From Candidatus Hydrogenedentota bacterium (GTDB taxonomy: Bacteria > Hydrogenedentota > Hydrogenedentia > Hydrogenedentales > JAEUWI01): a stretch of 64,000 nucleotides of DNA. A program made the translations under genes and the position numbers. The number at the start of each line of letters is the position of its first letter. Within the stretch, counting starts at the first letter, position 1. The DNA lies in NCBI GenBank assembly GCA_019637335.1, contig JAHBVV010000001.1:441440-505439 (forward strand), in the 5' to 3' direction. Below, one piece after another: positions 1-64,000 of this stretch. The notes beneath the pieces were generated by a model, which saw nothing but the letters and a program-made list of their open reading frames with translations, did not search any database and was not told where the DNA came from.

Positions 1-2
1 CG

Positions 3-146
3 CTGGCCACGCAGGTGGACCGCGGCCGGGACCTGGTCGGCGGTCGGGACGTCACGTTCCCCACGATGATCGAGCCGCTGGTTCCGATGCTGATCCGGTT
101 GACGCCCGAACATCTGGCCGTGACGGTGACGGCGTCGGCCGGCTGA
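3..146 (+). CDS. C-terminal end of an unidentified protein (partial)
   Basis: An open frame runs in from the left edge and stops with TGA at 144-146, giving 47 residues. The visible tail holds LATQVDRGRD and ends in HLAVTVTASAG. Use of G/C in third codon positions matches the neighbouring genes, which supports real coding. No domain can be named from this fragment. The following gene starts 145 bp downstream on the same strand with its own ribosome binding site. Confidence 0.45.
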   Translation: MATQVDRGRDLVGGRDVTFPTMIEPLVPMLIRLTPEHLAVTVTASAG

Positions 147-291
147 GATTTTTGTGCGAACCGGCGCGCGGGGTTGGTGTCTAAGGGGCCATGAAGTGAA
201 CCGCCGCCGGGGCGAATCGGCCCGGTGGCTCTGGCCGATACCCAGCCGGTAACCGGGCGCGCGCGCTACGGTCCGGACAAGGAGACCCCCT

Positions 292-1788
292 ATGAGGAAG
301 TACGCGACTTTTCTATTTTTTGCGGCGCTGATCGCGGGCACGGCGGGCGCGGACGCGCTGGAAGCCTCGGCGCGCGCCGCACTTCAGGCGGCGGCGGCCA
401 ACGCGGCCCCGGCGACGCCCCGGCTGAACGATCCGCTGGCGGAGTCGGTGAATGCGGGCGAAACGACGCTGGCGGACCAGACGGACGTGGCGATCACGGT
501 GTATAACAACGATCGGGCGCTGGTCCGGGATCGCCGGACGATCAAGTTGCTGCCCGGCGAGGTCCAGCTGAAGTTCATGGATGTGGCGTCGCAGATTCTG
601 CCGGAGACGGTGAGCCTGAAATCGACCTCGAACCCGGGGGGGCTGACGATCCTTGAGCAGAACTACGAGTTCGATCTCATGAGCCCGTCCGCGCTGATGA
701 ACAAGTACGTCGGGCGCGCGGTGCGGCTGATTAACAAGTCGTCGGACTATTCGTTCCACGAGGTGGAGGCGACGCTTCTGGCGAACAACGAGGGTCCGAT
801 TTATCAGGTGGGGGAGGAGATCTACCTGGGGCATCCCGGAACCGTGGTGCTTCCGGAGATCCCGGAGGAGCTGATCGCGAAGCCCACGCTGGTATGGCTG
901 CTGGACAATGGCGGGGCCGATCATGAGGTGGAGGTGACGTACCTGGCGAATGGGATTTCGTGGCGGGCGGACTATGTGCTGCGGCTTTCGCGGGACGAGC
1001 AATCGCTCGATGTCGAGGGCTGGGTGACGCTCACCAACGGGTCGGGGACGACGTACAACAACGCCGCGCTCAAGCTGGTCGCGGGCGATGTGAACGTCGT
1101 GCGCCCCGAGCGGCCGATGATGCGGATGTCGGCGGAGATGGCGGTGGCGGCGGACAGCTTCATGCCGCAGGAGGAGTCCTTCGCGGAGTACCACCTGTAC
1201 ACCATGCCGCGGCGCACGACGATCAAGCAGAATCAGACCAAGCAGGTCAGCCTGTTGCGCGCCCAGGGCGCGAAGGTGACGAAGGTGTATGAATTCCGTG
1301 GCCAGGAGCACTATTACATGCAGCCCGCGCCCGTCCCGCCGGAAAAAGTCGGCGTGTTTGTGGAGATTGAGAACGCCGAGGAGAACCAGCTGGGCATGCC
1401 GCTGCCGGCGGGTGTGATGCGCGTGTACCAGGAGGATTCCAGCGGGATGCTCCAGTTCGCGGGCGAGGACCGCATCAAGCACACGCCCAAGAATGAGACG
1501 GTGCGCCTGCGCCTCGGCAACGCCTTCGATATCGTGGGCGAGCGGACGCAGACGGACTTCACCCGGGTTGCGAACAACGTGCACGAATCGAGCTTCCGCA
1601 TTGTGCTGCGGAACCACAAGGATCAGGACGTGACGGTTGATGTGGTCGAGCCGATGCCGGGCGACTGGCGGATCCTCGAGTCGTCGCACACGCACGAGAA
1701 GAAGGATGCGCGGACGGCGGTGTTCTCGATAGCCGTGCCGGCGGATGGCGAAGTGGAGCTTACGTACCGGGCCCGCGTGACGTTCTAA
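292..1788 (+). CDS. DUF4139 domain-containing secreted protein
   Basis: This is a 498-aa protein with a signal peptide (about residues 1-22, hydrophobic LFFAALIAGTAGA). The motif YNNDRALVRD at the start of the mature part, followed by a beta-rich body, matches the DUF4139 (mucoidy-inhibitor MuiA-like) family, whose biochemical role is unsettled. The C-terminal part (EPMPGDWRIL, then SVPADGEV-like strands ending in TYRARVTF) is the typical end of the family. The usual N-terminal DUF4140 partner and coiled coil are short or absent, so this is a compact member. An AAGGAGA ribosome binding site precedes the ATG. It is probably periplasmic or outer-membrane associated. The family assignment is fairly firm; the function is unknown. 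Confidence 0.75.
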   Translation: MRKYATFLFFAALIAGTAGADALEASARAALQAAAANAAPATPRLNDPLAESVNAGETTLADQTDVAITVYNNDRALVRDRRTIKLLPGEVQLKFMDVASQILPETVSLKSTSNPGGLTILEQNYEFDLMSPSALMNKYVGRAVRLINKSSDYSFHEVEATLLANNEGPIYQVGEEIYLGHPGTVVLPEIPEELIAKPTLVWLLDNGGADHEVEVTYLANGISWRADYVLRLSRDEQSLDVEGWVTLTNGSGTTYNNAALKLVAGDVNVVRPERPMMRMSAEMAVAADSFMPQEESFAEYHLYTMPRRTTIKQNQTKQVSLLRAQGAKVTKVYEFRGQEHYYMQPAPVPPEKVGVFVEIENAEENQLGMPLPAGVMRVYQEDSSGMLQFAGEDRIKHTPKNETVRLRLGNAFDIVGERTQTDFTRVANNVHESSFRIVLRNHKDQDVTVDVVEPMPGDWRILESSHTHEKKDARTAVFSIAVPADGEVELTYRARVTF

Positions 1789-1852
1789 GGGGGCGAGGGG
1801 AAATGTATTCGGGCGCCGCGGCGGGGTTGCCGCGGCGCCCGGTTTCGTTACA

Positions 1853-2530
1853 ATGGCGCGCATGACCCGAATTCAGCGCGAGATTGTGCGGGCGGCGTTC
1901 CGGCTGGCCTTTGCGTATCCGAAGACGGACCTGGACAATCCGCCCCGTGCGCTGGATGATCTGATCTACATTATCCTCTCCGGGCAGACTTCGGAAATCA
2001 ACTACCAGCGCGCGTATGCAACGTTGCGCGCGCGTTATCCGGACTGGGAGGCGGCCCGCCGCGCGCCGGCGCGATCCATCGAGCGGGCCATACGCGGCGC
2101 GGGGCTTTCCGTGCAGAAGGCGCGCTACATCAAGGCGATTCTGGCGCGGGTCCATGCCGATTTCGGAGAAACCTCGCTGGACGGCCTCGCGGATTGGCCA
2201 ACCGGGGACGCCGAGACGTATCTGCGCCGCCTGCCCGGCGTCGGTGTGAAGACGGCGCGCTGCGTGTTGCTGTACACGCTGGGCCGCGACGTGTTCCCGG
2301 CGGATGTGCATTGTCTGCGCATCATGGAACGCGCGGGCTGGCTGAAGCGGGGGAAACGCCGCATGGAGGACGTCGCGGACGCCGCGCAGGCGCTGGTGCT
2401 GCCGGCGATCCGGCGGGAGTTGCACATCAGCCTCGTCCAGCACGGGCGCGCGGTTTGTAAGCCGGTGCGCCCGGAATGCCGGCGGTGCTGCATTGCGGAG
2501 TGTTGCCGTTGGGGGAAGAAAAGCCGGTAA
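1853..2530 (+). CDS. endonuclease III-like DNA glycosylase (HhH-GPD)
   Basis: This 225-aa protein is a base-excision repair glycosylase/AP lyase of the HhH-GPD superfamily. The helix-hairpin-helix LPGVGVKTA (127-135) carries the catalytic lysine K133, and the essential aspartate is D151 in PADVHCLR. Four cysteines at 202, 209, 212 and 218 fit the C-x6-C-x2-C-x5-C iron-sulfur cluster loop of endonuclease III. It lacks the exact VDTH signature of classical Nth, so it may belong to a divergent Nth/MutY-like branch with a different lesion preference. ATG at 1853 or 1862 is possible. It lies 64 bp after the DUF4139 gene on the same strand and may be expressed with it. Confidence 0.85.
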   Translation: MARMTRIQREIVRAAFRLAFAYPKTDLDNPPRALDDLIYIILSGQTSEINYQRAYATLRARYPDWEAARRAPARSIERAIRGAGLSVQKARYIKAILARVHADFGETSLDGLADWPTGDAETYLRRLPGVGVKTARCVLLYTLGRDVFPADVHCLRIMERAGWLKRGKRRMEDVADAAQALVLPAIRRELHISLVQHGRAVCKPVRPECRRCCIAECCRWGKKSR

Positions 2531-2546
2531 TCTACTCGCCGGTCTC

Positions 2547-3149
2547 TTACTCTTCCAAGAACTTCGCGGCCTGAGCGGGGTACTTGCTAATCAACCACTT
2601 GAGCACGTCTAATTGCGCCGCGCCCGTCGCACGGCGAATCTGAACGAGCAACTTCGCGCTGGAAGGCCTTTCCAACGTGAGGTTGGAGGCGCCTTCATTG
2701 CAGACGGAGCAGATTGCCCGGAGGTTGGCCGGATCGTCGGTTCCTCCCTGGCTCTTGTCGATGATATGCCCGATGTGCAGGCGAGTCGGTCGGGTAGGAT
2801 CATAAGGATGTGGGTCACCAGGGGCGGCGCCGCACATCTGGCAAGTGTAACCATTGCGATCAAGGACGAACGCGCGCGTTTCCTTCGAAATAGCGCGTTC
2901 AAAGGCTGGTTCTGGCTTAGCTGTTTCCAGCAAATACTGCCCGGGCTTCAGATCGCTTCGGTCGTTGTTGGTAAGGATGCGGTATCCCTCCTCCGAGCGA
3001 AGTTCCCGCACGCGCCGGGCCCATTCGGTGATATTGCCTGCAACCTTTCGTAGTTCATCGGAATCCATCACACGACCGATATTCGCGAGAAAATGTTCCC
3101 GCAGCCGTGCACGTGCGCCTTTCGGCTTGCCACTACGTCCTTTTGACAT
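2547..3149 (-). CDS. HNH restriction endonuclease of a type II R-M pair
   Basis: This 200-aa protein has an N-terminal basic helix-turn-helix-like region (REHFLANIGRVMDSDELRKV) and a C-terminal HNH nuclease fold. Zinc ligands are visible as C103-x2-C106 (CQMC) and C147-x2-C150 (CSVC). The catalytic stretch is HIGHIIDKSQGG (125-136) followed by DPANLR with N142. The same domain order is common in HNH enzymes encoded next to cytosine-5 methyltransferases. The start was placed at the ATG preceded by GAGAGGA; the open frame upstream is antisense shadow of the methyltransferase. It lies 53 bp downstream of that gene on the same strand, so the two form one unit. Its recognition site cannot be read from sequence. 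Confidence 0.85.
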   Translation of the reverse strand: MSKGRSGKPKGARARLREHFLANIGRVMDSDELRKVAGNITEWARRVRELRSEEGYRILTNNDRSDLKPGQYLLETAKPEPAFERAISKETRAFVLDRNGYTCQMCGAAPGDPHPYDPTRPTRLHIGHIIDKSQGGTDDPANLRAICSVCNEGASNLTLERPSSAKLLVQIRRATGAAQLDVLKWLISKYPAQAAKFLEE

Positions 3150-3202
3150 GAAATGCCATTCCTCTCGGCTGAAACGTGGCAGAAGTATAGAAACTGGGGG
3201 GC

Positions 3203-4165
3203 TCAGCCCGCAACAGCCAAAGCTGAGTTGCCGGCGGCCAGACAGGCGCTTATCTGGGTTGCCACGGCCTGCGCGACGGGCGGGGGGAATGCGTTGCCGA
3301 CCTGGCGATATGCCGGCGTCTTTTTTCCAGTAAATACCCAATTGTTCGGAAAGCCTTGTATGCGCGCGACCATCGGCACGGTCAATTTCGGCATGCCGGT
3401 GAACTCGGGATCCGGCGGTTCGTTGGCGACACCGAGACCGTCGACCCCCAATGCCGCCCAAGCCTTTCGCGCGCGCGTCGGACCGAGATCGGGGCCACCG
3501 TGCTTCTTTGAACCGCCCACGATGGTTGGCGCTATGTCGCTGGCGCGCTCCGCCCACGCCTTCGCGCCGCTCCAGCCCCGTGACGCCATGAGATCGCGCA
3601 GCAACTGGCCTACGGTAAGAGGTCTGGCGCCGGTTGGCTCTGGCCAGGTGAATGTTCCTGGAACATCTTTCCGGATCGCTACGATGACGACACGGGGGCG
3701 TAGTTGCGACACACCGAAATCGGACGCATTGAGCAGCCGCCAGTCCGCCGCATACCCGAGTTTTTCCAGTTGCGCTTTGAGGTTTTTGCGGTAGCCATCG
3801 AAGACCGGGTCCAGAAAGCCCCGGACGTTTTCCAGCATTACGGCTTTCGGACGGCATTCCTCGACCAGTCGGAGGGCCTGGGGAAACAGATCGCGCTCGT
3901 CCTGATGCCCCAGCTGTTTCCCCGCCTTGGAAAACGGAGGGCAGGGTACACCGCCCGCTAACAAGTCGACGCCGCGATAGGGCCTGGCGTCGAAGTGATT
4001 CACATCGCCTTCCACGACGTGCCAGTTGGGCCGGTTGTAGCGGAGTGTATTGCAGCAATGCGGGTCGATTTCGACGAGGGCCCGGTGTTGGAATCCGGCG
4101 CTTTCCAGCCCAAGGGCTTGACCACCAGCACCGGCGCAAATCTCGATTGATGTGAGGAGGGGCAT
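3203..4165 (-). CDS. DNA (cytosine-5-)-methyltransferase
   Basis: This 320-aa enzyme transfers a methyl group from S-adenosylmethionine to C5 of cytosine. Motifs appear in canonical order: motif I CAGAGGQALGL (10-20), motif IV GGVPCPPFS with catalytic C75, motif VI ENVRGF (112-117), motif VIII QLRPR (154-158), then a target-recognition region, motif IX (RIQGFPNNW) and motif X (YRQVGNAFPPPVA). It is nearly the minimum length for the family, so the target-recognition domain is small. It is the upstream gene of a two-gene R-M system with the HNH nuclease. The ribosome binding site is weak, and an inverted repeat at 4204-4219 lies just upstream. Confidence 0.93.
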   Translation of the reverse strand: MPLLTSIEICAGAGGQALGLESAGFQHRALVEIDPHCCNTLRYNRPNWHVVEGDVNHFDARPYRGVDLLAGGVPCPPFSKAGKQLGHQDERDLFPQALRLVEECRPKAVMLENVRGFLDPVFDGYRKNLKAQLEKLGYAADWRLLNASDFGVSQLRPRVVIVAIRKDVPGTFTWPEPTGARPLTVGQLLRDLMASRGWSGAKAWAERASDIAPTIVGGSKKHGGPDLGPTRARKAWAALGVDGLGVANEPPDPEFTGMPKLTVPMVARIQGFPNNWVFTGKKTPAYRQVGNAFPPPVAQAVATQISACLAAGNSALAVAG

Positions 4166-4203
4166 GAGGGAGCTTTCTGAATATTTAATCAGTTGTTTTC
4201 TTT

Positions 4204-4219
4204 TTGCTAATCATAGCAA
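4204..4219. promoter_or_regulatory. inverted repeat upstream of the R-M operon
   Basis: A perfect 6-bp inverted repeat, TTGCTA-ATCA-TAGCAA, lies 39 bp upstream of the methyltransferase start in an AT-rich patch. Solitary R-M operons without a controller protein are often autoregulated by the methyltransferase or an outside factor binding such sites. The role is inferred from position only. Confidence 0.35.
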
Positions 4220-4386
4220 TCATCGGCGCGGAATACCAGCCATGATTTGGATAGACTAGTGCTCCAAAGTGGGGCGGTTTCCGGAGCGGGCGAGGTTTTT
4301 GCTGGGTGCGCGCGGGGCGGGGTGAGGGCGGTTCGGGGGGATGGCTTGCGGGCTGGGGTTTGGGGGTGGTCGCGCGGGTTGGATTT

Positions 4387-4546
4387 GCGGATGTGGTTGG
4401 TCGGAAGGTTCTATGTCGCCCCGCTGGGGCTTTATTGTTTGGGGGCGGGTAACCCAGGGTTCCGGTCGTACCGGCCTTCGGCGCGGGCACGACCGTCACC
4501 CTGGGCTACGGTATGCCGCCACTGCGTGGCTATGCAATTGGGCGCT
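4387..4546 (+). repeat. multi-hairpin repeat R2, copy 1
   Basis: About 160 bp nearly identical to 5201-5356. It contains nested inverted repeats: GCCCCGCTGGGGC near 4419, a CCCAGGG/CCCTGGG pair about 45 bp apart, and a near-palindrome around GCCGCCACTGCGTGGC. No gene is carried. It looks like a structured REP-type or RNA-forming element. Confidence 0.7.
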
Positions 4547-4786
4547 TAATTGGGTACGAGCCCTGTTCGCGTTCATCTGCGTCCATTCGCGGTTCAACTC
4601 GATTGGTTTCGGGTATGCAGGGATGGGCTACGGGGGCGCGGGCAGTTGGCGGTGCGGGCGGTGCGGGCGGCTTTGCCGCCGTGGACAGGCGGGACGCCTA
4701 TCCTACTTTGCGCCTTGCGGCGCGGTGGACGGGCGGGGTAGTCGGCTGGATTTGGTGGCGCGGCGTGGTTTGGCTCGACCCGGGCC

Positions 4787-4888
4787 GGGACGTACCCCCG
4801 CGTTGGGGCGTTTGTGGGTTGGGGGCGGTGTGTCTGAGTACGTTGGGTGTGCGCTTCGAGGGTAGGGGGGTGTGCGGCGGTACGTCCC
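4787..4888 (+). repeat. 102-bp terminal-inverted-repeat element, copy 1
   Basis: Starts GGGACGTACC and ends GGTACGTCCC, a perfect 10-bp inverted pair (14 of 15 if extended to GGGACGTACCCCCGC). The inside is G/T-rich. It is preceded by about 110 bp also repeated before copies 2 and 3 (it contains GGCTGGATTTGGTGGCGCGG). Confidence 0.85.
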
Positions 4889-5055
4889 TTGGTTGGGCTG
4901 GGTTTTCGGGGAGGGGCGTGTTTGGATCGTTGTTGCGCCTTGCGGCGCTTTGGATAGGCGGGACGGCTGTCCTGCTTTGCGCCTTTTGGCGCGGTGGACG
5001 GGCGGGGTAGTCGGCTGGATTTGGTGGCGCGGCGTGGTTTGGCTCGACCCGGGCC

Positions 5056-5157
5056 GGGACGTACCCCCGCGTTGGGGCGTTTGTGGGTTGGGGGCGGTGT
5101 GTCGGAATACGTTGGGTGTGTGCTTCGGGGTTGGGGGGGTGTGCGGCGGTACGTCCC
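5056..5157 (+). repeat. 102-bp terminal-inverted-repeat element, copy 2
   Basis: Same length and same terminal GGGACGTACC/GGTACGTCCC pair as copy 1, with a few internal substitutions. It has the same left flank ending CCCGGGCC. Confidence 0.85.
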
Positions 5158-5200
5158 TTTTCTGGGCTGGGGATTGGTGGTGGTCGCGTACGTTGTAGTG

Positions 5201-5356
5201 GCGGATGTGGTTGGTCGGAAGGTTCTATGTCGCCCCGCTGGGGCTTTATCGTTTGGGGGCGGGTAACCGAGGGCTGGCTCGTTCGCGCTGTCGCGCGATC
5301 TCGCTTCGCCCTGGGCTACGGTATGCCGCCGCTACGCGGCTATGCAATTGGGCGCT
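5201..5356 (+). repeat. multi-hairpin repeat R2, copy 2
   Basis: Near-identical to 4387-4546, but the segment between the CCGAGGG and CCCTGGG arms differs. The GCCGCTACGCGGC palindrome is perfect here where copy 1 has two changes, consistent with selection or gene conversion keeping a stem. Confidence 0.7.
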
Positions 5357-5496
5357 ATCCGGTGCTCACGTCTTTTCGGTTTGGAATTCGGGCTTCCTGT
5401 AGCGGGGCGAGTAAGGTTTGCGCCTTGCGGCGCGGTGGACGGGCGGGGTAGCAGGCTGGATTTGGTGGCGCGGCGTGGTTTGGCTCGACCCGGGCC

Positions 5497-5598
5497 GGGA
5501 CGTACCCCCGCGTTGGGGCGTTTGTGGGTTGGGGGCGGTGTGTTGGAATACGTTGGGTGTGTGCTTCGGGATCGGGCGTATGCGCGGCGGTACGTCCC
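5497..5598 (+). repeat. 102-bp terminal-inverted-repeat element, copy 3
   Basis: Same 102-bp length and perfect terminal inverted repeats as copies 1 and 2. The interior differs mainly in the last 30 bp. It ends 139 bp before the metal ATPase start. Confidence 0.85.
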
Positions 5599-5737
5599 TT
5601 GGTTGTGCTGGCGGTATGTCCCCTGGTTGGGCGTTTTTTATTGCGTGGTGGAAGCGGGGGCTGGGGAAGGCGTACGCTTGGGGTGCGGGGAGGGGGCTCG
5701 CACGCGGACGGTTTTCCATGGAAGGACGCTCACTGTA

Positions 5738-7618
5738 ATGGCCGATGAAGCTTCGCGGGGCCTTGTGGCCTTGCTCCGACGTTATCAGATTGCCGGCATC
5801 ACGGCGCTGGCGCTTTCGATGATTGCGGCGTATCTGACGCTGCGTTTCGGGTTCGGGCTGGCGGGGTGGCGGGCGGATGCGCCGTTGTGGATCTGCCTGG
5901 CGCTGGGCGGGACGCCGCTGGTGTTCGAACTGGGGGCGAAGGCCCTGCGGCGCGAGTTTGGATCGGACCTGCTTGGCGGCATTTCGATCGTGACGTCGGT
6001 CGTGCTGGGGGAGTATCTGGCGGGCGCGATTATCGTGTTGATGCTTTCGGGGGGCGAGGCGCTGGAGGCATACGCGCTGCGCAGCGCGTCTTCCGTGCTG
6101 GCGGCGCTGGCGCGGCGGATGCCGTCGGTGGCGCATCGAAAGGGTGAGAACGGGACGCTGGAGGATGTGGCGCTGGACCGGGTGGCGGTGGGCGACACGC
6201 TGGTGGTTTATCCGCACGAGATCTGTCCGGTGGATGGCGAGGTGCTTGCGGGGCACAGCGTGATGGATGAGTCGTACCTAACGGGCGAGCCGTTTCAGAT
6301 CACGAAGACGCTGGGGTCGAGCGTGATATCGGGCTCGATCAATGGGGAGTCCGCGCTGACCATTCAGGCGACGCGGCGGGCGGCGGATTCGCGGTACGCG
6401 CGGATTATGGCGGTGATGCGGGAGTCGGAAGCGACGCGCCCGCAGATGCGCCGTCTGGGGGATCAGCTGGGGGCGGCGTATACGCCGCTGGCGGTGGTTA
6501 TTGCGGTGGGGGCGTGGCTGGTCAGCGGCGATCCGTTGCGCTTTCTGGCGGTGCTGGTGATCGCGACGCCGTGCCCGCTGCTGATCGGGATTCCGGTGGC
6601 GATTATCGGTTCGATTTCGCTTTGCGCGCGGCGTGCGATTGTGGTGAAGAGCCCGATCGCGCTGGAGCAGATGACCCGGTGCCGTACGGCGATATTCGAC
6701 AAGACGGGGACGCTGACCTATGGGGAGCCGGCCCTGACGGAGCTTGCGCCGGGCCCGGGTTTCGAGCGTCGGGAGGTGTTGCGCCTGGCGGCGGCGGTGG
6801 AGCGCTATTCCAAGCACCCGCTCGCGGAGGCGATCGTGGCGGCGGCGGAGGGGGAGGGGTTGGTCATTCCGGATCCGGAGTCCGTTCGGGAACGTCCGGG
6901 CGAGGGGCTGCGGGGCATGGTCGAGGGGCGCGCAATTCGTATAACCAGCCGCAAGAAGATCGATGGGGAGCCGGTGGCGGGGCTGGAGCACCTGCCCGAG
7001 TTTGCGGGGGGGCTCGAGTGTGTGGTGATTGTTGACGGGACGCTCGCCGCGACATGCCGTTTCCGGGATTCGCCGCGCGCGGAGAGCCATTCCTTCATGC
7101 GGCACCTGGGGCCGCGGCACCAGTTCAAGCGTTTGATGATCGTTTCCGGCGACCGCGAGTCGGAAGTGCGTTACCTGGCGGAGGAAGTGGGGGTGACGGA
7201 GATCCACGCGCAGAAGAGTCCGGAGGAGAAGCTGGCGATTGTTCGGGAGGAAACCGCGCGGGCGCGCACGCTCTATGTCGGGGACGGCATCAACGATGCG
7301 CCGGCGATGATGGCGGCGACGGTGGGTATGGCGATCGGGCAGGGGAGCGATGTCACGGCGGAGGCGGCGGGGGTGGTGATCATGGACAATACGCTGCAAA
7401 AGGTGGACGAGTTTCTGCATATCAGCCGGCGGATGCGCGCGATTGTGCTGCAGAGCGTGCTGGGCGGCATGGCGCTGAGCCTTATCGGGATGGGGCTGGC
7501 GGCTGCGGGGCATTTGAGCCCGGTGCAGGGCGCGGTTTGCCAGGAGATCATCGACGTGCTGGCGGTGTTGAACGCGTTGCGGGCGGCGTGGCCCCCGCGG
7601 ACGCTTTCGGACATGTAG
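5738..7618 (+). CDS. P1B-type heavy-metal-transporting ATPase
   Basis: This 626-aa protein is a heavy-metal efflux P-type ATPase. It shows the phosphorylation motif DKTGT (D321), the actuator loop SYLTGEP, an HP dipeptide (KHPLAEA) and the hinge GDGINDAP. The membrane metal site in TM6 is TPC (277-279) rather than CPC, and TM7 carries QEIID followed by NALR, a combination described for the P1B-5 subgroup (cobalt/nickel/iron-like substrates are suspected). There is no N-terminal heavy-metal-binding domain. Long upstream extension of the frame is repeat DNA, so I chose the ATG after GGAAGGACGC. The substrate is inferred from the motif class only. Confidence 0.85.
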
Positions 7619-7624
7619 CGGGGG

Positions 7625-7807
7625 CTATTGCTCGATAGAGCGTGCGTCGCACCAGGACACGCGTCCGGCTTCGACCTGGTATTCGACTTCGAGGGGGTTG
7701 CAGCAGATCTCGCAGTCGTAGATAAAGCACTGGCCTCTGAGGGAGAGGTCGAGGGGGATGGAGAAGGTTTGCCAGCAGTGGGGGCAGGTGATGTCGTAGA
7801 ATTCCAC
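7625..7807 (-). CDS. CPXCG motif-containing cysteine-rich protein
   Basis: A 60-aa zinc-ribbon-like protein with CPHC (C8, C11), C27, and C-E-I-C-C (C32, C35, C36), followed by NPLEVEYQVE. This is the layout of the small CPXCG family, in which the cysteines bind a metal; no function is established. The start is GTG. The gene converges on the metal ATPase, with only 6 bp between the stops. The family match is clear despite the short length. Confidence 0.75.
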   Translation of the reverse strand: MEFYDITCPHCWQTFSIPLDLSLRGQCFIYDCEICCNPLEVEYQVEAGRVSWCDARSIEQ

Positions 7808-8057
7808 GGTGTGGGTATCCGGTAGTGCGGTGCAATTTCTGGGGTTTATGGTACCTGATCCGGGCGGGTGGATTGGTAGGTGTGGGCGGGCGGCTTTGCC
7901 GCCGTGGACAGGCGGGACGGCTATCTTACGTTGGGTGGAGTTCTGGTATTACCCCGCCCAGACAGTGGGGAAGTAAGCGTAGTCTCGATTTTTGCACTTC
8001 GCCGGAAACCCACTATGATACGGGCTTTCAGCCCTGGCCGAAATCGTCGTCATTCTT

Positions 8058-8165
8058 CCTGGGCCGGCGGCCCAGGCTGATATGATCGTGCGCCTTCGGC
8101 GCTGAAGAAACGCTACTCAGGGCCGAAGGCCTGTTTCAAACCAGCCTGGGCCATCGGCCCAGGCT
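8058..8165. repeat. pair of strong REP-like hairpins
   Basis: Two palindromes lie about 85 bp apart: CCTGGGCC-GGC-GGCCCAGG at 8058-8076, and a longer version at 8143-8165 with 10-bp arms AGCCTGGGCC/GGCCCAGGCT around ATC. Shorter hairpins (GGGCT-TTC-AGCCC at 8022) flank them. They lie in a gene-free stretch and may act as transcript ends or REP elements. Confidence 0.6.
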
Positions 8166-8265
8166 AAGGGATCCAATAATCGATAAGGGCTGAAGGCCCG
8201 CTTCATAGCGCTTGTAATTCATCGGTAATGTCAGAGCTGCACCCCTTACTTTGTTGACCCCGGCC

Positions 8266-8367
8266 GGGACGTACCCCCGCGTTGGGGCGTTTGTGGTTTG
8301 TAGGCGGTGTAACGGAATACGTTGGGTGTGTGCTTCGGGATTGGGGGTATGTGCGGCGGTACGTCCC
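8266..8367 (+). repeat. 102-bp terminal-inverted-repeat element, copy 4
   Basis: Perfect 10-bp terminal pair GGGACGTACC/GGTACGTCCC. First of three copies spaced exactly 128 bp apart. Confidence 0.85.
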
Positions 8368-8393
8368 TTGTTTGGGGTGGATCGAACCGGGCC

Positions 8394-8495
8394 GGGACAT
8401 ACCCCCGCGTTGGGGCGTTTGTGGCTTGTAGGCGGTGTAACCCAATACGTTGGGTGTGTGCTTCGGGGTTGGGCGTGTTTGCGGCGGTACGTCCC
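8394..8495 (+). repeat. 102-bp terminal-inverted-repeat element, copy 5
   Basis: The left end is GGGACATACC, one change from the consensus; the right end is intact. A 26-bp spacer separates it from copy 4. Confidence 0.83.
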
Positions 8496-8521
8496 TTGTT
8501 TGGGGTGGATCGAACCGGGCC

Positions 8522-8623
8522 GGGACGTACCCCCGCGTTGGGGCGTTTGTGGTTTGTAGGCGGTGTAACGGAATACGTTGGGTGTGTGCTTTGGGGTTGG
8601 GCGTATTTGCGGCGGTACGTCCC
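8522..8623 (+). repeat. 102-bp terminal-inverted-repeat element, copy 6
   Basis: Both ends are intact, with the same 26-bp spacer (containing TTTGGGGTGGATCGAACC) as between copies 4 and 5. This shows that the 128-bp unit was duplicated in tandem. Confidence 0.85.
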
Positions 8624-8750
8624 TTGTGTGGGGTGGGTTATTGTGGACGGGAATGTCTGCGTCCCGGTGGGGGGACGTGTTAAGCTATGCGGGAACGCGG
8701 AGGTGTTCGGGCGTGGCGCCTGAACGGTCCGGGTCCCGGGAGAGCTTTCG

Positions 8751-10040
8751 ATGGTTTGCCGCAGGTTGTTCTTGTTGCTGTTTGCCGGGTTGATTGTCGC
8801 GCCGTTCAGTGGCGGGGCGCGCGCCGCCGCGGGGGGTGATGGCCTTTCGGTGGGCCCGGATGACTGGCCGTGGTGGCGCGGTGCGGACCGCAATGGTGTG
8901 GCGGCCTCCGGGCAGTCGCTGCCATCGGAATGGGGCGAGGAAAAGAATGTTCTGTGGAAGGTGGAGGTTCCCGGGCGCGGTTATTCTTCGCCGACGGTGG
9001 TGGGGGACCGGATCTACCTGACGACTTCCGACGAGGCTGCCGAGATCCAGTCGGTGCTGAGTTTTGATCGGCAATCGGGCGCGCTTCAGTGGAAGACGGA
9101 TGTGCACCAGGGCGGTTTTGCGTCGGAGGGGCGGCAGGGCCACGTGCGATCATCGAAGGCGTCGTGCACGGTGGCGTGCGATGGCGAGCGGGTGTTTGCG
9201 AGCTTCATCAACGACAACGCGGTGCACCTGACGGCGCTGGACTTGAACGGAGCGCAACTCTGGCAGCGGAAGGTCTCGGACTATGTCATGCACCAGGGCT
9301 ACGGGGCGTCGCCGGCCCTTTACGGCCCGCTGGTGATGGTCTCCGTTGATCATCATGGCGGCGGCGTCATCTCGGCCTACGATCGCGTTTCCGGCGATCT
9401 TGTCTGGTCGCAGCCGCGGCCGAAGAACCCGAATTATACGTCGCCGATGATCCTGAACGTTGCTGGGCGCGATCAGGCGATCCTGGTGGGGTGTGATATG
9501 GTGGCCAGTTACGACCCGATGAGCGGCGCGGTGAACTGGGAGACGCCCGGCGCGACGACGGAGTGCGTGACATCGACTGTGACCGATGGATCCGTGGTCG
9601 TGACGAGTGGCGGCTATCCGAGCAAACACATATCGGTGTTGCGCGGTGACGGATCGGGCGAGCAGCTGTGGCGGAACGAGACGATGGTGTATGTGCCTTC
9701 GATGATCTTGCACGATGGCCACCTGTACTCCGTGGATGACAATGGCGACGCCCGGTGCTACCGGCTGGAGACGGGCGAACTTGTTTGGGAGCACCGCCTG
9801 CGCGCGAAGTTTGGCGCGTCGCTGGTGATGGCGGACGGCCAGATTTACGCGACGGCGGACGATGGAACGACCTTCGTTTTTGCGGCGCGGCCGGACGCAT
9901 TTACGCCCGTGGCGGAGAACCGGATTGCGGCGGATGAGGTTCAGGCGACGCTGGCGATCTGCGGGAATCGGATCTATATGCGGGTGACGCAGGGCCGGGG
10001 CGAGGAGCGCCGGGAGATGCTGTACTGCATCGGGGAATAG
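8751..10040 (+). CDS. secreted PQQ-like beta-propeller protein
   Basis: A 429-aa protein with a signal peptide (LFLLLFAGLIVAPFSGGARA) and then WPWWRGADRNGVA, a typical opening of PQQ-binding-like propeller proteins in Planctomycetes-type genomes. Repeated blade motifs follow (LSFDRQSGALQWKTDV, LTALDLNGAQLWQ, YDRVSGDLVW, YDPMSGAVNWETP, YRLETGELVWEH), matching a seven- or eight-bladed PQQ/BamB-like fold. No dehydrogenase catalytic residues can be assigned, so it may be a scaffold or binding protein in the periplasm. It is monocistronic and ends at a bidirectional terminator shared with the efflux operon. Confidence 0.8.
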   Translation: MVCRRLFLLLFAGLIVAPFSGGARAAAGGDGLSVGPDDWPWWRGADRNGVAASGQSLPSEWGEEKNVLWKVEVPGRGYSSPTVVGDRIYLTTSDEAAEIQSVLSFDRQSGALQWKTDVHQGGFASEGRQGHVRSSKASCTVACDGERVFASFINDNAVHLTALDLNGAQLWQRKVSDYVMHQGYGASPALYGPLVMVSVDHHGGGVISAYDRVSGDLVWSQPRPKNPNYTSPMILNVAGRDQAILVGCDMVASYDPMSGAVNWETPGATTECVTSTVTDGSVVVTSGGYPSKHISVLRGDGSGEQLWRNETMVYVPSMILHDGHLYSVDDNGDARCYRLETGELVWEHRLRAKFGASLVMADGQIYATADDGTTFVFAARPDAFTPVAENRIAADEVQATLAICGNRIYMRVTQGRGEERREMLYCIGE

Positions 10041-10054
10041 GGCATCCCGAAGCA

Positions 10055-10101
10055 AAAAGAACGCGGGCCGGGATACGATTCCCGGCCCGCGCGTTGTTTT
10101 T
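10055..10101. terminator. bidirectional rho-independent terminator
   Basis: A perfect 12-bp stem (arms 10062-10073 CGCGGGCCGGGA and 10080-10091, 6-nt loop). TTGTTTTT follows on the plus strand and TTCTTTTT on the minus strand. It lies between the stops of two convergent genes and can serve both. Confidence 0.9.
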
Positions 10102-10104
10102 GGG

Positions 10105-11739
10105 CTATTCCACCTGGGCCGCCGCGGGCTCCGCCGGTTCGGAGGGGGCCGGGGCATTTGCGGGGGCGTCCGCGTCGGGGACGACCGCGTTGGGGTCCCA
10201 CCCGCCGCCGAGGGCTTTGTAGAGGGCGACGAGGTTCGCCAGTACGATGCTCTCGCTCTGGACGAGCTGATCCTCGGTGTTGAAGAGGTCGCGCTGCGCC
10301 TGCAGGACGTTCAGGAAGCCTTCAAGGCCGCGCTGGTAGCGCTCGTTTGCGAGTTTTACCGCGCGCTGGTTCGCGGCGACGGCTTCCTTGAGGGTCCGGT
10401 GGAAGACCTGCTCCTTGTTGAAGCCGACGAGGGCATGTTCGACGTCGCCCAGGGCTCCGAGCAGGGTCTGCTCGTAGCGGAGGAGGGCGGCTTCCTGGCG
10501 GGCGTTTTGCACTTCGATGTTGGCGCGAATGCGCCCGCCCTGGAAAACGGGCCAGTTGACGCGGGGCCCGATGGAGCCGAGGAGGTTGCCGCTTTCGGCC
10601 AGGTTGCCGAGGACGTTGCTCTGGCTGGAGACGCCGCCGGTGAGGAAGAAGCGGGGATAGCGTTCGGCCATGGCGACGCCGATGCGCGCGTTCTGTGCCG
10701 CGAGCTGCCGCTCGGCGACGCGGATATCGGGGCGGCGGCGGAGCAACTCCGAGGGCAGGCCGACGGGAATTGCGGACGGGGCGGCCGGGAGGGCCTGGAC
10801 GGGTTCCAGCTCTTCGAGGAGGGATCCGGGCGCGCCGCCGAGCAGGAGGCCGATGCGGTAGATCGCGCTCGCGATCTGTTGCTCCAGCAGGGGAACCTGC
10901 CCCTGGAAGGTGGCGAGGAGGGCTTCGGCGCGGACGGCGTCGAGTTCGCTGCTGATGCCGGCGTCATACCGGGCGCTGGTGAGGTTGACGGTTTCCGCCT
11001 GGGCCTCGATATTCCGCTGGGTGATGGCGAGGCGCTGCTGGGCGGCGCGGAGATCGATGTAGTTCAGTGCGACTTCGGCGGCGAGCGACACGAGCACATC
11101 GCGCTCGGCCTCGATGGCGGCCTGCAATTCCGCGTCGGCCGCCTCGATGGCGCGCCTGTTTCCACCGAAGACATCGAGCTCCCAGGAGGCGTCGAATCCG
11201 GCGCGGAAAAGATCCGTCGTGCGATCGGGGGCGCCGCCCGAGGGGCTGATGGTGATGCCGGTGGTCGCGCCGGCCGCGTTTGCGGTTTGCGAGATGGATG
11301 TATTGCGCCCGCGGATCGTGATGGTGCGGGAGAGGCCGCCCGGCCCGAGGCTCAGGCCGCCCGAAACCGGCGGGCCGCTGTCGAAGTTCTGCTCGGGGCC
11401 GCGGGAGCGGGTTGCCGCGGCGTCAAAGCCGACTTGGGGCATGAGGGCGGATTCCGCGATGCCACGCGCGGCGCGGGCCTCCCGGACGCGGGTACCGGCG
11501 ATGCGCAGGTCGAGGTTGCTTTCGACCGCGCGGCGGATGAGGCCGTTCAGGACGGGGTCCTGGAGCTGCTCCCACCAGCGGGCGACATCCGTGTCGCTTT
11601 CGGTGACGCCGGTCGCTTTTTCCGAAACCCAGCCGGGCGGCGTATCGAGATCCGGGCGGTCGTAGTCCGGCCCGGTCACGCAGCCGGCGGCCAGTACAGC
11701 GAGGGCCGCAGCGGCGGCAAAGTTTAATGGTGCGCGCAT
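10105..11739 (-). CDS. RND efflux outer-membrane channel lipoprotein (OprM/NodT family)
   Basis: This 544-aa protein is a TolC-like outer-membrane factor. Its signal peptide ends in the lipobox LAAGC, so it is lipid-anchored. The early motif GPDYDRPDLDTPPGW and two repeated helical hairpin halves (DLRIAGTRVREARAARGI; AERYPRFFLTGGV) are family signatures. A low-complexity Ala/Pro tail follows YKALGGGW. It is the last gene of an operon, starting 6 bp after the RND pump stop. It should form the exit duct of the tripartite pump. Confidence 0.93.
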   Translation of the reverse strand: MRAPLNFAAAAALAVLAAGCVTGPDYDRPDLDTPPGWVSEKATGVTESDTDVARWWEQLQDPVLNGLIRRAVESNLDLRIAGTRVREARAARGIAESALMPQVGFDAAATRSRGPEQNFDSGPPVSGGLSLGPGGLSRTITIRGRNTSISQTANAAGATTGITISPSGGAPDRTTDLFRAGFDASWELDVFGGNRRAIEAADAELQAAIEAERDVLVSLAAEVALNYIDLRAAQQRLAITQRNIEAQAETVNLTSARYDAGISSELDAVRAEALLATFQGQVPLLEQQIASAIYRIGLLLGGAPGSLLEELEPVQALPAAPSAIPVGLPSELLRRRPDIRVAERQLAAQNARIGVAMAERYPRFFLTGGVSSQSNVLGNLAESGNLLGSIGPRVNWPVFQGGRIRANIEVQNARQEAALLRYEQTLLGALGDVEHALVGFNKEQVFHRTLKEAVAANQRAVKLANERYQRGLEGFLNVLQAQRDLFNTEDQLVQSESIVLANLVALYKALGGGWDPNAVVPDADAPANAPAPSEPAEPAAAQVE

Positions 11740-11745
11740 ATAATT

Positions 11746-14700
11746 TTACTCCGTTTCGGGATCGCCGTCGCTTGCGGCCGGCTTGTTCCCGCGGATGAGT
11801 TCGGTCAGCTTCTGGATCAGTACGAAGAATACCGGCACAAAGACCACGGCCAGGAAGGTGGCCGCGATCATGCCGCCCATGACGCCGGTGCCGATGGAAC
11901 GCCGCCCCGCGGCGCCGGCTCCTGCGCTGATGGCGAGGGGCAATACGCCCATGGTGAATGCGAGTGAGACCATGAGGATGGGGCGGAGGCGCAGGCGGGC
12001 GGCTTCGAGGGCGGCCTCGACGATGCCCTTGCCGGCGCGGCGCTCCTGTGCGGCGAACTCGACGATGAGGATGGCGTTTTTCGCGGCCAGGCCGATGAGG
12101 GTGAGGAGGCCGATCTGGAAGTAGATGTCGCGGGGCATGCCGAGGGCGTAGACCGCGGCGACAGCTCCGAACATGCCGAAGGGCACGGCGAGGATCACGG
12201 CGAAGGGCAGGGACCACTTCTCGTATTGGGCCGCGAGCACCAGGAAGACCATCACGAGGCCGAACATCAGGATGTAGGGGGCCTGGTTGCCGGCCGCGAC
12301 TTCCTGGTAGGACGCGCCGCTCCATTCGAAGCCGTAGCCCTCGGGGAGGGATTCGGCGGCGATGGCCTCAATGCGCTTGAGGGCGTCGCCGGTGCTGAAT
12401 CCGGGCGCGGGCTCGCCGGTGATCTGTACGCTGGGGTAGCTGTTGAAGCGGGTGACGAGGTTGGGTCCGGCGTTGAAGTCGAGATCGATGACACTGGAGA
12501 GTTCGACCATATCGCCGTTGTTGGTTCGGGCGTATATCCGGCGGATGTCGCCGGGCTCCCGGCGGAACTCCGACTCGGCCTGGACCTGCACGCGGTATAC
12601 GCGCCCGAACTTTGTGAAATCGTTTACGTAGAGGGCGCCGAGGTAGGCCTGAAGGCTGTCGAAGATCTCGTTCATCCGCAGGCCCATGGCTTTGGCGCGG
12701 GTGCGGTCGACGTTCGCGAAGATGCGGGGCTGGCTGATGTTGAGGACGGAATTCAGGTTTTGCAGTTGGGGGTCCCCCCCCAGGGCGGCCATGAAATCCT
12801 GCGAGACTTCGGCGAGCTGCTCGATGTCGCTGACGCCGCGGGCCTGGAGCTGCATCTCGAAGCCGGCACGCACGCCCAGGCCGCGGATGGCGGGGGGGTT
12901 GAGGGCGAGGATGAGGGCGTCCTTGTGGCCGCCGAAGCGCCCGAACATGCGGCCCACAACGCTTTCGACGTGGTGGTCGGGTCCCGGCCGGTCCTTCCAG
13001 TTTTTGAGATTGACGAACATGACCGCGCCGTTGGTGTTTGGCACGAAGCCCGAGAGGAAGTCGATGCCGACGAGCGCGACGACGTGCTCGACCTCGGACT
13101 GCGCCAGGACGAATTCCTCCACCTCTTCGACCACCCTGGTGGTGCGGTTGAGGGCGCTTCCCTGGGGAAGCTGCACGGCGACGATGAAGTAGCCCTGGTC
13201 CTCCTGTGGCACGAACCCGCCGGGGACGCGTCCGAAGAGCACATAGGTCAGCGCGACGAGGCCCAGGAAGAGGGCGACGGTCAGGTAGCTGAATCGTATG
13301 GCGAGGCGGACGACGCGCACGTAGAAATTCCGGCCCTTCTCGAAGAACCAGTCGAAGGCGCGGAAGGGGGCCCATTTCTGGTGCGTGCGCTGGAGCATGA
13401 GCCGGCACAGCGCGGGGCTCAGGGAAATGGCCACGATGCCGGAGATGGCCACGGAGACGCAGATGGTGATGGCGAACTGCTGGTACATGGCTCCAGTGAG
13501 GCCGCCCAGAAAGACCACGGGAAGGAATACCGCCAGGAGCACGAGCACGCTGGCCACGACGGCTCCGAAGATCTGCCGCATGGCCTTGACGGTGGCTTCG
13601 CGCCGCGAGAGCTTCTTGTCTTCGTGCAGAACGCGCTCGACGTTTTCCACGACGAGGATCGCGTCGTCGACCACGATGCCGATGGCGAGTACGAGGCCGA
13701 AGAGGGTGAGCGTGTTGATGGAGAAGCCAAGGGCCATCATGCCCAGGAAGGTTCCGATGATGGAGACGGGGACGGCGAGCAGCGGGATGAAGGTGGCGCG
13801 CCAGCTTCCCAGGAAGACAAACACGACCAGCACCACGAGCAGGGCGGCTTCAAGGAGTGTCTTTACGACCTCGGTGATGGATGCGTCGATGAAGCGGGTG
13901 ATGTCGAAGGGGATGTCATAGCGCACGCCCTCGGGGAAGTTCCGGGCGAGCACCTCCATTTCCTCTTTTACGCCGAGCAGGGTCGAAAGCGCGTTGGCTC
14001 CCGGCTGCAGGAAGATCAGGATCGGTACGGCGGGCTTGGCGTTGTATCGGCCGAAGGAATCGTAGCTCAGCGCGTCCAGCTCGATGCGGGATACGTCCCC
14101 CAGCCGGAGCATGGAGCCGTCCGGTTCCGCGCGGAGGATGATTTCCTCGTAGTCTTCCGGTTCGGAAAGGCGTCCCTGTGTGATGACGGGGATCGTAAAG
14201 GCGACCTCGCCTTCCATCGGTTCCGCGCCGATACGTCCCGCCGCGAAGAGGGAATTCTGCTCGCGGATCGCGTTCGCGATGTCGCTGATGGTCATGCCTC
14301 TCGCCGCAAGCTGGTCCGGGTTGAGCCAGATGCGCATGGAATAGTCTTTGCCGCCGAATACGGTGACGTCACCGACGCCCGGTACGCGCTTGAGCGCGTC
14401 GAGCAGGTTAATGGTGGCGTAATTGGCGAGGAAGATGTCGTCCACCTGGCCGTTTTCGGCGTTGAGGGCGACCACGCCGAGGATGTTGTTGGCGCGCTTG
14501 GTCACGGAGACGCCCTGGCGTATTACTTCCTGGGGCAGCCGCGGCTCGGCGCGCTTGAGGCGGTTCTGAACTTCGACCGCGGCGATGTCCAGGTTGGCGC
14601 CGATGTTGAATGTGCACACGACGGTGAGCTGGCCGTTGTTGGTGGCCGTGGACTGGTAGTAGAGCAGGTTTTCGATGCCGCTCAGTTCCTGCTCGATCGG

Positions 14701-14892
14701 TGTTGCGATGGACTCCGAGACGGTCTCCGCGTCGGCGCCGGGATAGTTTGCCTGGATTACGACGGTGGGCGGCGTGATCTCGGGCGATTGCTCGACTGGG
14801 AGGAAAAAGATGGACACCGCGCCGCAGAGGGTAATCACAATCGAGATCACCGCGGCGAACACCGGTCGATCGATGAAGAATTTCGCCAACAT
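11746..14892 (-). CDS. RND multidrug efflux transporter, AcrB-like (HAE1)
   Basis: This 1048-aa inner-membrane protein is the proton-driven pump of the system. The N-terminus FFIDRPVFAAVISIVI, the paired aspartates GIVVDDAILVVENVER in TM4 and the lysine in IGLAAKNAILIVEFA (TM10) are the proton-relay residues of AcrB-type pumps. Length is typical for the HAE1 subfamily. Docking and pore domains lie in two large periplasmic loops. Its start lies 3 bp after the adaptor stop, so translation is probably coupled. The substrates cannot be deduced from sequence. Confidence 0.95.
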   Translation of the reverse strand: MLAKFFIDRPVFAAVISIVITLCGAVSIFFLPVEQSPEITPPTVVIQANYPGADAETVSESIATPIEQELSGIENLLYYQSTATNNGQLTVVCTFNIGANLDIAAVEVQNRLKRAEPRLPQEVIRQGVSVTKRANNILGVVALNAENGQVDDIFLANYATINLLDALKRVPGVGDVTVFGGKDYSMRIWLNPDQLAARGMTISDIANAIREQNSLFAAGRIGAEPMEGEVAFTIPVITQGRLSEPEDYEEIILRAEPDGSMLRLGDVSRIELDALSYDSFGRYNAKPAVPILIFLQPGANALSTLLGVKEEMEVLARNFPEGVRYDIPFDITRFIDASITEVVKTLLEAALLVVLVVFVFLGSWRATFIPLLAVPVSIIGTFLGMMALGFSINTLTLFGLVLAIGIVVDDAILVVENVERVLHEDKKLSRREATVKAMRQIFGAVVASVLVLLAVFLPVVFLGGLTGAMYQQFAITICVSVAISGIVAISLSPALCRLMLQRTHQKWAPFRAFDWFFEKGRNFYVRVVRLAIRFSYLTVALFLGLVALTYVLFGRVPGGFVPQEDQGYFIVAVQLPQGSALNRTTRVVEEVEEFVLAQSEVEHVVALVGIDFLSGFVPNTNGAVMFVNLKNWKDRPGPDHHVESVVGRMFGRFGGHKDALILALNPPAIRGLGVRAGFEMQLQARGVSDIEQLAEVSQDFMAALGGDPQLQNLNSVLNISQPRIFANVDRTRAKAMGLRMNEIFDSLQAYLGALYVNDFTKFGRVYRVQVQAESEFRREPGDIRRIYARTNNGDMVELSSVIDLDFNAGPNLVTRFNSYPSVQITGEPAPGFSTGDALKRIEAIAAESLPEGYGFEWSGASYQEVAAGNQAPYILMFGLVMVFLVLAAQYEKWSLPFAVILAVPFGMFGAVAAVYALGMPRDIYFQIGLLTLIGLAAKNAILIVEFAAQERRAGKGIVEAALEAARLRLRPILMVSLAFTMGVLPLAISAGAGAAGRRSIGTGVMGGMIAATFLAVVFVPVFFVLIQKLTELIRGNKPAASDGDPETE

Positions 14893-14895
14893 ACG

Positions 14896-16065
14896 CTATT
14901 CCCCGGCGGCGCTGGCGTTGCCGGCCGCGTCTGGCGTGGCTTGCCCGACCAGCGGGGAAGGGGCGACTTCCGTGCCCGGCTGCACGTTGATCAGGCCGTC
15001 AATCAGCACACGTTCGCCCGCCGACAGGCCGGACTCGACAATCCACTCCGCGCCGCTCCAATCGCCGGGCTCAATGTATCGCTGTTCGGCGGTGTTGTCC
15101 CCGGCGAGCACGTAGACGTAGCTTCCCTGGGGCGACTCGTTGACCGCGCGCTGCGGAATTGCAATGGCTCCGGGGCGGACATATCCCCGCATGTGCGCGC
15201 GGACGAACTGGCCGGGTTTGAGGACGCGGTCCGGATTGGCGAAGGTGGCGCGCATTTCGACGGAGCCGGTTCGGGTGTCGACGGTGGTGCTCTCGAAGTC
15301 GAGGACGCCTTTTTCCGGGTAGGCGGTTCCGTCCAGGAGGGTGATTTCGATGTAGGGCTGCTCCGCGCCGGCCAGCACATAGCCGCCATTTGACGAAAAG
15401 GAGCGCCAGCGCAGGAACTCCCGCTCGGTCATGGGGTAGCTCACGTAGATCGGATCCACCTGGCGAATTTCGGTGAGCAGGCCGTTCTGGCCCTCGTCCA
15501 CGAAGCTGCCGATTTCCTTGAGGGTCTTGCCGACGTACCCGGTGAGCGGGGCCGCGATCGTGGTGTATCCGAGTTCGAGTTGGGCTTTGGCGAGCTCGGC
15601 CTTCGCCAGGTTAAGGGCGGCGGCGGCGTTGGTCTGTTCCGCGAGCTGCTTGTCCAGATCGCTCTGGGCGATGGCTCCCGGCACGGCGACGGACTGGAGG
15701 CGATCGGCCTCGCGTTCCGCCAGGGTGAGGCGGGCCTGCGCTTGTTCGACGCGGGCCTTCGCGATCTGCAGGTCGGCCTCGAAGGGGCGCGGGTCGATCA
15801 GGTACAGGCGGGCGCCAGACTCGACGAGCGAACCTTCTTCAAACTCTCGGGTTTCCAGGAAGCCCCGCACGCGGGAGCGAATTTCGACGATCCGGGAGGC
15901 CTCCGTCACGCCGACGAAGGTAAAGGACACGGGCATGTCGCGCGGGAGCACTTCCACGAAGGTCACGTCCGGCGGCGGCGGGGCGGGTGGTTGCGCGCTG
16001 GATGGCACACTGCCCGCCGCAAGCAGGAGCGTAGCGAGGATCACTCGGATTCGGTTGAACTGCAT
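14896..16065 (-). CDS. RND efflux periplasmic adaptor subunit (MFP, AcrA-like)
   Basis: This 389-aa adaptor bridges the RND pump and the outer-membrane channel. A signal peptide (ILATLLLAAGSVPSSAQ) is followed by a barrel-sandwich segment (EIRSRVRGFLETREF), a coiled-coil hairpin around residues 95-160 (KARVEQAQARLTLAEREADR) and a beta-barrel/membrane-proximal domain (RATFANPDRVLKPGQFVRA). No lipobox cysteine is present, so it is probably anchored by its signal segment or is soluble. It is the first gene of the MFP-RND-OMF operon, 145 bp downstream of the TetR gene. Confidence 0.93.
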   Translation of the reverse strand: MQFNRIRVILATLLLAAGSVPSSAQPPAPPPPDVTFVEVLPRDMPVSFTFVGVTEASRIVEIRSRVRGFLETREFEEGSLVESGARLYLIDPRPFEADLQIAKARVEQAQARLTLAEREADRLQSVAVPGAIAQSDLDKQLAEQTNAAAALNLAKAELAKAQLELGYTTIAAPLTGYVGKTLKEIGSFVDEGQNGLLTEIRQVDPIYVSYPMTEREFLRWRSFSSNGGYVLAGAEQPYIEITLLDGTAYPEKGVLDFESTTVDTRTGSVEMRATFANPDRVLKPGQFVRAHMRGYVRPGAIAIPQRAVNESPQGSYVYVLAGDNTAEQRYIEPGDWSGAEWIVESGLSAGERVLIDGLINVQPGTEVAPSPLVGQATPDAAGNASAAGE

Positions 16066-16178
16066 AAATCGACCTTTCCATGATCGGGATCCGTTTCGCC
16101 GGAGGACATACCGGGCCCCCGGCGGTACGGCGTTACAGAACTCAGGGAACTATGCGCACCCCTGCGGTTGTGCGTGTC

Positions 16179-16205
16179 CCGCCCGGGCGCCAGCCAGGCG
16201 GGCGG
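16179..16205 (-). terminator. hairpin after the TetR gene
   Basis: CCGCCCG at 16179-16185 pairs with CGGGCGG at 16199-16205, directly after the TetR stop. No T-run follows on the minus strand, so it may only weaken read-through into the pump genes. Confidence 0.35.
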
Positions 16206-16210
16206 TACTG

Positions 16211-16762
16211 CTACGTGGTTGCCCGCGCGAGGCGCGCCGCCATCGCCAGCATGGCGTTCACGAGCGCCTCGCGCTGATCCGCCGAAAACGGCGAGACATT
16301 GAGGGTTTCCATCAGCCGCAGGCCGTCGGCGGCCAGCAGCAGAATGGCTGCCTCTTCGTCCAGATTAAGGGACCCGAGTTCGGCGAAGCGGTTCACGTGG
16401 AACGAACGAATGGGCTCCTTCAGGTCGGGACAATTCGCCAGCGCGGATATCAGCGCGGCGCCCAGTTGCGGGTTTCGATCATCGTCGAGCAGGCAGGCTT
16501 CCACGTCGCACCGCAAGGCGGCTTCGACATCGTCTCCGAGGTCGGCGCGCCGCGCGGCGCGTTTTGCCCGGGCTTTCTCGGCCAGCCGCGCCACGAGGGC
16601 CTGCAGGAGGGCGTCTTTTGTGGGGAAGTGATAGAGGAGTCCGCCCTTGCTCACCCCGGCCTGCTCGGCGACGGCGTCGAGTGTCAGGCGCCAGGCCCCC
16701 TGCTCGGTGAGCACGACTTCGGCGGCGTCGAGCATGGCTTCTTTGCCGCTTGGGCGCACCAT
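16211..16762 (-). CDS. TetR/AcrR family repressor of the efflux operon
   Basis: A 183-aa regulator with an N-terminal helix-turn-helix (residues about 25-52, LDAVAEQAGVSKGGLLYHFPTKDALL) characteristic of TetR/AcrR proteins. The C-terminal half is an all-helical ligand and dimer domain, with CLLDDDRNPQLGAALISALANCP matching the TetR_C class found near pumps. It is encoded just upstream of the MFP-RND-OMF genes on the same strand. A 30-bp palindrome over its own promoter implies autoregulation. Ligand binding by a pump substrate would release it; this is known for the family and inferred here. Confidence 0.9.
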   Translation of the reverse strand: MVRPSGKEAMLDAAEVVLTEQGAWRLTLDAVAEQAGVSKGGLLYHFPTKDALLQALVARLAEKARAKRAARRADLGDDVEAALRCDVEACLLDDDRNPQLGAALISALANCPDLKEPIRSFHVNRFAELGSLNLDEEAAILLLAADGLRLMETLNVSPFSADQREALVNAMLAMAARLARATT

Positions 16763-16783
16763 TTGGGGTTCTCCTGGGGTGGG

Positions 16784-16813
16784 GTTACTGGACCGTCTAG
16801 ACGGTATAGTAAC
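16784..16813. promoter_or_regulatory. TetR operator palindrome
   Basis: A perfect 14-bp core ACCGTCTAGACGGT (16792-16805) is extended by GTTACT and AGTAAC arms at 16784-16789 and 16808-16813. It lies 22 bp before the TetR start and covers the -10 box at 16806-16811. Confidence 0.85.
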
Positions 16814-16835
16814 GTGTGGTTGGATGATGTGTCAA
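16806..16835 (-). promoter_or_regulatory. promoter of the TetR gene (-35/-10)
   Basis: On the minus strand, TTGACA (16830-16835) is followed after 18 bp by TACTAT (16806-16811). The -10 box sits inside the operator palindrome, so bound repressor would block RNA polymerase. Confidence 0.75.
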
Positions 16836-16845
16836 GTTATTTGGG

Positions 16846-16922
16846 TGGACGGGGTGGACGGAGTGGACAGAGTGGACAGAGTGGACAGAGTGGACAGAGT
16901 GGACAGAGTGGACAGAGTGGAA
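16846..16922 (+). repeat. 9-bp tandem repeat GTGGACAGA
   Basis: About eight copies of the unit GTGGACAGA/GTGGACGGA lie between the TetR promoter and the PASTA/G8 gene. The same unit occurs inside coding regions at 38612 and 41892. Confidence 0.9.
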
Positions 16923-16998
16923 GGGGGGAAGGTGGGAAGGGGGGATGGTGCGGCACGTCCGCCGCAGGCGGAAAGGGGGAAGGCGACGTAATCTGGCT

Positions 16999-19938
<2,940 letters not shown>

Positions 19939-19951
19939 TGATGGGTGGCGC

Positions 19952-20068
19952 CTACGGTTTCTTGCGCGTCGCGCGCACACGAACGGGTTTGGGCGCGAGT
20001 TGGGGGTGGGGGACAAGGAGCAGCGCGCCAGTCAACAGGGCGCCCGAGGCGAGAATCCAGATGGTCAT
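19952..20068 (-). CDS. small hypothetical membrane protein
   Basis: An ATG-started frame of 38 codons reads MTIWILASGALLTGALLL and then a Pro/Arg/Lys-rich tail ending TRKKP. It has one hydrophobic segment followed by positive charge, as in small single-pass membrane proteins. AGGAAAGG lies upstream. It ends 13 bp before the start of the PASTA/G8 lipoprotein gene on the same strand, so it may be a leader gene of that unit. I recognise no family. A chance open frame remains possible. Confidence 0.4.
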   Translation of the reverse strand: MTIWILASGALLTGALLLVPHPQLAPKPVRVRATRKKP

Positions 20069-20253
20069 GGCGTTTCACACCTTTCCTGACTGCTTGCACG
20101 CCGAGCCAGGCCAGGCTGTGAAAACAGGCATCCGTTCCGGCATACACCGTGTGTGCCACCCCAAGTATACCCGGATCCTGCCCTTCTGCCAAGCGCTGGC
20201 GGCGGGATATCGGGGTAAGGCATTAAAAGTAATGGGGTTGCGGGTGGAGCGGA

Positions 20254-20823
20254 CTACGGAGCGTCCGCGCTGGCGATCTGGACGAGGTCGTAGAGTTCGC
20301 GGACGACGACCTTCAGTTCGGGGTCGGCATCGTAGGCGGCGGAAACGAGCTTTCGGGCGGCTGCGAGGTCGCCACAGGCCTTGCCGCGCGCGATCAGGCG
20401 GCGGCATTCGGCTGGCATCGGTCCCCAGTTGCCGCATTCGACGTACTGGTCGTTGATGAAGATGAACTTGGGGATGGCTTCGCCGCCGTTGGTGAGGAAG
20501 CGGGTGAAGACGTCCAGATACTGCTCGCGCGTGACGAAGCGCACGTGCAGTTTGTCCGTAGCCCGGGCCATGGCTTCGAGGGCCGGAACGTGGCGGACGA
20601 CGTCGCCGCACCAGTCTTCGGCGATCACCACGACATTTACAGTGCGCTTGAGGGCCTTAAGGCCGGCGGCGATGTCCGCCTCCAGGGTGAGTCCGGCGAG
20701 GGCCGCCGCCATCTTTTCGCGGTTTTCGTCGGACTCCGCCGCCGCGAGCCAGGCGTCGAACGCCTTGCCGGAGCGGAGGACTTCCTCCCAGTCGATGGGG
20801 CGCAATAGTGGGGGTTTGGGCAT
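20254..20823 (-). CDS. thioredoxin-family protein with WCGD site
   Basis: A 189-aa protein with a thioredoxin fold of the Thioredoxin_9 type (N-terminal helical extension, VVVIAEDWCGDVVRHVPAL, IPKFIFIND strand with cis-proline). The active site is W71-C72-G73-D74: the usual second cysteine is missing, so it cannot do a classical two-cysteine exchange. Monothiol chemistry or a non-redox role is possible. There is no signal peptide, so it is cytoplasmic. It lies upstream of the PASTA/G8 unit on the same strand, about 185 bp away, and is probably separately transcribed. Confidence 0.75.
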   Translation of the reverse strand: MPKPPLLRPIDWEEVLRSGKAFDAWLAAAESDENREKMAAALAGLTLEADIAAGLKALKRTVNVVVIAEDWCGDVVRHVPALEAMARATDKLHVRFVTREQYLDVFTRFLTNGGEAIPKFIFINDQYVECGNWGPMPAECRRLIARGKACGDLAAARKLVSAAYDADPELKVVVRELYDLVQIASADAP

Positions 20824-21810
20824 TGATACATACTCCTCTTCACACGCCGGGCGCCGCCGCCACGCCGCGCGGGTTTGACTTCACTGCTTGATGCGCCGAG
20901 TATAGCGTTTTTGGGGGCTTCGCCGCCATGTGGGGGTGGGGGAACCGCAGGGGACGCAACGAACGCGGAACAGCCGCTGGCCGCAACCCAAAAGAGGAGG
21001 ATCACCACGAAGGGCACGAAGGACACGAAGAAAAGAAGTTGGAGAAGGATTGCTATTCATGCGAAGTCGCAAAGGCACAAAGGAGGCGATCCGGGGCGCG
21101 ATGCGCGGTCACGGCGGGCGGGGGATTGGATTTTGAGCCACAAAGAGCGCAAAGAACACAAAGAACACTGGGGAGCCTCTGGCTGCAACCGAGAAATTGA
21201 TCACCACGAAGGGCGCAGGACGGCCGTTGGCCGAAACCAAACAAAGTTGAACCGCGAATTGACGCGAATTGACGCGAATGAAGAAAGGAGCGTCTTGTTT
21301 TGGGAATCCGAGGCTGTGTTCACGGGATCAATGGGCCGTTCGAACCCGGCGCTCACGTGGTCTCAGGCTGGAAGCCCAAGCCACGTTGGCGTATGTTGGA
21401 CGACTGGGGTGATCGTGGATTCACGACGGCCCATCGAATTGTCCGAAAAATGTGGCGGGTAAAATGAGAAATTGACGGAGAGTAGTACGAAGGGCAGGAA
21501 GGAAAGAAGTTGGAGAAGGATTGCTATTCATGCGAAGTAGCAATGGCGCAAAGGAGACGTTCCGGGGTGCGATGCGCGGTTGCGGCGGGCGGGGGACTGG
21601 ATTTGGAGCCACAAAGAGCGCAAAGAACACATAGGAATTGAATGATGACGTCTAAGCGGTTCTCCATTAATGACTTGTGCTTTGGCGCGCCGGGAAATCC
21701 TGCCAGAAAACAAGAAAATGGCGCATAGTGTTCCGGATGAATAGTGTTTTCAATTGGGATTCCGAAGGGCGCGCTGGACTCTGTTTGTTGTGGTGGGTAG
21801 AATATGTATT
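20824..21810. other. gene-free stretch of dispersed repeats
   Basis: Nearly 1 kb with no credible gene. It carries purine-rich fragments such as CACGAAGGGCACGAAGG and ACCGCGAATTGACGCGAATT. A segment at 21037-21120 (GGAGAAGGATTGCTATTCAT and onwards) is repeated at about 21511-21610. A 240-bp segment (21235-21480) recurs in part at 46126-46255 and 58850-59070. These look like worn intergenic repeat families. Confidence 0.65.
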
Positions 21811-23100
21811 ATGAATACATTATTTAGGGCCGTTTACTGTGTCTTGCTGGGGCCGGGTCTTGCGCTGGCGCAGGATGCGTTTGAGAATCCGCCGATCCGG
21901 TACAGCGAGACGGCGGACAATAACCCGGTGTCGCGGCTGGGCTCGTCGTTGGCGTCGGGCGAGGCGTCGCTGGCGTACGACGAACGGTTTGGGTATCTCC
22001 CGTCGCTGCTGTCGGCGCTGGAGGTACCGGTCTCATCGCAGTTGCTGGTGTTTTCGAAGACGTCGCTTCAATTGCGGCAGATTTCGCCATCGACGCCACG
22101 CGCGATCTACTTCAATGACGATGTTTACGTCGGGTCGGTGCAGGGGGGCGCGGTGCTGGAGATATCGGCGGCCGATCCGGACCTGGGGGCGGTGTTTTAC
22201 ACGCTGGACCAGCAGCCGGGGGGCGCGCCGCGTATCGTGCGGCAGCACCACGATTGCCTGCGCTGCCACGCGACGACGCTGACGCGGGATTTGCCGGGGC
22301 ATATCGTACGGTCGGTGTTTGCCGGCCCGGACGGCCAGCCGATCCTGAAGGCGGGGTCGCTGGTTACGGACCAGACGACGCCGCTGGAGCAGCGGTGGGG
22401 CGGTTGGTACATTACGGGGGAGCACGGGGAAGCGCGGCACCGGGGCAACACGATTGCGGAGGAAACGGCGCACGACGCGGAAATCGATACGGAGGCAGGG
22501 GCGAACCGGGCCGCGCTGCCGCCGCGCGTGGACACGGGCAAGTACCTGGCCCCGCACAGCGACCTGGTGGCGATGCTGGTGCTGGAACACCAGACGCGCC
22601 TGCACAACCTGCTGACGGAGGCGAGCTTTGAGACGCGACTGGCGCTGCACCGGCAGGGGATTATCGATCGGCTGTTCGAGCGCGATCCCGAGGCGCTCAG
22701 CGAGTCGTCCGAGCGCATCATCCGGCAGATCGGGGACAAGGTGGTCGATTACATGATCTTTGCGGACGAAGTGGAACTGTCGGATCCGGTCCGGGGTACG
22801 AGCGATTTCGCGGCGGAGTTTGCGGCGCGCGGCCCGCGGGACAGTCAGGGCCGATCCCTGCGGGATTTGGATCTGAAGGGGCGGCTTTTCACGTATCCGC
22901 TGAGCTTTCTGATTTATTCCGAGCAGTTTGACGGCCTGCCCGCCCCGGTGCGTTCGTATATCTACCAGCGCCTCTGGAATATTTTTACGGGTGTGGAGCC
23001 CACGCCGGATTTGCTGCACCTGACGAACTACAAGTGCCGTGCGGTGATTGAGATTCTGCGCGAGACGAAGGCGGGCCTGCCGGCGTATTGGCTGGGGTAG
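21811..23100 (+). CDS. secreted CxxCH heme-binding protein (c-type cytochrome domain)
   Basis: A 429-aa protein with a short signal peptide (LFRAVYCVLLGPGLALA). One heme c motif is visible: C149-L-R-C152-H153 in HHDCLRCHATTLTRDLPGH. The surrounding RSVFAGPDGQPILKAGS and RWGGWYITGEHGEARHRGN match an uncharacterised family of periplasmic monoheme proteins. The C-terminal half is helical (SDLVAMLVLEHQTRLHNLLTEA). The frame is open upstream, but I start at ATG 21811 because the signal peptide begins there. There is no clear ribosome binding site, and a possible -10 TAGAAT at 21798 would make it leaderless. Electron-transfer function is inferred. Confidence 0.75.
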   Translation: MNTLFRAVYCVLLGPGLALAQDAFENPPIRYSETADNNPVSRLGSSLASGEASLAYDERFGYLPSLLSALEVPVSSQLLVFSKTSLQLRQISPSTPRAIYFNDDVYVGSVQGGAVLEISAADPDLGAVFYTLDQQPGGAPRIVRQHHDCLRCHATTLTRDLPGHIVRSVFAGPDGQPILKAGSLVTDQTTPLEQRWGGWYITGEHGEARHRGNTIAEETAHDAEIDTEAGANRAALPPRVDTGKYLAPHSDLVAMLVLEHQTRLHNLLTEASFETRLALHRQGIIDRLFERDPEALSESSERIIRQIGDKVVDYMIFADEVELSDPVRGTSDFAAEFAARGPRDSQGRSLRDLDLKGRLFTYPLSFLIYSEQFDGLPAPVRSYIYQRLWNIFTGVEPTPDLLHLTNYKCRAVIEILRETKAGLPAYWLG

Positions 23101-23109
23101 GCGGGGGCT

Positions 23110-24042
23110 TCAGGCATGCGGGTGGGCGGTTTCGTATACGTGCCGGAGGCGCTCTATGCTCACGTGGGTGTAGATTTGGGTGGAGGAGAGGTTTTCGTGG
23201 CCGAGGAGCTCCTGTACGGTGCGGAGGTCGGCGCCGCCGTCGAGCATGTGGGTGGCGAAGGTGTGGCGCAGGGTGTGTGGGGAGACTTCGCGGCGGCCGG
23301 GGAGGACCTGGCGGACGTAGGTTTCCACAACGCGCTGGATGCTTCGGGTGGTGAGGGGGCCGCCGCGGGCGTTGACAAAGAGGACATCGTGCTGGGGCTG
23401 GCCGAGGGTATGGCGGATCCTCAGGTAGGCGTCGAGCGCGCGGCGCGCGTGGGAACCGAGGTGGACGATGCGCTCCTTGCGGCGCTTACCGATGACGCGC
23501 ATGGTGCTTTCGAGCATGTCGAGGTCTTGCATGGCGACGCCGCGCACCTCGCTGGCGCGGGCTCCGCTGCTGTAGAGGGTTTCGAGGAGGGCGCGGTCCC
23601 GGACGCCGAGGGGCTTTCCGAGGTCCGGAGCCTCCAGCAACGCGGTGACCTCGGGGATGGAGAGGACGTCGGGCAGGTCCCGGGCGAGCTGCGGGGTGCG
23701 GACGGCGCGGGCCGGATTATCGGCGAGGTAGTCGGATTGTACGAAGTACTTGTAGGCCGCGCGGAGGGATGCGAGTTTTCGCGCGGTGGTTTTCGGAGAG
23801 CTGCCGCGCGTCTGGAGGTGGGCCAGGTAGCTTCGAATCGCCTGTTTGTCGGCGCGCTGGAGGAGGTCGAGGCTGGGGGCGACCATCAGGTCGTCGGCCT
23901 CCGGCTCAAAGGCCCTCGGGCCGTGGACCATGTAGACGCAGAAGTGCTCCAGATCGCGAAGGTAGGCCCGCAGGGTGTGCGGGGAGTAGTTCCGCTCGAG
24001 CTTGAGGTAATTGACGAATTGCAGGATAGGCAGTTGCGACAT
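23110..24042 (-). CDS. xerC: tyrosine recombinase XerC/XerD-like
   Basis: A 310-aa site-specific recombinase that should resolve chromosome dimers at a dif site with a partner. The N-terminal SAM-like core-binding domain spans about 1-105. All six catalytic residues are present: R162 (SSGARASEV), K186, H256 and R259 (SPHTLRHTF), H282 (LLGHENLS) and nucleophile Y291 (QIYTHVSIERL). Length and sequence are those of XerC/D, not of an integron or phage integrase; XerC versus XerD is uncertain. The start ATG follows GGAAGGA. It is divergent from topA, a neighbourhood seen in many bacteria. Confidence 0.88.
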   Translation of the reverse strand: MSQLPILQFVNYLKLERNYSPHTLRAYLRDLEHFCVYMVHGPRAFEPEADDLMVAPSLDLLQRADKQAIRSYLAHLQTRGSSPKTTARKLASLRAAYKYFVQSDYLADNPARAVRTPQLARDLPDVLSIPEVTALLEAPDLGKPLGVRDRALLETLYSSGARASEVRGVAMQDLDMLESTMRVIGKRRKERIVHLGSHARRALDAYLRIRHTLGQPQHDVLFVNARGGPLTTRSIQRVVETYVRQVLPGRREVSPHTLRHTFATHMLDGGADLRTVQELLGHENLSSTQIYTHVSIERLRHVYETAHPHA

Positions 24043-24143
24043 GGGATTCCTTCCGCCGCGCGGGGCGGTGAGCGGACCTATCAAACGGAACGGTGGCAAC
24101 TTTAGCACAAGGGGTATTACGGCTCCAAGTGCGGGTATCCGGG

Positions 24144-24176
24144 TTGCATAAAATAATAATTTAACGAAAAATGCAA
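24144..24176. promoter_or_regulatory. AT-rich control region between xerC and topA
   Basis: An unusually AT-rich island with the inverted repeat TTGCAT (24144-24149) and ATGCAA (24171-24176). A possible topA promoter, TTTAAC-N17-TATTGT, overlaps its right side. Supercoiling-sensitive control of topA would fit but is not shown. Confidence 0.35.
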
Positions 24177-24375
24177 ACAAAGTATTGTAAATATTGGCAA
24201 GAGAGAGCCGGGATTCGCTTTTTCCCTCCGGGCGCTTCGATGGCCACTTGTGCAACCCGGCGGTAAGGTGTTAATGTCTGCCGAAACACGCAGCTGGGAT
24301 AACCCGCGCTTTCCGGGTGGCGAATGAAGGAGGCGCGTGGGTGGCGTTTTGTCTGAGATACGTAAGGGTAATCCT

Positions 24376-27048
24376 TTGAAACTTGTAATTGTAGAGTCAC
24401 CGGCGAAGGCCAAGACGATCGGAAAGTTCCTGGGGAAGGACCACAAGGTACTGGCCAGTTATGGCCATGTGCGCGACCTTCCGAGCAGCGCGGACGAGAT
24501 CCCGGCGACGTTGAAGGGGAAGCCGTGGGCACGGCTGGCGGTGGATGTGGAGAACGATTTTGCGCCGGTCTATGTGGTGCAGTCGGACAGCAAGAAGCAG
24601 ATTGCGGAGCTGAAGAAGTCGCTGAAGGACGCCGAGGAAGTGGTGCTCGCCACCGATGAGGACCGCGAAGGTGAGGCGATCAGCTGGCATTTGCTGGAGG
24701 TGTTGAAGCCAAAGGTTCCGGTGAAGCGGATTGTGTTTCACGAAATTACGCAGGAAGCGATTGCGGAGGCGGCGGCGAACCCGCGTGACGTGAACCAGGA
24801 GCTGGTGCGCGCGCAGGAGGGGCGCCGGATCCTGGACCGGCTGTATGGTTATTCGCTTTCGCCGGTGCTTTGGAAGAAGGTGCGCACGAAGCTGAGCGCG
24901 GGACGGGTGCAGAGCGTGGCGGTGCGTCTGGTGGTGGAGCGCGAGGAGGAGCGCCGGGCGTTTCACAAGGCGAATTACTGGGACATCGAGGCCGCGCTGG
25001 AGGCCGATGGCATTGGCTTCACGGCGACGCTGGTGGAAGTGGCCGGTCAGCGGATCGCCTCGGGCAAGGACTTTGACGAGACGACGGGGTTGCTGAAGTC
25101 GGACAAGGTGCGTTGGGTGCAGGAGGCGGAGGCGACGTCGCTGTGCGAGGCGCTACGCGCGAATGTGCCGTGGACGGTGACCTCGGTGCAGCAGAAGGAG
25201 GCGCGGCTGCGTCCCTATCCGCCATTTATTACGTCGACGTTGCAGCAGGCGGCGAGTTCTCTGCTTGGTTTTTCGCCGCGCGACACGATGCGGGTGGCGC
25301 AGCGGCTTTACGAAGGTGTGGATGTTGGCGGCGGCGAGCGCGAGGGCCTGATAACGTACATGCGAACGGACTCGGTGACGTTGAGCAACCGTGCGCTTGC
25401 GGAGGCGGAGAAGGTGATCAAGGATAAGTTTGGCGATCGCTACCACCACCGGCGTCAGTTTTCGACGAAGTCGAAGATGGCGCAGGAGGCCCACGAGGCC
25501 ATCCGCCCGACGCACCTGGGGCGGACGCCCGAGCAGGCGTCGCGGTTCATTTCGGGCGACGATTTACGGCTGTACACGCTGATCTGGAACCGGACGCTGG
25601 CGTCGCAGATGGCGGATGCGGAATTGTTGCGCACGACGATCGACTTTTCGGCGGATGGCGGCGGCAAGCCGGTCACGCTACGGTCCAACGGCTCGGTGGT
25701 GACGTTTCCGGGCTTTCTGCGGGTGGCGGACAGCGGCCAGCAGGATTCTCAGCTTCCGGCGCTTTCGGAGGGGGATCAGGCGGGCCCGTCGGCGCGGGTG
25801 TCGATTGCGGACGTGAAGGCGCTGGGTCACGAGACGAAGCCGCCGGCGCGGTATAACGAGGCCTCGCTGGTTCGCCGGCTGGAAGAGGAAGGGATCGGGC
25901 GTCCGTCCACGTATGCGCCGACGATCTCGACAATCCAGCAGCGCGGATATGTGCAGAAGGTGGGCAAGGCGCTGGCCCCGACGTTTGTGGGGATTGCGGT
26001 GACGTCGCTGCTTCGCGAGCACTTTCCGGAGTACATCGAGCTGAGCTTTACGGCGAAAATGGAAACGGCCCTGGACGAGATTGCGGAGGGGAAGGTGGAC
26101 TGGGTGGATTTCCTTCGCGCGTTCTACCAGGGGCACGGGGAATTTGGCGAGGGCCTCGCGCCGAAGATCGCGTCCGAACTGGAGAAAATCGAGTTTCCGA
26201 TCATACCCGTGGGCGTCGCCGCGGATGGCCAGCCGCTGGTGGTGCGGTTGGGCCGGACGCAGCCCTTCATTCAGCGTGGCGAGGGCGGGAACGGGAATAC
26301 CGCGCCTATCCCGGAGGGCGTGACGTACGATGAGTTGACGGTCGAGCTTGCGGAAGAGTTGCTTGTGGCGCGCGCGAAGGCGGATGAGCCGATCGGGCAG
26401 GATCCGGAGACGGGGCAGAATGTGTACGCCATTCTGGGGCCGTACGGGCCGTATGTGCAGCTTGGCGAGCAGGATCCGGATTCGAAGAAGAAGCCGAAGC
26501 GCGCGAGCCTGGGGCGGGGCTTCCCGCTGGAGAATGTGACGCTGGAGATCGCGCTGCAGTACCTATCGCTTCCGCGGCACATTGGCGAACATCCGGAATC
26601 GGGAAAATCGGTTCGGTCGGCGATTGGACGTTTCGGTCCGTATATCGTGCACGACGGGGACTTCCGGAGCCTGAAGACGGTGGACGATGTCTTCAATATC
26701 GACCTGAAGACGGCGCTGGAGATGCTGGCGCAGCCGAAGCGGCGTGGCCGGCAGAAGACGCTGCTGCGCGAGGTGGGCCCGATCCCGAATTCGGAGAAGA
26801 AGATCGAGATGTATGACGGGCGCTATGGCCCGTATGTGACGGATGGCGAGGTGAATGCTTCGCTGCCGAAGGATGCGGATCCGGAGGCGTTTTCGGTGGA
26901 GCAGGCGCTGGCGTTGCTGGAGGCCGCGGCGACGAAGAAGAGCCCGCGCAAGAAGAAGGCGGCGTCGAAGAAGAAACCGGCGGCGAAAAAGAAGGCTGCG
27001 GCGAAGAAGAAGCCGGCGGCGAAGAAGAAGGCGGCGTCGGGGGATTAG
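24376..27048 (+). CDS. topA: DNA topoisomerase I
   Basis: A type IA topoisomerase of about 890 aa that relaxes negative supercoils. The Toprim domain opens with KLVIVESPAKAKTIGKFLG and contains ATDEDREGEAISWHL. The active tyrosine is Y328 in GLITYMRTDS. In place of the C-terminal zinc fingers of E. coli TopA there are repeats of the Toprim C-terminal type (ILGPYGPYVQLGE, AIGRFGPYIVHDG, YDGRYGPYVTDGEV). A Lys/Ala-rich tail follows (KKKAASKKKPAAKKK), probably a non-specific DNA clamp. I chose TTG 24376 (AAGGG 7 bp upstream, giving MKLVIVES); GTG 24337 after AAGGAGG is the alternative. Confidence 0.95.
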   Translation: MKLVIVESPAKAKTIGKFLGKDHKVLASYGHVRDLPSSADEIPATLKGKPWARLAVDVENDFAPVYVVQSDSKKQIAELKKSLKDAEEVVLATDEDREGEAISWHLLEVLKPKVPVKRIVFHEITQEAIAEAAANPRDVNQELVRAQEGRRILDRLYGYSLSPVLWKKVRTKLSAGRVQSVAVRLVVEREEERRAFHKANYWDIEAALEADGIGFTATLVEVAGQRIASGKDFDETTGLLKSDKVRWVQEAEATSLCEALRANVPWTVTSVQQKEARLRPYPPFITSTLQQAASSLLGFSPRDTMRVAQRLYEGVDVGGGEREGLITYMRTDSVTLSNRALAEAEKVIKDKFGDRYHHRRQFSTKSKMAQEAHEAIRPTHLGRTPEQASRFISGDDLRLYTLIWNRTLASQMADAELLRTTIDFSADGGGKPVTLRSNGSVVTFPGFLRVADSGQQDSQLPALSEGDQAGPSARVSIADVKALGHETKPPARYNEASLVRRLEEEGIGRPSTYAPTISTIQQRGYVQKVGKALAPTFVGIAVTSLLREHFPEYIELSFTAKMETALDEIAEGKVDWVDFLRAFYQGHGEFGEGLAPKIASELEKIEFPIIPVGVAADGQPLVVRLGRTQPFIQRGEGGNGNTAPIPEGVTYDELTVELAEELLVARAKADEPIGQDPETGQNVYAILGPYGPYVQLGEQDPDSKKKPKRASLGRGFPLENVTLEIALQYLSLPRHIGEHPESGKSVRSAIGRFGPYIVHDGDFRSLKTVDDVFNIDLKTALEMLAQPKRRGRQKTLLREVGPIPNSEKKIEMYDGRYGPYVTDGEVNASLPKDADPEAFSVEQALALLEAAATKKSPRKKKAASKKKPAAKKKAAAKKKPAAKKKAASGD

Positions 27049-27093
27049 GGGGGAGCGGTATAGGGGGCCGCTCGCGGGGGGGAGGTTTCTTGC

Positions 27094-27480
27094 GGGTACA
27101 GCCTCGGGCGGTTTTTGGGGTGGTCTTTTCGGGGCGGTGGGTGGTATATCCGCCCGATGCAGTCCCCCTTTTTTCGGGTACAGCCTCGGGCGGTTGTTGG
27201 GGTGGTCTTTTTGGGGCGGTGGGTGGTGTTTCCGCCCGATGCAGTCCCCTTGGTGTGGTATTTCCGCCCGATGCAGTCCCCCTTTTTTCGGGTACAGCCT
27301 CGGGCGGTTGTTTGGGGTGGTCTTTTTGGGGCGGTGGGTGGTATATCCGCCCGATGCAGTCCCCCTTTTTTCGGGTACAGCCTCGGGCGGTTGTTTGGGG
27401 TGGTCTTTTTGGGACGGTGGGTGGTATTTCCGCCCGATGCAGTCCCCTTGGCCCCTTCTTCCGCCCGATTCAGTTCCCTT
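27094..27480 (+). repeat. 82-bp tandem repeat block
   Basis: Four units begin with GGGTACAGCCTCGGGCGG at 27094, 27176, 27290 and 27373, and end in CCGCCCGATGCAGTCCCC. CGGGCGG and CCGCCCG within each unit can pair across a G/T-rich middle. The second unit has an extra 32-bp duplicated end. It fills the whole topA-smg gap, where no gene is seen. Confidence 0.85.
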
Positions 27481-27481
27481 G

Positions 27482-27940
27482 TTAGTGGAGGGTGCTGCTG
27501 GCGCCTTCGAAGACCTGGTAGAGGGTCTGCTGGGTTTCGACGTCGCGGGCGCCCATGAGGAGCCAGCTGAGGAGGTAGTCGAGGTCGTCCATGGTGACGA
27601 CGCCCTCCATCTGCGCGACGCGGTCGAGCAGGAGTTCGCGTTCGTAGGGGTCGATCAGCTCGTAGAGTTCGAGGCGTGCGAACGCGTCCCGGGCTTCCCG
27701 GGAGAGCTTGTGGGCCTCGACGCTGGTGAGGTGGCGGACGGAGCCGGGCGTGCGGCGGGCCTCCGTCTGTTCGGCGGACATTTCGGCGCCAACCAGACGC
27801 ATGGCCGCGTCGATATCGCGTTTATTGTAACCCTGCCCCGCGAGCCACTTGCGCATGCCGTGTTCGGTGGGAGGGGCATCGGGGTGCTCTTCCAGCCGCT
27901 GGAGGATAACGTTAATCAACTCCGAGAGCACTTGCTTCAT
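27482..27940 (-). CDS. smg: DUF494/Smg family protein
   Basis: A 152-aa protein matching Smg (DUF494): QVLSELINVILQRLEEH at the start, a central region KWLAGQGYNKRDIDAAMRL, and the family-typical C-terminal LDYLLSWLLM. Its function is unknown; in proteobacteria smg lies near dprA and topA, and here it converges on topA, which supports the call. The start ATG is preceded by GGGAGAT. The long upstream open frame is antisense noise and the start was cut to the homologous position. Confidence 0.8.
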   Translation of the reverse strand: MKQVLSELINVILQRLEEHPDAPPTEHGMRKWLAGQGYNKRDIDAAMRLVGAEMSAEQTEARRTPGSVRHLTSVEAHKLSREARDAFARLELYELIDPYERELLLDRVAQMEGVVTMDDLDYLLSWLLMGARDVETQQTLYQVFEGASSTLH

Positions 27941-28142
27941 AGGAGATCTCCCTTGGTGGAGCGCGCAGGATCTCCGGGCGCCGGGATACTCGCGGGTGGA
28001 AAAAGCCGGTATTGGGAACTTCGCCAACCGCCTGATGTATGCACGGACCCTGCCCGATCGCCTGCGGACTATCCGCCATGCTCTGGGCATATTGTAGGTC
28101 GCGGAGCGCCGGGTGTCAACTTTTGCGCGGCGGTTTGTCGGC

Positions 28143-28934
28143 TCAGGAGGCGTCGCGCATCTGTTCGAGCCAGACGAACACCTGGCCGGCGGCGGCGGGG
28201 GCGGCCACGAAGATGTCGGTTCCCTGGGCTGTTCCGGGGTAGGAGTGGGCTTCGAGGAAGCCGGCAGCGCGGTCCTGAAGGGCGGCGGCGGCCCGGGCGG
28301 CGTGGGCGTCGCCCTCGGTCCAGAGGAGCAGGGCGGGCCGGTCTCCCGCTGCGGCAATGAGGGCGGTGGCGTCGAATCCGAACTCTTCGAGCGGGGGCGA
28401 GAGCATGACGATGCCCTGGAGCTCGGGGGTGTCGCGGACGAACTGGAGGGCCAGCAGGGATCCGAGGCCTTCGCCGGCGATGAAGAGGTTATCGGGGTCC
28501 GCGCCGGACTCCATCAGGAGGACCCGTGCGGCTTCGAGGTCGAGCAGGGCGTCCCGCCAGTCCCCGGGTTCGAAGTTGCGGTAATCGAGGGCGCCGGGGG
28601 GCTGCTCGCGGCTCCCGCCGTGCCCGCGCAGGTCCACGGCGGCGACCCGGTAGCCGTGCTGTTCGGCCTGGGCCGCGAAGGCGCTCCATCGGGATCGATC
28701 CGCGCCGCGCCGGTGGACGAGGATAAGCCCCGGTGGGTGATCGCCGCGCGCCATCCAGAGGGTGGCGGCCACGGTGACGCCGTCCAGGGCTTTGAGGGTG
28801 AGGTTGGCGGAGGTTTCCGGATCCTGGGAGCGACCGCACCCGCCGCCGAGCGCGATGGCGAGCAGGAGCAGGGCCGCGGCGGCGCGGAGGGGGCGGGATT
28901 TCTCGCGGGGAGCTTCAGCCCAGATTGAACACAC
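28143..28934 (-). CDS. alpha/beta-hydrolase-fold lipoprotein lacking the nucleophile serine
   Basis: A 263-aa protein with a signal peptide and lipobox (GGGC, C33), then an alpha/beta hydrolase core: LILVHRRGADRSRW (oxyanion strand), YRVAAVDLRGHGGS and DLEAARVLL. At the nucleophile elbow the sequence is AGEGLGS (153-159), so the GxSxG serine is replaced by G156. An ordinary esterase mechanism is therefore unlikely; it may be a binding protein. The GTG start overlaps the end of the SCP2 gene by 20 bp, which implies translational coupling. Confidence 0.7.
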   Translation of the reverse strand: MCSIWAEAPREKSRPLRAAAALLLLAIALGGGCGRSQDPETSANLTLKALDGVTVAATLWMARGDHPPGLILVHRRGADRSRWSAFAAQAEQHGYRVAAVDLRGHGGSREQPPGALDYRNFEPGDWRDALLDLEAARVLLMESGADPDNLFIAGEGLGSLLALQFVRDTPELQGIVMLSPPLEEFGFDATALIAAAGDRPALLLWTEGDAHAARAAAALQDRAAGFLEAHSYPGTAQGTDIFVAAPAAAGQVFVWLEQMRDAS

Positions 28935-29238
28935 TCTGGAGCTTCATTGCGAGGCCCATCTCGCCCTTGATCTTGAGCTTGCCGGTCATGAAGGCCATCT
29001 GGCCGTTGAGCTTGCCCTGGAGGAGGTTTACGAAGTTGCCGGCTTCCATGGTCAGGGTGATATTCGGGTTGTCGGCGACGCCCTGGTTGACGGTGGCGTT
29101 TCCGTTGGCGATGGCGATATTCCAGTCGCCGCCGCCGTCGCCGGTGATGTTGAACTGGTAGACGCAGTTCATGTCCTTGATCTTCTCTTTATTTACCTTC
29201 GACGGCACCTGATCGAAAAACGCGGCTACCTCAGACAT
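28915..29238 (-). CDS. SCP2 sterol-binding-domain protein
   Basis: A 107-aa single-domain protein of the SCP2 fold: VAAFFDQVPSKVNKEK, YQFNITGDGGGDWNIAI, NPNITLTMEAGNFVNLLQGKLNGQMAFMTGKLKIKG-type signature, and a C-terminal hydrophobic helix MGLAMKLQSVF. Such proteins hold a lipid or fatty acyl ligand in a tunnel. It is cytoplasmic (no signal peptide). Its stop overlaps the start of the downstream hydrolase-like lipoprotein gene, so the two form an operon. Upstream lies a 127-bp repeat array rather than a clear promoter. Confidence 0.82.
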   Translation of the reverse strand: MSEVAAFFDQVPSKVNKEKIKDMNCVYQFNITGDGGGDWNIAIANGNATVNQGVADNPNITLTMEAGNFVNLLQGKLNGQMAFMTGKLKIKGEMGLAMKLQSVFNLG

Positions 29239-29382
29239 ACCTGCACTGCCTCCATCGGGCTCGGGGGCGTGGCCGCCCGGGCCTGGTTCGTATTTGGTTG
29301 GCGCCCGGCGGGGTTGCCGGGGCTGCGTTTGTGCTTGGGCTACTGTAGCATGCGCCCAATTGGGATGCAAAAGCGGGGTGGG

Positions 29383-29770
29383 CGTGCCGTGGCGGGTACA
29401 GGCACCCGCGATTCTCGGGTGGTTGGGACGCCTTCGCGGCTGGGGTGGTAATTGTCGCGGTTGAGAGTCCCCCTGGGGCGGCGGAGCCGCGGAGCTTGAA
29501 CGTGGAGCCCGTGCCGTGGCGGGTACAGGCACCCGCGATTCTCGGGTGGTTGGGGCGCTTTCGCGGCTGGGGTGGTTGTTGTCGCGGTTGCCAGTCCCCC
29601 TGGGGCGGCGGAGCCGCAGCGCTTGAGGGTGGCGCCCGTGCCGTGGCGGGTACAGGCACCCGCGATTTTTGGGTGGTTGGGGCGCTTTCGCGGCTGGGGT
29701 GGTTGTTGTCGCGGTTGCCAGTCCCCCTGGGGCGGCGGAGCCGCGGAGCTTGAACGTGGCGCCCGTGGCT
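29383..29770 (+). repeat. 127-bp tandem repeat, three copies
   Basis: Units begin CGTGCCGTGGCGGGTACAGG at 29383, 29510 and 29637. Each holds a short stem (CGGGT-ACAGGC-ACCCG), a G/T-rich middle and CCAGTCCCCCTGGGGCGG near its end. No gene is seen between the SCP2 gene start and the groL terminator. Confidence 0.85.
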
Positions 29771-29825
29771 TCCCTTGAAGTTTCAAGGCAGTTGGGGATG
29801 GCTAAGTTCTGTGTGCTGTATCGCC

Positions 29826-29865
29826 CGAAAAGAAACGCACCGGATTCCGTGGTGGAATCCGGTGC
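29826..29865 (-). terminator. rho-independent terminator of groL
   Basis: A perfect 12-bp stem (arms GCACCGGATTCC at 29837-29848 and its complement at 29854-29865, 5-nt loop). On the minus strand it is followed by GTTTCTTTT. It lies 27 bp after the groL stop. Confidence 0.9.
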
Positions 29866-29891
29866 GGTGTGTGCTTTTGCAGGCCGGGCGC

Positions 29892-31668
<1,777 letters not shown>

Positions 31669-31764
31669 GTCAGAAGCCCCCCCGCACCAGGGGATGGGCA
31701 GCGGGAGGGCGATTTCGGCGGGAACTATATAACAGGTTTAAATAAAAGAGTTTAGGAGGTGTGA

Positions 31765-32448
31765 TCAGGGCGCGCCGAGCAGGGGGGTGACTTTGGCGCG
31801 CAGTTCGTCCAATGTGATCGCGCCCATGACCGTGTCGATGGCGTTTCCCTGGCGGTCATAAATGATGGTGGTTGGCAGCGCGCCCTCGAAGGGCGTGCGG
31901 AGAGCGGCGTCAAGGCCCTCCTGATCGCGTTCATTCAGTACGTGGATGGGGAAGGAGATGTCCAGATTTCGCTGGAACTTCGGTATTTCGCCGTCAATCT
32001 CGGCGACATCGTCCGCGGAGATGCTTACAAATGCGACTTGATCGCGGTCCGTCTCATTATAGAACGTGACCAGATCCGGTGTTTCGTGAACGCACGGGGG
32101 ACACCAGGTGGCCCAGATGTTCACGACGGTGACTTTGCCCAGTGTTTCCTTCATCAGCGCCGCCACTTGTTCCGTGTTGACTTCCTTTACGGGCGGGAGG
32201 GCTTCCCCGGCAGCGGCATCGGTCTCCGGCGAAGGTTCGGGGGCGGCATCGGCTTGCGTCTCGGGTGTGGTTTCGGGCTCGGCGGGTTCCTCGCTCGGGG
32301 GCGGGGTGACTTCGACATTTGCGGCGCCCCCGGCGTCGGCCGGTGCTTCGGCTGGGGTATTTGTGGCCTGGGGAGCGCCGCAGCCGGTTGTGAGCATCAG
32401 GATCGCGATGGCCAGGGCGGCGCAGGTTGTGATTGGGTGGATTTTCAT
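31765..32448 (-). CDS. TlpA-type thioredoxin-like lipoprotein
   Basis: A 227-aa lipoprotein (lipobox LTTGC, C23) with an acidic Pro/Glu/Ala-rich linker (about 30-85) and a thioredoxin domain of the TlpA/ResA type. The active site is W115-C116-P-P-C119 in VVNIWATWCPPCVHETPD. The cis-proline region is EGALPTTIIYDRQG. It should be a membrane-tethered periplasmic disulfide reductase, for instance for cytochrome c maturation, given the heme proteins nearby. It follows another redox protein gene on the same strand, but a terminator lies between them. Confidence 0.88.
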   Translation of the reverse strand: MKIHPITTCAALAIAILMLTTGCGAPQATNTPAEAPADAGGAANVEVTPPPSEEPAEPETTPETQADAAPEPSPETDAAAGEALPPVKEVNTEQVAALMKETLGKVTVVNIWATWCPPCVHETPDLVTFYNETDRDQVAFVSISADDVAEIDGEIPKFQRNLDISFPIHVLNERDQEGLDAALRTPFEGALPTTIIYDRQGNAIDTVMGAITLDELRAKVTPLLGAP

Positions 32449-32470
32449 TGGGATTCGCCTCCAGAAGCAG

Positions 32471-32501
32471 AAAAAAGGGCGGGCGCAACACGGCGCCCGC
32501 C
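32471..32501 (-). terminator. rho-independent terminator after the redoxin gene
   Basis: Arms GGCGGGCGC (32478-32486) and GCGCCCGCC (32493-32501) form a perfect 9-bp stem. On the minus strand it is followed by CCTTTTTT. It separates the redoxin gene from the TlpA-like gene. Confidence 0.88.
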
Positions 32502-32523
32502 GGAACGGTTTCGATGGAACGTC

Positions 32524-33135
32524 TTAACTGGCCCTTTTAATGCCGCAGCCCCAGGCCTTGACCGTGTCTTTTTCGATCGGCTGGCCGGCGAGGAGGGATT
32601 CGAGGGCGTCTTTCAGGTAGTGTTCGGTGGCGTCGCTCTTCGGGCCGGTGCGGTTGTCCGGGGCTCCATGGTACACCAGAATGCCTTCCGGGTTCATGAT
32701 ATAGATCTCGGGGGTGACGCGCGCGCCGACGGCGTCGGCGTAGACGTTGCCGACATCCTTAAGAATCGGATAGGGGATCTCGGCCTCTTTCATGTAGGCG
32801 GCGATTTCGGCGGGTTCCAGGTTCTTGTTGGAATCGACGCCGAGGAACACGACGCCTTTTTCGGCGTAGGTTTTGGCCAGGGCGTTGATATCGGGGTCCG
32901 CGCCGCGGGAGTAGGGGCACTCCTGGGTGCAGAAGTTGAAGACGACGACCTTGCCCTTGTAGTCGGCGAGGGTGTGTTCCTTGCCGGTGGTGTCGGTCAT
33001 TTTGAAATCGGGCATGGGTTGCCCGACTTTCAGGGCCTCCGGCGGCGCGGCGGCGACCTTGCTTATGACGGCTCCCAGGCCGGCCGAGAGCACGGCGGCG
33101 AACGCGACATAGCCCATTGCACGCAGAGTTTTCAT
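32524..33135 (-). CDS. secreted redoxin/AhpC-TSA-family protein
   Basis: A 203-aa protein with a signal peptide or anchor (MGYVAFAAVLSAGLGAVISKVAA) and a peroxiredoxin-like thioredoxin fold (PMPDFKMTDTTGKEHTLADYKGKVVVFNF). The catalytic segment reads FCTQECPYSRGADP, with cysteines in CTQEC followed by PYS, a form common in Planctomycetes redoxin proteins. The C-terminus WGCGIKR adds a conserved cysteine typical of this subfamily. It is probably a periplasmic thiol reductase or peroxidase. The start follows GGAGGAG. The longer upstream frame lacks a signal peptide and was rejected. Confidence 0.83.
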   Translation of the reverse strand: MKTLRAMGYVAFAAVLSAGLGAVISKVAAAPPEALKVGQPMPDFKMTDTTGKEHTLADYKGKVVVFNFCTQECPYSRGADPDINALAKTYAEKGVVFLGVDSNKNLEPAEIAAYMKEAEIPYPILKDVGNVYADAVGARVTPEIYIMNPEGILVYHGAPDNRTGPKSDATEHYLKDALESLLAGQPIEKDTVKAWGCGIKRAS

Positions 33136-33265
33136 CACGGGGACTCCTCCATTTTTGTATTTCGCGGCGGGTTCAGCAATCGACTCACACGATACCCTGC
33201 CGCCCGCGCTGCCCCCGGCAGGCGGCTTGCTGGGGAGTATATTCGCGGGGGCGTCGGTTTTCAGT

Positions 33266-33955
33266 TCAATCATCGGGCAGTTCGCGCCAGGCGTTGGCGC
33301 GGAGGGGGGTGTTCAGGCCCTCGCGCAGGAGGCGGCAGAATTCGCGCCGGGGGATTTCCCGGGCGCCGAGGCGCGCGAGGTGCGGGTTGGCCACCTGGCA
33401 ATCGATCATCGGGATGCCCCAGGCGCGTGCGGCGCGGCTCAGGGTGTACATGGCGATCTTGGAGGCGTCGTCGCGGCGGGAGAACATGGACTCGCCGAAG
33501 AACATGCCACCGATGGCGACGCCGTAGAGGCCGCCGGCGAGTTCGCCGTTTTCCCAGCATTCGAGGGAGTGGGCATAGCCATGCTGGTTCAGCCGGATAT
33601 ACGCAGTTTCCATGGCCGGCGTTATCCAGGTGCCGTCCTGTCCTCCGCGCGGGGTCTCGGCGCAGGCGCGGATGACGCGATCGAAGGCGCGGTCGATGGT
33701 GATCTCAAAGGGGCGCTGGCGGATGGTGCGCGCGAGGCGTCGGGAGCAGTGAAAATCCTCCGGGAAGAGGACCATGCGCGGGTCGGGCGACCACCAGAGC
33801 AGCGGCTCGCCGCGGGAGTACCACGGGAAGATACCGGAGCGGTAGGCGAGGAGCAGGCGCGCTTCGGAGAGGTCGCCGCCGACCGCGAGCAGGCCGTCTT
33901 CCGCCAGGTGTACGGGGGGAAAGGCGATATGTCGGGTCAGCTGGAATACGGGCAT
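33266..33955 (-). CDS. aat: leucyl/phenylalanyl-tRNA--protein transferase
   Basis: A 229-aa enzyme that adds Leu or Phe from aminoacyl-tRNA to N-terminal Arg/Lys of proteins, marking them for ClpS/ClpAP. Family motifs: FPPVHLAEDGLLAVGGDLS, YRSGIFPWYSRGEPLLWWSPDPR, GYAHSLECWENGELAGGLYGVAIGG-type core, and GESMFSRRDDASK. Length is normal. Codons upstream in frame lie in the neighbouring gene, so the start is the ATG at 33955 giving MPVFQLT. It is the last gene on this strand after the YhcH-like gene, 28 bp away, and may be co-transcribed. Confidence 0.95.
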   Translation of the reverse strand: MPVFQLTRHIAFPPVHLAEDGLLAVGGDLSEARLLLAYRSGIFPWYSRGEPLLWWSPDPRMVLFPEDFHCSRRLARTIRQRPFEITIDRAFDRVIRACAETPRGGQDGTWITPAMETAYIRLNQHGYAHSLECWENGELAGGLYGVAIGGMFFGESMFSRRDDASKIAMYTLSRAARAWGIPMIDCQVANPHLARLGAREIPRREFCRLLREGLNTPLRANAWRELPDD

Positions 33956-33983
33956 GGTGTCGGAGCGGGTATCCCGGCCTGGA

Positions 33984-34466
33984 TCAGCGCGCGGGGCGGA
34001 CGAGGCTGAGGGGGACCTTGATGACGACTTTGCGGACGGTTTCCACGACGCCGCCGACCAGCTGCTGGGCCATGTGGGCATCCTCGGGGAAATAGACCGA
34101 GAAATAGCCGGGCGCGTTGATGACGGAGCCGGTGATGGACGCTGGCTTTTCGAAGAGTACGTAGTCGTTCTCCGCGTCGTAGGGCTGTGACGCGACCAGT
34201 CCGCTGCGCTCGTACCAGTCGATGGCCTCGGCGCCCACGAGCGACATCTGAATGTCGACGTGGGTGTCGTGGGCCTCGATCACGCCGCCTTCCGGGCCCC
34301 GGGTGGGGTAGGACATGACGCGGTAGCGCAATGCGGAATCCGGTATGGGGACCAGGCCATCGTTGTCGGGGCTGCCGACCGGCAGCTGTTCGAGAAAGGT
34401 GAAGGCGCTTTCCCAGACGGGGCCCTGGAAGTAGTGACGCCAATCGGCGAGTCGTGCGGCAATCAT
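33984..34466 (-). CDS. YhcH/YjgK/YiaL family protein (NanQ/EbgC-like)
   Basis: A 160-aa cupin-like protein. Signatures: VIEAHDTHVDIQMSLVG (metal-binding His and Asp), the acidic DAENDYVLFEKP and the C-terminal YFSVYFPEDAHMAQ with a His that ligates metal in the family. Members include NanQ, a sialic acid anomerase, and the beta-galactosidase subunit EbgC; both point to sugar anomers as ligands. The ATG overlaps the stop of the upstream dehydrogenase gene as ATGA. Substrate is unknown. Confidence 0.85.
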   Translation of the reverse strand: MIAARLADWRHYFQGPVWESAFTFLEQLPVGSPDNDGLVPIPDSALRYRVMSYPTRGPEGGVIEAHDTHVDIQMSLVGAEAIDWYERSGLVASQPYDAENDYVLFEKPASITGSVINAPGYFSVYFPEDAHMAQQLVGGVVETVRKVVIKVPLSLVRPAR

Positions 34467-35419
34467 GGTGGAATCTCCGGGGGGATGGCAATGGCTTTTG
34501 GCGCGATGTCGAGGTCCCGCAGGAGGTTTCTGACGGCGTCGGTCTCCATCCGGCGCCGGCACTGGACCGTGTAGGTGGCGGTGTGCGGCGTCAGGAGCAC
34601 CTGCGGGTATCGGGTGAGGGGGCCGGTATAGGGTTCCTCCCAGAAGGCATCGAACCAGGCGCCCTTCACCTTACCGGAATCGAGCGCGCCAAGCAACGCG
34701 GACTCGTCGACCAGGCCGCCGCGCGCGCTGTTGAGCAGCAGGACGCCGTAGTTCATTCGGGCGAAGGCGTTTGCATTGAGCAGACAGGCTTCGCCGCTCG
34801 CGTGAAGGGAGATCATATCGGCGCGCTGGAAGCCGTCTTCGATTGAGACGATTTTTACGCCGGGCGGGGCCGAATCGGGGTTGAGCGCGGGGTCGGCGGC
34901 GAGGACATCCGCGCCGAAGGCCTGGAGCAGTTCCGCTACGCGGCTCCCGATGCGGCCGCATCCGACGAGGAGCACCGTGGCGCCTCGCAGGCCGAGGCCG
35001 ATGGATTTGGCCCATTCGCCGTGGTGCAGGGCGTCGTTGGCGGGGACGATGCCGCGGGCCAGGGTCAGCAGTGCGGCGAGGGTCATTTCGGCGACGGCGT
35101 CGATGGGGCCCTCGGGCGTACTGGAGACACGGACGCCAAACTCGCGGGCGGCGTCGAAGTCGACGTTGGCGACGCCGATGCCGACGCGGGCGAGGGCCTT
35201 GAGGCGGGGGTGGGCGGCCTGAAGCACGGCGCGGTTCAGCGGCTCCAGGCCCGCGATCAGGCCATCCACGCCCTGGAGGTGCGCGATGATCTCGGATTCG
35301 GTGAGGCGGCGTCCGCAGGGATTGGGCTTCACCTGGACGCCGGCCGCTTCCAGCATGCGCAGGGGTTCGGGGTCTTTCTCGGCGAAGGTGGAGGGGCCGA
35401 TGGCGACGGTAAGGCTCAT
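34463..35419 (-). CDS. D-2-hydroxyacid dehydrogenase (phosphoglycerate dehydrogenase-like)
   Basis: A 318-aa NAD-dependent dehydrogenase. The Rossmann loop is VLLVGCGRIGSRVA. Catalytic residues are in NSARGGLVDE (Arg), a Glu in the WEEPY region and LTPHTA (His). The N-terminal half (GIGVANVDFDAAREFGVRVSS) is the substrate-binding domain of the D-isomer family. No ACT or serine-sensing domain is present, so it is unlikely to be SerA proper. It overlaps both neighbours by ATGA and sits between a Gfo/Idh dehydrogenase and a YhcH protein, so a sugar acid substrate is likely. Confidence 0.88.
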   Translation of the reverse strand: MSLTVAIGPSTFAEKDPEPLRMLEAAGVQVKPNPCGRRLTESEIIAHLQGVDGLIAGLEPLNRAVLQAAHPRLKALARVGIGVANVDFDAAREFGVRVSSTPEGPIDAVAEMTLAALLTLARGIVPANDALHHGEWAKSIGLGLRGATVLLVGCGRIGSRVAELLQAFGADVLAADPALNPDSAPPGVKIVSIEDGFQRADMISLHASGEACLLNANAFARMNYGVLLLNSARGGLVDESALLGALDSGKVKGAWFDAFWEEPYTGPLTRYPQVLLTPHTATYTVQCRRRMETDAVRNLLRDLDIAPKAIAIPPEIPP

Positions 35420-36459
35420 GGCGTGGCGTCTCCGGGTTGCGGCGCATCGATCGCGCGCAGAAAGGCGGGGTCGTCCCGGTAGATGGCGTGGACGAGCTCC
35501 ATGGCCTTCAGGGCCTGTTCGGAACTGCCTGAACAGACGGGGGTGTTGTTTCGGACGCACGCGAGGAAGGCGTCAATTTCGGCGGCCCAGCTTGGATCTT
35601 CGTCGAAGTACATGGTTTCTTCGAGGGGCGGTCCGCCTCCCTCGGATGGCCTGCGCGCGATGGTGAGGGTTTCGTCGCCATAGCGTCTGCTGCCGGAGAG
35701 GATGCCGTCGACGGAGAGGTAGCCGCGCTGCAGGTAAACCTCGAAGGTGAAACGGTGTTTCCACTGGGTGCTGGAGCTGTGCACCTGGGCGATGCGGCCG
35801 GCGGCGTCCCGAAGGAGCGCAAAGGCGTTGTCTTCCATGGGGGCGTCCCAGTGGGAAGCGGCGACCATGCTTTTGACTTCGACGATATCGCCCAGAAACA
35901 TGCGGACGAGGTCGAGGAGGTGTATGCCCTGATCGAGGAGGATGCCGCCACCCGCGAGGACCGGGTCGCGCCGCCAGGCCTCGCCGGGATCGGCCTTGCC
36001 GTAGACGCCGCGAATCCAGAGGATATCGCCCAGGCGTCCGCTGTTGGCGATGCGGTGGGCTTCCTGGATGCCGGCGTGGAAGCGGTGGTTGAAGCCGAAG
36101 GCGAGGCGGAGGTGGGGCCGGGCGGCCTCGGCGACGCGAATGCGCTCGATGTCCTCCACCGTGCAGCCCGGCGGCTTTTCGGCGAGGACGTGTTTTCCCG
36201 CTTCCAGGGCGGCGACGATTGCGCCGGGGGTGTGCCGGTTCGGCGTGCAGACGAAGACGGCGTCCGCGTCCGACGCGAGCAGATCCTGGAGGGAGGCCGC
36301 GCGGGGGACCTCCGGGAATTGCGCGGCGAATCGCTCCGGATCGGGATCGAAGGCGCTGACGATGGCGACATCGTCCCGCTGCTGGAGGGTTTGCGCGCGG
36401 AGACGCCCCATTTTGCCGAGCCCGACGATGGCGGCCCGTATGGGAGCGGGGGCGGTCAT
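35416..36459 (-). CDS. Gfo/Idh/MocA-family oxidoreductase
   Basis: A 347-aa NAD(P)-dependent sugar dehydrogenase. The N-terminal Rossmann fold has GLGKMGRLRAQTL, and the conserved catalytic motif EKPPGCTVED is present, with the usual FNHRFH and GGILLDQGIHLLDLVR of the substrate domain (His and Asp likely in catalysis). No signal peptide, so it is cytoplasmic. The start overlaps the SIS gene stop as ATGA and the end overlaps the next start in the same way. It may oxidise a sugar or nucleotide sugar at C2 or C3; substrate unknown. Confidence 0.92.
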   Translation of the reverse strand: MTAPAPIRAAIVGLGKMGRLRAQTLQQRDDVAIVSAFDPDPERFAAQFPEVPRAASLQDLLASDADAVFVCTPNRHTPGAIVAALEAGKHVLAEKPPGCTVEDIERIRVAEAARPHLRLAFGFNHRFHAGIQEAHRIANSGRLGDILWIRGVYGKADPGEAWRRDPVLAGGGILLDQGIHLLDLVRMFLGDIVEVKSMVAASHWDAPMEDNAFALLRDAAGRIAQVHSSSTQWKHRFTFEVYLQRGYLSVDGILSGSRRYGDETLTIARRPSEGGGPPLEETMYFDEDPSWAAEIDAFLACVRNNTPVCSGSSEQALKAMELVHAIYRDDPAFLRAIDAPQPGDATP

Positions 36460-37079
36460 CCGTGGTGGAGGTACTTCCCGCGGGACATGGCGATGTAGGT
36501 AATGACGACGTGTCCGAGGATGTTGAAGACGTCCTCGACGGGTCCGTATTCGTCCTTCGTGGTGGGGATGACCACGGATATTTTGCATTTTTGGGCGAGG
36601 CGTCCGCCGTCGAATCCGGCGTAGGCGATGGTGGTGGCGCCGTTGGCGTTGGCGTAGTCGACGGCCTGGATGAGATTTTCGCTGTTGCCGCTGACGGACA
36701 TGGCGAGGACCACATCGCCCGGCCGCATGTGGACCCGGAGCTGGTGGGAGAAGATATGATCGAATCCGGCGTCGTTGCCCAGGGCGGTGACGGTGGCGAC
36801 GTTGTCGGAGAGGCACAGGGTGCGCAGCTTTGGTTTGTCGTCGAGGTAGCAGCCGGCGACGAGGTCGTTGACGAGGTGCGAGGCGGAGGCGGCGCTTCCG
36901 CCATTGGCCATGCTGAAGAGGGTGTTTCCGCGCTGGCTGCACTGCTCTATGGCGTCGATGGTCGCGGCGATGGCGTTTTTATCGAGCTGGTTGAGAAGGC
37001 CGGTGAGGCGATCGAAGTAGGATTGGGTGTAGGCCTGCGCGGAGGGTGCGGCGGCGTGTAGTTCGGCGAGTTTGTACAA
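36456..37079 (-). CDS. SIS-domain isomerase (GmhA-like)
   Basis: A 207-aa SIS protein resembling sedoheptulose-7-phosphate isomerase GmhA: FSMANGGSAASASHLVNDL, the phosphosugar loop AMSVSGNSENL and the C-terminal VEDVFNILGHVVITYI helix. It begins with TTG, with GGAG eight bases upstream. It is the first gene of a four-gene operon in which each stop overlaps the next start. GmhA would make a heptose phosphate for LPS, but the partner genes suggest another phosphosugar. The isomerase role is well supported, the substrate is not. Confidence 0.88.
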   Translation of the reverse strand: MYKLAELHAAAPSAQAYTQSYFDRLTGLLNQLDKNAIAATIDAIEQCSQRGNTLFSMANGGSAASASHLVNDLVAGCYLDDKPKLRTLCLSDNVATVTALGNDAGFDHIFSHQLRVHMRPGDVVLAMSVSGNSENLIQAVDYANANGATTIAYAGFDGGRLAQKCKISVVIPTTKDEYGPVEDVFNILGHVVITYIAMSRGKYLHHG

Positions 37080-37181
37080 GGGGTGGCTCCGGGGTGGGGG
37101 TGGGGGATTACAGGGACAGCAGGGACAGCAGGGACTTTAGGGAGCTGAACCTGAGGGGGTTGAGGGAGCTAAAGGACCTGA

Positions 37182-37223
37182 GGGCCCCAAAGGGCCCACC
37201 GGCCCCTTGAGCCCCAAGGGGCC
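37182..37223. terminator. tandem hairpins between methyltransferase and SIS genes
   Basis: GGGCCC-CAAA-GGGCCC (37182-37197) is followed by a 9-bp stem GGCCCCTTG/CAAGGGGCC (37201-37223, 5-nt loop). No T-run follows, so termination strength is uncertain. The preceding 37105-37135 holds CAGGGACAG in tandem. Confidence 0.45.
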
Positions 37224-37280
37224 TGGGGGACGCAACGTGCGTGGGGAATTTCAGGGGCTTGTGGGGGCGGCTGGCGATTC

Positions 37281-38309
37281 TCATGTGCTGGCCTTTTTCA
37301 GGGCGAGGCGGACGTGGGAACTCAGGCGGTGCTTCTGTAGAAATTCCTGGAAGTCCGCGTGGGCGCGGGGTCCGCGATCACCGATGAGGATCTTAATGAA
37401 CGGCGGCAGCACGATGGACGGGTCGGCGGCGCTTGCGTGCGCGACGAGTTCGACATCGAGCTGTCCGGGGGTGCTTAATTCGATGATATCGAAGCCGGCG
37501 CGGGTAGCGAGGTGCTCAAGTCCGGCGATTGACAGCAGGTTCAAGTGTTCCGGCACGAAGATGTAGGGGGCTTTTTCGCCGAGAATTTGCAGGTCGAAGC
37601 CGGAGCACGTTCGGGTGGTGAGGAACAGGAGTCCGCCGGGGTTCAGGCGTGTGGCGATGGCGTGCAGGAGTTCGAGGGGCGCGTGCTGGTGCTCAAGTTT
37701 CTCGAAGGCGCTGATGGCGTCGAGCGCGAGTGGCGAATCCAGGCGCGCCTCGGCGACCGGGGTTTTGCAGCGACCGGCGACGGGGTTCCAGGGGGCGATG
37801 GCGTACAGGGGACCGAAGCAGCCGAGGTCCGCGATCTCGTCGAAGAGTTCCGGAGCGTAGGTGCGGCAGTCCGCGTAGGCCGCGCCCGGGGGCAGGCCGG
37901 TCTCCGCGACAATCCGCGCGATCCAGGCGGCATTGGCGCGCAGCAGGTGGTGGCGCCGTTGCGCGGCGGCGCCTTCGGCGAAGCGGGAGGCGCGGAAACG
38001 GCTGGCCTCCGACTCGGCGTGGTAGCGCTTGAGGGCGTCCGCGCGGGGGCGGGGCGATACATAGCGGCTCTGGCACTGCCCGCAATCCTGAAAATGGTAT
38101 CCGTCCTTCTCGAAGGCGTACGCCGGGTTATCCGCGCCGCACGCGGGGCATGGGACCTGTTCCAGGGCGTCGGGCGCACCGAAGAAGGCGGCGGCATCCC
38201 GAAGCGAAAGCTGTTTGAAGGCTTCCAGCAGGTCCGGCGGGCGGATGTCGGCGTCGTGCAGTCCGCTGGAGACGACCGTGTGTTTTACGATGCGGCTCGG
38301 GCCGGGCAT
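37281..38309 (-). CDS. zinc-ribbon class I SAM-dependent methyltransferase
   Basis: A 342-aa protein. Residues 54-90 form a zinc ribbon (CPACGADNPAY ... CGQCQSRYVSPRP), as in C-methyltransferases of sugar-nucleotide and related pathways. A SAM-fold follows: DAISAFEKLEHQHAPLELLHAIATRLNPGGLLFLTT is the motif II-III region, and PEHLNLLSIAGLEHLATRAGF is a hallmark of Methyltransf_13/23-type enzymes. The glycine-rich SAM loop is not obvious, so the N-terminal part of the fold is divergent. It may belong functionally with the sugar operon behind it (same strand, 200 bp gap). Acceptor unknown. Confidence 0.78.
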   Translation of the reverse strand: MPGPSRIVKHTVVSSGLHDADIRPPDLLEAFKQLSLRDAAAFFGAPDALEQVPCPACGADNPAYAFEKDGYHFQDCGQCQSRYVSPRPRADALKRYHAESEASRFRASRFAEGAAAQRRHHLLRANAAWIARIVAETGLPPGAAYADCRTYAPELFDEIADLGCFGPLYAIAPWNPVAGRCKTPVAEARLDSPLALDAISAFEKLEHQHAPLELLHAIATRLNPGGLLFLTTRTCSGFDLQILGEKAPYIFVPEHLNLLSIAGLEHLATRAGFDIIELSTPGQLDVELVAHASAADPSIVLPPFIKILIGDRGPRAHADFQEFLQKHRLSSHVRLALKKAST

Positions 38310-38511
38310 GGCGCGCTCCTGAAGGTTGCGGGGGTTGGAAAAGGGGTAGGAATATTACATCACAGGGCGTGGAGGCCGATCAACGGCGGGGCGTCACAGT
38401 GTGGGGCGGACGGGGCGGTGGCGGAACTCCATGGGGTGTTTCGGTATAGTATCAGCCTCAGGGGCGTCACTGCGGGCGCCTGGAAGTGTTGCAGCGAAGG
38501 GAGCGATTGAC

Positions 38512-40290
38512 ATGTCCGACCCTGAAATTCCCGATGCCGTTCAATCCGAAAGCGGGGAGGGCGGGCTGACCGCCGGACAGCGCGGTGGCGAGGAAGCGAT
38601 CGTCGAGTGGGGTGGACAGAGTGGACCGAGTGGACCGAGTGGACCGAGTGGACCGAGTGGGCCGAGTGGGCCGAGTGGACCCGGCGGGGAGCGCTTCGTT
38701 GCGCCGGCGGTCTCGCGGGATCTGCCCGAGCTGGTTCAGCCGCTTGACCGGGATCGGGCGGGGACACTGCTGCTGGCCGCGCTGGGGATGGGGGTGCTGG
38801 GGAATATCCTGATCTTTCCGGATCTGCTTGGCGCGGGGGCCACGCTGTGGGCGGTGGCGCTGCTGGCGGGGCTTGCGTGGAGCATACGCCGGCGTCGGCC
38901 CGACGGCGGGGCCGGGGCAAATGTGGGATTGATTGGCGGGGGGAAGTTCGCGGTGCGCGGGTTGGATGGGCTGTTTCTGCTCGCACTTGCGGCGGCGCTT
39001 TGCGCCAGCTGGCGGGACGCGCCTTTCCTTCGGGTTTGCAGCGTATTGCTTTTCTTTCTGACGGTGATCTGGATACAGCTTTTGGTCAACGGCATTCGCC
39101 TTTTTCCCGCGCCCACGGTGGTGGCGGCGATGCACGTGCAGCGCACGCTGTACGCCTGGCTGCTCTTGCCCGTGTTTCAATTGCAACTAGCGCGCGCGGC
39201 TCGCCGGGAGCGCGGCCGCGGCCTGTTTGACGGCACGTTGAAGGGCGTTATCATCGCGTGTGTGCTGGTGCTTTTCTTTGGCGCGTTGCTGGGCCGCGCC
39301 GACGCACGGTTCAGCGCGCTCTTGTCCTCGTTTACGGATGCGAACTGGGCGACGTGGTTTCGGCACGTGTTCTGGATTGCGGCGTTCTTCGGGCTGGCGC
39401 TGGTGGTGTGGACCAACCGGCCGCGGGCGCATCCGTCGTTCTGGTATGGGGAGCCGGAGGAACTTCTGACTGAAATGAAAGCGAAGGGGCTTGCCCTGGC
39501 GCGGCTGGACCTGTTGATACCGATGGCGGCGCTCGATGTGCTGTTTGGCGCTTTCGTGGCCGTGCAGTTGGGCTATTTCTTTGGCGGCGATGCGTATGTC
39601 CAGGAGACGGCCGGGGTTTCTTATGCCGCGTATGCGCGCCGGGGTTTCTTCGAGTTGGCGGCGGTGGCGGCGCTGGTGTTGCCGATGCAACTGCTTTTCG
39701 ACTGGTGGCTGCGGAATGAAAGCGCCGGGGCCCGGCGCGTTTTCCAGCTCCTCGCGGGGATCCAGGCGGCGCTGCTGCTTTGCATCCTGGCGTCGGCGGC
39801 CCACCGCATGGCGATCTATCAGGAGGTCTATGGCCTGACCCGGCTGCGGGTATACGCGAGCGCGGGCATTGCGTGGATCGGAATGGGAATTGTATGGCAC
39901 ACGCTCACTGTGTTGCGGGATCGGCGGGATTCTTTCCTGATGGGGCCGATGGCGGCGGCGGTGGCGCTTTTTCTTGCGGTGCAGGTGATGAATCCCGATG
40001 CCTTGATCGCGCGGGTGAATATTGAGCGGATGAAGGCCAATGCGACCGCGGTTGAGGCGCCTGAGGAAGGGCGTGTACGCCGGCAGGGCGGCAGCGGCGC
40101 GGTGCAGCTGGATGTGGCGTATCTTCGGGTGCTGAGCCTGGATGCGGCGCCGGTGCTGGAGGGCGCCCTGGCGCAGTTGCCGGAGAATGAGCGCGGACTG
40201 CTGGTGGTCCACCTCGCGGCGCAGCGGGACCGCGTTGCGAGGGCGGGGCTGCGCGCGTGGAGTTGGAGCCGCGCGCGGGCGGGGGATTGA
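38512..40290 (+). CDS. DUF4173-type polytopic membrane protein with GPS repeat
   Basis: A 592-aa protein with about 12 hydrophobic segments (from LLLAALGMGVLGNILIF to MAAAVALFLAVQVMNPDALI). The GVSYAAYARRGFFELAAVAAL and GLTRLRVYA motifs are those of DUF4173/DUF4153 proteins, whose function is unknown. The N-terminal soluble tail carries (GPS)n encoded by the 9-bp tandem repeat at 38612-38682. The start ATG is preceded by GAAGGGAG. The C-terminal part after residue 510 is soluble. It is transcribed away from the methyltransferase. Confidence 0.78.
   Translation: MSDPEIPDAVQSESGEGGLTAGQRGGEEAIVEWGGQSGPSGPSGPSGPSGPSGPSGPGGERFVAPAVSRDLPELVQPLDRDRAGTLLLAALGMGVLGNILIFPDLLGAGATLWAVALLAGLAWSIRRRRPDGGAGANVGLIGGGKFAVRGLDGLFLLALAAALCASWRDAPFLRVCSVLLFFLTVIWIQLLVNGIRLFPAPTVVAAMHVQRTLYAWLLLPVFQLQLARAARRERGRGLFDGTLKGVIIACVLVLFFGALLGRADARFSALLSSFTDANWATWFRHVFWIAAFFGLALVVWTNRPRAHPSFWYGEPEELLTEMKAKGLALARLDLLIPMAALDVLFGAFVAVQLGYFFGGDAYVQETAGVSYAAYARRGFFELAAVAALVLPMQLLFDWWLRNESAGARRVFQLLAGIQAALLLCILASAAHRMAIYQEVYGLTRLRVYASAGIAWIGMGIVWHTLTVLRDRRDSFLMGPMAAAVALFLAVQVMNPDALIARVNIERMKANATAVEAPEEGRVRRQGGSGAVQLDVAYLRVLSLDAAPVLEGALAQLPENERGLLVVHLAAQRDRVARAGLRAWSWSRARAGD
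38612..38682 (+). repeat. 9-bp tandem repeat inside a coding region (GPS)n
   Basis: Seven to eight copies of GTGGACCGA/GTGGGCCGA, in frame, encode Gly-Pro-Ser repeats in the DUF4173-type protein. The unit is related to GTGGACAGA at 16846. Confidence 0.9.
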
Positions 40291-40478
40291 ATATTGGGGA
40301 AGCGCTCGTATGGGGTGGTGGGGCTGGATGCGGGGTTGGTGTTGCTCCAGGCACACGAACGCGCCCGGGGCGCGATCGCGTGGCACAGGGGCGCCCGCGC
40401 GGCAGCGGAGCGTGTGAGGCAGCCTGGTGGTGGCGTGGGCGGGCTATGTGGCAAACGGGGATGCTGTGCCTGGCGCCT

Positions 40479-43400
40479 TCAGCGCTCGTTCCAGACGAGC
40501 TGGTTGAGGAGTTCGGGCTGGTTTTTTGCGGCCCATAGCTTCAGGAGGACCATGGCGAGGGTGTCGCCGCGGGTGATGGCTTCGTAGTGGTCGTGCCTGG
40601 CGCTGGCGCGCGGGAGGGGGCCGCTGTCGAAGAAGATGCGGAGGGCTTCGCCGGCGAAGTATTCGGCGCGGGCGAGGTATGCGGGGTCCTGTTCGAGGAG
40701 GTGGCACTGGATCATGAGCTCGATGGCGTCGGCGAGGGCGCCGGGGTAGAGCGGGATCGTGGTGTCGGGCGCGCTGTCGAGGTATCGCGCGGCGGCGGCG
40801 CGGGCGAGTTCCCGGTATCCGGCGATGGGCCGCTGGGCGTAGCGGAGGAGGCACATGTTGGCGAGCTGGGCGTCGGTCGCCTCGCCGTAGCCGGTGGCCC
40901 AGGGTCGGGAGAAGCTGCCGGGCTCCAGGGTTTCGGTGTGGGCGGTGGTGGCGAAGCCGCGCCCGCCGGGGGCGAGGTCGTGCGCGAGGTTGAGGTAAAC
41001 GCGGTCGGATTTTTCGGCGCAGGCGCGCATGCGTGCGGCGGTGGCGGCGGGCACGCGGGCGGCGCCGTCTTCCAGATCAATGGCGAGGGAGAGGTTGCTT
41101 GACGGCCAGATCATCATGCCTTTGGAGCGATCGGCGCTTTCGGCGGGGAGGGCGCCGGAAACGGGGTGGCGGCGGCCTTCGAAGTAGCCCACGAGGGTCT
41201 TGATGTGTTCGAGGTAGGCGGGGTTCTCGGTGGCGGCCCAGGCGTGCGCCCAGGTGGCGATGTAGAAGCCGCCGTGGCGGGGGTATTCGTCCTTTGTACC
41301 GGTGCGGTGGGCGGTGAAGCCGGCGTGGCGGGAGAAGGCTCCGGTGGCGTGGTCGCCGATCTGGTGCTCCCAGAGGCCGGTGGCGAATTGTGCAGCGGCT
41401 TCGGGCGCGAGGGAATAGGCGCGCGGCCAGAGGACCCAGGGCCGGAAGAATTCGTGCGTGCCGATGTCGCCGCCCGAGGCCAGGAAGGGCTTTTCCTCGC
41501 GGAAATCCCAGGAGAGGTGTTCGCCCCAGGGCAGCAGGTTCGTTTCGGGGTGGCGGGCGCGGGTGAAAAACCACTCCAGGGCGTCATCGGCGGCTTCGGC
41601 GTATCGGGTGTCGCCGGTGGTTTTCGACAGCGCGTAGAGGAGCTGGTAGAGGTTCTGATCGTGCATGGGGTTGGCGCCGGTGAGGGAACGATCATGGTTG
41701 CGGATGCCCCATTCCTCGCGCGGGATGTTTCGGACCTGTTCGAGGCGATCGCCTTCCAGCAGCGCGCCGGTGGCGCGGTCGAGCGCGGCCGCGAAGAGGG
41801 GGGTGTGCTCGTCGCCGTAACGGTCGCGCCCGTGGGCGAGCATGGCGTCGGCGTAGGCGCGCGCGGTGTCGAGGAGGCGGTCTTCGAGCGGGGTGGACGT
41901 AGTGGACGGAGTGGACGTAGTGGACGTAGTGGACAGAGTGGACGTAGTGGACGGAGTGGACGTAGTGGACAGAGTGGACAGAGTGGACGTGGTGGACGTG
42001 GTGGATGTGGTGGACGTGGTGGGCGTGGTGGATTCGCCGCGGCGAATGGACGGGGTGTTTTTTGCGCGGGCGAGGCATTGATCGACCCAGCCTTTGAAGG
42101 TGTACTCGGGGGGCGGCGGGGTGTCGAGCGGGAGGCAGGCGAGATCCGCGGGATCGCGGTAGACCGCGCCGATGTCGACGGCCGCCGTGCCGCGCTGTCG
42201 CGCCTCGGTGTCGTACAGTTTTTCGAGGCGCTGGCCCTGGCTTTCGGCCCAGGTCCCGTAATGGACGGTGGGCCAGTCCTTTTCATCCACGCGCCCCTGG
42301 AGGTGTTCTTGCATCCACTGGACGGCGCGGGGCGTGAGGATGTAGGGGCGGTGGCAGGCGTCCTGCTCGAAGGCGGCGTCGAGAGTGTGGGGGATGCCCG
42401 CGCGATCGAGAAGCGACCTGGCGGCCGCCAGGTCTTCCTTTACGCCCCGGGTGAGCGCGGCGCCATCCTCGTCGGGGTCGATGATGCTGTCGGACGTGCC
42501 GTTGAGGAAGATCGTCGCGGCGTGCGGCGCGAAGAGGGCGGTCATTTCGCCGAAGTCCATCATGGCGGCGAAGTCGCGGTAGGGGATCTGGGTGCAGGGC
42601 TTGCTCTTGACGCCGAGGCTGGGGATGTAGCCCCAGCCGCTGATGATCGCGGCTTTCACGCGGCTGTCCAGGATGGCGAGGCTGGTGTTGCTCGCGCCAC
42701 CGAGCGACGAGCCGATGCTGCCGATGCGTGCGGCGTCCACATCGGGGCGGCTTTCGAGGTAGTCGATGCCGCGCATGAGGTCCCACACGATTTTGCCGAG
42801 GATGGAGCGCTTCATTTCGTTTTCCATGAAGGGGCCGCGCGCTTCCTTCGGGAGGTGGTAGAGGTCGTGGCCGCGCGCGCCCATCTTGCGTTCGGCGTGG
42901 CGCTCTTCCTCGCCGATGGTGTCGACGGCGAGAAGGGCGAAACCGTGTTTCGCGTAGAGCTGGCCAGCGTATTGCGCGTAGAGGGCGGATTTTGAGCCGC
43001 CGTGGCCGCAGGCGAGGACAATCGCGGGGAAGGGGCCCTTGCCCTCGGGGCGGTAGAGCAGCGCGGTGACGCGGGAGCCGGGTTCGCTCGCGTAGGTCAC
43101 GGATTCGATGGTGTAGCCGTCTCCCGGGGTTGTGCGGTGCGTGTTGGCGTCGAGGGGCGGTCGTGATTCGGGGAGGGTAAGGGCCTCTGCCATGCCCGCG
43201 CGGAGTTTGGCGGCGCGATCAGGCCAGGCTGCGGGGTCCAGCGCGGCGGCGTGATCCCAGCGGGCCGTGCCGATGGCGAAATACTTGTTTTCGAAGGGCG
43301 GGGCCTTGCGGGAGGCGTACCAGATGCGCCAGGCGCCGTCGTCGAGCTTCAACACGGACTGGCTCGTGGTGTAGTGGGACTCCCAGGGGCGGGATTCGTC

Positions 43401-44228
43401 GGGAGTGAGGACGGGGTTGCGCGGGGCCTTGATCCAGGTTCGCCCGTCGAGGCTGATGGCCGCGCCGATGGCGGTGGTGTTCGGGCGTCCGGTCCAGTAG
43501 GCGCCGTACCACATGATGTAACGGTCGACGTGCTTGATTACGGCGGGGTAGAAGAGGCGGTCCCGCTCCCAGGGCTGATCGATGACGAGGCAGGGATCGG
43601 CGTCGGGTTCCCAGGCGACGCCATCGCCGCTGCGCGCGTGGCGGATGACCCAGGGCTCCGCGCGCACGTCGGTGTACCACATGCGGTATTCTCCGTCCTC
43701 GCGGATGATTGTGGGGGCGTAGACGCCGTCCAGTTGCGCGGGGGATGGGTCGGACCACGCGATGCCGTCCTCGCTGGCCGATTCGTGGAGGGTGTGTTCG
43801 CCCGAGCCGCCGGTGAGATCCGCCGCGGTGAACCACATGCGGAGTTTGCCGTTTTCGCGCAGGACCGAGCCGTCCGGGCTTCGGAGCATGGTGGGGGTCA
43901 ATACCGAGCGCCGCCCGTCGCCGAAGGCGAAGACGGGATCGGGGCGCTTGGTGAAGTTCATGCCGTCGGCGCTGGTGGCGAGGCCCATCTGAAAGACGCG
44001 GCTGGCCACGTCTTTTTGGGAGCCGCAGTAGTAGAGGGAGAATACGCCGTTCTCTTCGATGACGCAGGGGGCGAAGAGGTGCGTGTCGTCGAAGGCGCCG
44101 GGGTCGCCGAGGGAGACGGCGGGCGCATTGGCATCGCGGACCCAGTGCTGGTTCAGTGCGGGATGGGTAGCGGCGGCGGCTGTGGTGTAGAAGAGCAGGC
44201 AGCACAGGATCGGGAGGCATCTTGGCAT
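40479..44228 (-). CDS. three-module secreted protein: GH43-like propeller, alpha/beta hydrolase, alpha/alpha-barrel
   Basis: A 1249-aa protein with a signal peptide (LPILCCLLFYTTAAAA). Residues about 25-335 are a five-bladed propeller of glycosidase type (HLFAPCVIEENGVFSLYYCGS, MWYTDVRAEPWVIRH, MWYGAYWTG). Residues about 360-700 are a dienelactone-type alpha/beta hydrolase with an intact nucleophile in GSSLGG (S508). A low-complexity linker (about 730-780) is built of Ser-Thr-Thr/Leu repeats from the 9-bp microsatellite. Residues about 785-1240 are an (alpha/alpha)-barrel like pectate-lyase or glycosidase proteins (NHDRSLTGANPMHDQNLYQLLYA, HGGFYIATWAHAWAATENPAY). It probably acts on plant or algal polysaccharide; the activities are inferred. 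Confidence 0.75.
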   Translation of the reverse strand: MPRCLPILCCLLFYTTAAAATHPALNQHWVRDANAPAVSLGDPGAFDDTHLFAPCVIEENGVFSLYYCGSQKDVASRVFQMGLATSADGMNFTKRPDPVFAFGDGRRSVLTPTMLRSPDGSVLRENGKLRMWFTAADLTGGSGEHTLHESASEDGIAWSDPSPAQLDGVYAPTIIREDGEYRMWYTDVRAEPWVIRHARSGDGVAWEPDADPCLVIDQPWERDRLFYPAVIKHVDRYIMWYGAYWTGRPNTTAIGAAISLDGRTWIKAPRNPVLTPDESRPWESHYTTSQSVLKLDDGAWRIWYASRKAPPFENKYFAIGTARWDHAAALDPAAWPDRAAKLRAGMAEALTLPESRPPLDANTHRTTPGDGYTIESVTYASEPGSRVTALLYRPEGKGPFPAIVLACGHGGSKSALYAQYAGQLYAKHGFALLAVDTIGEEERHAERKMGARGHDLYHLPKEARGPFMENEMKRSILGKIVWDLMRGIDYLESRPDVDAARIGSIGSSLGGASNTSLAILDSRVKAAIISGWGYIPSLGVKSKPCTQIPYRDFAAMMDFGEMTALFAPHAATIFLNGTSDSIIDPDEDGAALTRGVKEDLAAARSLLDRAGIPHTLDAAFEQDACHRPYILTPRAVQWMQEHLQGRVDEKDWPTVHYGTWAESQGQRLEKLYDTEARQRGTAAVDIGAVYRDPADLACLPLDTPPPPEYTFKGWVDQCLARAKNTPSIRRGESTTPTTSTTSTTSTTSTLSTLSTTSTPSTTSTLSTTSTTSTPSTTSTPLEDRLLDTARAYADAMLAHGRDRYGDEHTPLFAAALDRATGALLEGDRLEQVRNIPREEWGIRNHDRSLTGANPMHDQNLYQLLYALSKTTGDTRYAEAADDALEWFFTRARHPETNLLPWGEHLSWDFREEKPFLASGGDIGTHEFFRPWVLWPRAYSLAPEAAAQFATGLWEHQIGDHATGAFSRHAGFTAHRTGTKDEYPRHGGFYIATWAHAWAATENPAYLEHIKTLVGYFEGRRHPVSGALPAESADRSKGMMIWPSSNLSLAIDLEDGAARVPAATAARMRACAEKSDRVYLNLAHDLAPGGRGFATTAHTETLEPGSFSRPWATGYGEATDAQLANMCLLRYAQRPIAGYRELARAAAARYLDSAPDTTIPLYPGALADAIELMIQCHLLEQDPAYLARAEYFAGEALRIFFDSGPLPRASARHDHYEAITRGDTLAMVLLKLWAAKNQPELLNQLVWNER
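41892..42032 (+). repeat. 9-bp tandem repeat encoding the STT linker
   Basis: About 15 copies of GTGGACGTA/GTGGACGGA/GTGGACAGA on plus. Read on the minus strand they give Ser-Thr-Thr, Ser-Thr-Pro and Ser-Thr-Leu units joining two catalytic modules. Confidence 0.92.
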
Positions 44229-44408
44229 CGGGCGGGACCTTTATGGTTGAGAAGGCCGTTATACACGACGCCGCGCGGGCGGGACAATGCGGCGGGAACA
44301 AGACCGCGCGAAGTTCCCATTTTCGCTCCACTACCACTTGCATCCGGATCCGCTACAGAACATACTGGGGGTATAGACTTCGGCAGCCAACCTATGAGAG
44401 GGCACAGG

Positions 44409-45200
44409 ATGACACGCCGCGCACTCCATATTGCTTTCATCGCTCTAAGTTTCGGCCTGGCCGGTTGCGGCTTGCCAAGCCCCGGCACCCTTCGCGGAGA
44501 GCCCATCGAGGCGCCGCCACTGGTCAAGAATCAGGCATGGGGCGATATATCACCTGCGCAGCTTTGGCGCGCGGTCCAGGACCAGGTAATTGCGATGGAG
44601 ATCGCGCGGCGTGGCCTGCATGTTTCCGACGCCGAAATCGAGCGCGTCATAAGAATGAAGACCGCGGAGATGGAATCTCTCCTCCCTGGGATCTCGCAGT
44701 ACTTAAACCATCAGGACGACATGGAGCGGGCCTTGTCGGCCTGGCACCAGGCGCCGGACGAAAGCGAAGCTATCTATCGGGAAATGCTCGCGCCCGTGGG
44801 GATTTCACCGGCGCTTTGGGACGGTATGAAGAATGCCTACCCCGATGCACATGCAATGAAAAAATACTGGAGGACGCGGGAACCCGCCGAAGTGAGCGAA
44901 GCAGGGCGGGAGAACACGCGCAACGAGCTGTTACGTATCGCGCTGGCCGGCGCCATCCAGGGGACGCCCGTTGTTGTGCCTGAAGAGAAATGGGAGGCGG
45001 TGCGAAGCGACTTCACTGAGGAGACAGGCCAAGAATTACCCGCGGACATGCTAATGCTCCAACTTAAGTCAGACGAGGCCGCCCGGATTATCGGCGACTG
45101 GATCGACCAAATGCTGCGCACCGGACAATTGAAACTTAGCGACGTCTACGCTGACCGTATCCGAATCTGGATGCCCGGATTACCAATAAGCGCTTGGTGA
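44409..45200 (+). CDS. hypothetical lipoprotein with SurA-like N-terminal region
   Basis: A 263-aa protein with a lipobox (SFGLAGC). The first mature part, AQLWRAVQDQVIAMEIARRGLHVSDAEIERVIRMK, resembles the helical N-domain of SurA/PpiC-type chaperones, but no rotamase domain is seen. The rest is helical and charged. I chose ATG 44409 over 44394 because of the GAGAGGG upstream. It starts 180 bp from the divergent 1249-aa protein gene. Its base composition is less GC-rich than its neighbours. A periplasmic chaperone role is only a guess. Confidence 0.6.
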   Translation: MTRRALHIAFIALSFGLAGCGLPSPGTLRGEPIEAPPLVKNQAWGDISPAQLWRAVQDQVIAMEIARRGLHVSDAEIERVIRMKTAEMESLLPGISQYLNHQDDMERALSAWHQAPDESEAIYREMLAPVGISPALWDGMKNAYPDAHAMKKYWRTREPAEVSEAGRENTRNELLRIALAGAIQGTPVVVPEEKWEAVRSDFTEETGQELPADMLMLQLKSDEAARIIGDWIDQMLRTGQLKLSDVYADRIRIWMPGLPISAW

Positions 45201-46273
45201 ATGCGGACGGCGTCGCCCAATACATGATTTCCACCGTCCGCCATGCGCTGGCTCGCATTCTGCCCGCGGATTACGCAGAGCAGCCTTTGGCCGCAACGTA
45301 AGAAGAGATCATCACGAAGGGCGTGAGTAGAGCGAGTTTGGGAAAGGGTGTTATTCACGCGACGGCGCAAGTCGGCCATTCTGGGCGCGATGCGGGGTCA
45401 AGGCGGGCGGCGCGCTGGGGGGATTGAATTGGTGGCCACAATGAGCTCAGCGCAGCCGCGGGCCGCAACCAAAGAAATGATCACCACGAAGGGCGCGAAG
45501 GTCACGAAGAGAAAGAGAGACGACGTTTTGACCGCAGAGAACGCAGAGAGCGCAAAGGGTGATTCCTGGTACGCAGATGGATCGGGTGGATGATCGAGAG
45601 CGCATTCTTAACCACGAATGAACTCCAATGCACACGAATGCGCCTCGAGCGGCCACTGGCCGCGATCAGGATTTGTGACCACGGATGACACGGATGACAC
45701 GGATGACACGGATAGCAATTGGTTCCGGTCGTTGATGCGTGCCGGCGGCTGCGCGCGATTTTCGACGCAGCCTGTTCGGATTGTTCAGCATCGGAATTGT
45801 AGCGGGGTGGAAGGGGCGGCGGGCTGCTTCTTCTCGTTTGGTTCGAGTTTCGCTTCAATCCGTGTCATCGGTGTAATCCGTGGTCAATTGAGGAATACCG
45901 GCCACGAAATTCATGGGACGGCCCGGAAATTCTCCTTGGAGTTTCCAATTCGTAAATGCTTTTACAACAGATTGTTATGGAGATTTTGCGCGCAAGAACT
46001 TGCAGAAAAAACAAGAAAATGACGGATAGTAGTACAAAGAACACAAAGTGGAATGATTTGTCTTTGGTGGGATTTCGAGACTTCGGAGCAACAGGTTAAT
46101 CGAATGCGCCGCGCACGCTGTCGCTGGCTGGAAGCCCAAGCCGCGTTGGCGCACGTTGATCGGTTGCGGCGATGGTGGATTCACGGCGACTGTCCAGATT
46201 TGCCCGGAAATGTTCAGGAGATCAAGAGGTTGACAGTTAGTAGTACGGATTAGACTCGCCAGGAAACTCGAGG
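45201..46273. other. gene-free stretch of dispersed repeats
   Basis: About 1.07 kb with no credible gene and lower GC than its surroundings. It holds fragments such as CACGAAGGGCGCGAAGGTCA, the 10-bp tandem CGGATGACAC (45681-45714, over three units), and a copy (46126-46255) of the repeat also found near 21366-21475. The text GAAAATGACGGATAGTAGTAC recurs in variants at 21714, 46016 and 46230. Confidence 0.6.
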
Positions 46274-47608
46274 CTAGTCGTTGCGTTTCTCACGGTCGCG
46301 CTCGTCGAGGTTTTCCATGCGCGCGCGGATTTCGGCTTCTTTTCCGTTGGCGGTGGGGCGGTAGTAGGTTCCGCGCGGCACGCCGTAGTCCTGGGGGACG
46401 TAGTTGTCCTCGAAGTCGTGGGCGTACTGGTAGTCCTTGCCGTGGCCGAGGCGTTTCGCGCCCTTGTAGTGGGCGTCTTGCAGGTGCTGGGGAATTTCCA
46501 CCGTCTTGCCCTCGCGCACATCGGCCAGGGCGGCGTCGATCGCGGTGTAGGCGGCGTTGCTCTTGGGCGCGGCGGCGATGTAGGTGACGGCCTGGGACAG
46601 GAGGATCCGGGCTTCGGGCATGCCGATGAACTCGCAGGCCTGGAAGGCGGCGTTGGCCAGGACGAGGGCCATGGGGTCGGCGTTGCCGACGTCTTCGGCG
46701 GCGGCGATGCAGATGCGGCGGGCGACGAAACGGGGCGTTTCGCCGGCTTCGAGCATGCGGGCCATCCAGTAGAGGGCGGAATCGGGGTTGCTTCCGCGCA
46801 TGGACTTGATGAAGGCGGAGGCCGCGTCGTAGTGGGCGTCGCCCGTGCCGTCGTAGTGGAGGAGTTTCCGCTGGATGGACTCGCGGGCGGCCTCCAGGTC
46901 GATGTGGAGCTTTCCTTCGGTGGGCGGTGTGGTCAGCAGGGCGACTTCCAGGGCGTTGAGGGCGCGGCGGACGTCGCCCTCGGCGTAGCGCGCGATGTGG
47001 TCGAAGGCGTCGTCGTCGACGGTGATTGCGGCGGGGTCCATGCCCAGTTCGGGGTGGGTGAGCGCGCGGCGCATCAGGCGGACCAGGGCGGCTTCGTCGT
47101 GCCGCTTGAACTCGAAGATCTGGGAGCGCGACAGGAGCGGCGCGACGACGGAGAAGAAGGGGTTTTCGGTGGTGGCGCCGATGAGGGTGATGTTGCCGTT
47201 TTCCACGTCGGGCAGGAGCGCGTCCTGTTGGGCGCGGTTGAAGCGGTGTAGCTCGTCGACGAATACGATGGTGCGGCGCTGTTCGTGGATGCGGCGCTGT
47301 TTGGCCTGGGCGAGGAGTTCCCGGAGCTCCTTGACGCCGGAGGTGACGGCGTTGAGGGGTTCAAAGGCCGATTTGGTGCGCATGGCGATGATGCGGGCGA
47401 GGGCGGTCTTTCCGGTGCCGGGGGGGCCGTAGAGGATGAGCGAAGTGATGCGGTCGGCTTCGATGGCGCGCCGGAGGAGCTTGCCTGGCCCGAGGATGTG
47501 TTCCTGTCCGGCGAATTCGTCGAGCGTGCGCGGGGCCACGCGCCGCGCGAGGGGGGCCTCGGCGCGGAGGCGATCGGCGGCGGCGGCTTCAAAGAGATCT
47601 TCGGGCAT
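46274..47608 (-). CDS. rarA: replication-associated recombination protein RarA (MgsA)
   Basis: A 444-aa AAA+ ATPase related to the clamp-loader group. Walker A is GPPGTGKT (61-68), Walker B is VDELHRFNRAQQDALLP and the sensor is GATTENPFF. The C-terminal MgsA/WRNIP1 domain has SFIKSMRGSNPDSALYWMARML and ends with GKDYQYAHDFEDNYVPQDYGVP. The protein acts at stalled replication forks as a tetramer. The C-terminus is slightly longer than in E. coli, with a charged end. It has its own start near the divergent P-type ATPase. Confidence 0.95.
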   Translation of the reverse strand: MPEDLFEAAAADRLRAEAPLARRVAPRTLDEFAGQEHILGPGKLLRRAIEADRITSLILYGPPGTGKTALARIIAMRTKSAFEPLNAVTSGVKELRELLAQAKQRRIHEQRRTIVFVDELHRFNRAQQDALLPDVENGNITLIGATTENPFFSVVAPLLSRSQIFEFKRHDEAALVRLMRRALTHPELGMDPAAITVDDDAFDHIARYAEGDVRRALNALEVALLTTPPTEGKLHIDLEAARESIQRKLLHYDGTGDAHYDAASAFIKSMRGSNPDSALYWMARMLEAGETPRFVARRICIAAAEDVGNADPMALVLANAAFQACEFIGMPEARILLSQAVTYIAAAPKSNAAYTAIDAALADVREGKTVEIPQHLQDAHYKGAKRLGHGKDYQYAHDFEDNYVPQDYGVPRGTYYRPTANGKEAEIRARMENLDERDREKRND

Positions 47609-47883
47609 GGGGAGTTCCTGACACGTCCAAACTATGCCCGCCGCGCGCCGTGCGGATCAATATGCGCCTCCGCTCGTGTCTTCGGACACGATGGCCCCGA
47701 GGAAACACGTGAATCGGGTGCGCCGGCATGCGGCAGGATCGAGCGTTTTGGCGTTGCGCCCCACCGATCCCGAGGCGGCGGCGAAGGGCGTAATGCCCGG
47801 ATGTAAGTGGACAGAATGATCCGCGATTCGGTATAAGCAACCTTCGGATGGCTGGAAACAACCAGACACGAAGGCACGAAGTT

Positions 47884-50619
47884 ATGAAGACGACGCGGAT
47901 GGATGGCGCCTCGCCCACGGCCACGCGGCGCGCCTGGCATGCACTGGAGAGCGCGGAGGCCCTCGAGCGGCTGGAAAGCTCCGAGAACGGACTCGCCTCC
48001 GACGAGGCCGCACGGCGCCTCGAAGAGCATGGCGCCAATCGGCTCGCCCCGCCGGCGGGCAAGTCGCCCCTCCTGCGTTTCCTCTCCCACTTCCACAACA
48101 TGCTGATCTATCTGCTGCTCGTGGCCGCCGTGGTCACCGCCCTGCTCGGCCACTGGGTGGACACAGGCGTCATCATGGGCGTCGTGTTCATCAACAGCTT
48201 TATCGGCTTCATGCAGGAAGGCAAGGCGGAACGGGCGCTCGACGCCATCCGCAACCTCCTCTCCCTGAAGGCGATGCTGCTGCGGGACGGGCGCAAGGCG
48301 CCTGTGCCGGCGGAGGAGATCGTCCCCGGCGACATCGTGCTCCTTCAGTCGGGGGACAAGGTGCCCGCGGACCTGCGGCTAATCAAGGCGAAGAACCTGC
48401 GCATCGACGAGTCCATCCTCACGGGCGAGTCGGTGGCGGCGTCGAAGCACACGGACTGTGCGCCGGAGCCGGCGGCATTGGGCGACCAGCGGTCGATGGC
48501 CTTTTCGGGCACGCTGGTCACTTACGGCCAGGCCACGGGCGTTGTGACGGCGACGGGCGAGCACACCGAAATTGGCCGGATCAGCGCCATGCTTTCCGAT
48601 GTGGAGCCCCTGGCGACGCCACTGATCCAGAAGATGTCCGCCTTTGGCCGCGTCCTGGCCGTGGTCATCATTGGTGTTGCGGCCGTGACCTTCTCCATCG
48701 GCGTATTCGTCCACAGCTTTCCCGCAGGCAGTACGTTCCTCGCCGCCGTGAGCCTGGCCGTGGCGGCCATTCCGGAGGGCCTGCCGGCCATCATGACCAT
48801 CACGCTGTCCATCGGCGTGCAGCGCATGGCGGGGCGGCACGCCATCATCCGGCACTTGCCCGCCGTGGACACCCTGGGCGCCGTGACCACCATCTGCTCG
48901 GACAAGACCGGCACGCTTACCCGCAACGAGATGACGGCGCGTTCGGTGCATCTTCCGGACCAGCGCTTCGCCGCGGAAGGCGTGGGCTACGCCCCCCGGG
49001 GCCAACTGCACCTCGACGGCGAGGCGGTCGGATCGCCCGCCGAGCATCCCGCCTTGCTGGCCCTCCTTGAGACCGGGCTCTTGTGCAACGACGCGTCACT
49101 CCGGGAGGACCAGGGGCAATGGCACATTGACGGCGACCCGACGGAGGGCGCGCTCCTCGTGCTGGCGCAGAAGGCCGGACTCGACCCCGAGGCCCTGTCG
49201 GAAGCCCACCCCAGGCTTGACTCCATTCCCTTTGAATCGGAGCACCGCTACATGGCCACGCTGAACGGCGACGGCGCGGGCGGCACGCGTATCTGCGTGA
49301 AGGGCGCGCCCGAGCGCATCCTGGACATGTGCACCGCCCAGGGCTGGGGCGAGGACGAATGCGCCCTCGACCGGGCCTACTGGGAGCAAGTGCTCGACGG
49401 CGAGGCCCAGTTGGGCCAGCGGCTGCTGGCGGTGGCCTACCGCACGTCCGAACCGGATCGCAGCACGTTGGACATGGCGGTCGTGGAGGGCGGCCTGACG
49501 CTCCTTGGCGTGGTGGGCATCATCGACCCGCCGCGGGACGAGGCCATTCGGGCAATCGCCGAATGTCAGTCGGCGGGCATCCGCGTGAAGATGATCACCG
49601 GCGACCACGCGGCGACGGCCAGGGCTATCGGCCAGGAACTTTCCATCGGCGACGGCAAGCACGCCCTCACGGGCCGCGACCTCGACAAAATGGGTGACGA
49701 CGAGCTTCGGAAGGCGGTCGAGGAGACGGACATCTTCGCTCGGGTTGACCCCGAACACAAGCTACGCCTTGTTCGGGCGGTCCAGGCGAACGGCCACGTG
49801 GTGGCCATGACGGGCGACGGGGTGAACGACGCCCCGGCGCTGAAAAGCGCGGACGTGGGCGTGGCCATGGGCCGGCGGGGCACGGAGGTCTCGAAAGAGG
49901 CGTCGGACATGGTGCTTACCGACGACAACTTCGCCTCCATCGCCCATGCCGTCGAGGAAGGGCGCACGGTCTACGACAACCTCCGCAAGGCGATCCTTTT
50001 CGTGCTGCCCGCGAGCGGCGGCGAGGCGCTGACCATCATCGCGGCCGTCCTGCTCGGTTGGGAGGAGATGCCCATCACGCCGGTCCAGATTCTCTGGGTG
50101 AACATGGTGTGCTCCATCACCCTCGGTATCGCCCTGGCCTTCGAGCCGCCCGAGAAGGACGTGATGCGGCGCCCCCCGCGCCACCCAAAGGCGAACCTCC
50201 TGTCCAGCCACTTCCTGTGGCGCATCTCCTTCGTATCCGCGCTATTGTGCGCGGGCACTTTCGGGGTCTTCCTATGGGCATTGGACAAGGGCGCCGACAT
50301 CGAAGTCGCCCGCACCGCCGCGGTGAACACCCTCGTGTTTTTCGAGGTCTTCTACCTCTTCGGCGTCCGCCACATCCACTCATCCGTGCTCAACTTCGAG
50401 GGCATATTTGGCAACCGCGTGGTCCTCGCGGCCGCACTGACCATCGTCGTTGCTCAGTTGTTATACACCTACGTTCCTCTCTCGCACACGCTCTTTGGCA
50501 CCGCGTCCCTCAACCCCGCCTTCTGGGCCGTCATCCTCGCCGTCGCGGCCGTGGTATTCGTTGTCGTCGAAATGGAAAAGGTGATTCTGGCTCGTATTCG
50601 CTTCGCCAAGATTTCCTAG
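47884..50619 (+). CDS. P2-type cation-transporting ATPase (CtpF/PacL-like)
   Basis: A 911-aa P-type ATPase with ten membrane segments. The N-terminal cation-ATPase domain (LESSENGLASDEAARRLEEHGANRL), actuator loop SILTGESVAAS, phosphorylation site DKTGT (D340), and hinge TGDGVNDAPALKSADVGVAM are all present. TM4 has IPEGLPA, seen in Ca/Na/H pumps. TM6 reads NMVCSITLGIALAFEPPE instead of the NLVTDG of SERCA-type pumps, as in the CtpF-like group. Substrate could be Ca2+ or a monovalent cation. Its codons favour C endings (GCC, CTC, TTC), in contrast to the GCG/CTG style of neighbours, suggesting transfer. ATG 47848 is an alternative start. Confidence 0.87.
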   Translation: MKTTRMDGASPTATRRAWHALESAEALERLESSENGLASDEAARRLEEHGANRLAPPAGKSPLLRFLSHFHNMLIYLLLVAAVVTALLGHWVDTGVIMGVVFINSFIGFMQEGKAERALDAIRNLLSLKAMLLRDGRKAPVPAEEIVPGDIVLLQSGDKVPADLRLIKAKNLRIDESILTGESVAASKHTDCAPEPAALGDQRSMAFSGTLVTYGQATGVVTATGEHTEIGRISAMLSDVEPLATPLIQKMSAFGRVLAVVIIGVAAVTFSIGVFVHSFPAGSTFLAAVSLAVAAIPEGLPAIMTITLSIGVQRMAGRHAIIRHLPAVDTLGAVTTICSDKTGTLTRNEMTARSVHLPDQRFAAEGVGYAPRGQLHLDGEAVGSPAEHPALLALLETGLLCNDASLREDQGQWHIDGDPTEGALLVLAQKAGLDPEALSEAHPRLDSIPFESEHRYMATLNGDGAGGTRICVKGAPERILDMCTAQGWGEDECALDRAYWEQVLDGEAQLGQRLLAVAYRTSEPDRSTLDMAVVEGGLTLLGVVGIIDPPRDEAIRAIAECQSAGIRVKMITGDHAATARAIGQELSIGDGKHALTGRDLDKMGDDELRKAVEETDIFARVDPEHKLRLVRAVQANGHVVAMTGDGVNDAPALKSADVGVAMGRRGTEVSKEASDMVLTDDNFASIAHAVEEGRTVYDNLRKAILFVLPASGGEALTIIAAVLLGWEEMPITPVQILWVNMVCSITLGIALAFEPPEKDVMRRPPRHPKANLLSSHFLWRISFVSALLCAGTFGVFLWALDKGADIEVARTAAVNTLVFFEVFYLFGVRHIHSSVLNFEGIFGNRVVLAAALTIVVAQLLYTYVPLSHTLFGTASLNPAFWAVILAVAAVVFVVVEMEKVILARIRFAKIS

Positions 50620-51082
50620 CCCTCTGGGCCGGAACGCCGCCGCCGCGGACAGGGCGCGGCCACCAAGTATGCCCGAGAGACTCACCTTTTGGGCGAGACG
50701 GGTATGTCCACCTTGATCCCGGCGACCATGAGGAACCGTACGGCGGCCAGGTTGGCGACGGCGTTTGACCCTTCGGCGGGGAAGAGGTATTCGCGGGCGG
50801 TGTGAATTCTGCGAGCGCCTGGGGGTTTGGTGGTTTCCGAGTTTCTAACCTGTTTTGCGGTAATTGCTTGCGCGGTGTCCCGGCGGCTGGCGGCTGCGGC
50901 GCCAGACTTGTTGCAGCGGGCGTGGATGTCTGCTATGCTGGAGGTGGCAGTGATGTCGTTTGTCCCAGGTGACATTGTGATTCAATTGTCGTGAATAGAC
51001 CTTACGCAGTACTGTGCTGCGGCCAATTGCTCGGGTACAGTGAGTCGGGTTGCATCAACCAAACATTCAGGAGTGCACTGGT
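50620..51082. other. region between the P2 ATPase and the Cys-rich repeat protein
   Basis: About 460 bp. It holds a probable gene fragment on the minus strand (50682-50820). The rest should contain the promoter of the Cys-rich gene, but I see no convincing -35/-10 pair; TTGTCG-N18-TACTGT starting near 50987 is the best guess. Confidence 0.45.
50682..50820 (-). pseudogene. C-terminal fragment resembling an M20-type peptidase
   Basis: On the minus strand GARRIHTAREYLF and then ANLAAVRFLMVAGIKV precede a stop at 50682. The R-x-IHT-x-x-EYL layout is typical of the last helix region of M20/ArgE/DapE-like hydrolases. Upstream the frame has no family features, so it seems to be a remnant left by rearrangement. 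Weak call. Confidence 0.3.
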
Positions 51083-51799
51083 ATGATCGAAGAACGCGAA
51101 CAGAACGTTGTAGAAGAAACCGCTGCTCGCGGTGGCAGTCTGAAGAAATGGGCGGTGTTTACGGCGGCGATGGTGGCGCTGTCCGGCGTGGCGACCGCGA
51201 CGGCGCTTGCCGGCGCTGGCGAGGGCACGTGCCCGCTTTCGGCCGCGAAGGCGCTTGCGGCGTCCTCCGAGGGTGAAGCCAAGACGTGCGACAAGGCGAC
51301 GGCGGCTTCCTCCGAAGGCGAGAAGGCGTGCGACAAGGCGAAGACGTGCGACAAGGCGACGGCGGCTTCTTCCGAGGGCGAGAAGGCGTGCGACAAGGCC
51401 AAGACGTGCGACAAGGCGACGGCGGCTTCCTCCGAGGGCGAGAAGGCTTGCGACAAGGCCAAGACCTGCGACAAGGCGACGGCGGCTTCCTCCGAGGGCG
51501 AGAAGGCGTGCGACAAGGCGAAGGCCGCCTCTTCCGAAGGTGAGAAGAAGGACGGCTGCTGCCCGTCGAAGGTAGCGAAGGCTGCCTCCTCCGAGGGCGA
51601 GGCGAAGACCTGTGACAAGGCCAAGGCGGCTTCCTCCGAAGGCGAAGCCAAGACTTGCGACAAGGCCAAGGCCGCTTCTTCCGAGGGCGAGAAGTCTTGC
51701 GACAAGGCGAAGACCTGCGACAAGGCGACGGCGGCTTCCTCCGAAGGCGAGGCGAAGACCTGCCCGCTTTCCGCCAAGAAGGCCGCTGAAGCGGTCTGA
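51083..51799 (+). CDS. exported Cys-rich AASSEGE repeat protein
   Basis: A 238-aa protein of unknown family. Residues about 20-45 form a signal or anchor segment (KKWAVFTAAMVALSGVATATALA). The rest consists of ten repeats that begin AASSEGE, each followed by one or two CDKA cysteines (KACDKAKTCDKAT in full form). One repeat has GCCPSK instead. TCPLSA occurs once before the first repeat and TCPLSAKK once after the last. There are 16 cysteines outside the signal and almost no hydrophobic residues, so it is unlikely to fold as a globular domain; metal binding or cross-linking are possible. CAGGAG precedes the ATG and a strong terminator follows. Confidence 0.8.
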   Translation: MIEEREQNVVEETAARGGSLKKWAVFTAAMVALSGVATATALAGAGEGTCPLSAAKALAASSEGEAKTCDKATAASSEGEKACDKAKTCDKATAASSEGEKACDKAKTCDKATAASSEGEKACDKAKTCDKATAASSEGEKACDKAKAASSEGEKKDGCCPSKVAKAASSEGEAKTCDKAKAASSEGEAKTCDKAKAASSEGEKSCDKAKTCDKATAASSEGEAKTCPLSAKKAAEAV

Positions 51800-51823
51800 T
51801 TCGCATCAGTTTAGACATCATTG

Positions 51824-51861
51824 CGCGCCCGTTGGATAATCCAGCGGGCGCGTTTTTTTTT
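51824..51861 (+). terminator. rho-independent terminator of the Cys-rich gene
   Basis: A 13-bp stem (arms 51824-51836 CGCGCCCGTTGGA and 51840-51852, one G-U pair, 3-nt loop) followed by nine T residues. One of the strongest terminators in the window. Confidence 0.95.
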
Positions 51862-51880
51862 GTGCACCCGGGCCGGGGAT

Positions 51881-52215
51881 TGAATCGCTCGCCCGGGCAT
51901 CCTTTGTGTCGCTGGCGTTCGTGAACACGGGCACACGAACGGGCGTTGCCCGATCGCGTGGCACGGTGTGGTTCTGGTGCTGGTTGGATGTGGGGCTTGA
52001 ATCGCTCGCCCGGGCTTTCTATGTATCGCTGGCGTCCGTGAACACGGGCACACGAACGGGCGTTGCCCGATCGCGTGGCACGGTGTGGTTCTGGTGCTGG
52101 TTGGATGTGGGGCTTGAATCGCTCGCCCGGGCTTTCTTTGTGTCGCTGGCGTTTGTGACTACGGGCACACGAACGGGCGTTGCCCGATCGCGTGGCACGG
52201 TCGGCGGCCTGGGTT
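51881..52215 (+). repeat. 117-bp tandem repeat, about 2.9 copies
   Basis: Units start TGAATCGCTCGCCCGGGC at 51881, 51998 and 52115. Each has the hairpin CGGGC-GTT-GCCCG followed by GATCGCGTGGCACGGT and a G/T-rich stretch. The period is 39 codons, so the minus strand stays open through all copies (GNARSCARVHERQRHKE and similar). No gene is supported between the terminator and the GatB/YqeY gene. Confidence 0.88.
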
Positions 52216-52282
52216 GAAACGAAACGGGCGCGTATCCCGGGGAGGGGTGCGCGCCCGATTATGCGGTTCTTGATGTGTGGGG

Positions 52283-52726
52283 TCAGCCGAGGGCTTCGCG
52301 GCAGAGGTCGTTGAGCATTTTGCCGTCGGCCTGGTCGCCCAGTTCCTTTTTCAGGGCGCCGGTGAGCTTGCCCGCGTGGGTGACGTCGGGGTTGGCGGCG
52401 AGGAAGGCCTGGATCTTCTCGCGGACCTGCGCTTCGGAGAGCTGTTTGGGGAGGAACTCTTCGAGGATGGCGATCTCGACTTTGAGTTTTTCCACTTCCT
52501 CGGTCTTGCCGAGTTCGGCGTAGGTATCCACGCTCTGTTGGCGTTTCTTGGCTTCGGAGCGCAGGGTGGCGATGGCCACGTCGTCGGCGAGGCCCGCGTC
52601 CTTCGCGCCTTCCTTCTCCTTCACCAGCAGGGCGGCCTTGGCCATGCGCAGGCATTCGAGGCGCAGGTGGTCCTTGTTTTTCATGGCTTCCTTGAGGGCC
52701 TGCTGCACGTCGTCCTTGATGCTCAT
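52283..52726 (-). CDS. GatB/YqeY domain-containing protein
   Basis: A 147-aa protein of the YqeY family: an N-terminal helical part (SIKDDVQQALKEAMKNKDHLRLECLRM), a middle EEVEKLKVEIAILEEFLPKQLSE and a C-terminal AFLAANPDVTHAGKLTGALKKELGDQADG that forms the tRNA-binding-type domain also found at the end of GatB. Free-standing YqeY proteins are widespread; a role in amidotransferase or tRNA biology is assumed, not proven. AGGAGAAC precedes the ATG. It is monocistronic here. Confidence 0.93.
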   Translation of the reverse strand: MSIKDDVQQALKEAMKNKDHLRLECLRMAKAALLVKEKEGAKDAGLADDVAIATLRSEAKKRQQSVDTYAELGKTEEVEKLKVEIAILEEFLPKQLSEAQVREKIQAFLAANPDVTHAGKLTGALKKELGDQADGKMLNDLCREALG

Positions 52727-53183
52727 TCGGGTGTTCTCCTGGGGCGTTTGGGGTTTGGCGGGTATGGTAGCACGCTGCGGGGGGTTGAGGGTACAGGGGC
52801 ACTCGGGGCGTTGCGTCACCCATTAAGGATGAAAATGGACGGCGGCTTCGCCGCCTGGCAGGCGGGGACGCCTGCGCTCCCAGCCTTTGCCGCTTCCTTG
52901 GGAGGGATGCCGTAATCTGGTTTGTATGAGGCAGTTGTGGTGATGCTGAGGCGTATTTGTTCAGTGCAGAGCAGCATTCGCGGAGCTTGAGGGGCGGAGA
53001 TCCGCCGCAGGAGGATGGCGTCCCTGGCTCCGCCTGATCGATCGCGGCAGTTCCCGGGCGAAGAAAAAGCGAAGAATAACCCCCTTGTTTTCAAAGTACT
53101 TTTTCACCCTCCCGAACCTACGCTGGTTCTTGTTCGAGGGCGGCATCCGAAGGGGATGCCCGCGACGGCAAGAGGGAAAGCTG
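52727..53183. other. region between the YqeY and sigma-like genes
   Basis: About 450 bp without a credible gene. It has a REP-like hairpin (GGCGGCTTCGCCGCC at 52841) and a GC-rich inverted segment around 52860-52890, both of the kind found at 4668 and 7888. Confidence 0.5.
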
Positions 53184-53558
53184 ATGGAACGGGAATTTCG
53201 CAGGTTTGGGGATCGCTACCAGGTGACGTGTTGTCCGGAGTTGATGGCGGCGTACCGGAACGAGGACAGCCCGTGGAGCGAAAGCGAGGCGGAGGTTGCG
53301 GCGGCGATTGCGTGGGGCATGGAGAAGGCCCGCCTGTTGCGGTGGGTTCGCGCGCAGATGCGGCGGCGGCTTACCGCGAGGCAGCGGCGCTGCATTGAGC
53401 TGTATTACTTTGAGGGGCTGACCCACGAGGAGGTCGGGCGGCGGCTGGGATGCAGCACTTCCTCGTCGTGCCGCTCCGTGCAGCGGGGCATCGCGCGGTT
53501 GCGGATTGCGGCGCGGGTGGACCCGCCGGGCGGCGTGCGGCGGCTGTTCCGCCGGTAG
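53184..53558 (+). CDS. sigma-70 region 4-like DNA-binding protein
   Basis: A 124-aa protein whose C-terminal half is a sigma region 4 helix-turn-helix: RLTARQRRCIELYYFEGLTHEEVGRRLGCSTSSSCRSVQRGIARLR. No region 2 is present, so it is not a full sigma factor; it may be a regulator or anti-sigma partner, or the remains of an ECF-like factor. The N-terminal part (FGDRYQVTCCPELMAAY) has no family I know. ATG 53184 is used because of AGAGGG upstream. The longer start at 53085 adds an implausible extension. Confidence 0.7.
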   Translation: MEREFRRFGDRYQVTCCPELMAAYRNEDSPWSESEAEVAAAIAWGMEKARLLRWVRAQMRRRLTARQRRCIELYYFEGLTHEEVGRRLGCSTSSSCRSVQRGIARLRIAARVDPPGGVRRLFRR

Positions 53559-53564
53559 CCGGGC

Positions 53565-54482
53565 TCAGGGGGCGATCAGGACGCCGGTGTAATCCTCCGT
53601 GGCGTCCACAATGGTCCCGGGCAGCACGACACAGCGTTCGAGGCGGATGGGGTGCAGGACCCGCACCCCGTCCCCCAGCACGCTCCCATTGATGGCGCAG
53701 CCCGGGGCCAGGCGGCAATCGTGGCCCAGCAGGTGGGGCAGCCCGCGCCGGGCGAGTTCGCGGACGGAGCAGGTGACGAGGTCGTTTGGCTCGGTGATGT
53801 TCATATCCCACGCGACCATCGGAACCGCGTGCACGGGGGCGCCGTGCTCGACGAGGCGCTGGATGGCGTCGGTGAGTTCGTATTCGTTGCGCAGGGCGGA
53901 GCGCGGGGTTTCCCGGATGGCGTCGAAAAGGCGGCGGTCGGCGAGGTAGAGCCCGCAGCCCTTGCAGCGGGTCGGCGGGTGGGCCGGCTTTTCTATCAGC
54001 CGGCTTACGCGCCCGGCGGCATCGGTCTCGACGCTGAAATTGCGGCGGACGGCGTCGAGGTCCTCGTCTTCCCGCACAGCCAGGGCCACGGCGGCGCGGT
54101 GTGTTTCGAAGGCCGCGCGGAGGGCGTCCAGGTGGTCGAATTCGAAGTAGATATCGCCGAGAAGGAGGTAGAAGGGGCGATCCAGGTACGCTTCGAGCTG
54201 GCCGACGGCGTGGGCGAGCCCCTGGCGATCGGTTTGCTCGGCGTAGGTGATGGAGAGCCTCCACGCTTCGCCGTTGCCGAGGGCCTGGCGGATCTGGTCG
54301 CCGAGGTGGCCGACTACGATGATGACATCGCGCACGCCGAGCCGGCGCAGGGTGTCGAGGTGGCGGTGGATGAGGGGGATGTTGCAGACCGGGAGGAGCG
54401 CCTTGGGGTAGCGGTCCGCGATGGCGCCCATCCGGGCGCCGTGGCCGGCGGCCAGAATGACGCCCTGGCAGGGGCTGGACAT
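53565..54482 (-). CDS. sugar-phosphate nucleotidyltransferase (RmlA/GlmU-like)
   Basis: A 305-aa NTP transferase with the pyrophosphorylase signature GVILAAGHGARMG (7-19) and YPKALLPVCNIPLIHRHLD. LLLGDIYFEFD is the metal-binding Asp strand. The C-terminal part (AINGSVLGDGVRVLHPIRLERCVVLPGTIVDA) is a short left-handed beta-helix tail. It should activate a sugar-1-phosphate with UTP, dTTP or GTP. A substrate cannot be named. AAGGAG lies before the ATG. It converges on the sigma-like gene, with 6 bp between the stops. Confidence 0.88.
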   Translation of the reverse strand: MSSPCQGVILAAGHGARMGAIADRYPKALLPVCNIPLIHRHLDTLRRLGVRDVIIVVGHLGDQIRQALGNGEAWRLSITYAEQTDRQGLAHAVGQLEAYLDRPFYLLLGDIYFEFDHLDALRAAFETHRAAVALAVREDEDLDAVRRNFSVETDAAGRVSRLIEKPAHPPTRCKGCGLYLADRRLFDAIRETPRSALRNEYELTDAIQRLVEHGAPVHAVPMVAWDMNITEPNDLVTCSVRELARRGLPHLLGHDCRLAPGCAINGSVLGDGVRVLHPIRLERCVVLPGTIVDATEDYTGVLIAP

Positions 54483-54719
54483 GGCTTTGGGCTCCTTTTC
54501 CCGGTAGGGCTTCGGGTCAGGGGCGCATTGTGGCGCAGCCCGCAGGGTGGTGGCAAGTTTATTGGGGGGCGCGTGGAGAATCGTTTGGGAACGGGGCGGC
54601 AATGCGTTGAAAATTCTTGTCGGGCTATCTCTTTCGGGGGTAGTTTGTAAGTTGTTCTATATCATTTATTTATGGGCATGGCTTTCCAAGAAATGTTCCA
54701 AAATGGAAATATAACCTTT

Positions 54720-54965
54720 CAATTGGCCGATATATAACCTTGCAATCAGCCGAAGTTTTGGATTGCAATTGGCCGACTTTCGGAGCAATGAGGTGTGCGG
54801 TGGGGGCGCTGTATTTCAATTGGCCGGGATATAAGGTTTCAATTGGCCGAAGCAAAAACTTTCAATCAGCCGAAGTTTTTGCTTGCTATTGTCGCCCGAA
54901 AAGGTTACAATCAGCCGAAATAAAACCTTTCAATCAGCCGCAGTATAACCTTGCGATCAGACGCC
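54720..54965 (+). repeat. 23-bp phased repeat array upstream of the DUF4143 ATPase
   Basis: The core CAATTGGCCGA or CAATCAGCCGA starts at 54720, 54743, 54766, 54817, 54840, 54863, 54908 and 54931. Degenerate copies lie at 54886 and 54954. Nearly all steps are 23 bp; one 51-bp gap breaks the phase. Between cores lie AT-rich 12-mers such as AATAAAACCTTT and TATATAACCTTG, giving a loose 23-bp consensus (AACCTTKCAATYRGCCGA). The array ends at the base before the start codon at 54966. It could be an iteron-like operator array or a leader for slippage. No cas genes lie near. Confidence 0.9.
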
Positions 54966-56210
54966 ATGAGCAGCCCCGATACCTATACCCGATTCGTCAT
55001 GCCACGCCTCGACGAGGCGCTGGACGATTCGCCCGTGGTGCTCATCGACGGCCCCCGCCAGTGCGGTAAAACGACGCTGGCGCAGCAGGCCGGGGCGGCG
55101 CGCGGATACGCCTATTTCAGTTTCGACGACGACGTGGTGCTGGCGGGCGCCACCGCCGATCCGGCGGGCTTCATCGACGATCTTCCGCCGTACAGCATCC
55201 TGGACGAGATCCAGCGGGCGCCGGATCTGTTTCGCGCGATCAAGGCGAGCGTGGATCGGAAGCGGACGCCGGGGCGCTTCATGCTGACGGGGTCGGCGAA
55301 CGTGCTGCTGGTTCCGCGGCTTTCGGATTCGCTGGCGGGCCGGATGGAAATCCTCCGGCTGCACCCGCTGTCGCAATGCGAGCTGGCGGGGGTGGCTCCG
55401 GACTTTCTGGACGCGGTGTTTGGAGACGGTTTTCCGATGGCGAAGGTCCCGCGCCTGCAGCGGACGCTGGCGGACCGGATCGCGGCGGGCGGCTACCCCG
55501 CGGCGCTGGCGCGGGCGTCATACCGGCGCCGGTCGCGCTGGTACAGCGACTACCTGACGACGCTGGCGCAGCGGGACGTGCGGGATCTGGCGCGGATCGC
55601 GTCGCTGGACGCGCTGCCCCGGCTGCTGTCCCTGACGGCAAGCCAGACGGCGCGTCTGTTGAACGTATCGGACCTGGCGTCGCCGTTCCAGTTGAGCCGC
55701 CCGACGATCCGCGACTACATGACGCTGCTTGCGAGCGTGTTTCTGGTTGACGAGCTGCCGCCTTGGCACACGAACCGGCTGAGCCGCCTGATCAAGACGC
55801 CGAAGCTGCACATCGGCGATACGGGGCTGGCGTGCGCGCTGCTCGGGGTCGACGCGGCGGGGCTCTGGGCGGACCGGGAGCTGCTCGGGCAGTTGCTGGA
55901 GACCTTTGTCTACCAGGAACTGCGGCGGCAGGCGAGCTGGCGGGAGGATCCCATCAGCTTCAACCACTTTCGCGACAAGGATGGCGCGGAGGTGGACGTG
56001 GTGCTGACGTGCGGGCAGCGGGTGGCGGGGGTGGAGGTGAAGGCGTCGGCCACGGTGAAAAAGCATGATTTCCGCGGGTTGCGCAAGTTGCAGGCGGCCA
56101 GCGGGAAGCGATTCCAGTGCGGGGTCGTGCTGTACGACGGCGAGACGGCCGCGCCGTTTGGCGACGGGATGTACGCTGTGCCGATCCGGCGTCTGTGGGA
56201 GCCCGGGTGA
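54966..56210 (+). CDS. AAA ATPase with C-terminal DUF4143 nuclease-like domain
   Basis: A 414-aa protein. N-terminal ATPase: Walker A GPRQCGKTT (29-37, K35), Walker B ILDEIQRAPDLF, sensor LTGSANVLLVPRLSDSLAGR. The middle has YRRRSRWYSDYLTTLAQRDVRDLARI and TASQTARLLNVSDLASPFQLSRPTIRDYM, a winged-helix-like part. The C-terminus FNHFRDKDGAEVDVVL and GVEVKASATVKKHDF is the DUF4143 PD-(D/E)xK-like fold. Families of this type are common as solitary, often multi-copy genes of unknown role. There is no visible ribosome binding site beyond the repeat array. The start could be ATG 54966 or an in-frame codon at 54951. Confidence 0.85.
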   Translation: MSSPDTYTRFVMPRLDEALDDSPVVLIDGPRQCGKTTLAQQAGAARGYAYFSFDDDVVLAGATADPAGFIDDLPPYSILDEIQRAPDLFRAIKASVDRKRTPGRFMLTGSANVLLVPRLSDSLAGRMEILRLHPLSQCELAGVAPDFLDAVFGDGFPMAKVPRLQRTLADRIAAGGYPAALARASYRRRSRWYSDYLTTLAQRDVRDLARIASLDALPRLLSLTASQTARLLNVSDLASPFQLSRPTIRDYMTLLASVFLVDELPPWHTNRLSRLIKTPKLHIGDTGLACALLGVDAAGLWADRELLGQLLETFVYQELRRQASWREDPISFNHFRDKDGAEVDVVLTCGQRVAGVEVKASATVKKHDFRGLRKLQAASGKRFQCGVVLYDGETAAPFGDGMYAVPIRRLWEPG

Positions 56211-56218
56211 AACGCCGG

Positions 56219-56288
56219 GACGGCAGGGACTTCAGCGACAGCGTGGATTTCGATTCCTGCTGACGCTGCTGGCCCTGCCGTCGCTGAA
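56219..56288. repeat. nested inverted repeats after the DUF4143 gene
   Basis: GACGGCAGGG (56219-56228) pairs with CCCTGCCGTC (56273-56282). An alternative pairing, TTCAGCGA (56231-56238) with TCGCTGAA (56281-56288), overlaps it. No T-run follows. It lies between the convergent DUF4143 and hydrolase genes. Confidence 0.5.
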
Positions 56289-56334
56289 AACCACCGCTTT
56301 TCCGTGCAAGGTGGAATTCGGGCCGCAATTACTG

Positions 56335-58614
56335 TCAGGGTGTTCGCGCGAAATTCAGCTTGTCGCGGAGAAACTGGAAGGTGCCGACGCCATTGATCTT
56401 GTGGGGCCCGTTGAACCACTCGATGGCGGTTTCGTCGGTGAGGCCGAGGAGATCGTAGCGGTTGCGGACGCGCGCGAACTCGTAGCCGACCCACTCGTCC
56501 GGCGCGACGCCGTCCCAGTGGCCGCGTTCGACCATGAAGGGGCGGGGGCAGATGAGCCAGGCCATTTCGGCGTAGTTGAAGGTCTCGCCGAGGTTCCACT
56601 CGAACATTTCGTATTCACCGTGAAACATGTAGCTGGTGATTCTCCGGCGGGTGACGTTTTTCCAGATCCATTCGTTGAAATCGCCGGAGCAGATGGAGAG
56701 GCAGTATTCCTCCAGCACGGCGGGCACGCGCATGGCGGTCTTTCCGCCGTAGCTGAGGCCGTAGAAGGCGATGCGATCGGGATCGACAAAGGGGAGGCCG
56801 CCGAGCCACTTCAGGGTTTGCCGGTGCTGCTCAATGATGTAGCTGAAGAGCGAGAGGCGCAGCGGGTTGGCTTTTCGCTGCACGGAACGGAAATGGTCGC
56901 CGCCGATGTAGGGGTTCTGGGGGGCATAGACGATGAAACCCTCCTCGGCCAGCTTGCAGCCGTATTGTACGTAGTAGTGGCTGTTGATCGCCGGGTCGGT
57001 TATCTCCTGGGGGCGGCCTTCGAGCCCGTGCTGGCAGACGACGACGGGGCGGCGCTCACCGGGCTTGATGCCCTTGGGGAGCAGGAGGATACCGTACGCG
57101 AAGACGTCCTCGTATACATCCAGCACGACCTCGTGGCCGGTGTAGTGATCGGTTTCATAGACCTGGCGCGTACGCGGGTTCAGCGGAATCGTGCTTTCCG
57201 GGAGGCTGCCGATGATTTCCTCGTGAAAGATGCGGCGATATTCGGCGGTGGAGGCGACCCATGTGGCTGCGCTGGCCGCGTCGGCGTTGCTCCAGAACGT
57301 CGCGCGGGTATGGGGCGCTTCCTCCAGGATCCGGTCGACCCAGTCCAGCATGCCCTCGACCTGGCGCTTCATGCGGACGCGCGCATCGGGCAGCTCCCGG
57401 AGCGGTTCCGGTGGGGCGGCGCTGGACGGCTGTGTCAGCTCCAGCGTTTTCGCGAACTGTTGGAGGGTTTCGTCCTGCCCGGCCTCCCGGCCTGCCTGGC
57501 CAGCGATCCGTATCCAGGGCGCGTCTGGCTTATTCGCGACGTAGGACTCGGCGCGGGCCACTTCGGCCTGGATGGCGTCGATGGGGGGGGCGGGCACGGC
57601 TCCGGGCGCGGCTCCGTGGGGGCGGCCTTCGGTCATGGGCGGCCCGGAGACGGCGGGCGGGGCCGCGGGCTCGATGATCAGCGCGCGGGGGGCGACGAGC
57701 GCCGCCAGCTCCGCATCGCCAAAGTCGGAAAGCAATCCCCAGACATTCCGGTAGATGGGCTCGGCCCATAGGCCCTCGCGCGGGCCGAAATAGCCGGAGA
57801 CCACTGCCGCGCCGATACGCGTGTCGAGCGCGGCGGCGTGCAGGGCCAGCAGGCCGCCCTCGCCGTAGCCCATCACGCCGAGGGGCAAGCCGGGGCCACG
57901 GCGCACGAGCCAGTCCGCGCCGGCGAGGGCCTTTTGCAGCTCGAAGCCGATGACGTGGCGGCCCATTTCGTAGGCGCCCCGGTAGATCCACTCGCGGTGC
58001 GGCTGGTTCGTCATGCGGACATCGGGATGGCCCGACCAGGTGTCCGTGCGATCGGCCAGCACGGGAATCAGGATGCGCGCGCCGGCGGCGGCGAGTCGCA
58101 GGGCGTATGGATTGCCCCCGCCCTCCAGGCCGAGCAGGGCCTCCGGGTTTTCGTCGGCGTCGGGCAGGAGGATGAGCGAAGCGCGCGCGGGTTCATCCGG
58201 CTCGACCAGCAGGCCTTCGCCCCAGGCATTGCCGAAGACGGGCCAGCGCACGGCGTAAATGTGGTAGCCCTCGCCGCGCGCCAGCGGACCTTCCTCGCCC
58301 GGTGCGGCGATGGTCTCGACGTCGCCCCGGACGCGGGCGTCGACGGCGCCGAGGATCGTGCGGAGATCGGCGCGATTTTCCGCCGCGAAGGCGCCCGTGA
58401 GGGGGGAAGCGCTCCAGCGGGCCGACCGATCTTCGCGTGCGGCGTCGATCCGCCGGTCCAGGTCGGCGTGCAGGCCATCCACCATGCGCGTGGCTAGATC
58501 GCCTTCCCAGTCGAGCGGCGCGACATCGGGCAGCAATTGCGCCGCCGCCGTGGTTGCCAGCAAGAGGGCGGACGCGAATAGGGCCAGAGATTGCTGAATC
58601 TGGTTGACGCGCAT
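56335..58614 (-). CDS. tandem alpha/beta-hydrolase protein (acetyl-xylan esterase-like)
   Basis: A 759-aa secreted protein (signal SLALFASALLLATTAAAQ). Two hydrolase folds follow. The first (about 100-330) has VMGYGEGGLLALHAA, where GxSxG becomes GYGEG (Gly at 251), so the nucleophile serine is missing. The second (about 470-755) has RIAFYGLSYGGKTAMR with an intact serine (S621), VVVCQHGLEGRPQEI as oxyanion region and a late His candidate in VERGHWDG. Such proteins deacylate plant polysaccharide in related organisms, which is inference here. CGGGAG precedes the start. It converges on the DUF4143 gene. Confidence 0.78.
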   Translation of the reverse strand: MRVNQIQQSLALFASALLLATTAAAQLLPDVAPLDWEGDLATRMVDGLHADLDRRIDAAREDRSARWSASPLTGAFAAENRADLRTILGAVDARVRGDVETIAAPGEEGPLARGEGYHIYAVRWPVFGNAWGEGLLVEPDEPARASLILLPDADENPEALLGLEGGGNPYALRLAAAGARILIPVLADRTDTWSGHPDVRMTNQPHREWIYRGAYEMGRHVIGFELQKALAGADWLVRRGPGLPLGVMGYGEGGLLALHAAALDTRIGAAVVSGYFGPREGLWAEPIYRNVWGLLSDFGDAELAALVAPRALIIEPAAPPAVSGPPMTEGRPHGAAPGAVPAPPIDAIQAEVARAESYVANKPDAPWIRIAGQAGREAGQDETLQQFAKTLELTQPSSAAPPEPLRELPDARVRMKRQVEGMLDWVDRILEEAPHTRATFWSNADAASAATWVASTAEYRRIFHEEIIGSLPESTIPLNPRTRQVYETDHYTGHEVVLDVYEDVFAYGILLLPKGIKPGERRPVVVCQHGLEGRPQEITDPAINSHYYVQYGCKLAEEGFIVYAPQNPYIGGDHFRSVQRKANPLRLSLFSYIIEQHRQTLKWLGGLPFVDPDRIAFYGLSYGGKTAMRVPAVLEEYCLSICSGDFNEWIWKNVTRRRITSYMFHGEYEMFEWNLGETFNYAEMAWLICPRPFMVERGHWDGVAPDEWVGYEFARVRNRYDLLGLTDETAIEWFNGPHKINGVGTFQFLRDKLNFARTP

Positions 58615-59300
58615 CGAATCGACTCCCGTTTCGTCTGGGCGGAACACCGGCGGGGGCGGCACGCCGCAAAAAAAACCTGTCGGGCGGGCCCGCGATTGTG
58701 GGCGGCGCCCGGTGTGTGTTTTGTGGTTCCGGGGCAGTGTAACGCGAAAGGGTAATCTATTCCTATTGGACTGCGCGGCGCGGCCGCTGGTCTCGAACCG
58801 AGTTTGTCAATCGCGAATGGACGCAGGGCAGCCTTGGGCCGCAACCAAACAAAGTTGATCCGCGAATTAACGCGAATGGACACGAATGAATAAACGGACC
58901 GTCCCGCTTTGGGATACCGGGGCTGTGTTCACGGCATCAATGGACAGGTCGAACCCGCCGCTCAAGCTGCTTCAGCCCGGAAGGTAAAGCGACGTTGGCG
59001 CACGTTGTTCGGTTGGAGTGAATACCTATCCGCCACGGCAGCCGGAGTACGGGCGGGAGATCTTTCCGGGAAGCGTGGAGAAGGATGGATAGTTGGACGT
59101 GGGGTTGCGCTGGCGCGAAGAACACGCGCCATTTTGGAGCAGATCGAGGTTTTCTACGCATAGAATGGAGAACTTTTGCGCGGGGCGCTTGTGAAATCTC
59201 GCGTTTCGCGCTATAATGACAGAAACTTGGCGGTTCACAGGCGCTCAACGTGGATAGTGTGCGACGTGCTGGACAACAGCGGGACGAGGAGGATATTACC
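58615..59300. other. dispersed-repeat stretch and upstream region of the PEP-CTERM-like gene
   Basis: About 690 bp without a credible gene. 58850-59070 holds a partial copy of the segment at 21235-21480, including CGCGAATTAACGCGAATGGA, GGGGCTGTGTTCACGGCATC and GACGTTGGCGCACGTTG. The last part carries a clear promoter at 59189-59217. Confidence 0.65.
59189..59217 (+). promoter_or_regulatory. promoter of the PEP-CTERM-like gene
   Basis: TTGTGA (59189-59194), a 17-bp spacer and the perfect -10 TATAAT (59212-59217). Transcription should begin near 59224, giving a leader of roughly 77 bases before the GTG start. Confidence 0.82.
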
Positions 59301-59909
59301 GTGAAGAACCTGCGATTTGGGGGATTGATCGCCTTGGCGATGGGGATCGCGCAGGCGGCGTCGGCGGGGTTTGTGGGGACGATGGATGGAAGTGCGAGCG
59401 GCGTAGACAGTTTCGGGCCCGGGCAGGCGACGCTGGACAACACTCCGCCCTGGGAAGGGGGAACCATTGAGTTTTCGGCGCTACTTACCGGGGAATTCCA
59501 GGACAACTCGCCCGCGGACGAAATCGACCTGACCTTCAATTTTTTTGAATCTGGGGGCCTTACGTTCCTCGAACTCTTTACGGAGCGAACGAGCGGCGAT
59601 ATCTACACCTTCTCGGGTGTGACCGTTGAGTTTTCAAACTGGACCTACAATCCGTCCGGGTATGTGTTAAATGGACTCGCATTGGCGGACGGCGACTTGC
59701 AGGGGTTGAATTTCGGGTTTACCGACGATACCCTGACAATCGAATTCGATGATTTTTATGTCGATGAGAGCCGGTCGGTTGGGATTGAGCTCATATTTGC
59801 GGAGGAAACGGGTCCGGGGACGCCGGTGGTTCCGCTTCCGGGTACGCTTACGTTGGGCTTGCTGGGGTTTGGCGGTGTTGTTGTGGCGCGGAGATTTCGC
59901 CGTGCGTAG
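59301..59909 (+). CDS. secreted PEP-CTERM-like sorting-signal protein
   Basis: A 202-aa protein with a signal peptide (NLRFGGLIALAMGIAQAASA) and a beta-rich body rich in Gly, Asp and aromatic residues. The C-terminus has VVPLPGTLTLGLLGFGGVVVARRFRRA-type layout: a short Pro-rich motif, a hydrophobic helix and basic residues, as in PEP-CTERM proteins processed by exosortase (here PLPG in place of VPEP). The start is GTG 59301, with GAGGAGG 9 bp upstream; the longer frame lacks the signal at its N-terminus. It has its own promoter and terminator. Exosortase itself is not in the window. Confidence 0.8.
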   Translation: MKNLRFGGLIALAMGIAQAASAGFVGTMDGSASGVDSFGPGQATLDNTPPWEGGTIEFSALLTGEFQDNSPADEIDLTFNFFESGGLTFLELFTERTSGDIYTFSGVTVEFSNWTYNPSGYVLNGLALADGDLQGLNFGFTDDTLTIEFDDFYVDESRSVGIELIFAEETGPGTPVVPLPGTLTLGLLGFGGVVVARRFRRA

Positions 59910-59941
59910 GTAGAGCAGGATTTGATAGTGCAAGCACGGAC

Positions 59942-59973
59942 CAGGGCCCTCTTCGGAGGGTCCTGTTGTTTTT
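59942..59973 (+). terminator. rho-independent terminator of the PEP-CTERM-like gene
   Basis: CAGGGCCCTC and GAGGGTCCTG form a 10-bp stem with one G-U pair around the stable TTCG loop, followed by TTGTTTTT. Confidence 0.9.
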
Positions 59974-60190
59974 GGATCGACGCGCTGGGCAACGTGCGGT
60001 GTCGCACGGGCGGGAATGCCTGTGTTCCCGGGCTGGGTTGCTGGACAGGGCGCGGCGGAATGGATTAGGCTTTTGCGATATCCGGCGATCCCCGCGCGCC
60101 ACGCCCGTGGCGGGCCGCCCTGGCGGCCGGGGGCCACACGCGTGCGCCCCTTCCGGCGGGAATCCACCCCAACCATGGAGGAATTTCCCC

Positions 60191-63100
60191 GTGTTGTCTA
60201 CCTCATCCCCGCGCGCGCTGCTGTTGGCGGCCGCGCTACTTCTGTCACCGCTGTCGGCTCCGGCGGCGGACGATGGCTTCACCCCGCTGTTCAACGGTAA
60301 GGATTTGACCGGTTGGACGGGCGATATGAATCTCTGGCGCGTCGAGAACGGCGAGATAGTCGGATCGACGAAGGGCGTGAAGCTGGAGAAGAACAGCTTC
60401 CTGTCCACGGAGAAGTCCTACTCGGATTTCGTGCTGCGGGTGAAGGTGAAGCTGATCAATCACAACAGCGGCATACAGTTCCGGAGCGAGCAGCTTGAGG
60501 ATCACGCGGTGGCGGGATACCAGGCGGACGTGGCGGAGCAGACCTATTTCGGGATGCTTTACGAGGAGCGGAAGCGCGGTATCCTGCCGTACTGGAACGA
60601 GTACACGGACAGCCAGCGCGCGGCGATTGCGGATGTGGTGAAGCACGGCGACTGGAACGAGTACGTGATCACGTGCCAGGGCGATCGCGTGAAGATGGTG
60701 CTGAACGGCTACACGACCCTGGATTTCGTGGATCCCGAGGGCGCGAAGGCGGGGATTATCGCGCTTCAGCTGCATAGCGGACCGGAGATGGAAGTTCGGT
60801 TCAAGGACATCGAAATCAAGGAACTCGGCGAAAAGGTGGCCTTGAAGGAGGGGGAACTTCTCCCCGACTTCGAGGCGCGGGAGGCGAAACTTTCCTACCT
60901 GGGGGAGCGCTTCCGGCTTCCCGAGGGGTTCTCCGTCGAGGAAGTCGCGACGCATGAATTGACCGGTTCACTCATCACCCTGACCTTCGACCACCTGGGC
61001 CGCCCCGTTGTGGGGGCCCAGGACGAGGGGATCCGGGTGCTGGTGGACGAAAATGGCGACGGGCGTTATGAGGCGCAGGAAAGCTTCAGCGAAGCGGTGA
61101 CCCGGGTTATGGGGTTGCTGTTCCTGGGGCCGGGGGATCTTCTGGCGCAGGGGAACGGCCCGGAGGGTCCGGGCCTTTACCGGCTCACGGACGCGGATCA
61201 GGATGGCCAGGCGGAGCAGACGACGCTGTTGATGGCGTCGGACGGCGGCATGGGGGAGCACGGCCCCCATGCCATCCAACGGGGGCTGGACGGGTACATT
61301 TACGTGCAGTACGGCAACCACGCGCGTCCCGCCGCGCCGTTGGATGCGCGTTCGCCGAGCCGGGATCTTCGCGAGGACTACCTGCTGCCCCGGTACGTGG
61401 ATCCGCGCGGCCACGCGAACGATGTGATGGCGCCGGGCGGGACGATAGTTCGGGCGGACCCGGCGTTTACGAAGTGGGAGCAGGTGGCGGGGGGCTTTCG
61501 CAATGCCTACGATTTCGCTATCGATCGCCACGGCGAGTTGCTCACGTTTGATTCGGACATGGAATGGGATCTGGGCCTGCCGTGGTTTCGGCCGATCCGG
61601 GTGATTCACGTGACGCCGGGCGGCGATTACGGCTGGCGGACGGGTTCCTCGAAGATGCCCGCGTACTACATCGACACACTTCCGGGTGTGAGCGATGTAG
61701 GCCGCGGGTCTCCGGTCGGGGTTTGCGTTTATGAACACGATGCGTTTCCCCCGGAATACCGCGGCGCCTTCTTCATGGGCGACTGGTCGCGGGGGCGTAT
61801 TCGCGTGCTGTTTCCCGAGCCGTCGGGCGCGACTATTGCGGGCCGGGCGGTGGATTTTCTGGTGGGCGAGCCGTTGAACGTGACGGACCTCGATGTGGCG
61901 CCGAACGGGGACTTGTATTTTGCGACCGGCGGGCGCGGCACGCAAGGCGGGGTGTACCGCGTGCGCTATGGCGCCGGCCAGGAGGCCCGCCCGGCGCCCG
62001 TTACGATTGCGGCAGTGTTGGATCAGCCCATGCCCCGGTCGGCGTGGGGCCGGCATGCGATCGAATCCGCGCGGGAGGCGATGGGCGAGGCGTGGGGCGC
62101 GGGCCTGCTGGATGCCGCGCAGGATCCCGGGCTGGAGCCGGACTTGCGGGTTCGCGCGATCGAGGCGCTGCAGGTGTTTGGTCCGCAGCCCGAGCCGCAC
62201 GTGCTTGCGCAACTCGCGCGCGATCCGGAGCCGCGGGTGAAGGACGCGGCGATCTATTTGATGGGCTGCGGATCCTTTGAGACGTTCCGGGAGCCGCTGA
62301 TTAACGCGCTGTACGACAAGGACGCCTCGGTAACGCGGCGCGCGTGCGAGGCGATTGTCCGGTCCGGCCTTGACGAGGCGACGCGGGTGGAGACGCACGA
62401 GGGCCTGATTTCCGGGCTGTACCTGCTGCTGGACAGCGAGGACCGGCACGTGCGCTATGCGGCGCGGCTGGCAATGATGCGCATGCACCGCGATCTCTGG
62501 TCGGATCACATGTTGCGCGACGATATCGGGCGGCGACCGCGCGGCGCGCTGGAGGGTCTGGCCGCGCTAATCGCGACGCAGCGGGCGGCGGTGCATTCGG
62601 ACGCGATCTTCGCGAAGCTGGACGCGATCAGCCAGGTTCCGCTGGAGACGCCGGCGCTGCTGGATTTCCTGCGCGTGATTCAGCTCGCGCTGATCCGGGA
62701 TGTGACGGGTGGCGACCGTCTTGAGCCGTTTCGCGCGGCGATGGGGCCGCGGCTTCTGGGGATTTTCCCGCACGCGGACGCGCGGGTGAACCGGGAGCTT
62801 CAGGTGGTATTGGCGGCGCTGGCTCCGCCCGGGGCGGTGGAGGCGCTGATCGCGTATCTGACGCCGGACAAGCCGCAGGAGGAGCAGATCCACACGATGT
62901 ATGCGCTGCGGGCGATCGAGCGCGGGTGGACGGAGGCGACGCGCCAGGCGGCGGTGGCGTGGTTTGATCGGGGGCGCGAGATGACGGGGGGCGCGAGCAT
63001 CCAGGGCTTCATCGACAATATGTGGTCGGACTTGATGGCGCGGCTTCCGGAGGCTGAGCGCGTGGCGGCGGAGGAGCGGAAGGCGCGGTCGCTGCGCGCG

Positions 63101-63649
63101 CGGGAGGAGGAGACGCTTGCGCTGCTGGCGGAGATGGAAGGCGAATCGGCTCCGGAATCGGACCTGGTAGCCATGAGTTTTGAGGAAATCGCGGAGTATC
63201 TGGAGTACGATCCGATGGCGTACACGCCGCGCGATCTTGAACAGGGCAAGCGGGTGTTTCTACGGGCCAAGTGCGCGAACTGCCATGTTTTCGGGAGCGT
63301 GGGGCAGGGCGGCGGTCCCGATCTATCGACCGTGGCGAGCCGTTTTCGCCGGCGTGATCTATTAGAGGCGATTATGTATCCCTCGCGCGTTGTCTCGGAC
63401 CAGTACGAGGGCGTGGAGGTGGAACTCGACGACTTTACGACCGTTTCGGGCATGCTTGCCGGGGAGAATGCCGAGCGGCTAACGCTGATAACGCTTCAGG
63501 GCGAGCGGGTGGATATTCCGAAGGCGTCGATCGAGTTGCGGACGAAGCTGGAGCGCTCCACGATGCCGGAAGGGCTCGTGCAGACGATGACCCTGGAGGA
63601 ACTGGTCAGCCTGGTGCAGTTTCTGGAGCGGGGCGGGGACGAATCGTAG
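60191..63649 (+). CDS. DUF1080 - beta-propeller - HEAT - cytochrome c fusion protein
   Basis: An 1152-aa secreted protein (signal ALLLAAALLLSPLSAPAA). Residues about 25-215 are DUF1080, the 3-keto-disaccharide hydrolase fold (FTPLFNGKDLTGWTGD, NHNSGIQFRSEQ). Then comes the propeller part of the PVC-type membrane-bound dehydrogenase family (LTFDHLGRPVVGAQDEGIRVLVDENGDGRYE, GGDYGWRTGS), a helical repeat region (about 690-1000), and a C-terminal heme domain with CANCHVFGSVGQGGGPDLSTVASRF (CxxCH) and EAIMYPSRVVSDQYEG. Start is GTG 60191 with GGAGGAA upstream. It probably oxidises or cleaves a sugar in the periplasm with electrons passed to heme; this is inferred from the domains. Confidence 0.88.
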   Translation: MLSTSSPRALLLAAALLLSPLSAPAADDGFTPLFNGKDLTGWTGDMNLWRVENGEIVGSTKGVKLEKNSFLSTEKSYSDFVLRVKVKLINHNSGIQFRSEQLEDHAVAGYQADVAEQTYFGMLYEERKRGILPYWNEYTDSQRAAIADVVKHGDWNEYVITCQGDRVKMVLNGYTTLDFVDPEGAKAGIIALQLHSGPEMEVRFKDIEIKELGEKVALKEGELLPDFEAREAKLSYLGERFRLPEGFSVEEVATHELTGSLITLTFDHLGRPVVGAQDEGIRVLVDENGDGRYEAQESFSEAVTRVMGLLFLGPGDLLAQGNGPEGPGLYRLTDADQDGQAEQTTLLMASDGGMGEHGPHAIQRGLDGYIYVQYGNHARPAAPLDARSPSRDLREDYLLPRYVDPRGHANDVMAPGGTIVRADPAFTKWEQVAGGFRNAYDFAIDRHGELLTFDSDMEWDLGLPWFRPIRVIHVTPGGDYGWRTGSSKMPAYYIDTLPGVSDVGRGSPVGVCVYEHDAFPPEYRGAFFMGDWSRGRIRVLFPEPSGATIAGRAVDFLVGEPLNVTDLDVAPNGDLYFATGGRGTQGGVYRVRYGAGQEARPAPVTIAAVLDQPMPRSAWGRHAIESAREAMGEAWGAGLLDAAQDPGLEPDLRVRAIEALQVFGPQPEPHVLAQLARDPEPRVKDAAIYLMGCGSFETFREPLINALYDKDASVTRRACEAIVRSGLDEATRVETHEGLISGLYLLLDSEDRHVRYAARLAMMRMHRDLWSDHMLRDDIGRRPRGALEGLAALIATQRAAVHSDAIFAKLDAISQVPLETPALLDFLRVIQLALIRDVTGGDRLEPFRAAMGPRLLGIFPHADARVNRELQVVLAALAPPGAVEALIAYLTPDKPQEEQIHTMYALRAIERGWTEATRQAAVAWFDRGREMTGGASIQGFIDNMWSDLMARLPEAERVAAEERKARSLRAREEETLALLAEMEGESAPESDLVAMSFEEIAEYLEYDPMAYTPRDLEQGKRVFLRAKCANCHVFGSVGQGGGPDLSTVASRFRRRDLLEAIMYPSRVVSDQYEGVEVELDDFTTVSGMLAGENAERLTLITLQGERVDIPKASIELRTKLERSTMPEGLVQTMTLEELVSLVQFLERGGDES

Positions 63650-63651
63650 GG

Positions 63652-63993
63652 CTACTTTCCGCAGCCGCACTTTCCACTGCCGCATCCACCACCGCCGCCG
63701 CCTTGCGTGACCGGAGGTACGAGATGGAGGGTACCCACCGGGACGGGCGCGGGCACGGCCGGGGGCCGGGCGGTCGTGTACCAGGCGGCCGCCAGGGCGA
63801 GGCTCCAGAGCCCGGCGATGAGCAGGCCGCCTCCCTCGCGGGTGAGCTCGCTCTTGAGGTAGGGGGCCTCGAAGCCGGGGAGCAGCCAGAAGAAGCCGCC
63901 CAGGTAGCCGATCATGCCGGGTATCGCCCAGCCGGTGTAGACGCCGAAGGCGGCGGGGAGGGTGATTACGAGGCTATAGCCGTAGATCAGCAT
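63652..63993 (-). CDS. hypothetical membrane protein with Cys/Gly-rich tail (possibly partial)
   Basis: A 113-aa frame with three hydrophobic segments (MLIYGYSLVITLPAAFGVYTGW; GMIGYLGGFFWLLPG; GLLIAGLWSLALAAAWY), a Pro-rich loop and the tail GGGGGGCGSGKCGCGK. The tail cysteines could bind a metal. The frame has no stop between its ATG and the window edge, so the true start may be outside. Its stop is 2 bp from that of the convergent fusion gene. No family recognised. Confidence 0.5.
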   Translation of the reverse strand: MLIYGYSLVITLPAAFGVYTGWAIPGMIGYLGGFFWLLPGFEAPYLKSELTREGGGLLIAGLWSLALAAAWYTTARPPAVPAPVPVGTLHLVPPVTQGGGGGGCGSGKCGCGK

Positions 63994-64000
63994 CCAGACG

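Follow-up and report, generated by a model that had tools for sequence, protein, structure and literature searches.

What does a bacterium do with a protein put together almost entirely from short, cysteine-bearing repeats? An open reading frame (ORF) in a Candidatus Hydrogenedentota genome raises this question, and it can be divided into three: whether the ORF is a gene, whether the product belongs to a described family, and what its cysteines may be for. The ORF lies in a contiguous stretch of 64,000 nucleotides, here called the window. The gene occurs once in its own genome (7.16 Mb, 55 contigs), and its features and neighbors are collected in Table 1.

A repeat-built, cysteine-rich gene product

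The 238-amino-acid product has a polar n-region of 23 residues, a single hydrophobic segment ending in ALA/G, and a low-complexity part that makes up the remainder. A preliminary description of the sequence had reported AASSEGE repeats and CDKA units between TCPLSA caps, and counting confirms it: 10 exact AASSEGE heptads, 12 CDKA units, two TCPLSA motifs, one CC within the GCC variant, and 16 cysteines. Seven long ORFs of the window contain 53 cysteines among 5342 residues, a local background of 0.99%; at that rate, the probability of at least 16 cysteines in 238 residues is ~3e-9, which bears out the described cysteine richness. The proposed origin by repeat expansion also held, with TRF detecting an array at 51278-51523 (period 60, 95% match). 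The cysteine spacing had been described as kept. This is true inside the four tandem 20-mers but not across the array, where successive gaps are 19, 14, 6, 14, 6, 14, 6, 14, 16, 1, 17, 15, 14, 6, and 15, nor across the family, where the gaps are different in every relative.

Codon comparison of the ten heptads found every pairwise difference to be synonymous (Table 1), and the ORF is therefore a genuine gene. Other arrays tested gave pS of 0.27 to 0.74 and pN of 0 to 0.10, and the heptads are under purifying selection in all arrays tested. Among arrays from the same taxonomic family, the AASSEGE residues are unchanged despite pS of 0.27 to 0.48. Inside most genomes the heptad is identical or nearly so, yet its position 6 differs between genomes (G, A, D, E, or T). 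This constraint exceeds what a mere spacer should need, and a role in modification or recognition was therefore kept as a rival explanation.

The N-terminus is predicted to send the chain across the inner membrane, and the signal segment of the preliminary description stands as a prediction. No lipobox cysteine directly follows the hydrophobic segment, which ends at residue 43; the first cysteine is residue 50 and is preceded by GEGT. The n-region (MIEEREQNVVEETAARGGSLKKWA) has no RR and thus no twin-arginine (Tat) signal, and neither an anchoring domain nor a PEP-CTERM-like C-terminus is present in the sequence. The protein is also predicted to be intrinsically disordered. A low-confidence AlphaFold2 model made from two alignment rows (mean pLDDT 42) suggested only an N-terminal helix and contained no four-helix bundle. 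Strands that it placed at residues 68-135 had a pLDDT below 60 and were set aside.

Table 1. Features of the cysteine-array gene and its surroundings in the window
Feature	Position	Strand	Basis
Cysteine-array repeat protein gene, 238 aa	51083..51799	+	Coordinates, strand, and translation confirmed exact; pN 0 / pS 0.48 in heptads
Predicted export signal (residues 1-43): polar n-region, hydrophobic core, TALA/G cleavage-like site	51083..51211	+	Max KD19 1.80 at residues 25-43; A-x-A/G-like end in most relatives
First TCPLSA cap	51227..51244	+	Sequence
Repeat region, ten AASSEGE heptads	51257..51751	+	Sequence
Four tandem 20-aa units AKTCDKATAASSEGEKACDK	51278..51517	+	TRF; codon comparison
Lone CC variant GCCPSK	51554..51571	+	Sequence
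Second TCPLSA cap	51758..51775	+	Two synonymous differences from first cap
Conserved promoter-like element TGACAT-N17-GAATA	50970..50997	+	Recurrence upstream of relatives; shuffle test
Ribosome-binding site AGGAG	51069..51073	+	9 nt 5' of ATG; sequence
Intrinsic terminator	51823..51853	+	14 pairs then U run, -28.1 kcal/mol, z -7.4
rarA/mgsA AAA+ ATPase, syntenic neighbor	46274..47608	-	Pfam MgsA_C 1.6e-66; position in relatives
P-type cation ATPase, between rarA and cysteine-array gene	47848..50619	+	Pfam; away from gene in other species read
yqeY, syntenic neighbor	52283..52726	-	Pfam YqeY 4.6e-28; position in relatives

Relatives and their genomic setting

Protein and profile searches, with the loci read, identified relatives in 13 of 68 Hydrogenedentota genomes, distributed over five taxonomic families; these counts are lower bounds, because the first profile overlooked one relative (in G004), which synteny then revealed. 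The family of the window, f1, contributes six (including G006, only a fragment at a contig end), f10 three, f3 two, and f6 and f5 one each. The f5 relative carries a different, ordinary signal peptide followed by the same AASSEGE-Cys repeats. Presence of the gene in G002, a genome of the same genus, cannot be judged, because neither rarA nor yqeY was seen there. No relative was identified at an E value of 1e-6 in ~318 genomes outside the phylum, and a search of plasmids also returned none. Near the truncated G006 relative is a small ORF (L079, 1052-1330, minus strand) with a double-glycine-leader-like N-terminus (LTTEDLAQVKGGG).

In eight members (G000, G001, G003, G004, G005, G008, G017, and G026), the gene is next to rarA, although the two are separated by the P-type ATPase in G000 and by other genes in G003. 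Of these eight, six (G000, G003, G004, G008, G017, and G026) have yqeY on the opposite side. The remaining members are elsewhere or on short contigs. As rarA and yqeY are housekeeping genes, this synteny speaks for vertical inheritance rather than a shared pathway. A functional tie to the P-type ATPase was rejected, since in the other species whose loci were read the two genes are not neighbors. A stand-alone sigma-70 region 4 protein is encoded at 53178-53558 of the window, and the G003 and G026 loci have a similar protein close to yqeY.

The statement that the protein resembles no metallothionein or adhesin survived comparison with Pfam, NCBIfam, and PDB. A Pfam hmmscan at E values up to 1 matched no family, and the prokaryotic metallothionein profile was not matched; Pfam and NCBIfam together gave only matches at E > 0.4. 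One of two PDB sequence searches returned a single weak match (E 0.04) and the other none, neither revealing a relative. Homologs were thus found, none of them with a known function, and a literature search found no paper on this cysteine-array protein. The proteins constitute a conserved, previously unnamed Hydrogenedentota family outside those described.

What is kept among the relatives is composition and cysteine number. Complete members have 13 to 20 cysteines, and lysines near cysteine are retained. The mature part has 0 to 2 aromatic residues and 0 or 1 histidine, and for most members the net charge is close to zero (0 in the window protein, -17 in G011). Each N-terminus has one hydrophobic segment, mostly with an end resembling a signal peptidase site. 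The heptad follows the consensus [AG][AG]SSExE, more loosely in f10 (ASGEAE or GAAGEKE), and its SSE motif is common to the families although linkers differ. The heptad-to-heptad distance varies by species from ~15 to 23 residues. Symmetrical TCPLSA caps, as in the window protein, do not characterize the family, in which a motif CP[LMVI][ST][GAS] recurs at varying places. Ahead of the hydrophobic segment, the f3 and f10 relatives have extra cysteines (CACSC, CCxxCxxxC) and several f1 and f6 relatives have histidine and glutamate (HEEHHEE, NEHHD), additions that fit a metal or thiol chemistry.

Expression signals and nearby repeats

A good ribosome-binding site and a strong terminator had both been claimed, and both are borne out (Table 1); together they suggest that expression may be high. 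The promoter-like element TGACAT-N17-GAATA, with 0 or 1 mismatch, lies upstream of all five f1 genes tested and, with a spacer of 18, upstream of the G011 gene. An equal match was reached by 0 to 2 of 300 shuffles, and the 7.16-Mb genome contains only three exact matches. In G004, G026, G008, and G017, the corresponding region reads exactly GGGAAT-N17/18-TGTTGA. Such conservation suggests that expression may be regulated. The -35 box of Escherichia coli RpoE is GGAACTT (PMC8103513), and by analogy the upstream element may resemble promoters of extracytoplasmic-function sigma factors. A search for a broad regulon with GGGAAT-N16-18-TGTTGA gave 32 matches in 10 genomes and no coherent gene set, and the composition of its reversed-pattern control was not matched; we therefore claim only gene-specific conservation of the element.

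Other repeats occur in the window. An intergenic 117-bp unit is repeated 2.8 times (94% match) at 51875-52201, directly 3' of the terminator, and further long tandem repeats lie at 4682-5171, 8262-8636, 27093-27478, and 29383-29767. About ten degenerate units of 23 to 24 bp with CAAT[TC][GA]GCCG (54700-54970) are found immediately 5' of an ATPase-like ORF (54951-56210). Nonamer arrays of GTGGAC(AGA/CGA/GTA) occupy three distant sites (16845-16921, 38612-38681, and 41893-42032), the last encoding a Ser/Thr-rich linker in ORF 40479-44228.

Possible functions of the cysteine array

Our leading explanation, to which we give a probability of roughly 0.4, is that the protein serves as a disordered, exported array of thiols, binding soft metals, buffering oxidants, or both, and acting like a metallothionein from outside the metallothionein family. 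Its N-terminus would route the single-copy protein across the inner membrane. The mature chain, a roughly charge-neutral, aromatic-free polymer of Ala, Ser, Glu, and Lys, would present lysine-flanked cysteines, generally spaced 6 to 20 residues apart. Acting in the periplasm or on the cell surface, these thiols would capture soft metal ions (Cu(I), Zn, Cd, Hg, As), consume oxidants, or do both, while the acidic SSExE heptads might keep the chain soluble and extended or supply carboxylate and hydroxyl ligands. Capacity would be set by the number of cysteines, with spacing free to drift. A cysteine number held within 13 to 20 while unit length and spacing vary is expected of such a capacity function and makes a fold with fixed metal sites less likely. 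Neither DsbB nor VKOR was matched in 11 carrier genomes, in which controls were positive; the thiols may therefore stay reduced. We infer both this metal or thiol chemistry and the regulation of the protein.

Several observations count against the thiol array. The window protein has no CxC and only one CC, the sole metal-related neighbor is a general-cation P-type ATPase that is not a neighbor in the other species read, and the heptad is constrained beyond the needs of a spacer. Known metallothioneins have clustered cysteines, and the bacterial ones (SmtA, PmtA, MymT) are small and cytosolic, often with histidine. The window protein is similarly cysteine-rich and nearly aromatic-free, making metal thiolate chemistry plausible, but it looks exported, is longer and repetitive, and matches no metallothionein profile; its cysteines are scattered, with gaps mostly of 6 and 14 to 19. 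Csp1, an exported copper storage protein with a Tat signal, folds as a preformed four-helix bundle, and each monomer takes up 13 Cu(I) (PMC7558416). Both proteins have many cysteines, and export is predicted for the window protein too; unlike Csp1, the window protein is modeled as disordered, spaces its cysteines irregularly, and lacks a twin-arginine motif.

One unlikely alternative is a disulfide-linked envelope or matrix protein, whose exported chains would be cross-linked through cysteine into a net in the style of chlamydial and planctomycete wall proteins. The protein looks exported and is repetitive, with many loosely spaced cysteines, and cysteine-rich, lineage-restricted YTV proteins have been reported in planctomycete cell walls (PMC8567305). 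Like these and the chlamydial cysteine-rich envelope proteins, it is cysteine-rich, lineage-restricted, and predicted to be exported; unlike them, it is small, has polyampholyte repeats, and has no Pfam match, and no similarity to YTV proteins was detected. The failure to find DsbB and VKOR in carriers argues against routine disulfide cross-linking and weakens this alternative, although other oxidation routes are possible. A length of only 134 to 288 residues, a single copy in its own genome, and the lack of an anchoring domain also count against it.

With comparably low odds, these proteins might be a new, lineage-specific class of cysteine-array proteins, exported and unfolded, whose invariant acidic heptad AASSExE serves as a recognition or modification site, giving a tunable extracytoplasmic thiol polymer with a dedicated promoter. 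Quite unlikely is the related idea of a substrate for a modifying enzyme, which would read the heptad for serine glycosylation or phosphorylation or as part of a multi-core ribosomal peptide precursor, with cysteine as a second site. Residue-by-residue maintenance of AASSEGE in f1 arrays, which a passive spacer would not need, and the shared SSE motif favor such a substrate. However, no maturase, kinase, or glycosyltransferase was present among the five neighbors scanned (RarA, the P-type ATPase, YqeY, the sigma-70 region 4 protein, and a nucleotidyltransferase), and the best-conserved neighbors are housekeeping genes; a distant enzyme is possible. It is more doubtful still that the protein is an adhesin or a sticky polymer of the cell surface. 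Its polyampholyte repeats, with a net charge close to zero and without a predicted fold, would then drive cell-cell or surface association, cysteine being incidental or anchoring; but cysteine number is among the best-kept quantities, and neither an anchoring domain nor a PEP-CTERM-like C-terminus is present. A neutral or spurious repeat ORF with no protein product, as a GC-rich repeat with one stop-free antisense frame might suggest, is already contradicted by the all-synonymous heptad variation, relatives in five families, and the promoter-like element, ribosome-binding site, and terminator.

That the heptad is fixed within a genome yet different between genomes raises the question of what reads it. 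If the thiol-array explanation is true, a poorly studied phylum would have, beyond its cytoplasm, a disordered, repeat-tunable store of thiols, an unusual, simple sponge for metals or redox chemistry. The idea is directly testable with recombinant protein.

What the first reader, a model, noticed from the sequence alone, without database searches (positions are those of the whole stretch)
54720..54965. 23-bp phased repeat array abutting an AAA/DUF4143 gene
Eight good and two degenerate copies of CAAT(TG/CA)GCCGA lie at 23-bp steps, separated by AT-rich 12-mers, in an otherwise GC-rich genome. The last copy touches the start codon, where a ribosome binding site should be. Spacing is held so exactly that a phased protein array (iterons or multi-operator control by the ATPase itself) or a copy-number switch is likely. 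The cores alternate between two forms, TTGG and TCAG, which suggests two related binding sites rather than simple slippage. This is my main candidate for an undescribed system.
Basis: partly seen in the sequence, partly recalled or inferred. Interest (0 to 1): 0.82.

Follow-up and report, generated by a model that had tools for sequence, protein, structure and literature searches.

The report
Conserved repeat promoter of defence-candidate gene
A row of short DNA repeats in front of a gene for a suspected virus-defence protein is kept in relatives from many bacterial phyla and appears to contain the gene's own on/off switch, probably worked by the protein itself.

Summary
The array is real: eight perfect CAAT(TG/CA)GCCG cores plus a 9/10 copy ending 2 nt before the ATG of an AAA_14/DUF4143 gene. 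It is not peculiar to this genome: of 80 relatives fetched by protein similarity, 78 could be scored; 73 carry at least two and 61 at least three cores at 21-24 bp steps upstream (gene bodies 0 of 78). In relatives the last core tends to form a -10 box (TA at its front in 44 of 51; exactly TACAAT in 21) 6-8 nt before the ATG, and the core before it a -35 box (TTG in 29 of 49): a sigma70-like, leaderless promoter built into the repeats. In the window this signature sits two copies upstream. In cellular genomes array pairs lie almost only beside this gene. Other DUF4143 subfamilies show different operator-like sequences at the same place. The protein matches PADLOC's candidate PDC-S01: STAND-like ATPase, winged helix, PD-(D/E)XK-like nuclease region. 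Best reading: an autoregulatory operator-promoter bound by the protein's own winged helix; binding is inferred, not shown. Alternating sites and a copy-number switch are not supported.

The parts
54720..54963 (+). phased array of cores CAAT(TG/CA)GCCG, 23-bp steps (one of 22, one 51-bp interruption)
54720..54775 (+). cores 1-3 (54720, 54743, 54766), 10/10 each
54817..54872 (+). cores 4-6 (54817, 54840, 54863), 10/10 each
54886..54895 (+). degenerate core (6/10)
54908..54940 (+). cores 54908 and 54931, 10/10 each; the copy at 54908 carries the TTACAAT signature that many relatives have in their last copy
54883..54911 (+). promoter-like pair TTGCTA-17-TACAAT inside the array
   Evidence: consensus match only
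54954..54963 (+). last core CGATCAGACG (9/10), ends 2 nt before the ATG
54966..56210 (+). PDC-S01 gene, 414 aa, AAA_14 + DUF4143 (P0001)
55029..55385 (+). AAA_14 ATPase domain (residues 22-140)
55593..55820 (+). presumed winged-helix region (about residues 210-285); helix 245-258 is the presumed recognition helix
   Evidence: AlphaFold2 model, alignment; the assignment as winged helix is inferred
55878..56195 (+). PD-(D/E)XK-like nuclease region (about residues 305-410), E342, D344, E357, K359
   Evidence: superfamily name from passages of PMC12988326

Best explanation
The array is the operator and promoter region of a horizontally spread PDC-S01 gene. Several copies of the encoded protein bind the phased cores through their winged helix and shut off a sigma70-type promoter whose -35 and -10 hexamers lie inside two neighbouring repeats, so the 22-23 bp step equals the promoter's own spacing. 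In many relatives transcription would start at or next to the ATG (leaderless mRNA), so the cassette brings its own promoter, operator and start and needs no ribosome binding site of the new host. Extra upstream copies would allow cooperative loading of an ATPase oligomer. Shown: the array, its conservation, its near-exclusive link to the gene in the cellular genomes searched, the promoter-like specialisation of the last two copies in relatives, and an association of motif class with the recognition helix. Inferred: the binding, the repression, the leaderless start, horizontal spread, and release of the protein on infection.
For: 80 loci found by protein similarity (the best 80 of 526 confirmed candidates): 73 of 78 scored have at least 2 phased cores, 61 of 78 at least 3 (gene body 0 of 78, shuffles 3 of 1560, other strand 6 of 78). 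Motif-free self-comparison of these 78, not selected for cores, peaks only at lag 23 (68%) and 22 (31%), other lags 1-5%; 68 of 78 have one or the other. Base -1, which was not used to pick cores, is A in 46 of 51 last copies against 12 of 46 third-last copies, and G in 30 of 49 penultimate copies against 8 of 46: last copies begin TA in 44 of 51 (TACAAT in 21), penultimate ones TTG in 29 of 49 (TTGCAA in 23). The best promoter-like site lies 5-10 nt before the start in 46 of the 78 unselected loci (shuffles 39 of 390) and in 23 of 34 upstreams without the array (shuffles 9%). Pairs map to the gene: own genome; 18 of 19 places in 27 genomes, one of them behind the gene; 6 of 8 loci in 398 genomes of the phylum of G069, plus one apparent gene remnant and one orphan. 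The clade of 81 rows that holds the array bearers has SH-aLRT 100. Helix type [ST]-R-x-T-[IVM] in 67 of 77 array-class rows, [PS]-x-[ST]-T-[LM] in 10 of 10 TTCACCA-class rows. Three of the four other DUF4143 genes of this genome have other operator-like sequences before the start, by eye.
Against: No binding or expression data. In the window itself the last core reads CTTGCGAT, not TTACAAT; the promoter-like copy is at 54908, which predicts a leader of roughly 48 nt, so this gene may not be leaderless. In 36 of 78 relatives the scored chain does not end within 2 nt of the assigned start; starts were assigned by rule and some may be wrong. A lax core (6/10 or more) ends 0-3 nt before the start in 57 of 81, but also in 230 of 780 random gene-body positions. 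Five of 78 lack a phased pair (L098, L104, L124, L126, L128); L126 and L128 lie outside the array clade, L098 seems to have a variant core by eye, L104 and L124 lie inside. 10 of 77 array-class rows have other helix types. Covariation within the class is uneven: of the 12 top columns, 7 lie in the winged helix for CA/TG (p 0.002), 5 for two features (p 0.05 each), 2 for two others (no enrichment); relatedness is ignored. 15 of 27 genomes had no exact pair. 33 viral contigs hold a pair with no P0001 relative in the held DNA. The promoter matrix uses recalled frequencies.
Confidence: 0.75

Rival explanations
1. The array is a cis site for something other than transcription: a loading, centromere-like, replication (iteron) or recombination site of the ATPase-nuclease, with promoter control as a side effect, as in ParR/parC or iteron plasmids (both recalled).
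For: More copies than simple repression needs (2 to 9). Arrays in the same orientation behind the gene in L083, L088 and L113, an orphan array in L206. Phylum labels are mixed on the tree. Homologues of any class on 390 of 72,556 plasmids.
Against: Only 5 of 73 loci pass the threshold for a downstream array and 3 look clear. Promoter-like bases mark the last two copies. The neighbour has no Rep or Par domain. Tandem duplication and loss would explain arrays on both sides; tandem genes exist in L086.
Confidence: 0.13
2. Another, host-encoded regulator binds the array.
For: Binding by P0001 is not shown.
Against: The same cores accompany the gene under 23 phylum labels; few pairs of loci share flanking DNA; no second array in the own genome.
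Confidence: 0.05
3. The repeats act at the RNA level (leader hairpins, attenuation).
For: One perfect 12-bp inverted repeat brackets the core at 54863 (by eye); the window's predicted transcript may carry two cores in its leader.
Against: That inverted repeat is not seen in G035 (by eye); no Rfam family beyond one chance-level match; in many relatives the predicted start lies after the array.
Confidence: 0.04
4. A functionless tandem repeat grown by slippage.
For: Copy number varies; L106 has a chain of nine, mostly near-identical copies.
Against: Cores are conserved while spacers vary, steps are 22-23 in 182 of 183 scored steps, and the array is kept in distant relatives.
Confidence: 0.02

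Closest known systems
PDC-S01 (PADLOC defence candidate)
   Same: P0001 matches a PDC-S01 model over residues 5-412 (E 1e-165); passages of PMC12988326 describe an ATPase fused to PD-(D/E)XK.
RptR repressor of a defence island (PMC12255303; abstract and section 23 read)
   Same: Direct repeats overlapping a defence promoter, bound cooperatively by the encoded repressor.
   Different: Small dedicated repressor, three 9-bp repeats each with a TAGCTA palindrome; here the presumed repressor is the ATPase-nuclease itself and cores are 22-23 bp apart.
Iteron-controlled rep genes and ParR/parC centromeres (recalled)
   Same: Direct repeats with the gene's promoter inside, bound by the adjacent gene's product.
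   Different: No Rep or Par domain in P0001; no evidence of replication or partition.
ATPases PABY2304 (2qen) and SSO1545 (2fna); STAND label recalled
   Same: Fold over about residues 1-294: Z 15.2, rmsd 4.8, 254 aligned and Z 14.3, rmsd 4.1, 248 aligned.
   Different: Chains of 350 and 352 residues, aligned only to residues 1-294; identity 15-17%. CED-4 and plant NLRs follow at Z 12-13, general AAA+ proteins (dynein, p97) at 11-12.

Membership tests
AAA_14/DUF4143 (Pfam PF13173, PF13635) | both domains above curated cut-off | tested here: met
   93.5 and 159.3 bits against 27 and 28.1
PDC-S01 | match to a PADLOC model of that name | tested here: met
   PDLC04790 E 1.1e-165, residues 5-412
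PDC-S01 | anti-phage activity | not testable with these tools
   no experiment; passages read call it a candidate
STAND ATPase | ATPase plus winged-helix fold as in 2qen/2fna | tested here: met
   Z 15.2 and 14.3 over residues 1-294; fold likeness only
STAND ATPase | STAND-specific sequence motifs | not tested
   no motif check was made
PD-(D/E)XK nuclease | conserved catalytic acidic residues and lysine | tested here: met
   E342 114, D344 113, E357 112, K359 114 of 114 aligned rows
PD-(D/E)XK nuclease | fold of the region | tested here: inconclusive
   Foldseek matches to Can2 at E 2e-5 but TM 0.23; region not folded or searched alone
Iteron-type replicon | adjacent replication initiator | tested here: not met
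   neighbour is AAA_14/DUF4143; Pfam finds no Rep domain in it
Autoregulatory tandem operator | sites overlap the gene's promoter | tested here: inconclusive
   sequence signature across relatives and a promoter-like pair inside the window's array; no transcript mapped
Autoregulatory tandem operator | gene product binds the sites and represses | not testable with these tools
   only an association of motif class and helix type

The most novel reading that the evidence does not exclude
The array is not only an operator but a DNA co-factor: a STAND-like ATPase-nuclease sits as an ordered oligomer on 2 to 9 phased sites, which both silences its leaderless promoter and holds it inactive; a phage signal switches the ATPase, empties the array, and in one step releases the nuclease and turns on its own production. 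The array-gene cassette carries everything needed to work in any phylum, which would help explain why PDC-S01 is among the commonest defence candidates.
Probability: 0.2. Interest if true: 0.88.

Novelty: new variant of a known kind. Interest (0 to 1): 0.72.

Why it matters
PDC-S01 is reported as the fourth most common defence across prokaryotes (29,494 bacterial and 9,986 archaeal instances; passages of PMC12988326), and the passages I read give no mechanism or regulation for it. A conserved, motif-defined operator gives a direct handle: it names a likely DNA ligand for a protein family of unknown function, predicts a reporter for its activation, and suggests how one gene can be expressed after transfer between phyla. 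The array class is one subfamily; how much of PDC-S01 it covers was not measured.

Tried and rejected
Rfam scan of 54400-56400: one chance-level match only. Solved-structure search by sequence: best E 0.15. Decoy arrays in viral contigs: 33 contigs with a pair (7, 26); none encodes a P0001 relative in the held DNA; of 20 looked at, 14 pairs lie in an open frame of 100 codons or more; not taken as evidence for phage decoys. Of 10 viral contigs with a P0001 relative, 9 were scanned for arrays and one, L136, has a chain of four. Clean empty site: same-genus G036 has both flanking genes but another gene between them, so only presence/absence is shown, not insertion ends. Alternating two-site model: rejected. 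The nuclease region was not folded or searched alone. Thermus thermophilus TT_P0211 (AAA_14, DUF4143) is up 6.6-fold in plasmid-bearing against plasmid-free Ago-positive cells (PMC4406477, section 7 read); I could not firmly match that old locus tag to a gene, and the likely candidate has an inverted repeat, not this array, before its start (by eye). My first lag test and first promoter test of the array group used upstreams chosen for having cores, which is partly circular; one search repeats both on the 78 unselected loci and gives nearly the same figures. Literature searches: DUF4143 (1 paper, passage and one section read), COG1373 (7, one passage read in one of them), PDC-S01 (3, passages read in two), AAA_14 or winged helix (first 5 of 4078 listed), guilt-by-embedding or phage defence candidate (8, one outline and section read), STAND ATPase + direct repeats + autoregulat (0), leaderless + anti-phage + autoregulat (3, listing only). 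None of what I saw describes this array; no preprints and few subscription journals are held, and the original paper that named the PDC families was not read.

Full report
Observation. The window holds eight perfect cores CAAT(TG/CA)GCCG at 54720, 54743, 54766, 54817, 54840, 54863, 54908 and 54931, a 9/10 core at 54954 and a 6/10 core at 54886; the last ends 2 nt before the ATG at 54966. Six pairs at a 23-bp step are found against 0.06 expected. Steps are 23 except one of 22 and one interruption of 51 bp. In the 7.16-Mb genome the pair, at up to 3 mismatches, occurs only here (5 places).

The gene. P0001 (414 aa) has AAA_14 and DUF4143 and matches PADLOC's single-gene candidate PDC-S01 (E 1e-165). 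The AlphaFold2 model (mean pLDDT 88) resembles the ATPases 2qen and 2fna (Z 15.2 and 14.3) over about residues 1-294; CED-4 and plant NLRs follow at Z 12-13, general AAA+ proteins at 11-12. G34 and K35 of the Walker A motif are kept in 113 of 114 rows, D80 in 114, E81 in 113; the nuclease residues E342, D344, E357, K359 in 112 to 114. Both activities are probably intact; neither was tested.

Conservation. 80 loci were taken from public genomes by protein similarity (the best 80 of 526 confirmed candidates, 43-73% identity). 78 had a usable start and upstream DNA. 73 have at least two phased cores, 61 at least three, most often four. The same scan gives 0 of 78 in gene bodies, 3 of 1560 in shuffles and 6 of 78 on the other strand. 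A motif-free self-comparison of these 78 unselected upstreams peaks only at lags 23 (68%) and 22 (31%); other lags from 11 to 40 give 1-5%. The five without a phased pair are L098, L104, L124, L126 and L128. The same-genus orthologue in G035 (72% identity) has six copies, G009 (64%) three. The clade that holds the array bearers (81 rows, SH-aLRT 100, quick method) carries 23 phylum labels; over the whole tree 24 labels need 43 changes, the least possible being 23 and shuffles 50.8. Bins can hold foreign contigs, so this suggests rather than proves transfer. In the 45 long DNA matches listed, most start between about -80 and +50 of the ATG and end near the stop codon; a few pairs share more.

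Reverse test. I searched 27 genomes of those loci (27 of 80): 12 have exact pairs, at 19 places; the reversed control pattern hit once. tblastn on 14 of the 19 loci found the gene next to 13; the other 5 places lie in the same arrays. So 17 are in front of the gene, one is in a second array behind it, one (G091:C140) is elsewhere. Fifteen of the 27 had no exact pair, so the pattern is strict. In 398 genomes of the phylum of G069 (the genome of L051, a Thiohalobacter bin), 7 have pairs, in 8 loci: five with the full gene, one cut by the contig end just inside the gene, one followed by what looks by eye like a decayed gene, one orphan. In viral contigs, by contrast, 33 pairs are not next to a P0001 relative; most of those examined lie in open frames.

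Promoter inside the repeats. In 51 upstreams whose last core ends 0-2 nt before the start codon, base -1 of that core is A in 46; in the 49 penultimate copies it is G in 30; third-last copies have A in 12 and G in 8 of 46 (nominal Fisher p 7e-11 and 2e-5, relatedness ignored; base -1 was not used to pick cores). So last copies begin TA in 44 of 51 and end the hexamer in T in 43 (TACAAT in 21), penultimate copies begin TTG in 29 of 49 (TTGCAA in 23). With steps of 22 or 23 the two hexamers are 17 or 18 nt apart and the second ends 6-8 nt before the ATG, the geometry of a sigma70 promoter for a leaderless mRNA. A matrix scan puts the best promoter-like site 5-10 nt before the start in 46 of the 78 unselected loci against 39 of 390 shuffles, and in 23 of 34 upstreams without the array against 9%. 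Shine-Dalgarno-like 4-mers occur in 7 of 77 and 5 of 34. The window's own gene departs from this: its last core reads CTTGCGAT and the promoter-like pair TTGCTA-17-TACAAT lies at 54883-54911, so it may have a leader of about 48 nt.

Other subfamilies. Several relatives at about 45-50% identity carry TTGCAAATTCACCA...TGGTTAAAAT...ACCATG-type sequences with a 22-bp repeat over the ATG; lag 22 stands out among the 34 non-array upstreams (21% against 3%). In this genome L004 has that class, L005 a perfect inverted repeat and L007 a leaderless-looking promoter, by eye; L008 shows none. The presumed recognition helix is of the type [ST]-R-x-T-[IVM] in 67 of 77 array-class rows and [PS]-x-[ST]-T-[LM] in 10 of 10 TTCACCA-class rows. 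This is a clade-level association; within the array class, covariation is suggestive for some motif positions and absent for others.

The two forms. Over 262 cores the dinucleotide is TG 114, CA 72, TA 43, CT 16, CG 6 (CG expected 46 if the positions were independent). The coupling would fit a need for at least one thymine methyl at that step (inference). Neighbouring copies tend to be alike, so alternation is not a feature.

Mechanism. Most likely the protein binds the array and represses its own promoter; the array may also seed an oligomer of the ATPase. Binding, repression and release on infection are inferred. RptR (PMC12255303) shows that direct repeats in a defence promoter can be bound cooperatively by the encoded repressor, which makes the model ordinary in logic, and new in that the presumed repressor is the effector itself.

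Verdict. A real, deeply conserved operator-promoter array of a common defence candidate; not a copy-number switch or an iteron origin on present evidence.

Noticed in passing
L083, L088, L113 (just after the stop codon): A second array in the same orientation behind the gene, with no further P0001 relative in the roughly 3 kb held; could be the remains of a lost tandem copy or a sign of array-mediated movement.
   Followed up: partly
L086: Two PDC-S01 genes in tandem; the upstream one also has cores before its start, by eye.
   Followed up: partly
L134 (viral contig), repeats near 6155-6186, beside ORF 5151-6074: Four CAATCAGCCGA-type repeats at 21-24 bp beside an ORF that looks like a RepA-type initiator (name by eye); resembles plasmid iterons with the same core.
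   Followed up: no
L217 (Marinobacter nauticus plasmid pMAQU02): A plasmid typed as conjugative carries the gene with four array-like cores before the start, by eye.
   Followed up: no
window 51050-51799: Repetitive ORF with many KTCDKA and AASSEGE units and a tandem-repeat DNA structure.
   Followed up: no
window 8262-8636, 27093-27478, 29383-29767, 51875-52201: Tandem repeats with units of about 82-128 bp.
   Followed up: no
L155:9500-9575 (G036) and L047:9954-10655 (G035): G036 appears to keep only the two ends of a gene that is whole in G035 next to the PDC-S01 gene (read by eye).
   Followed up: no
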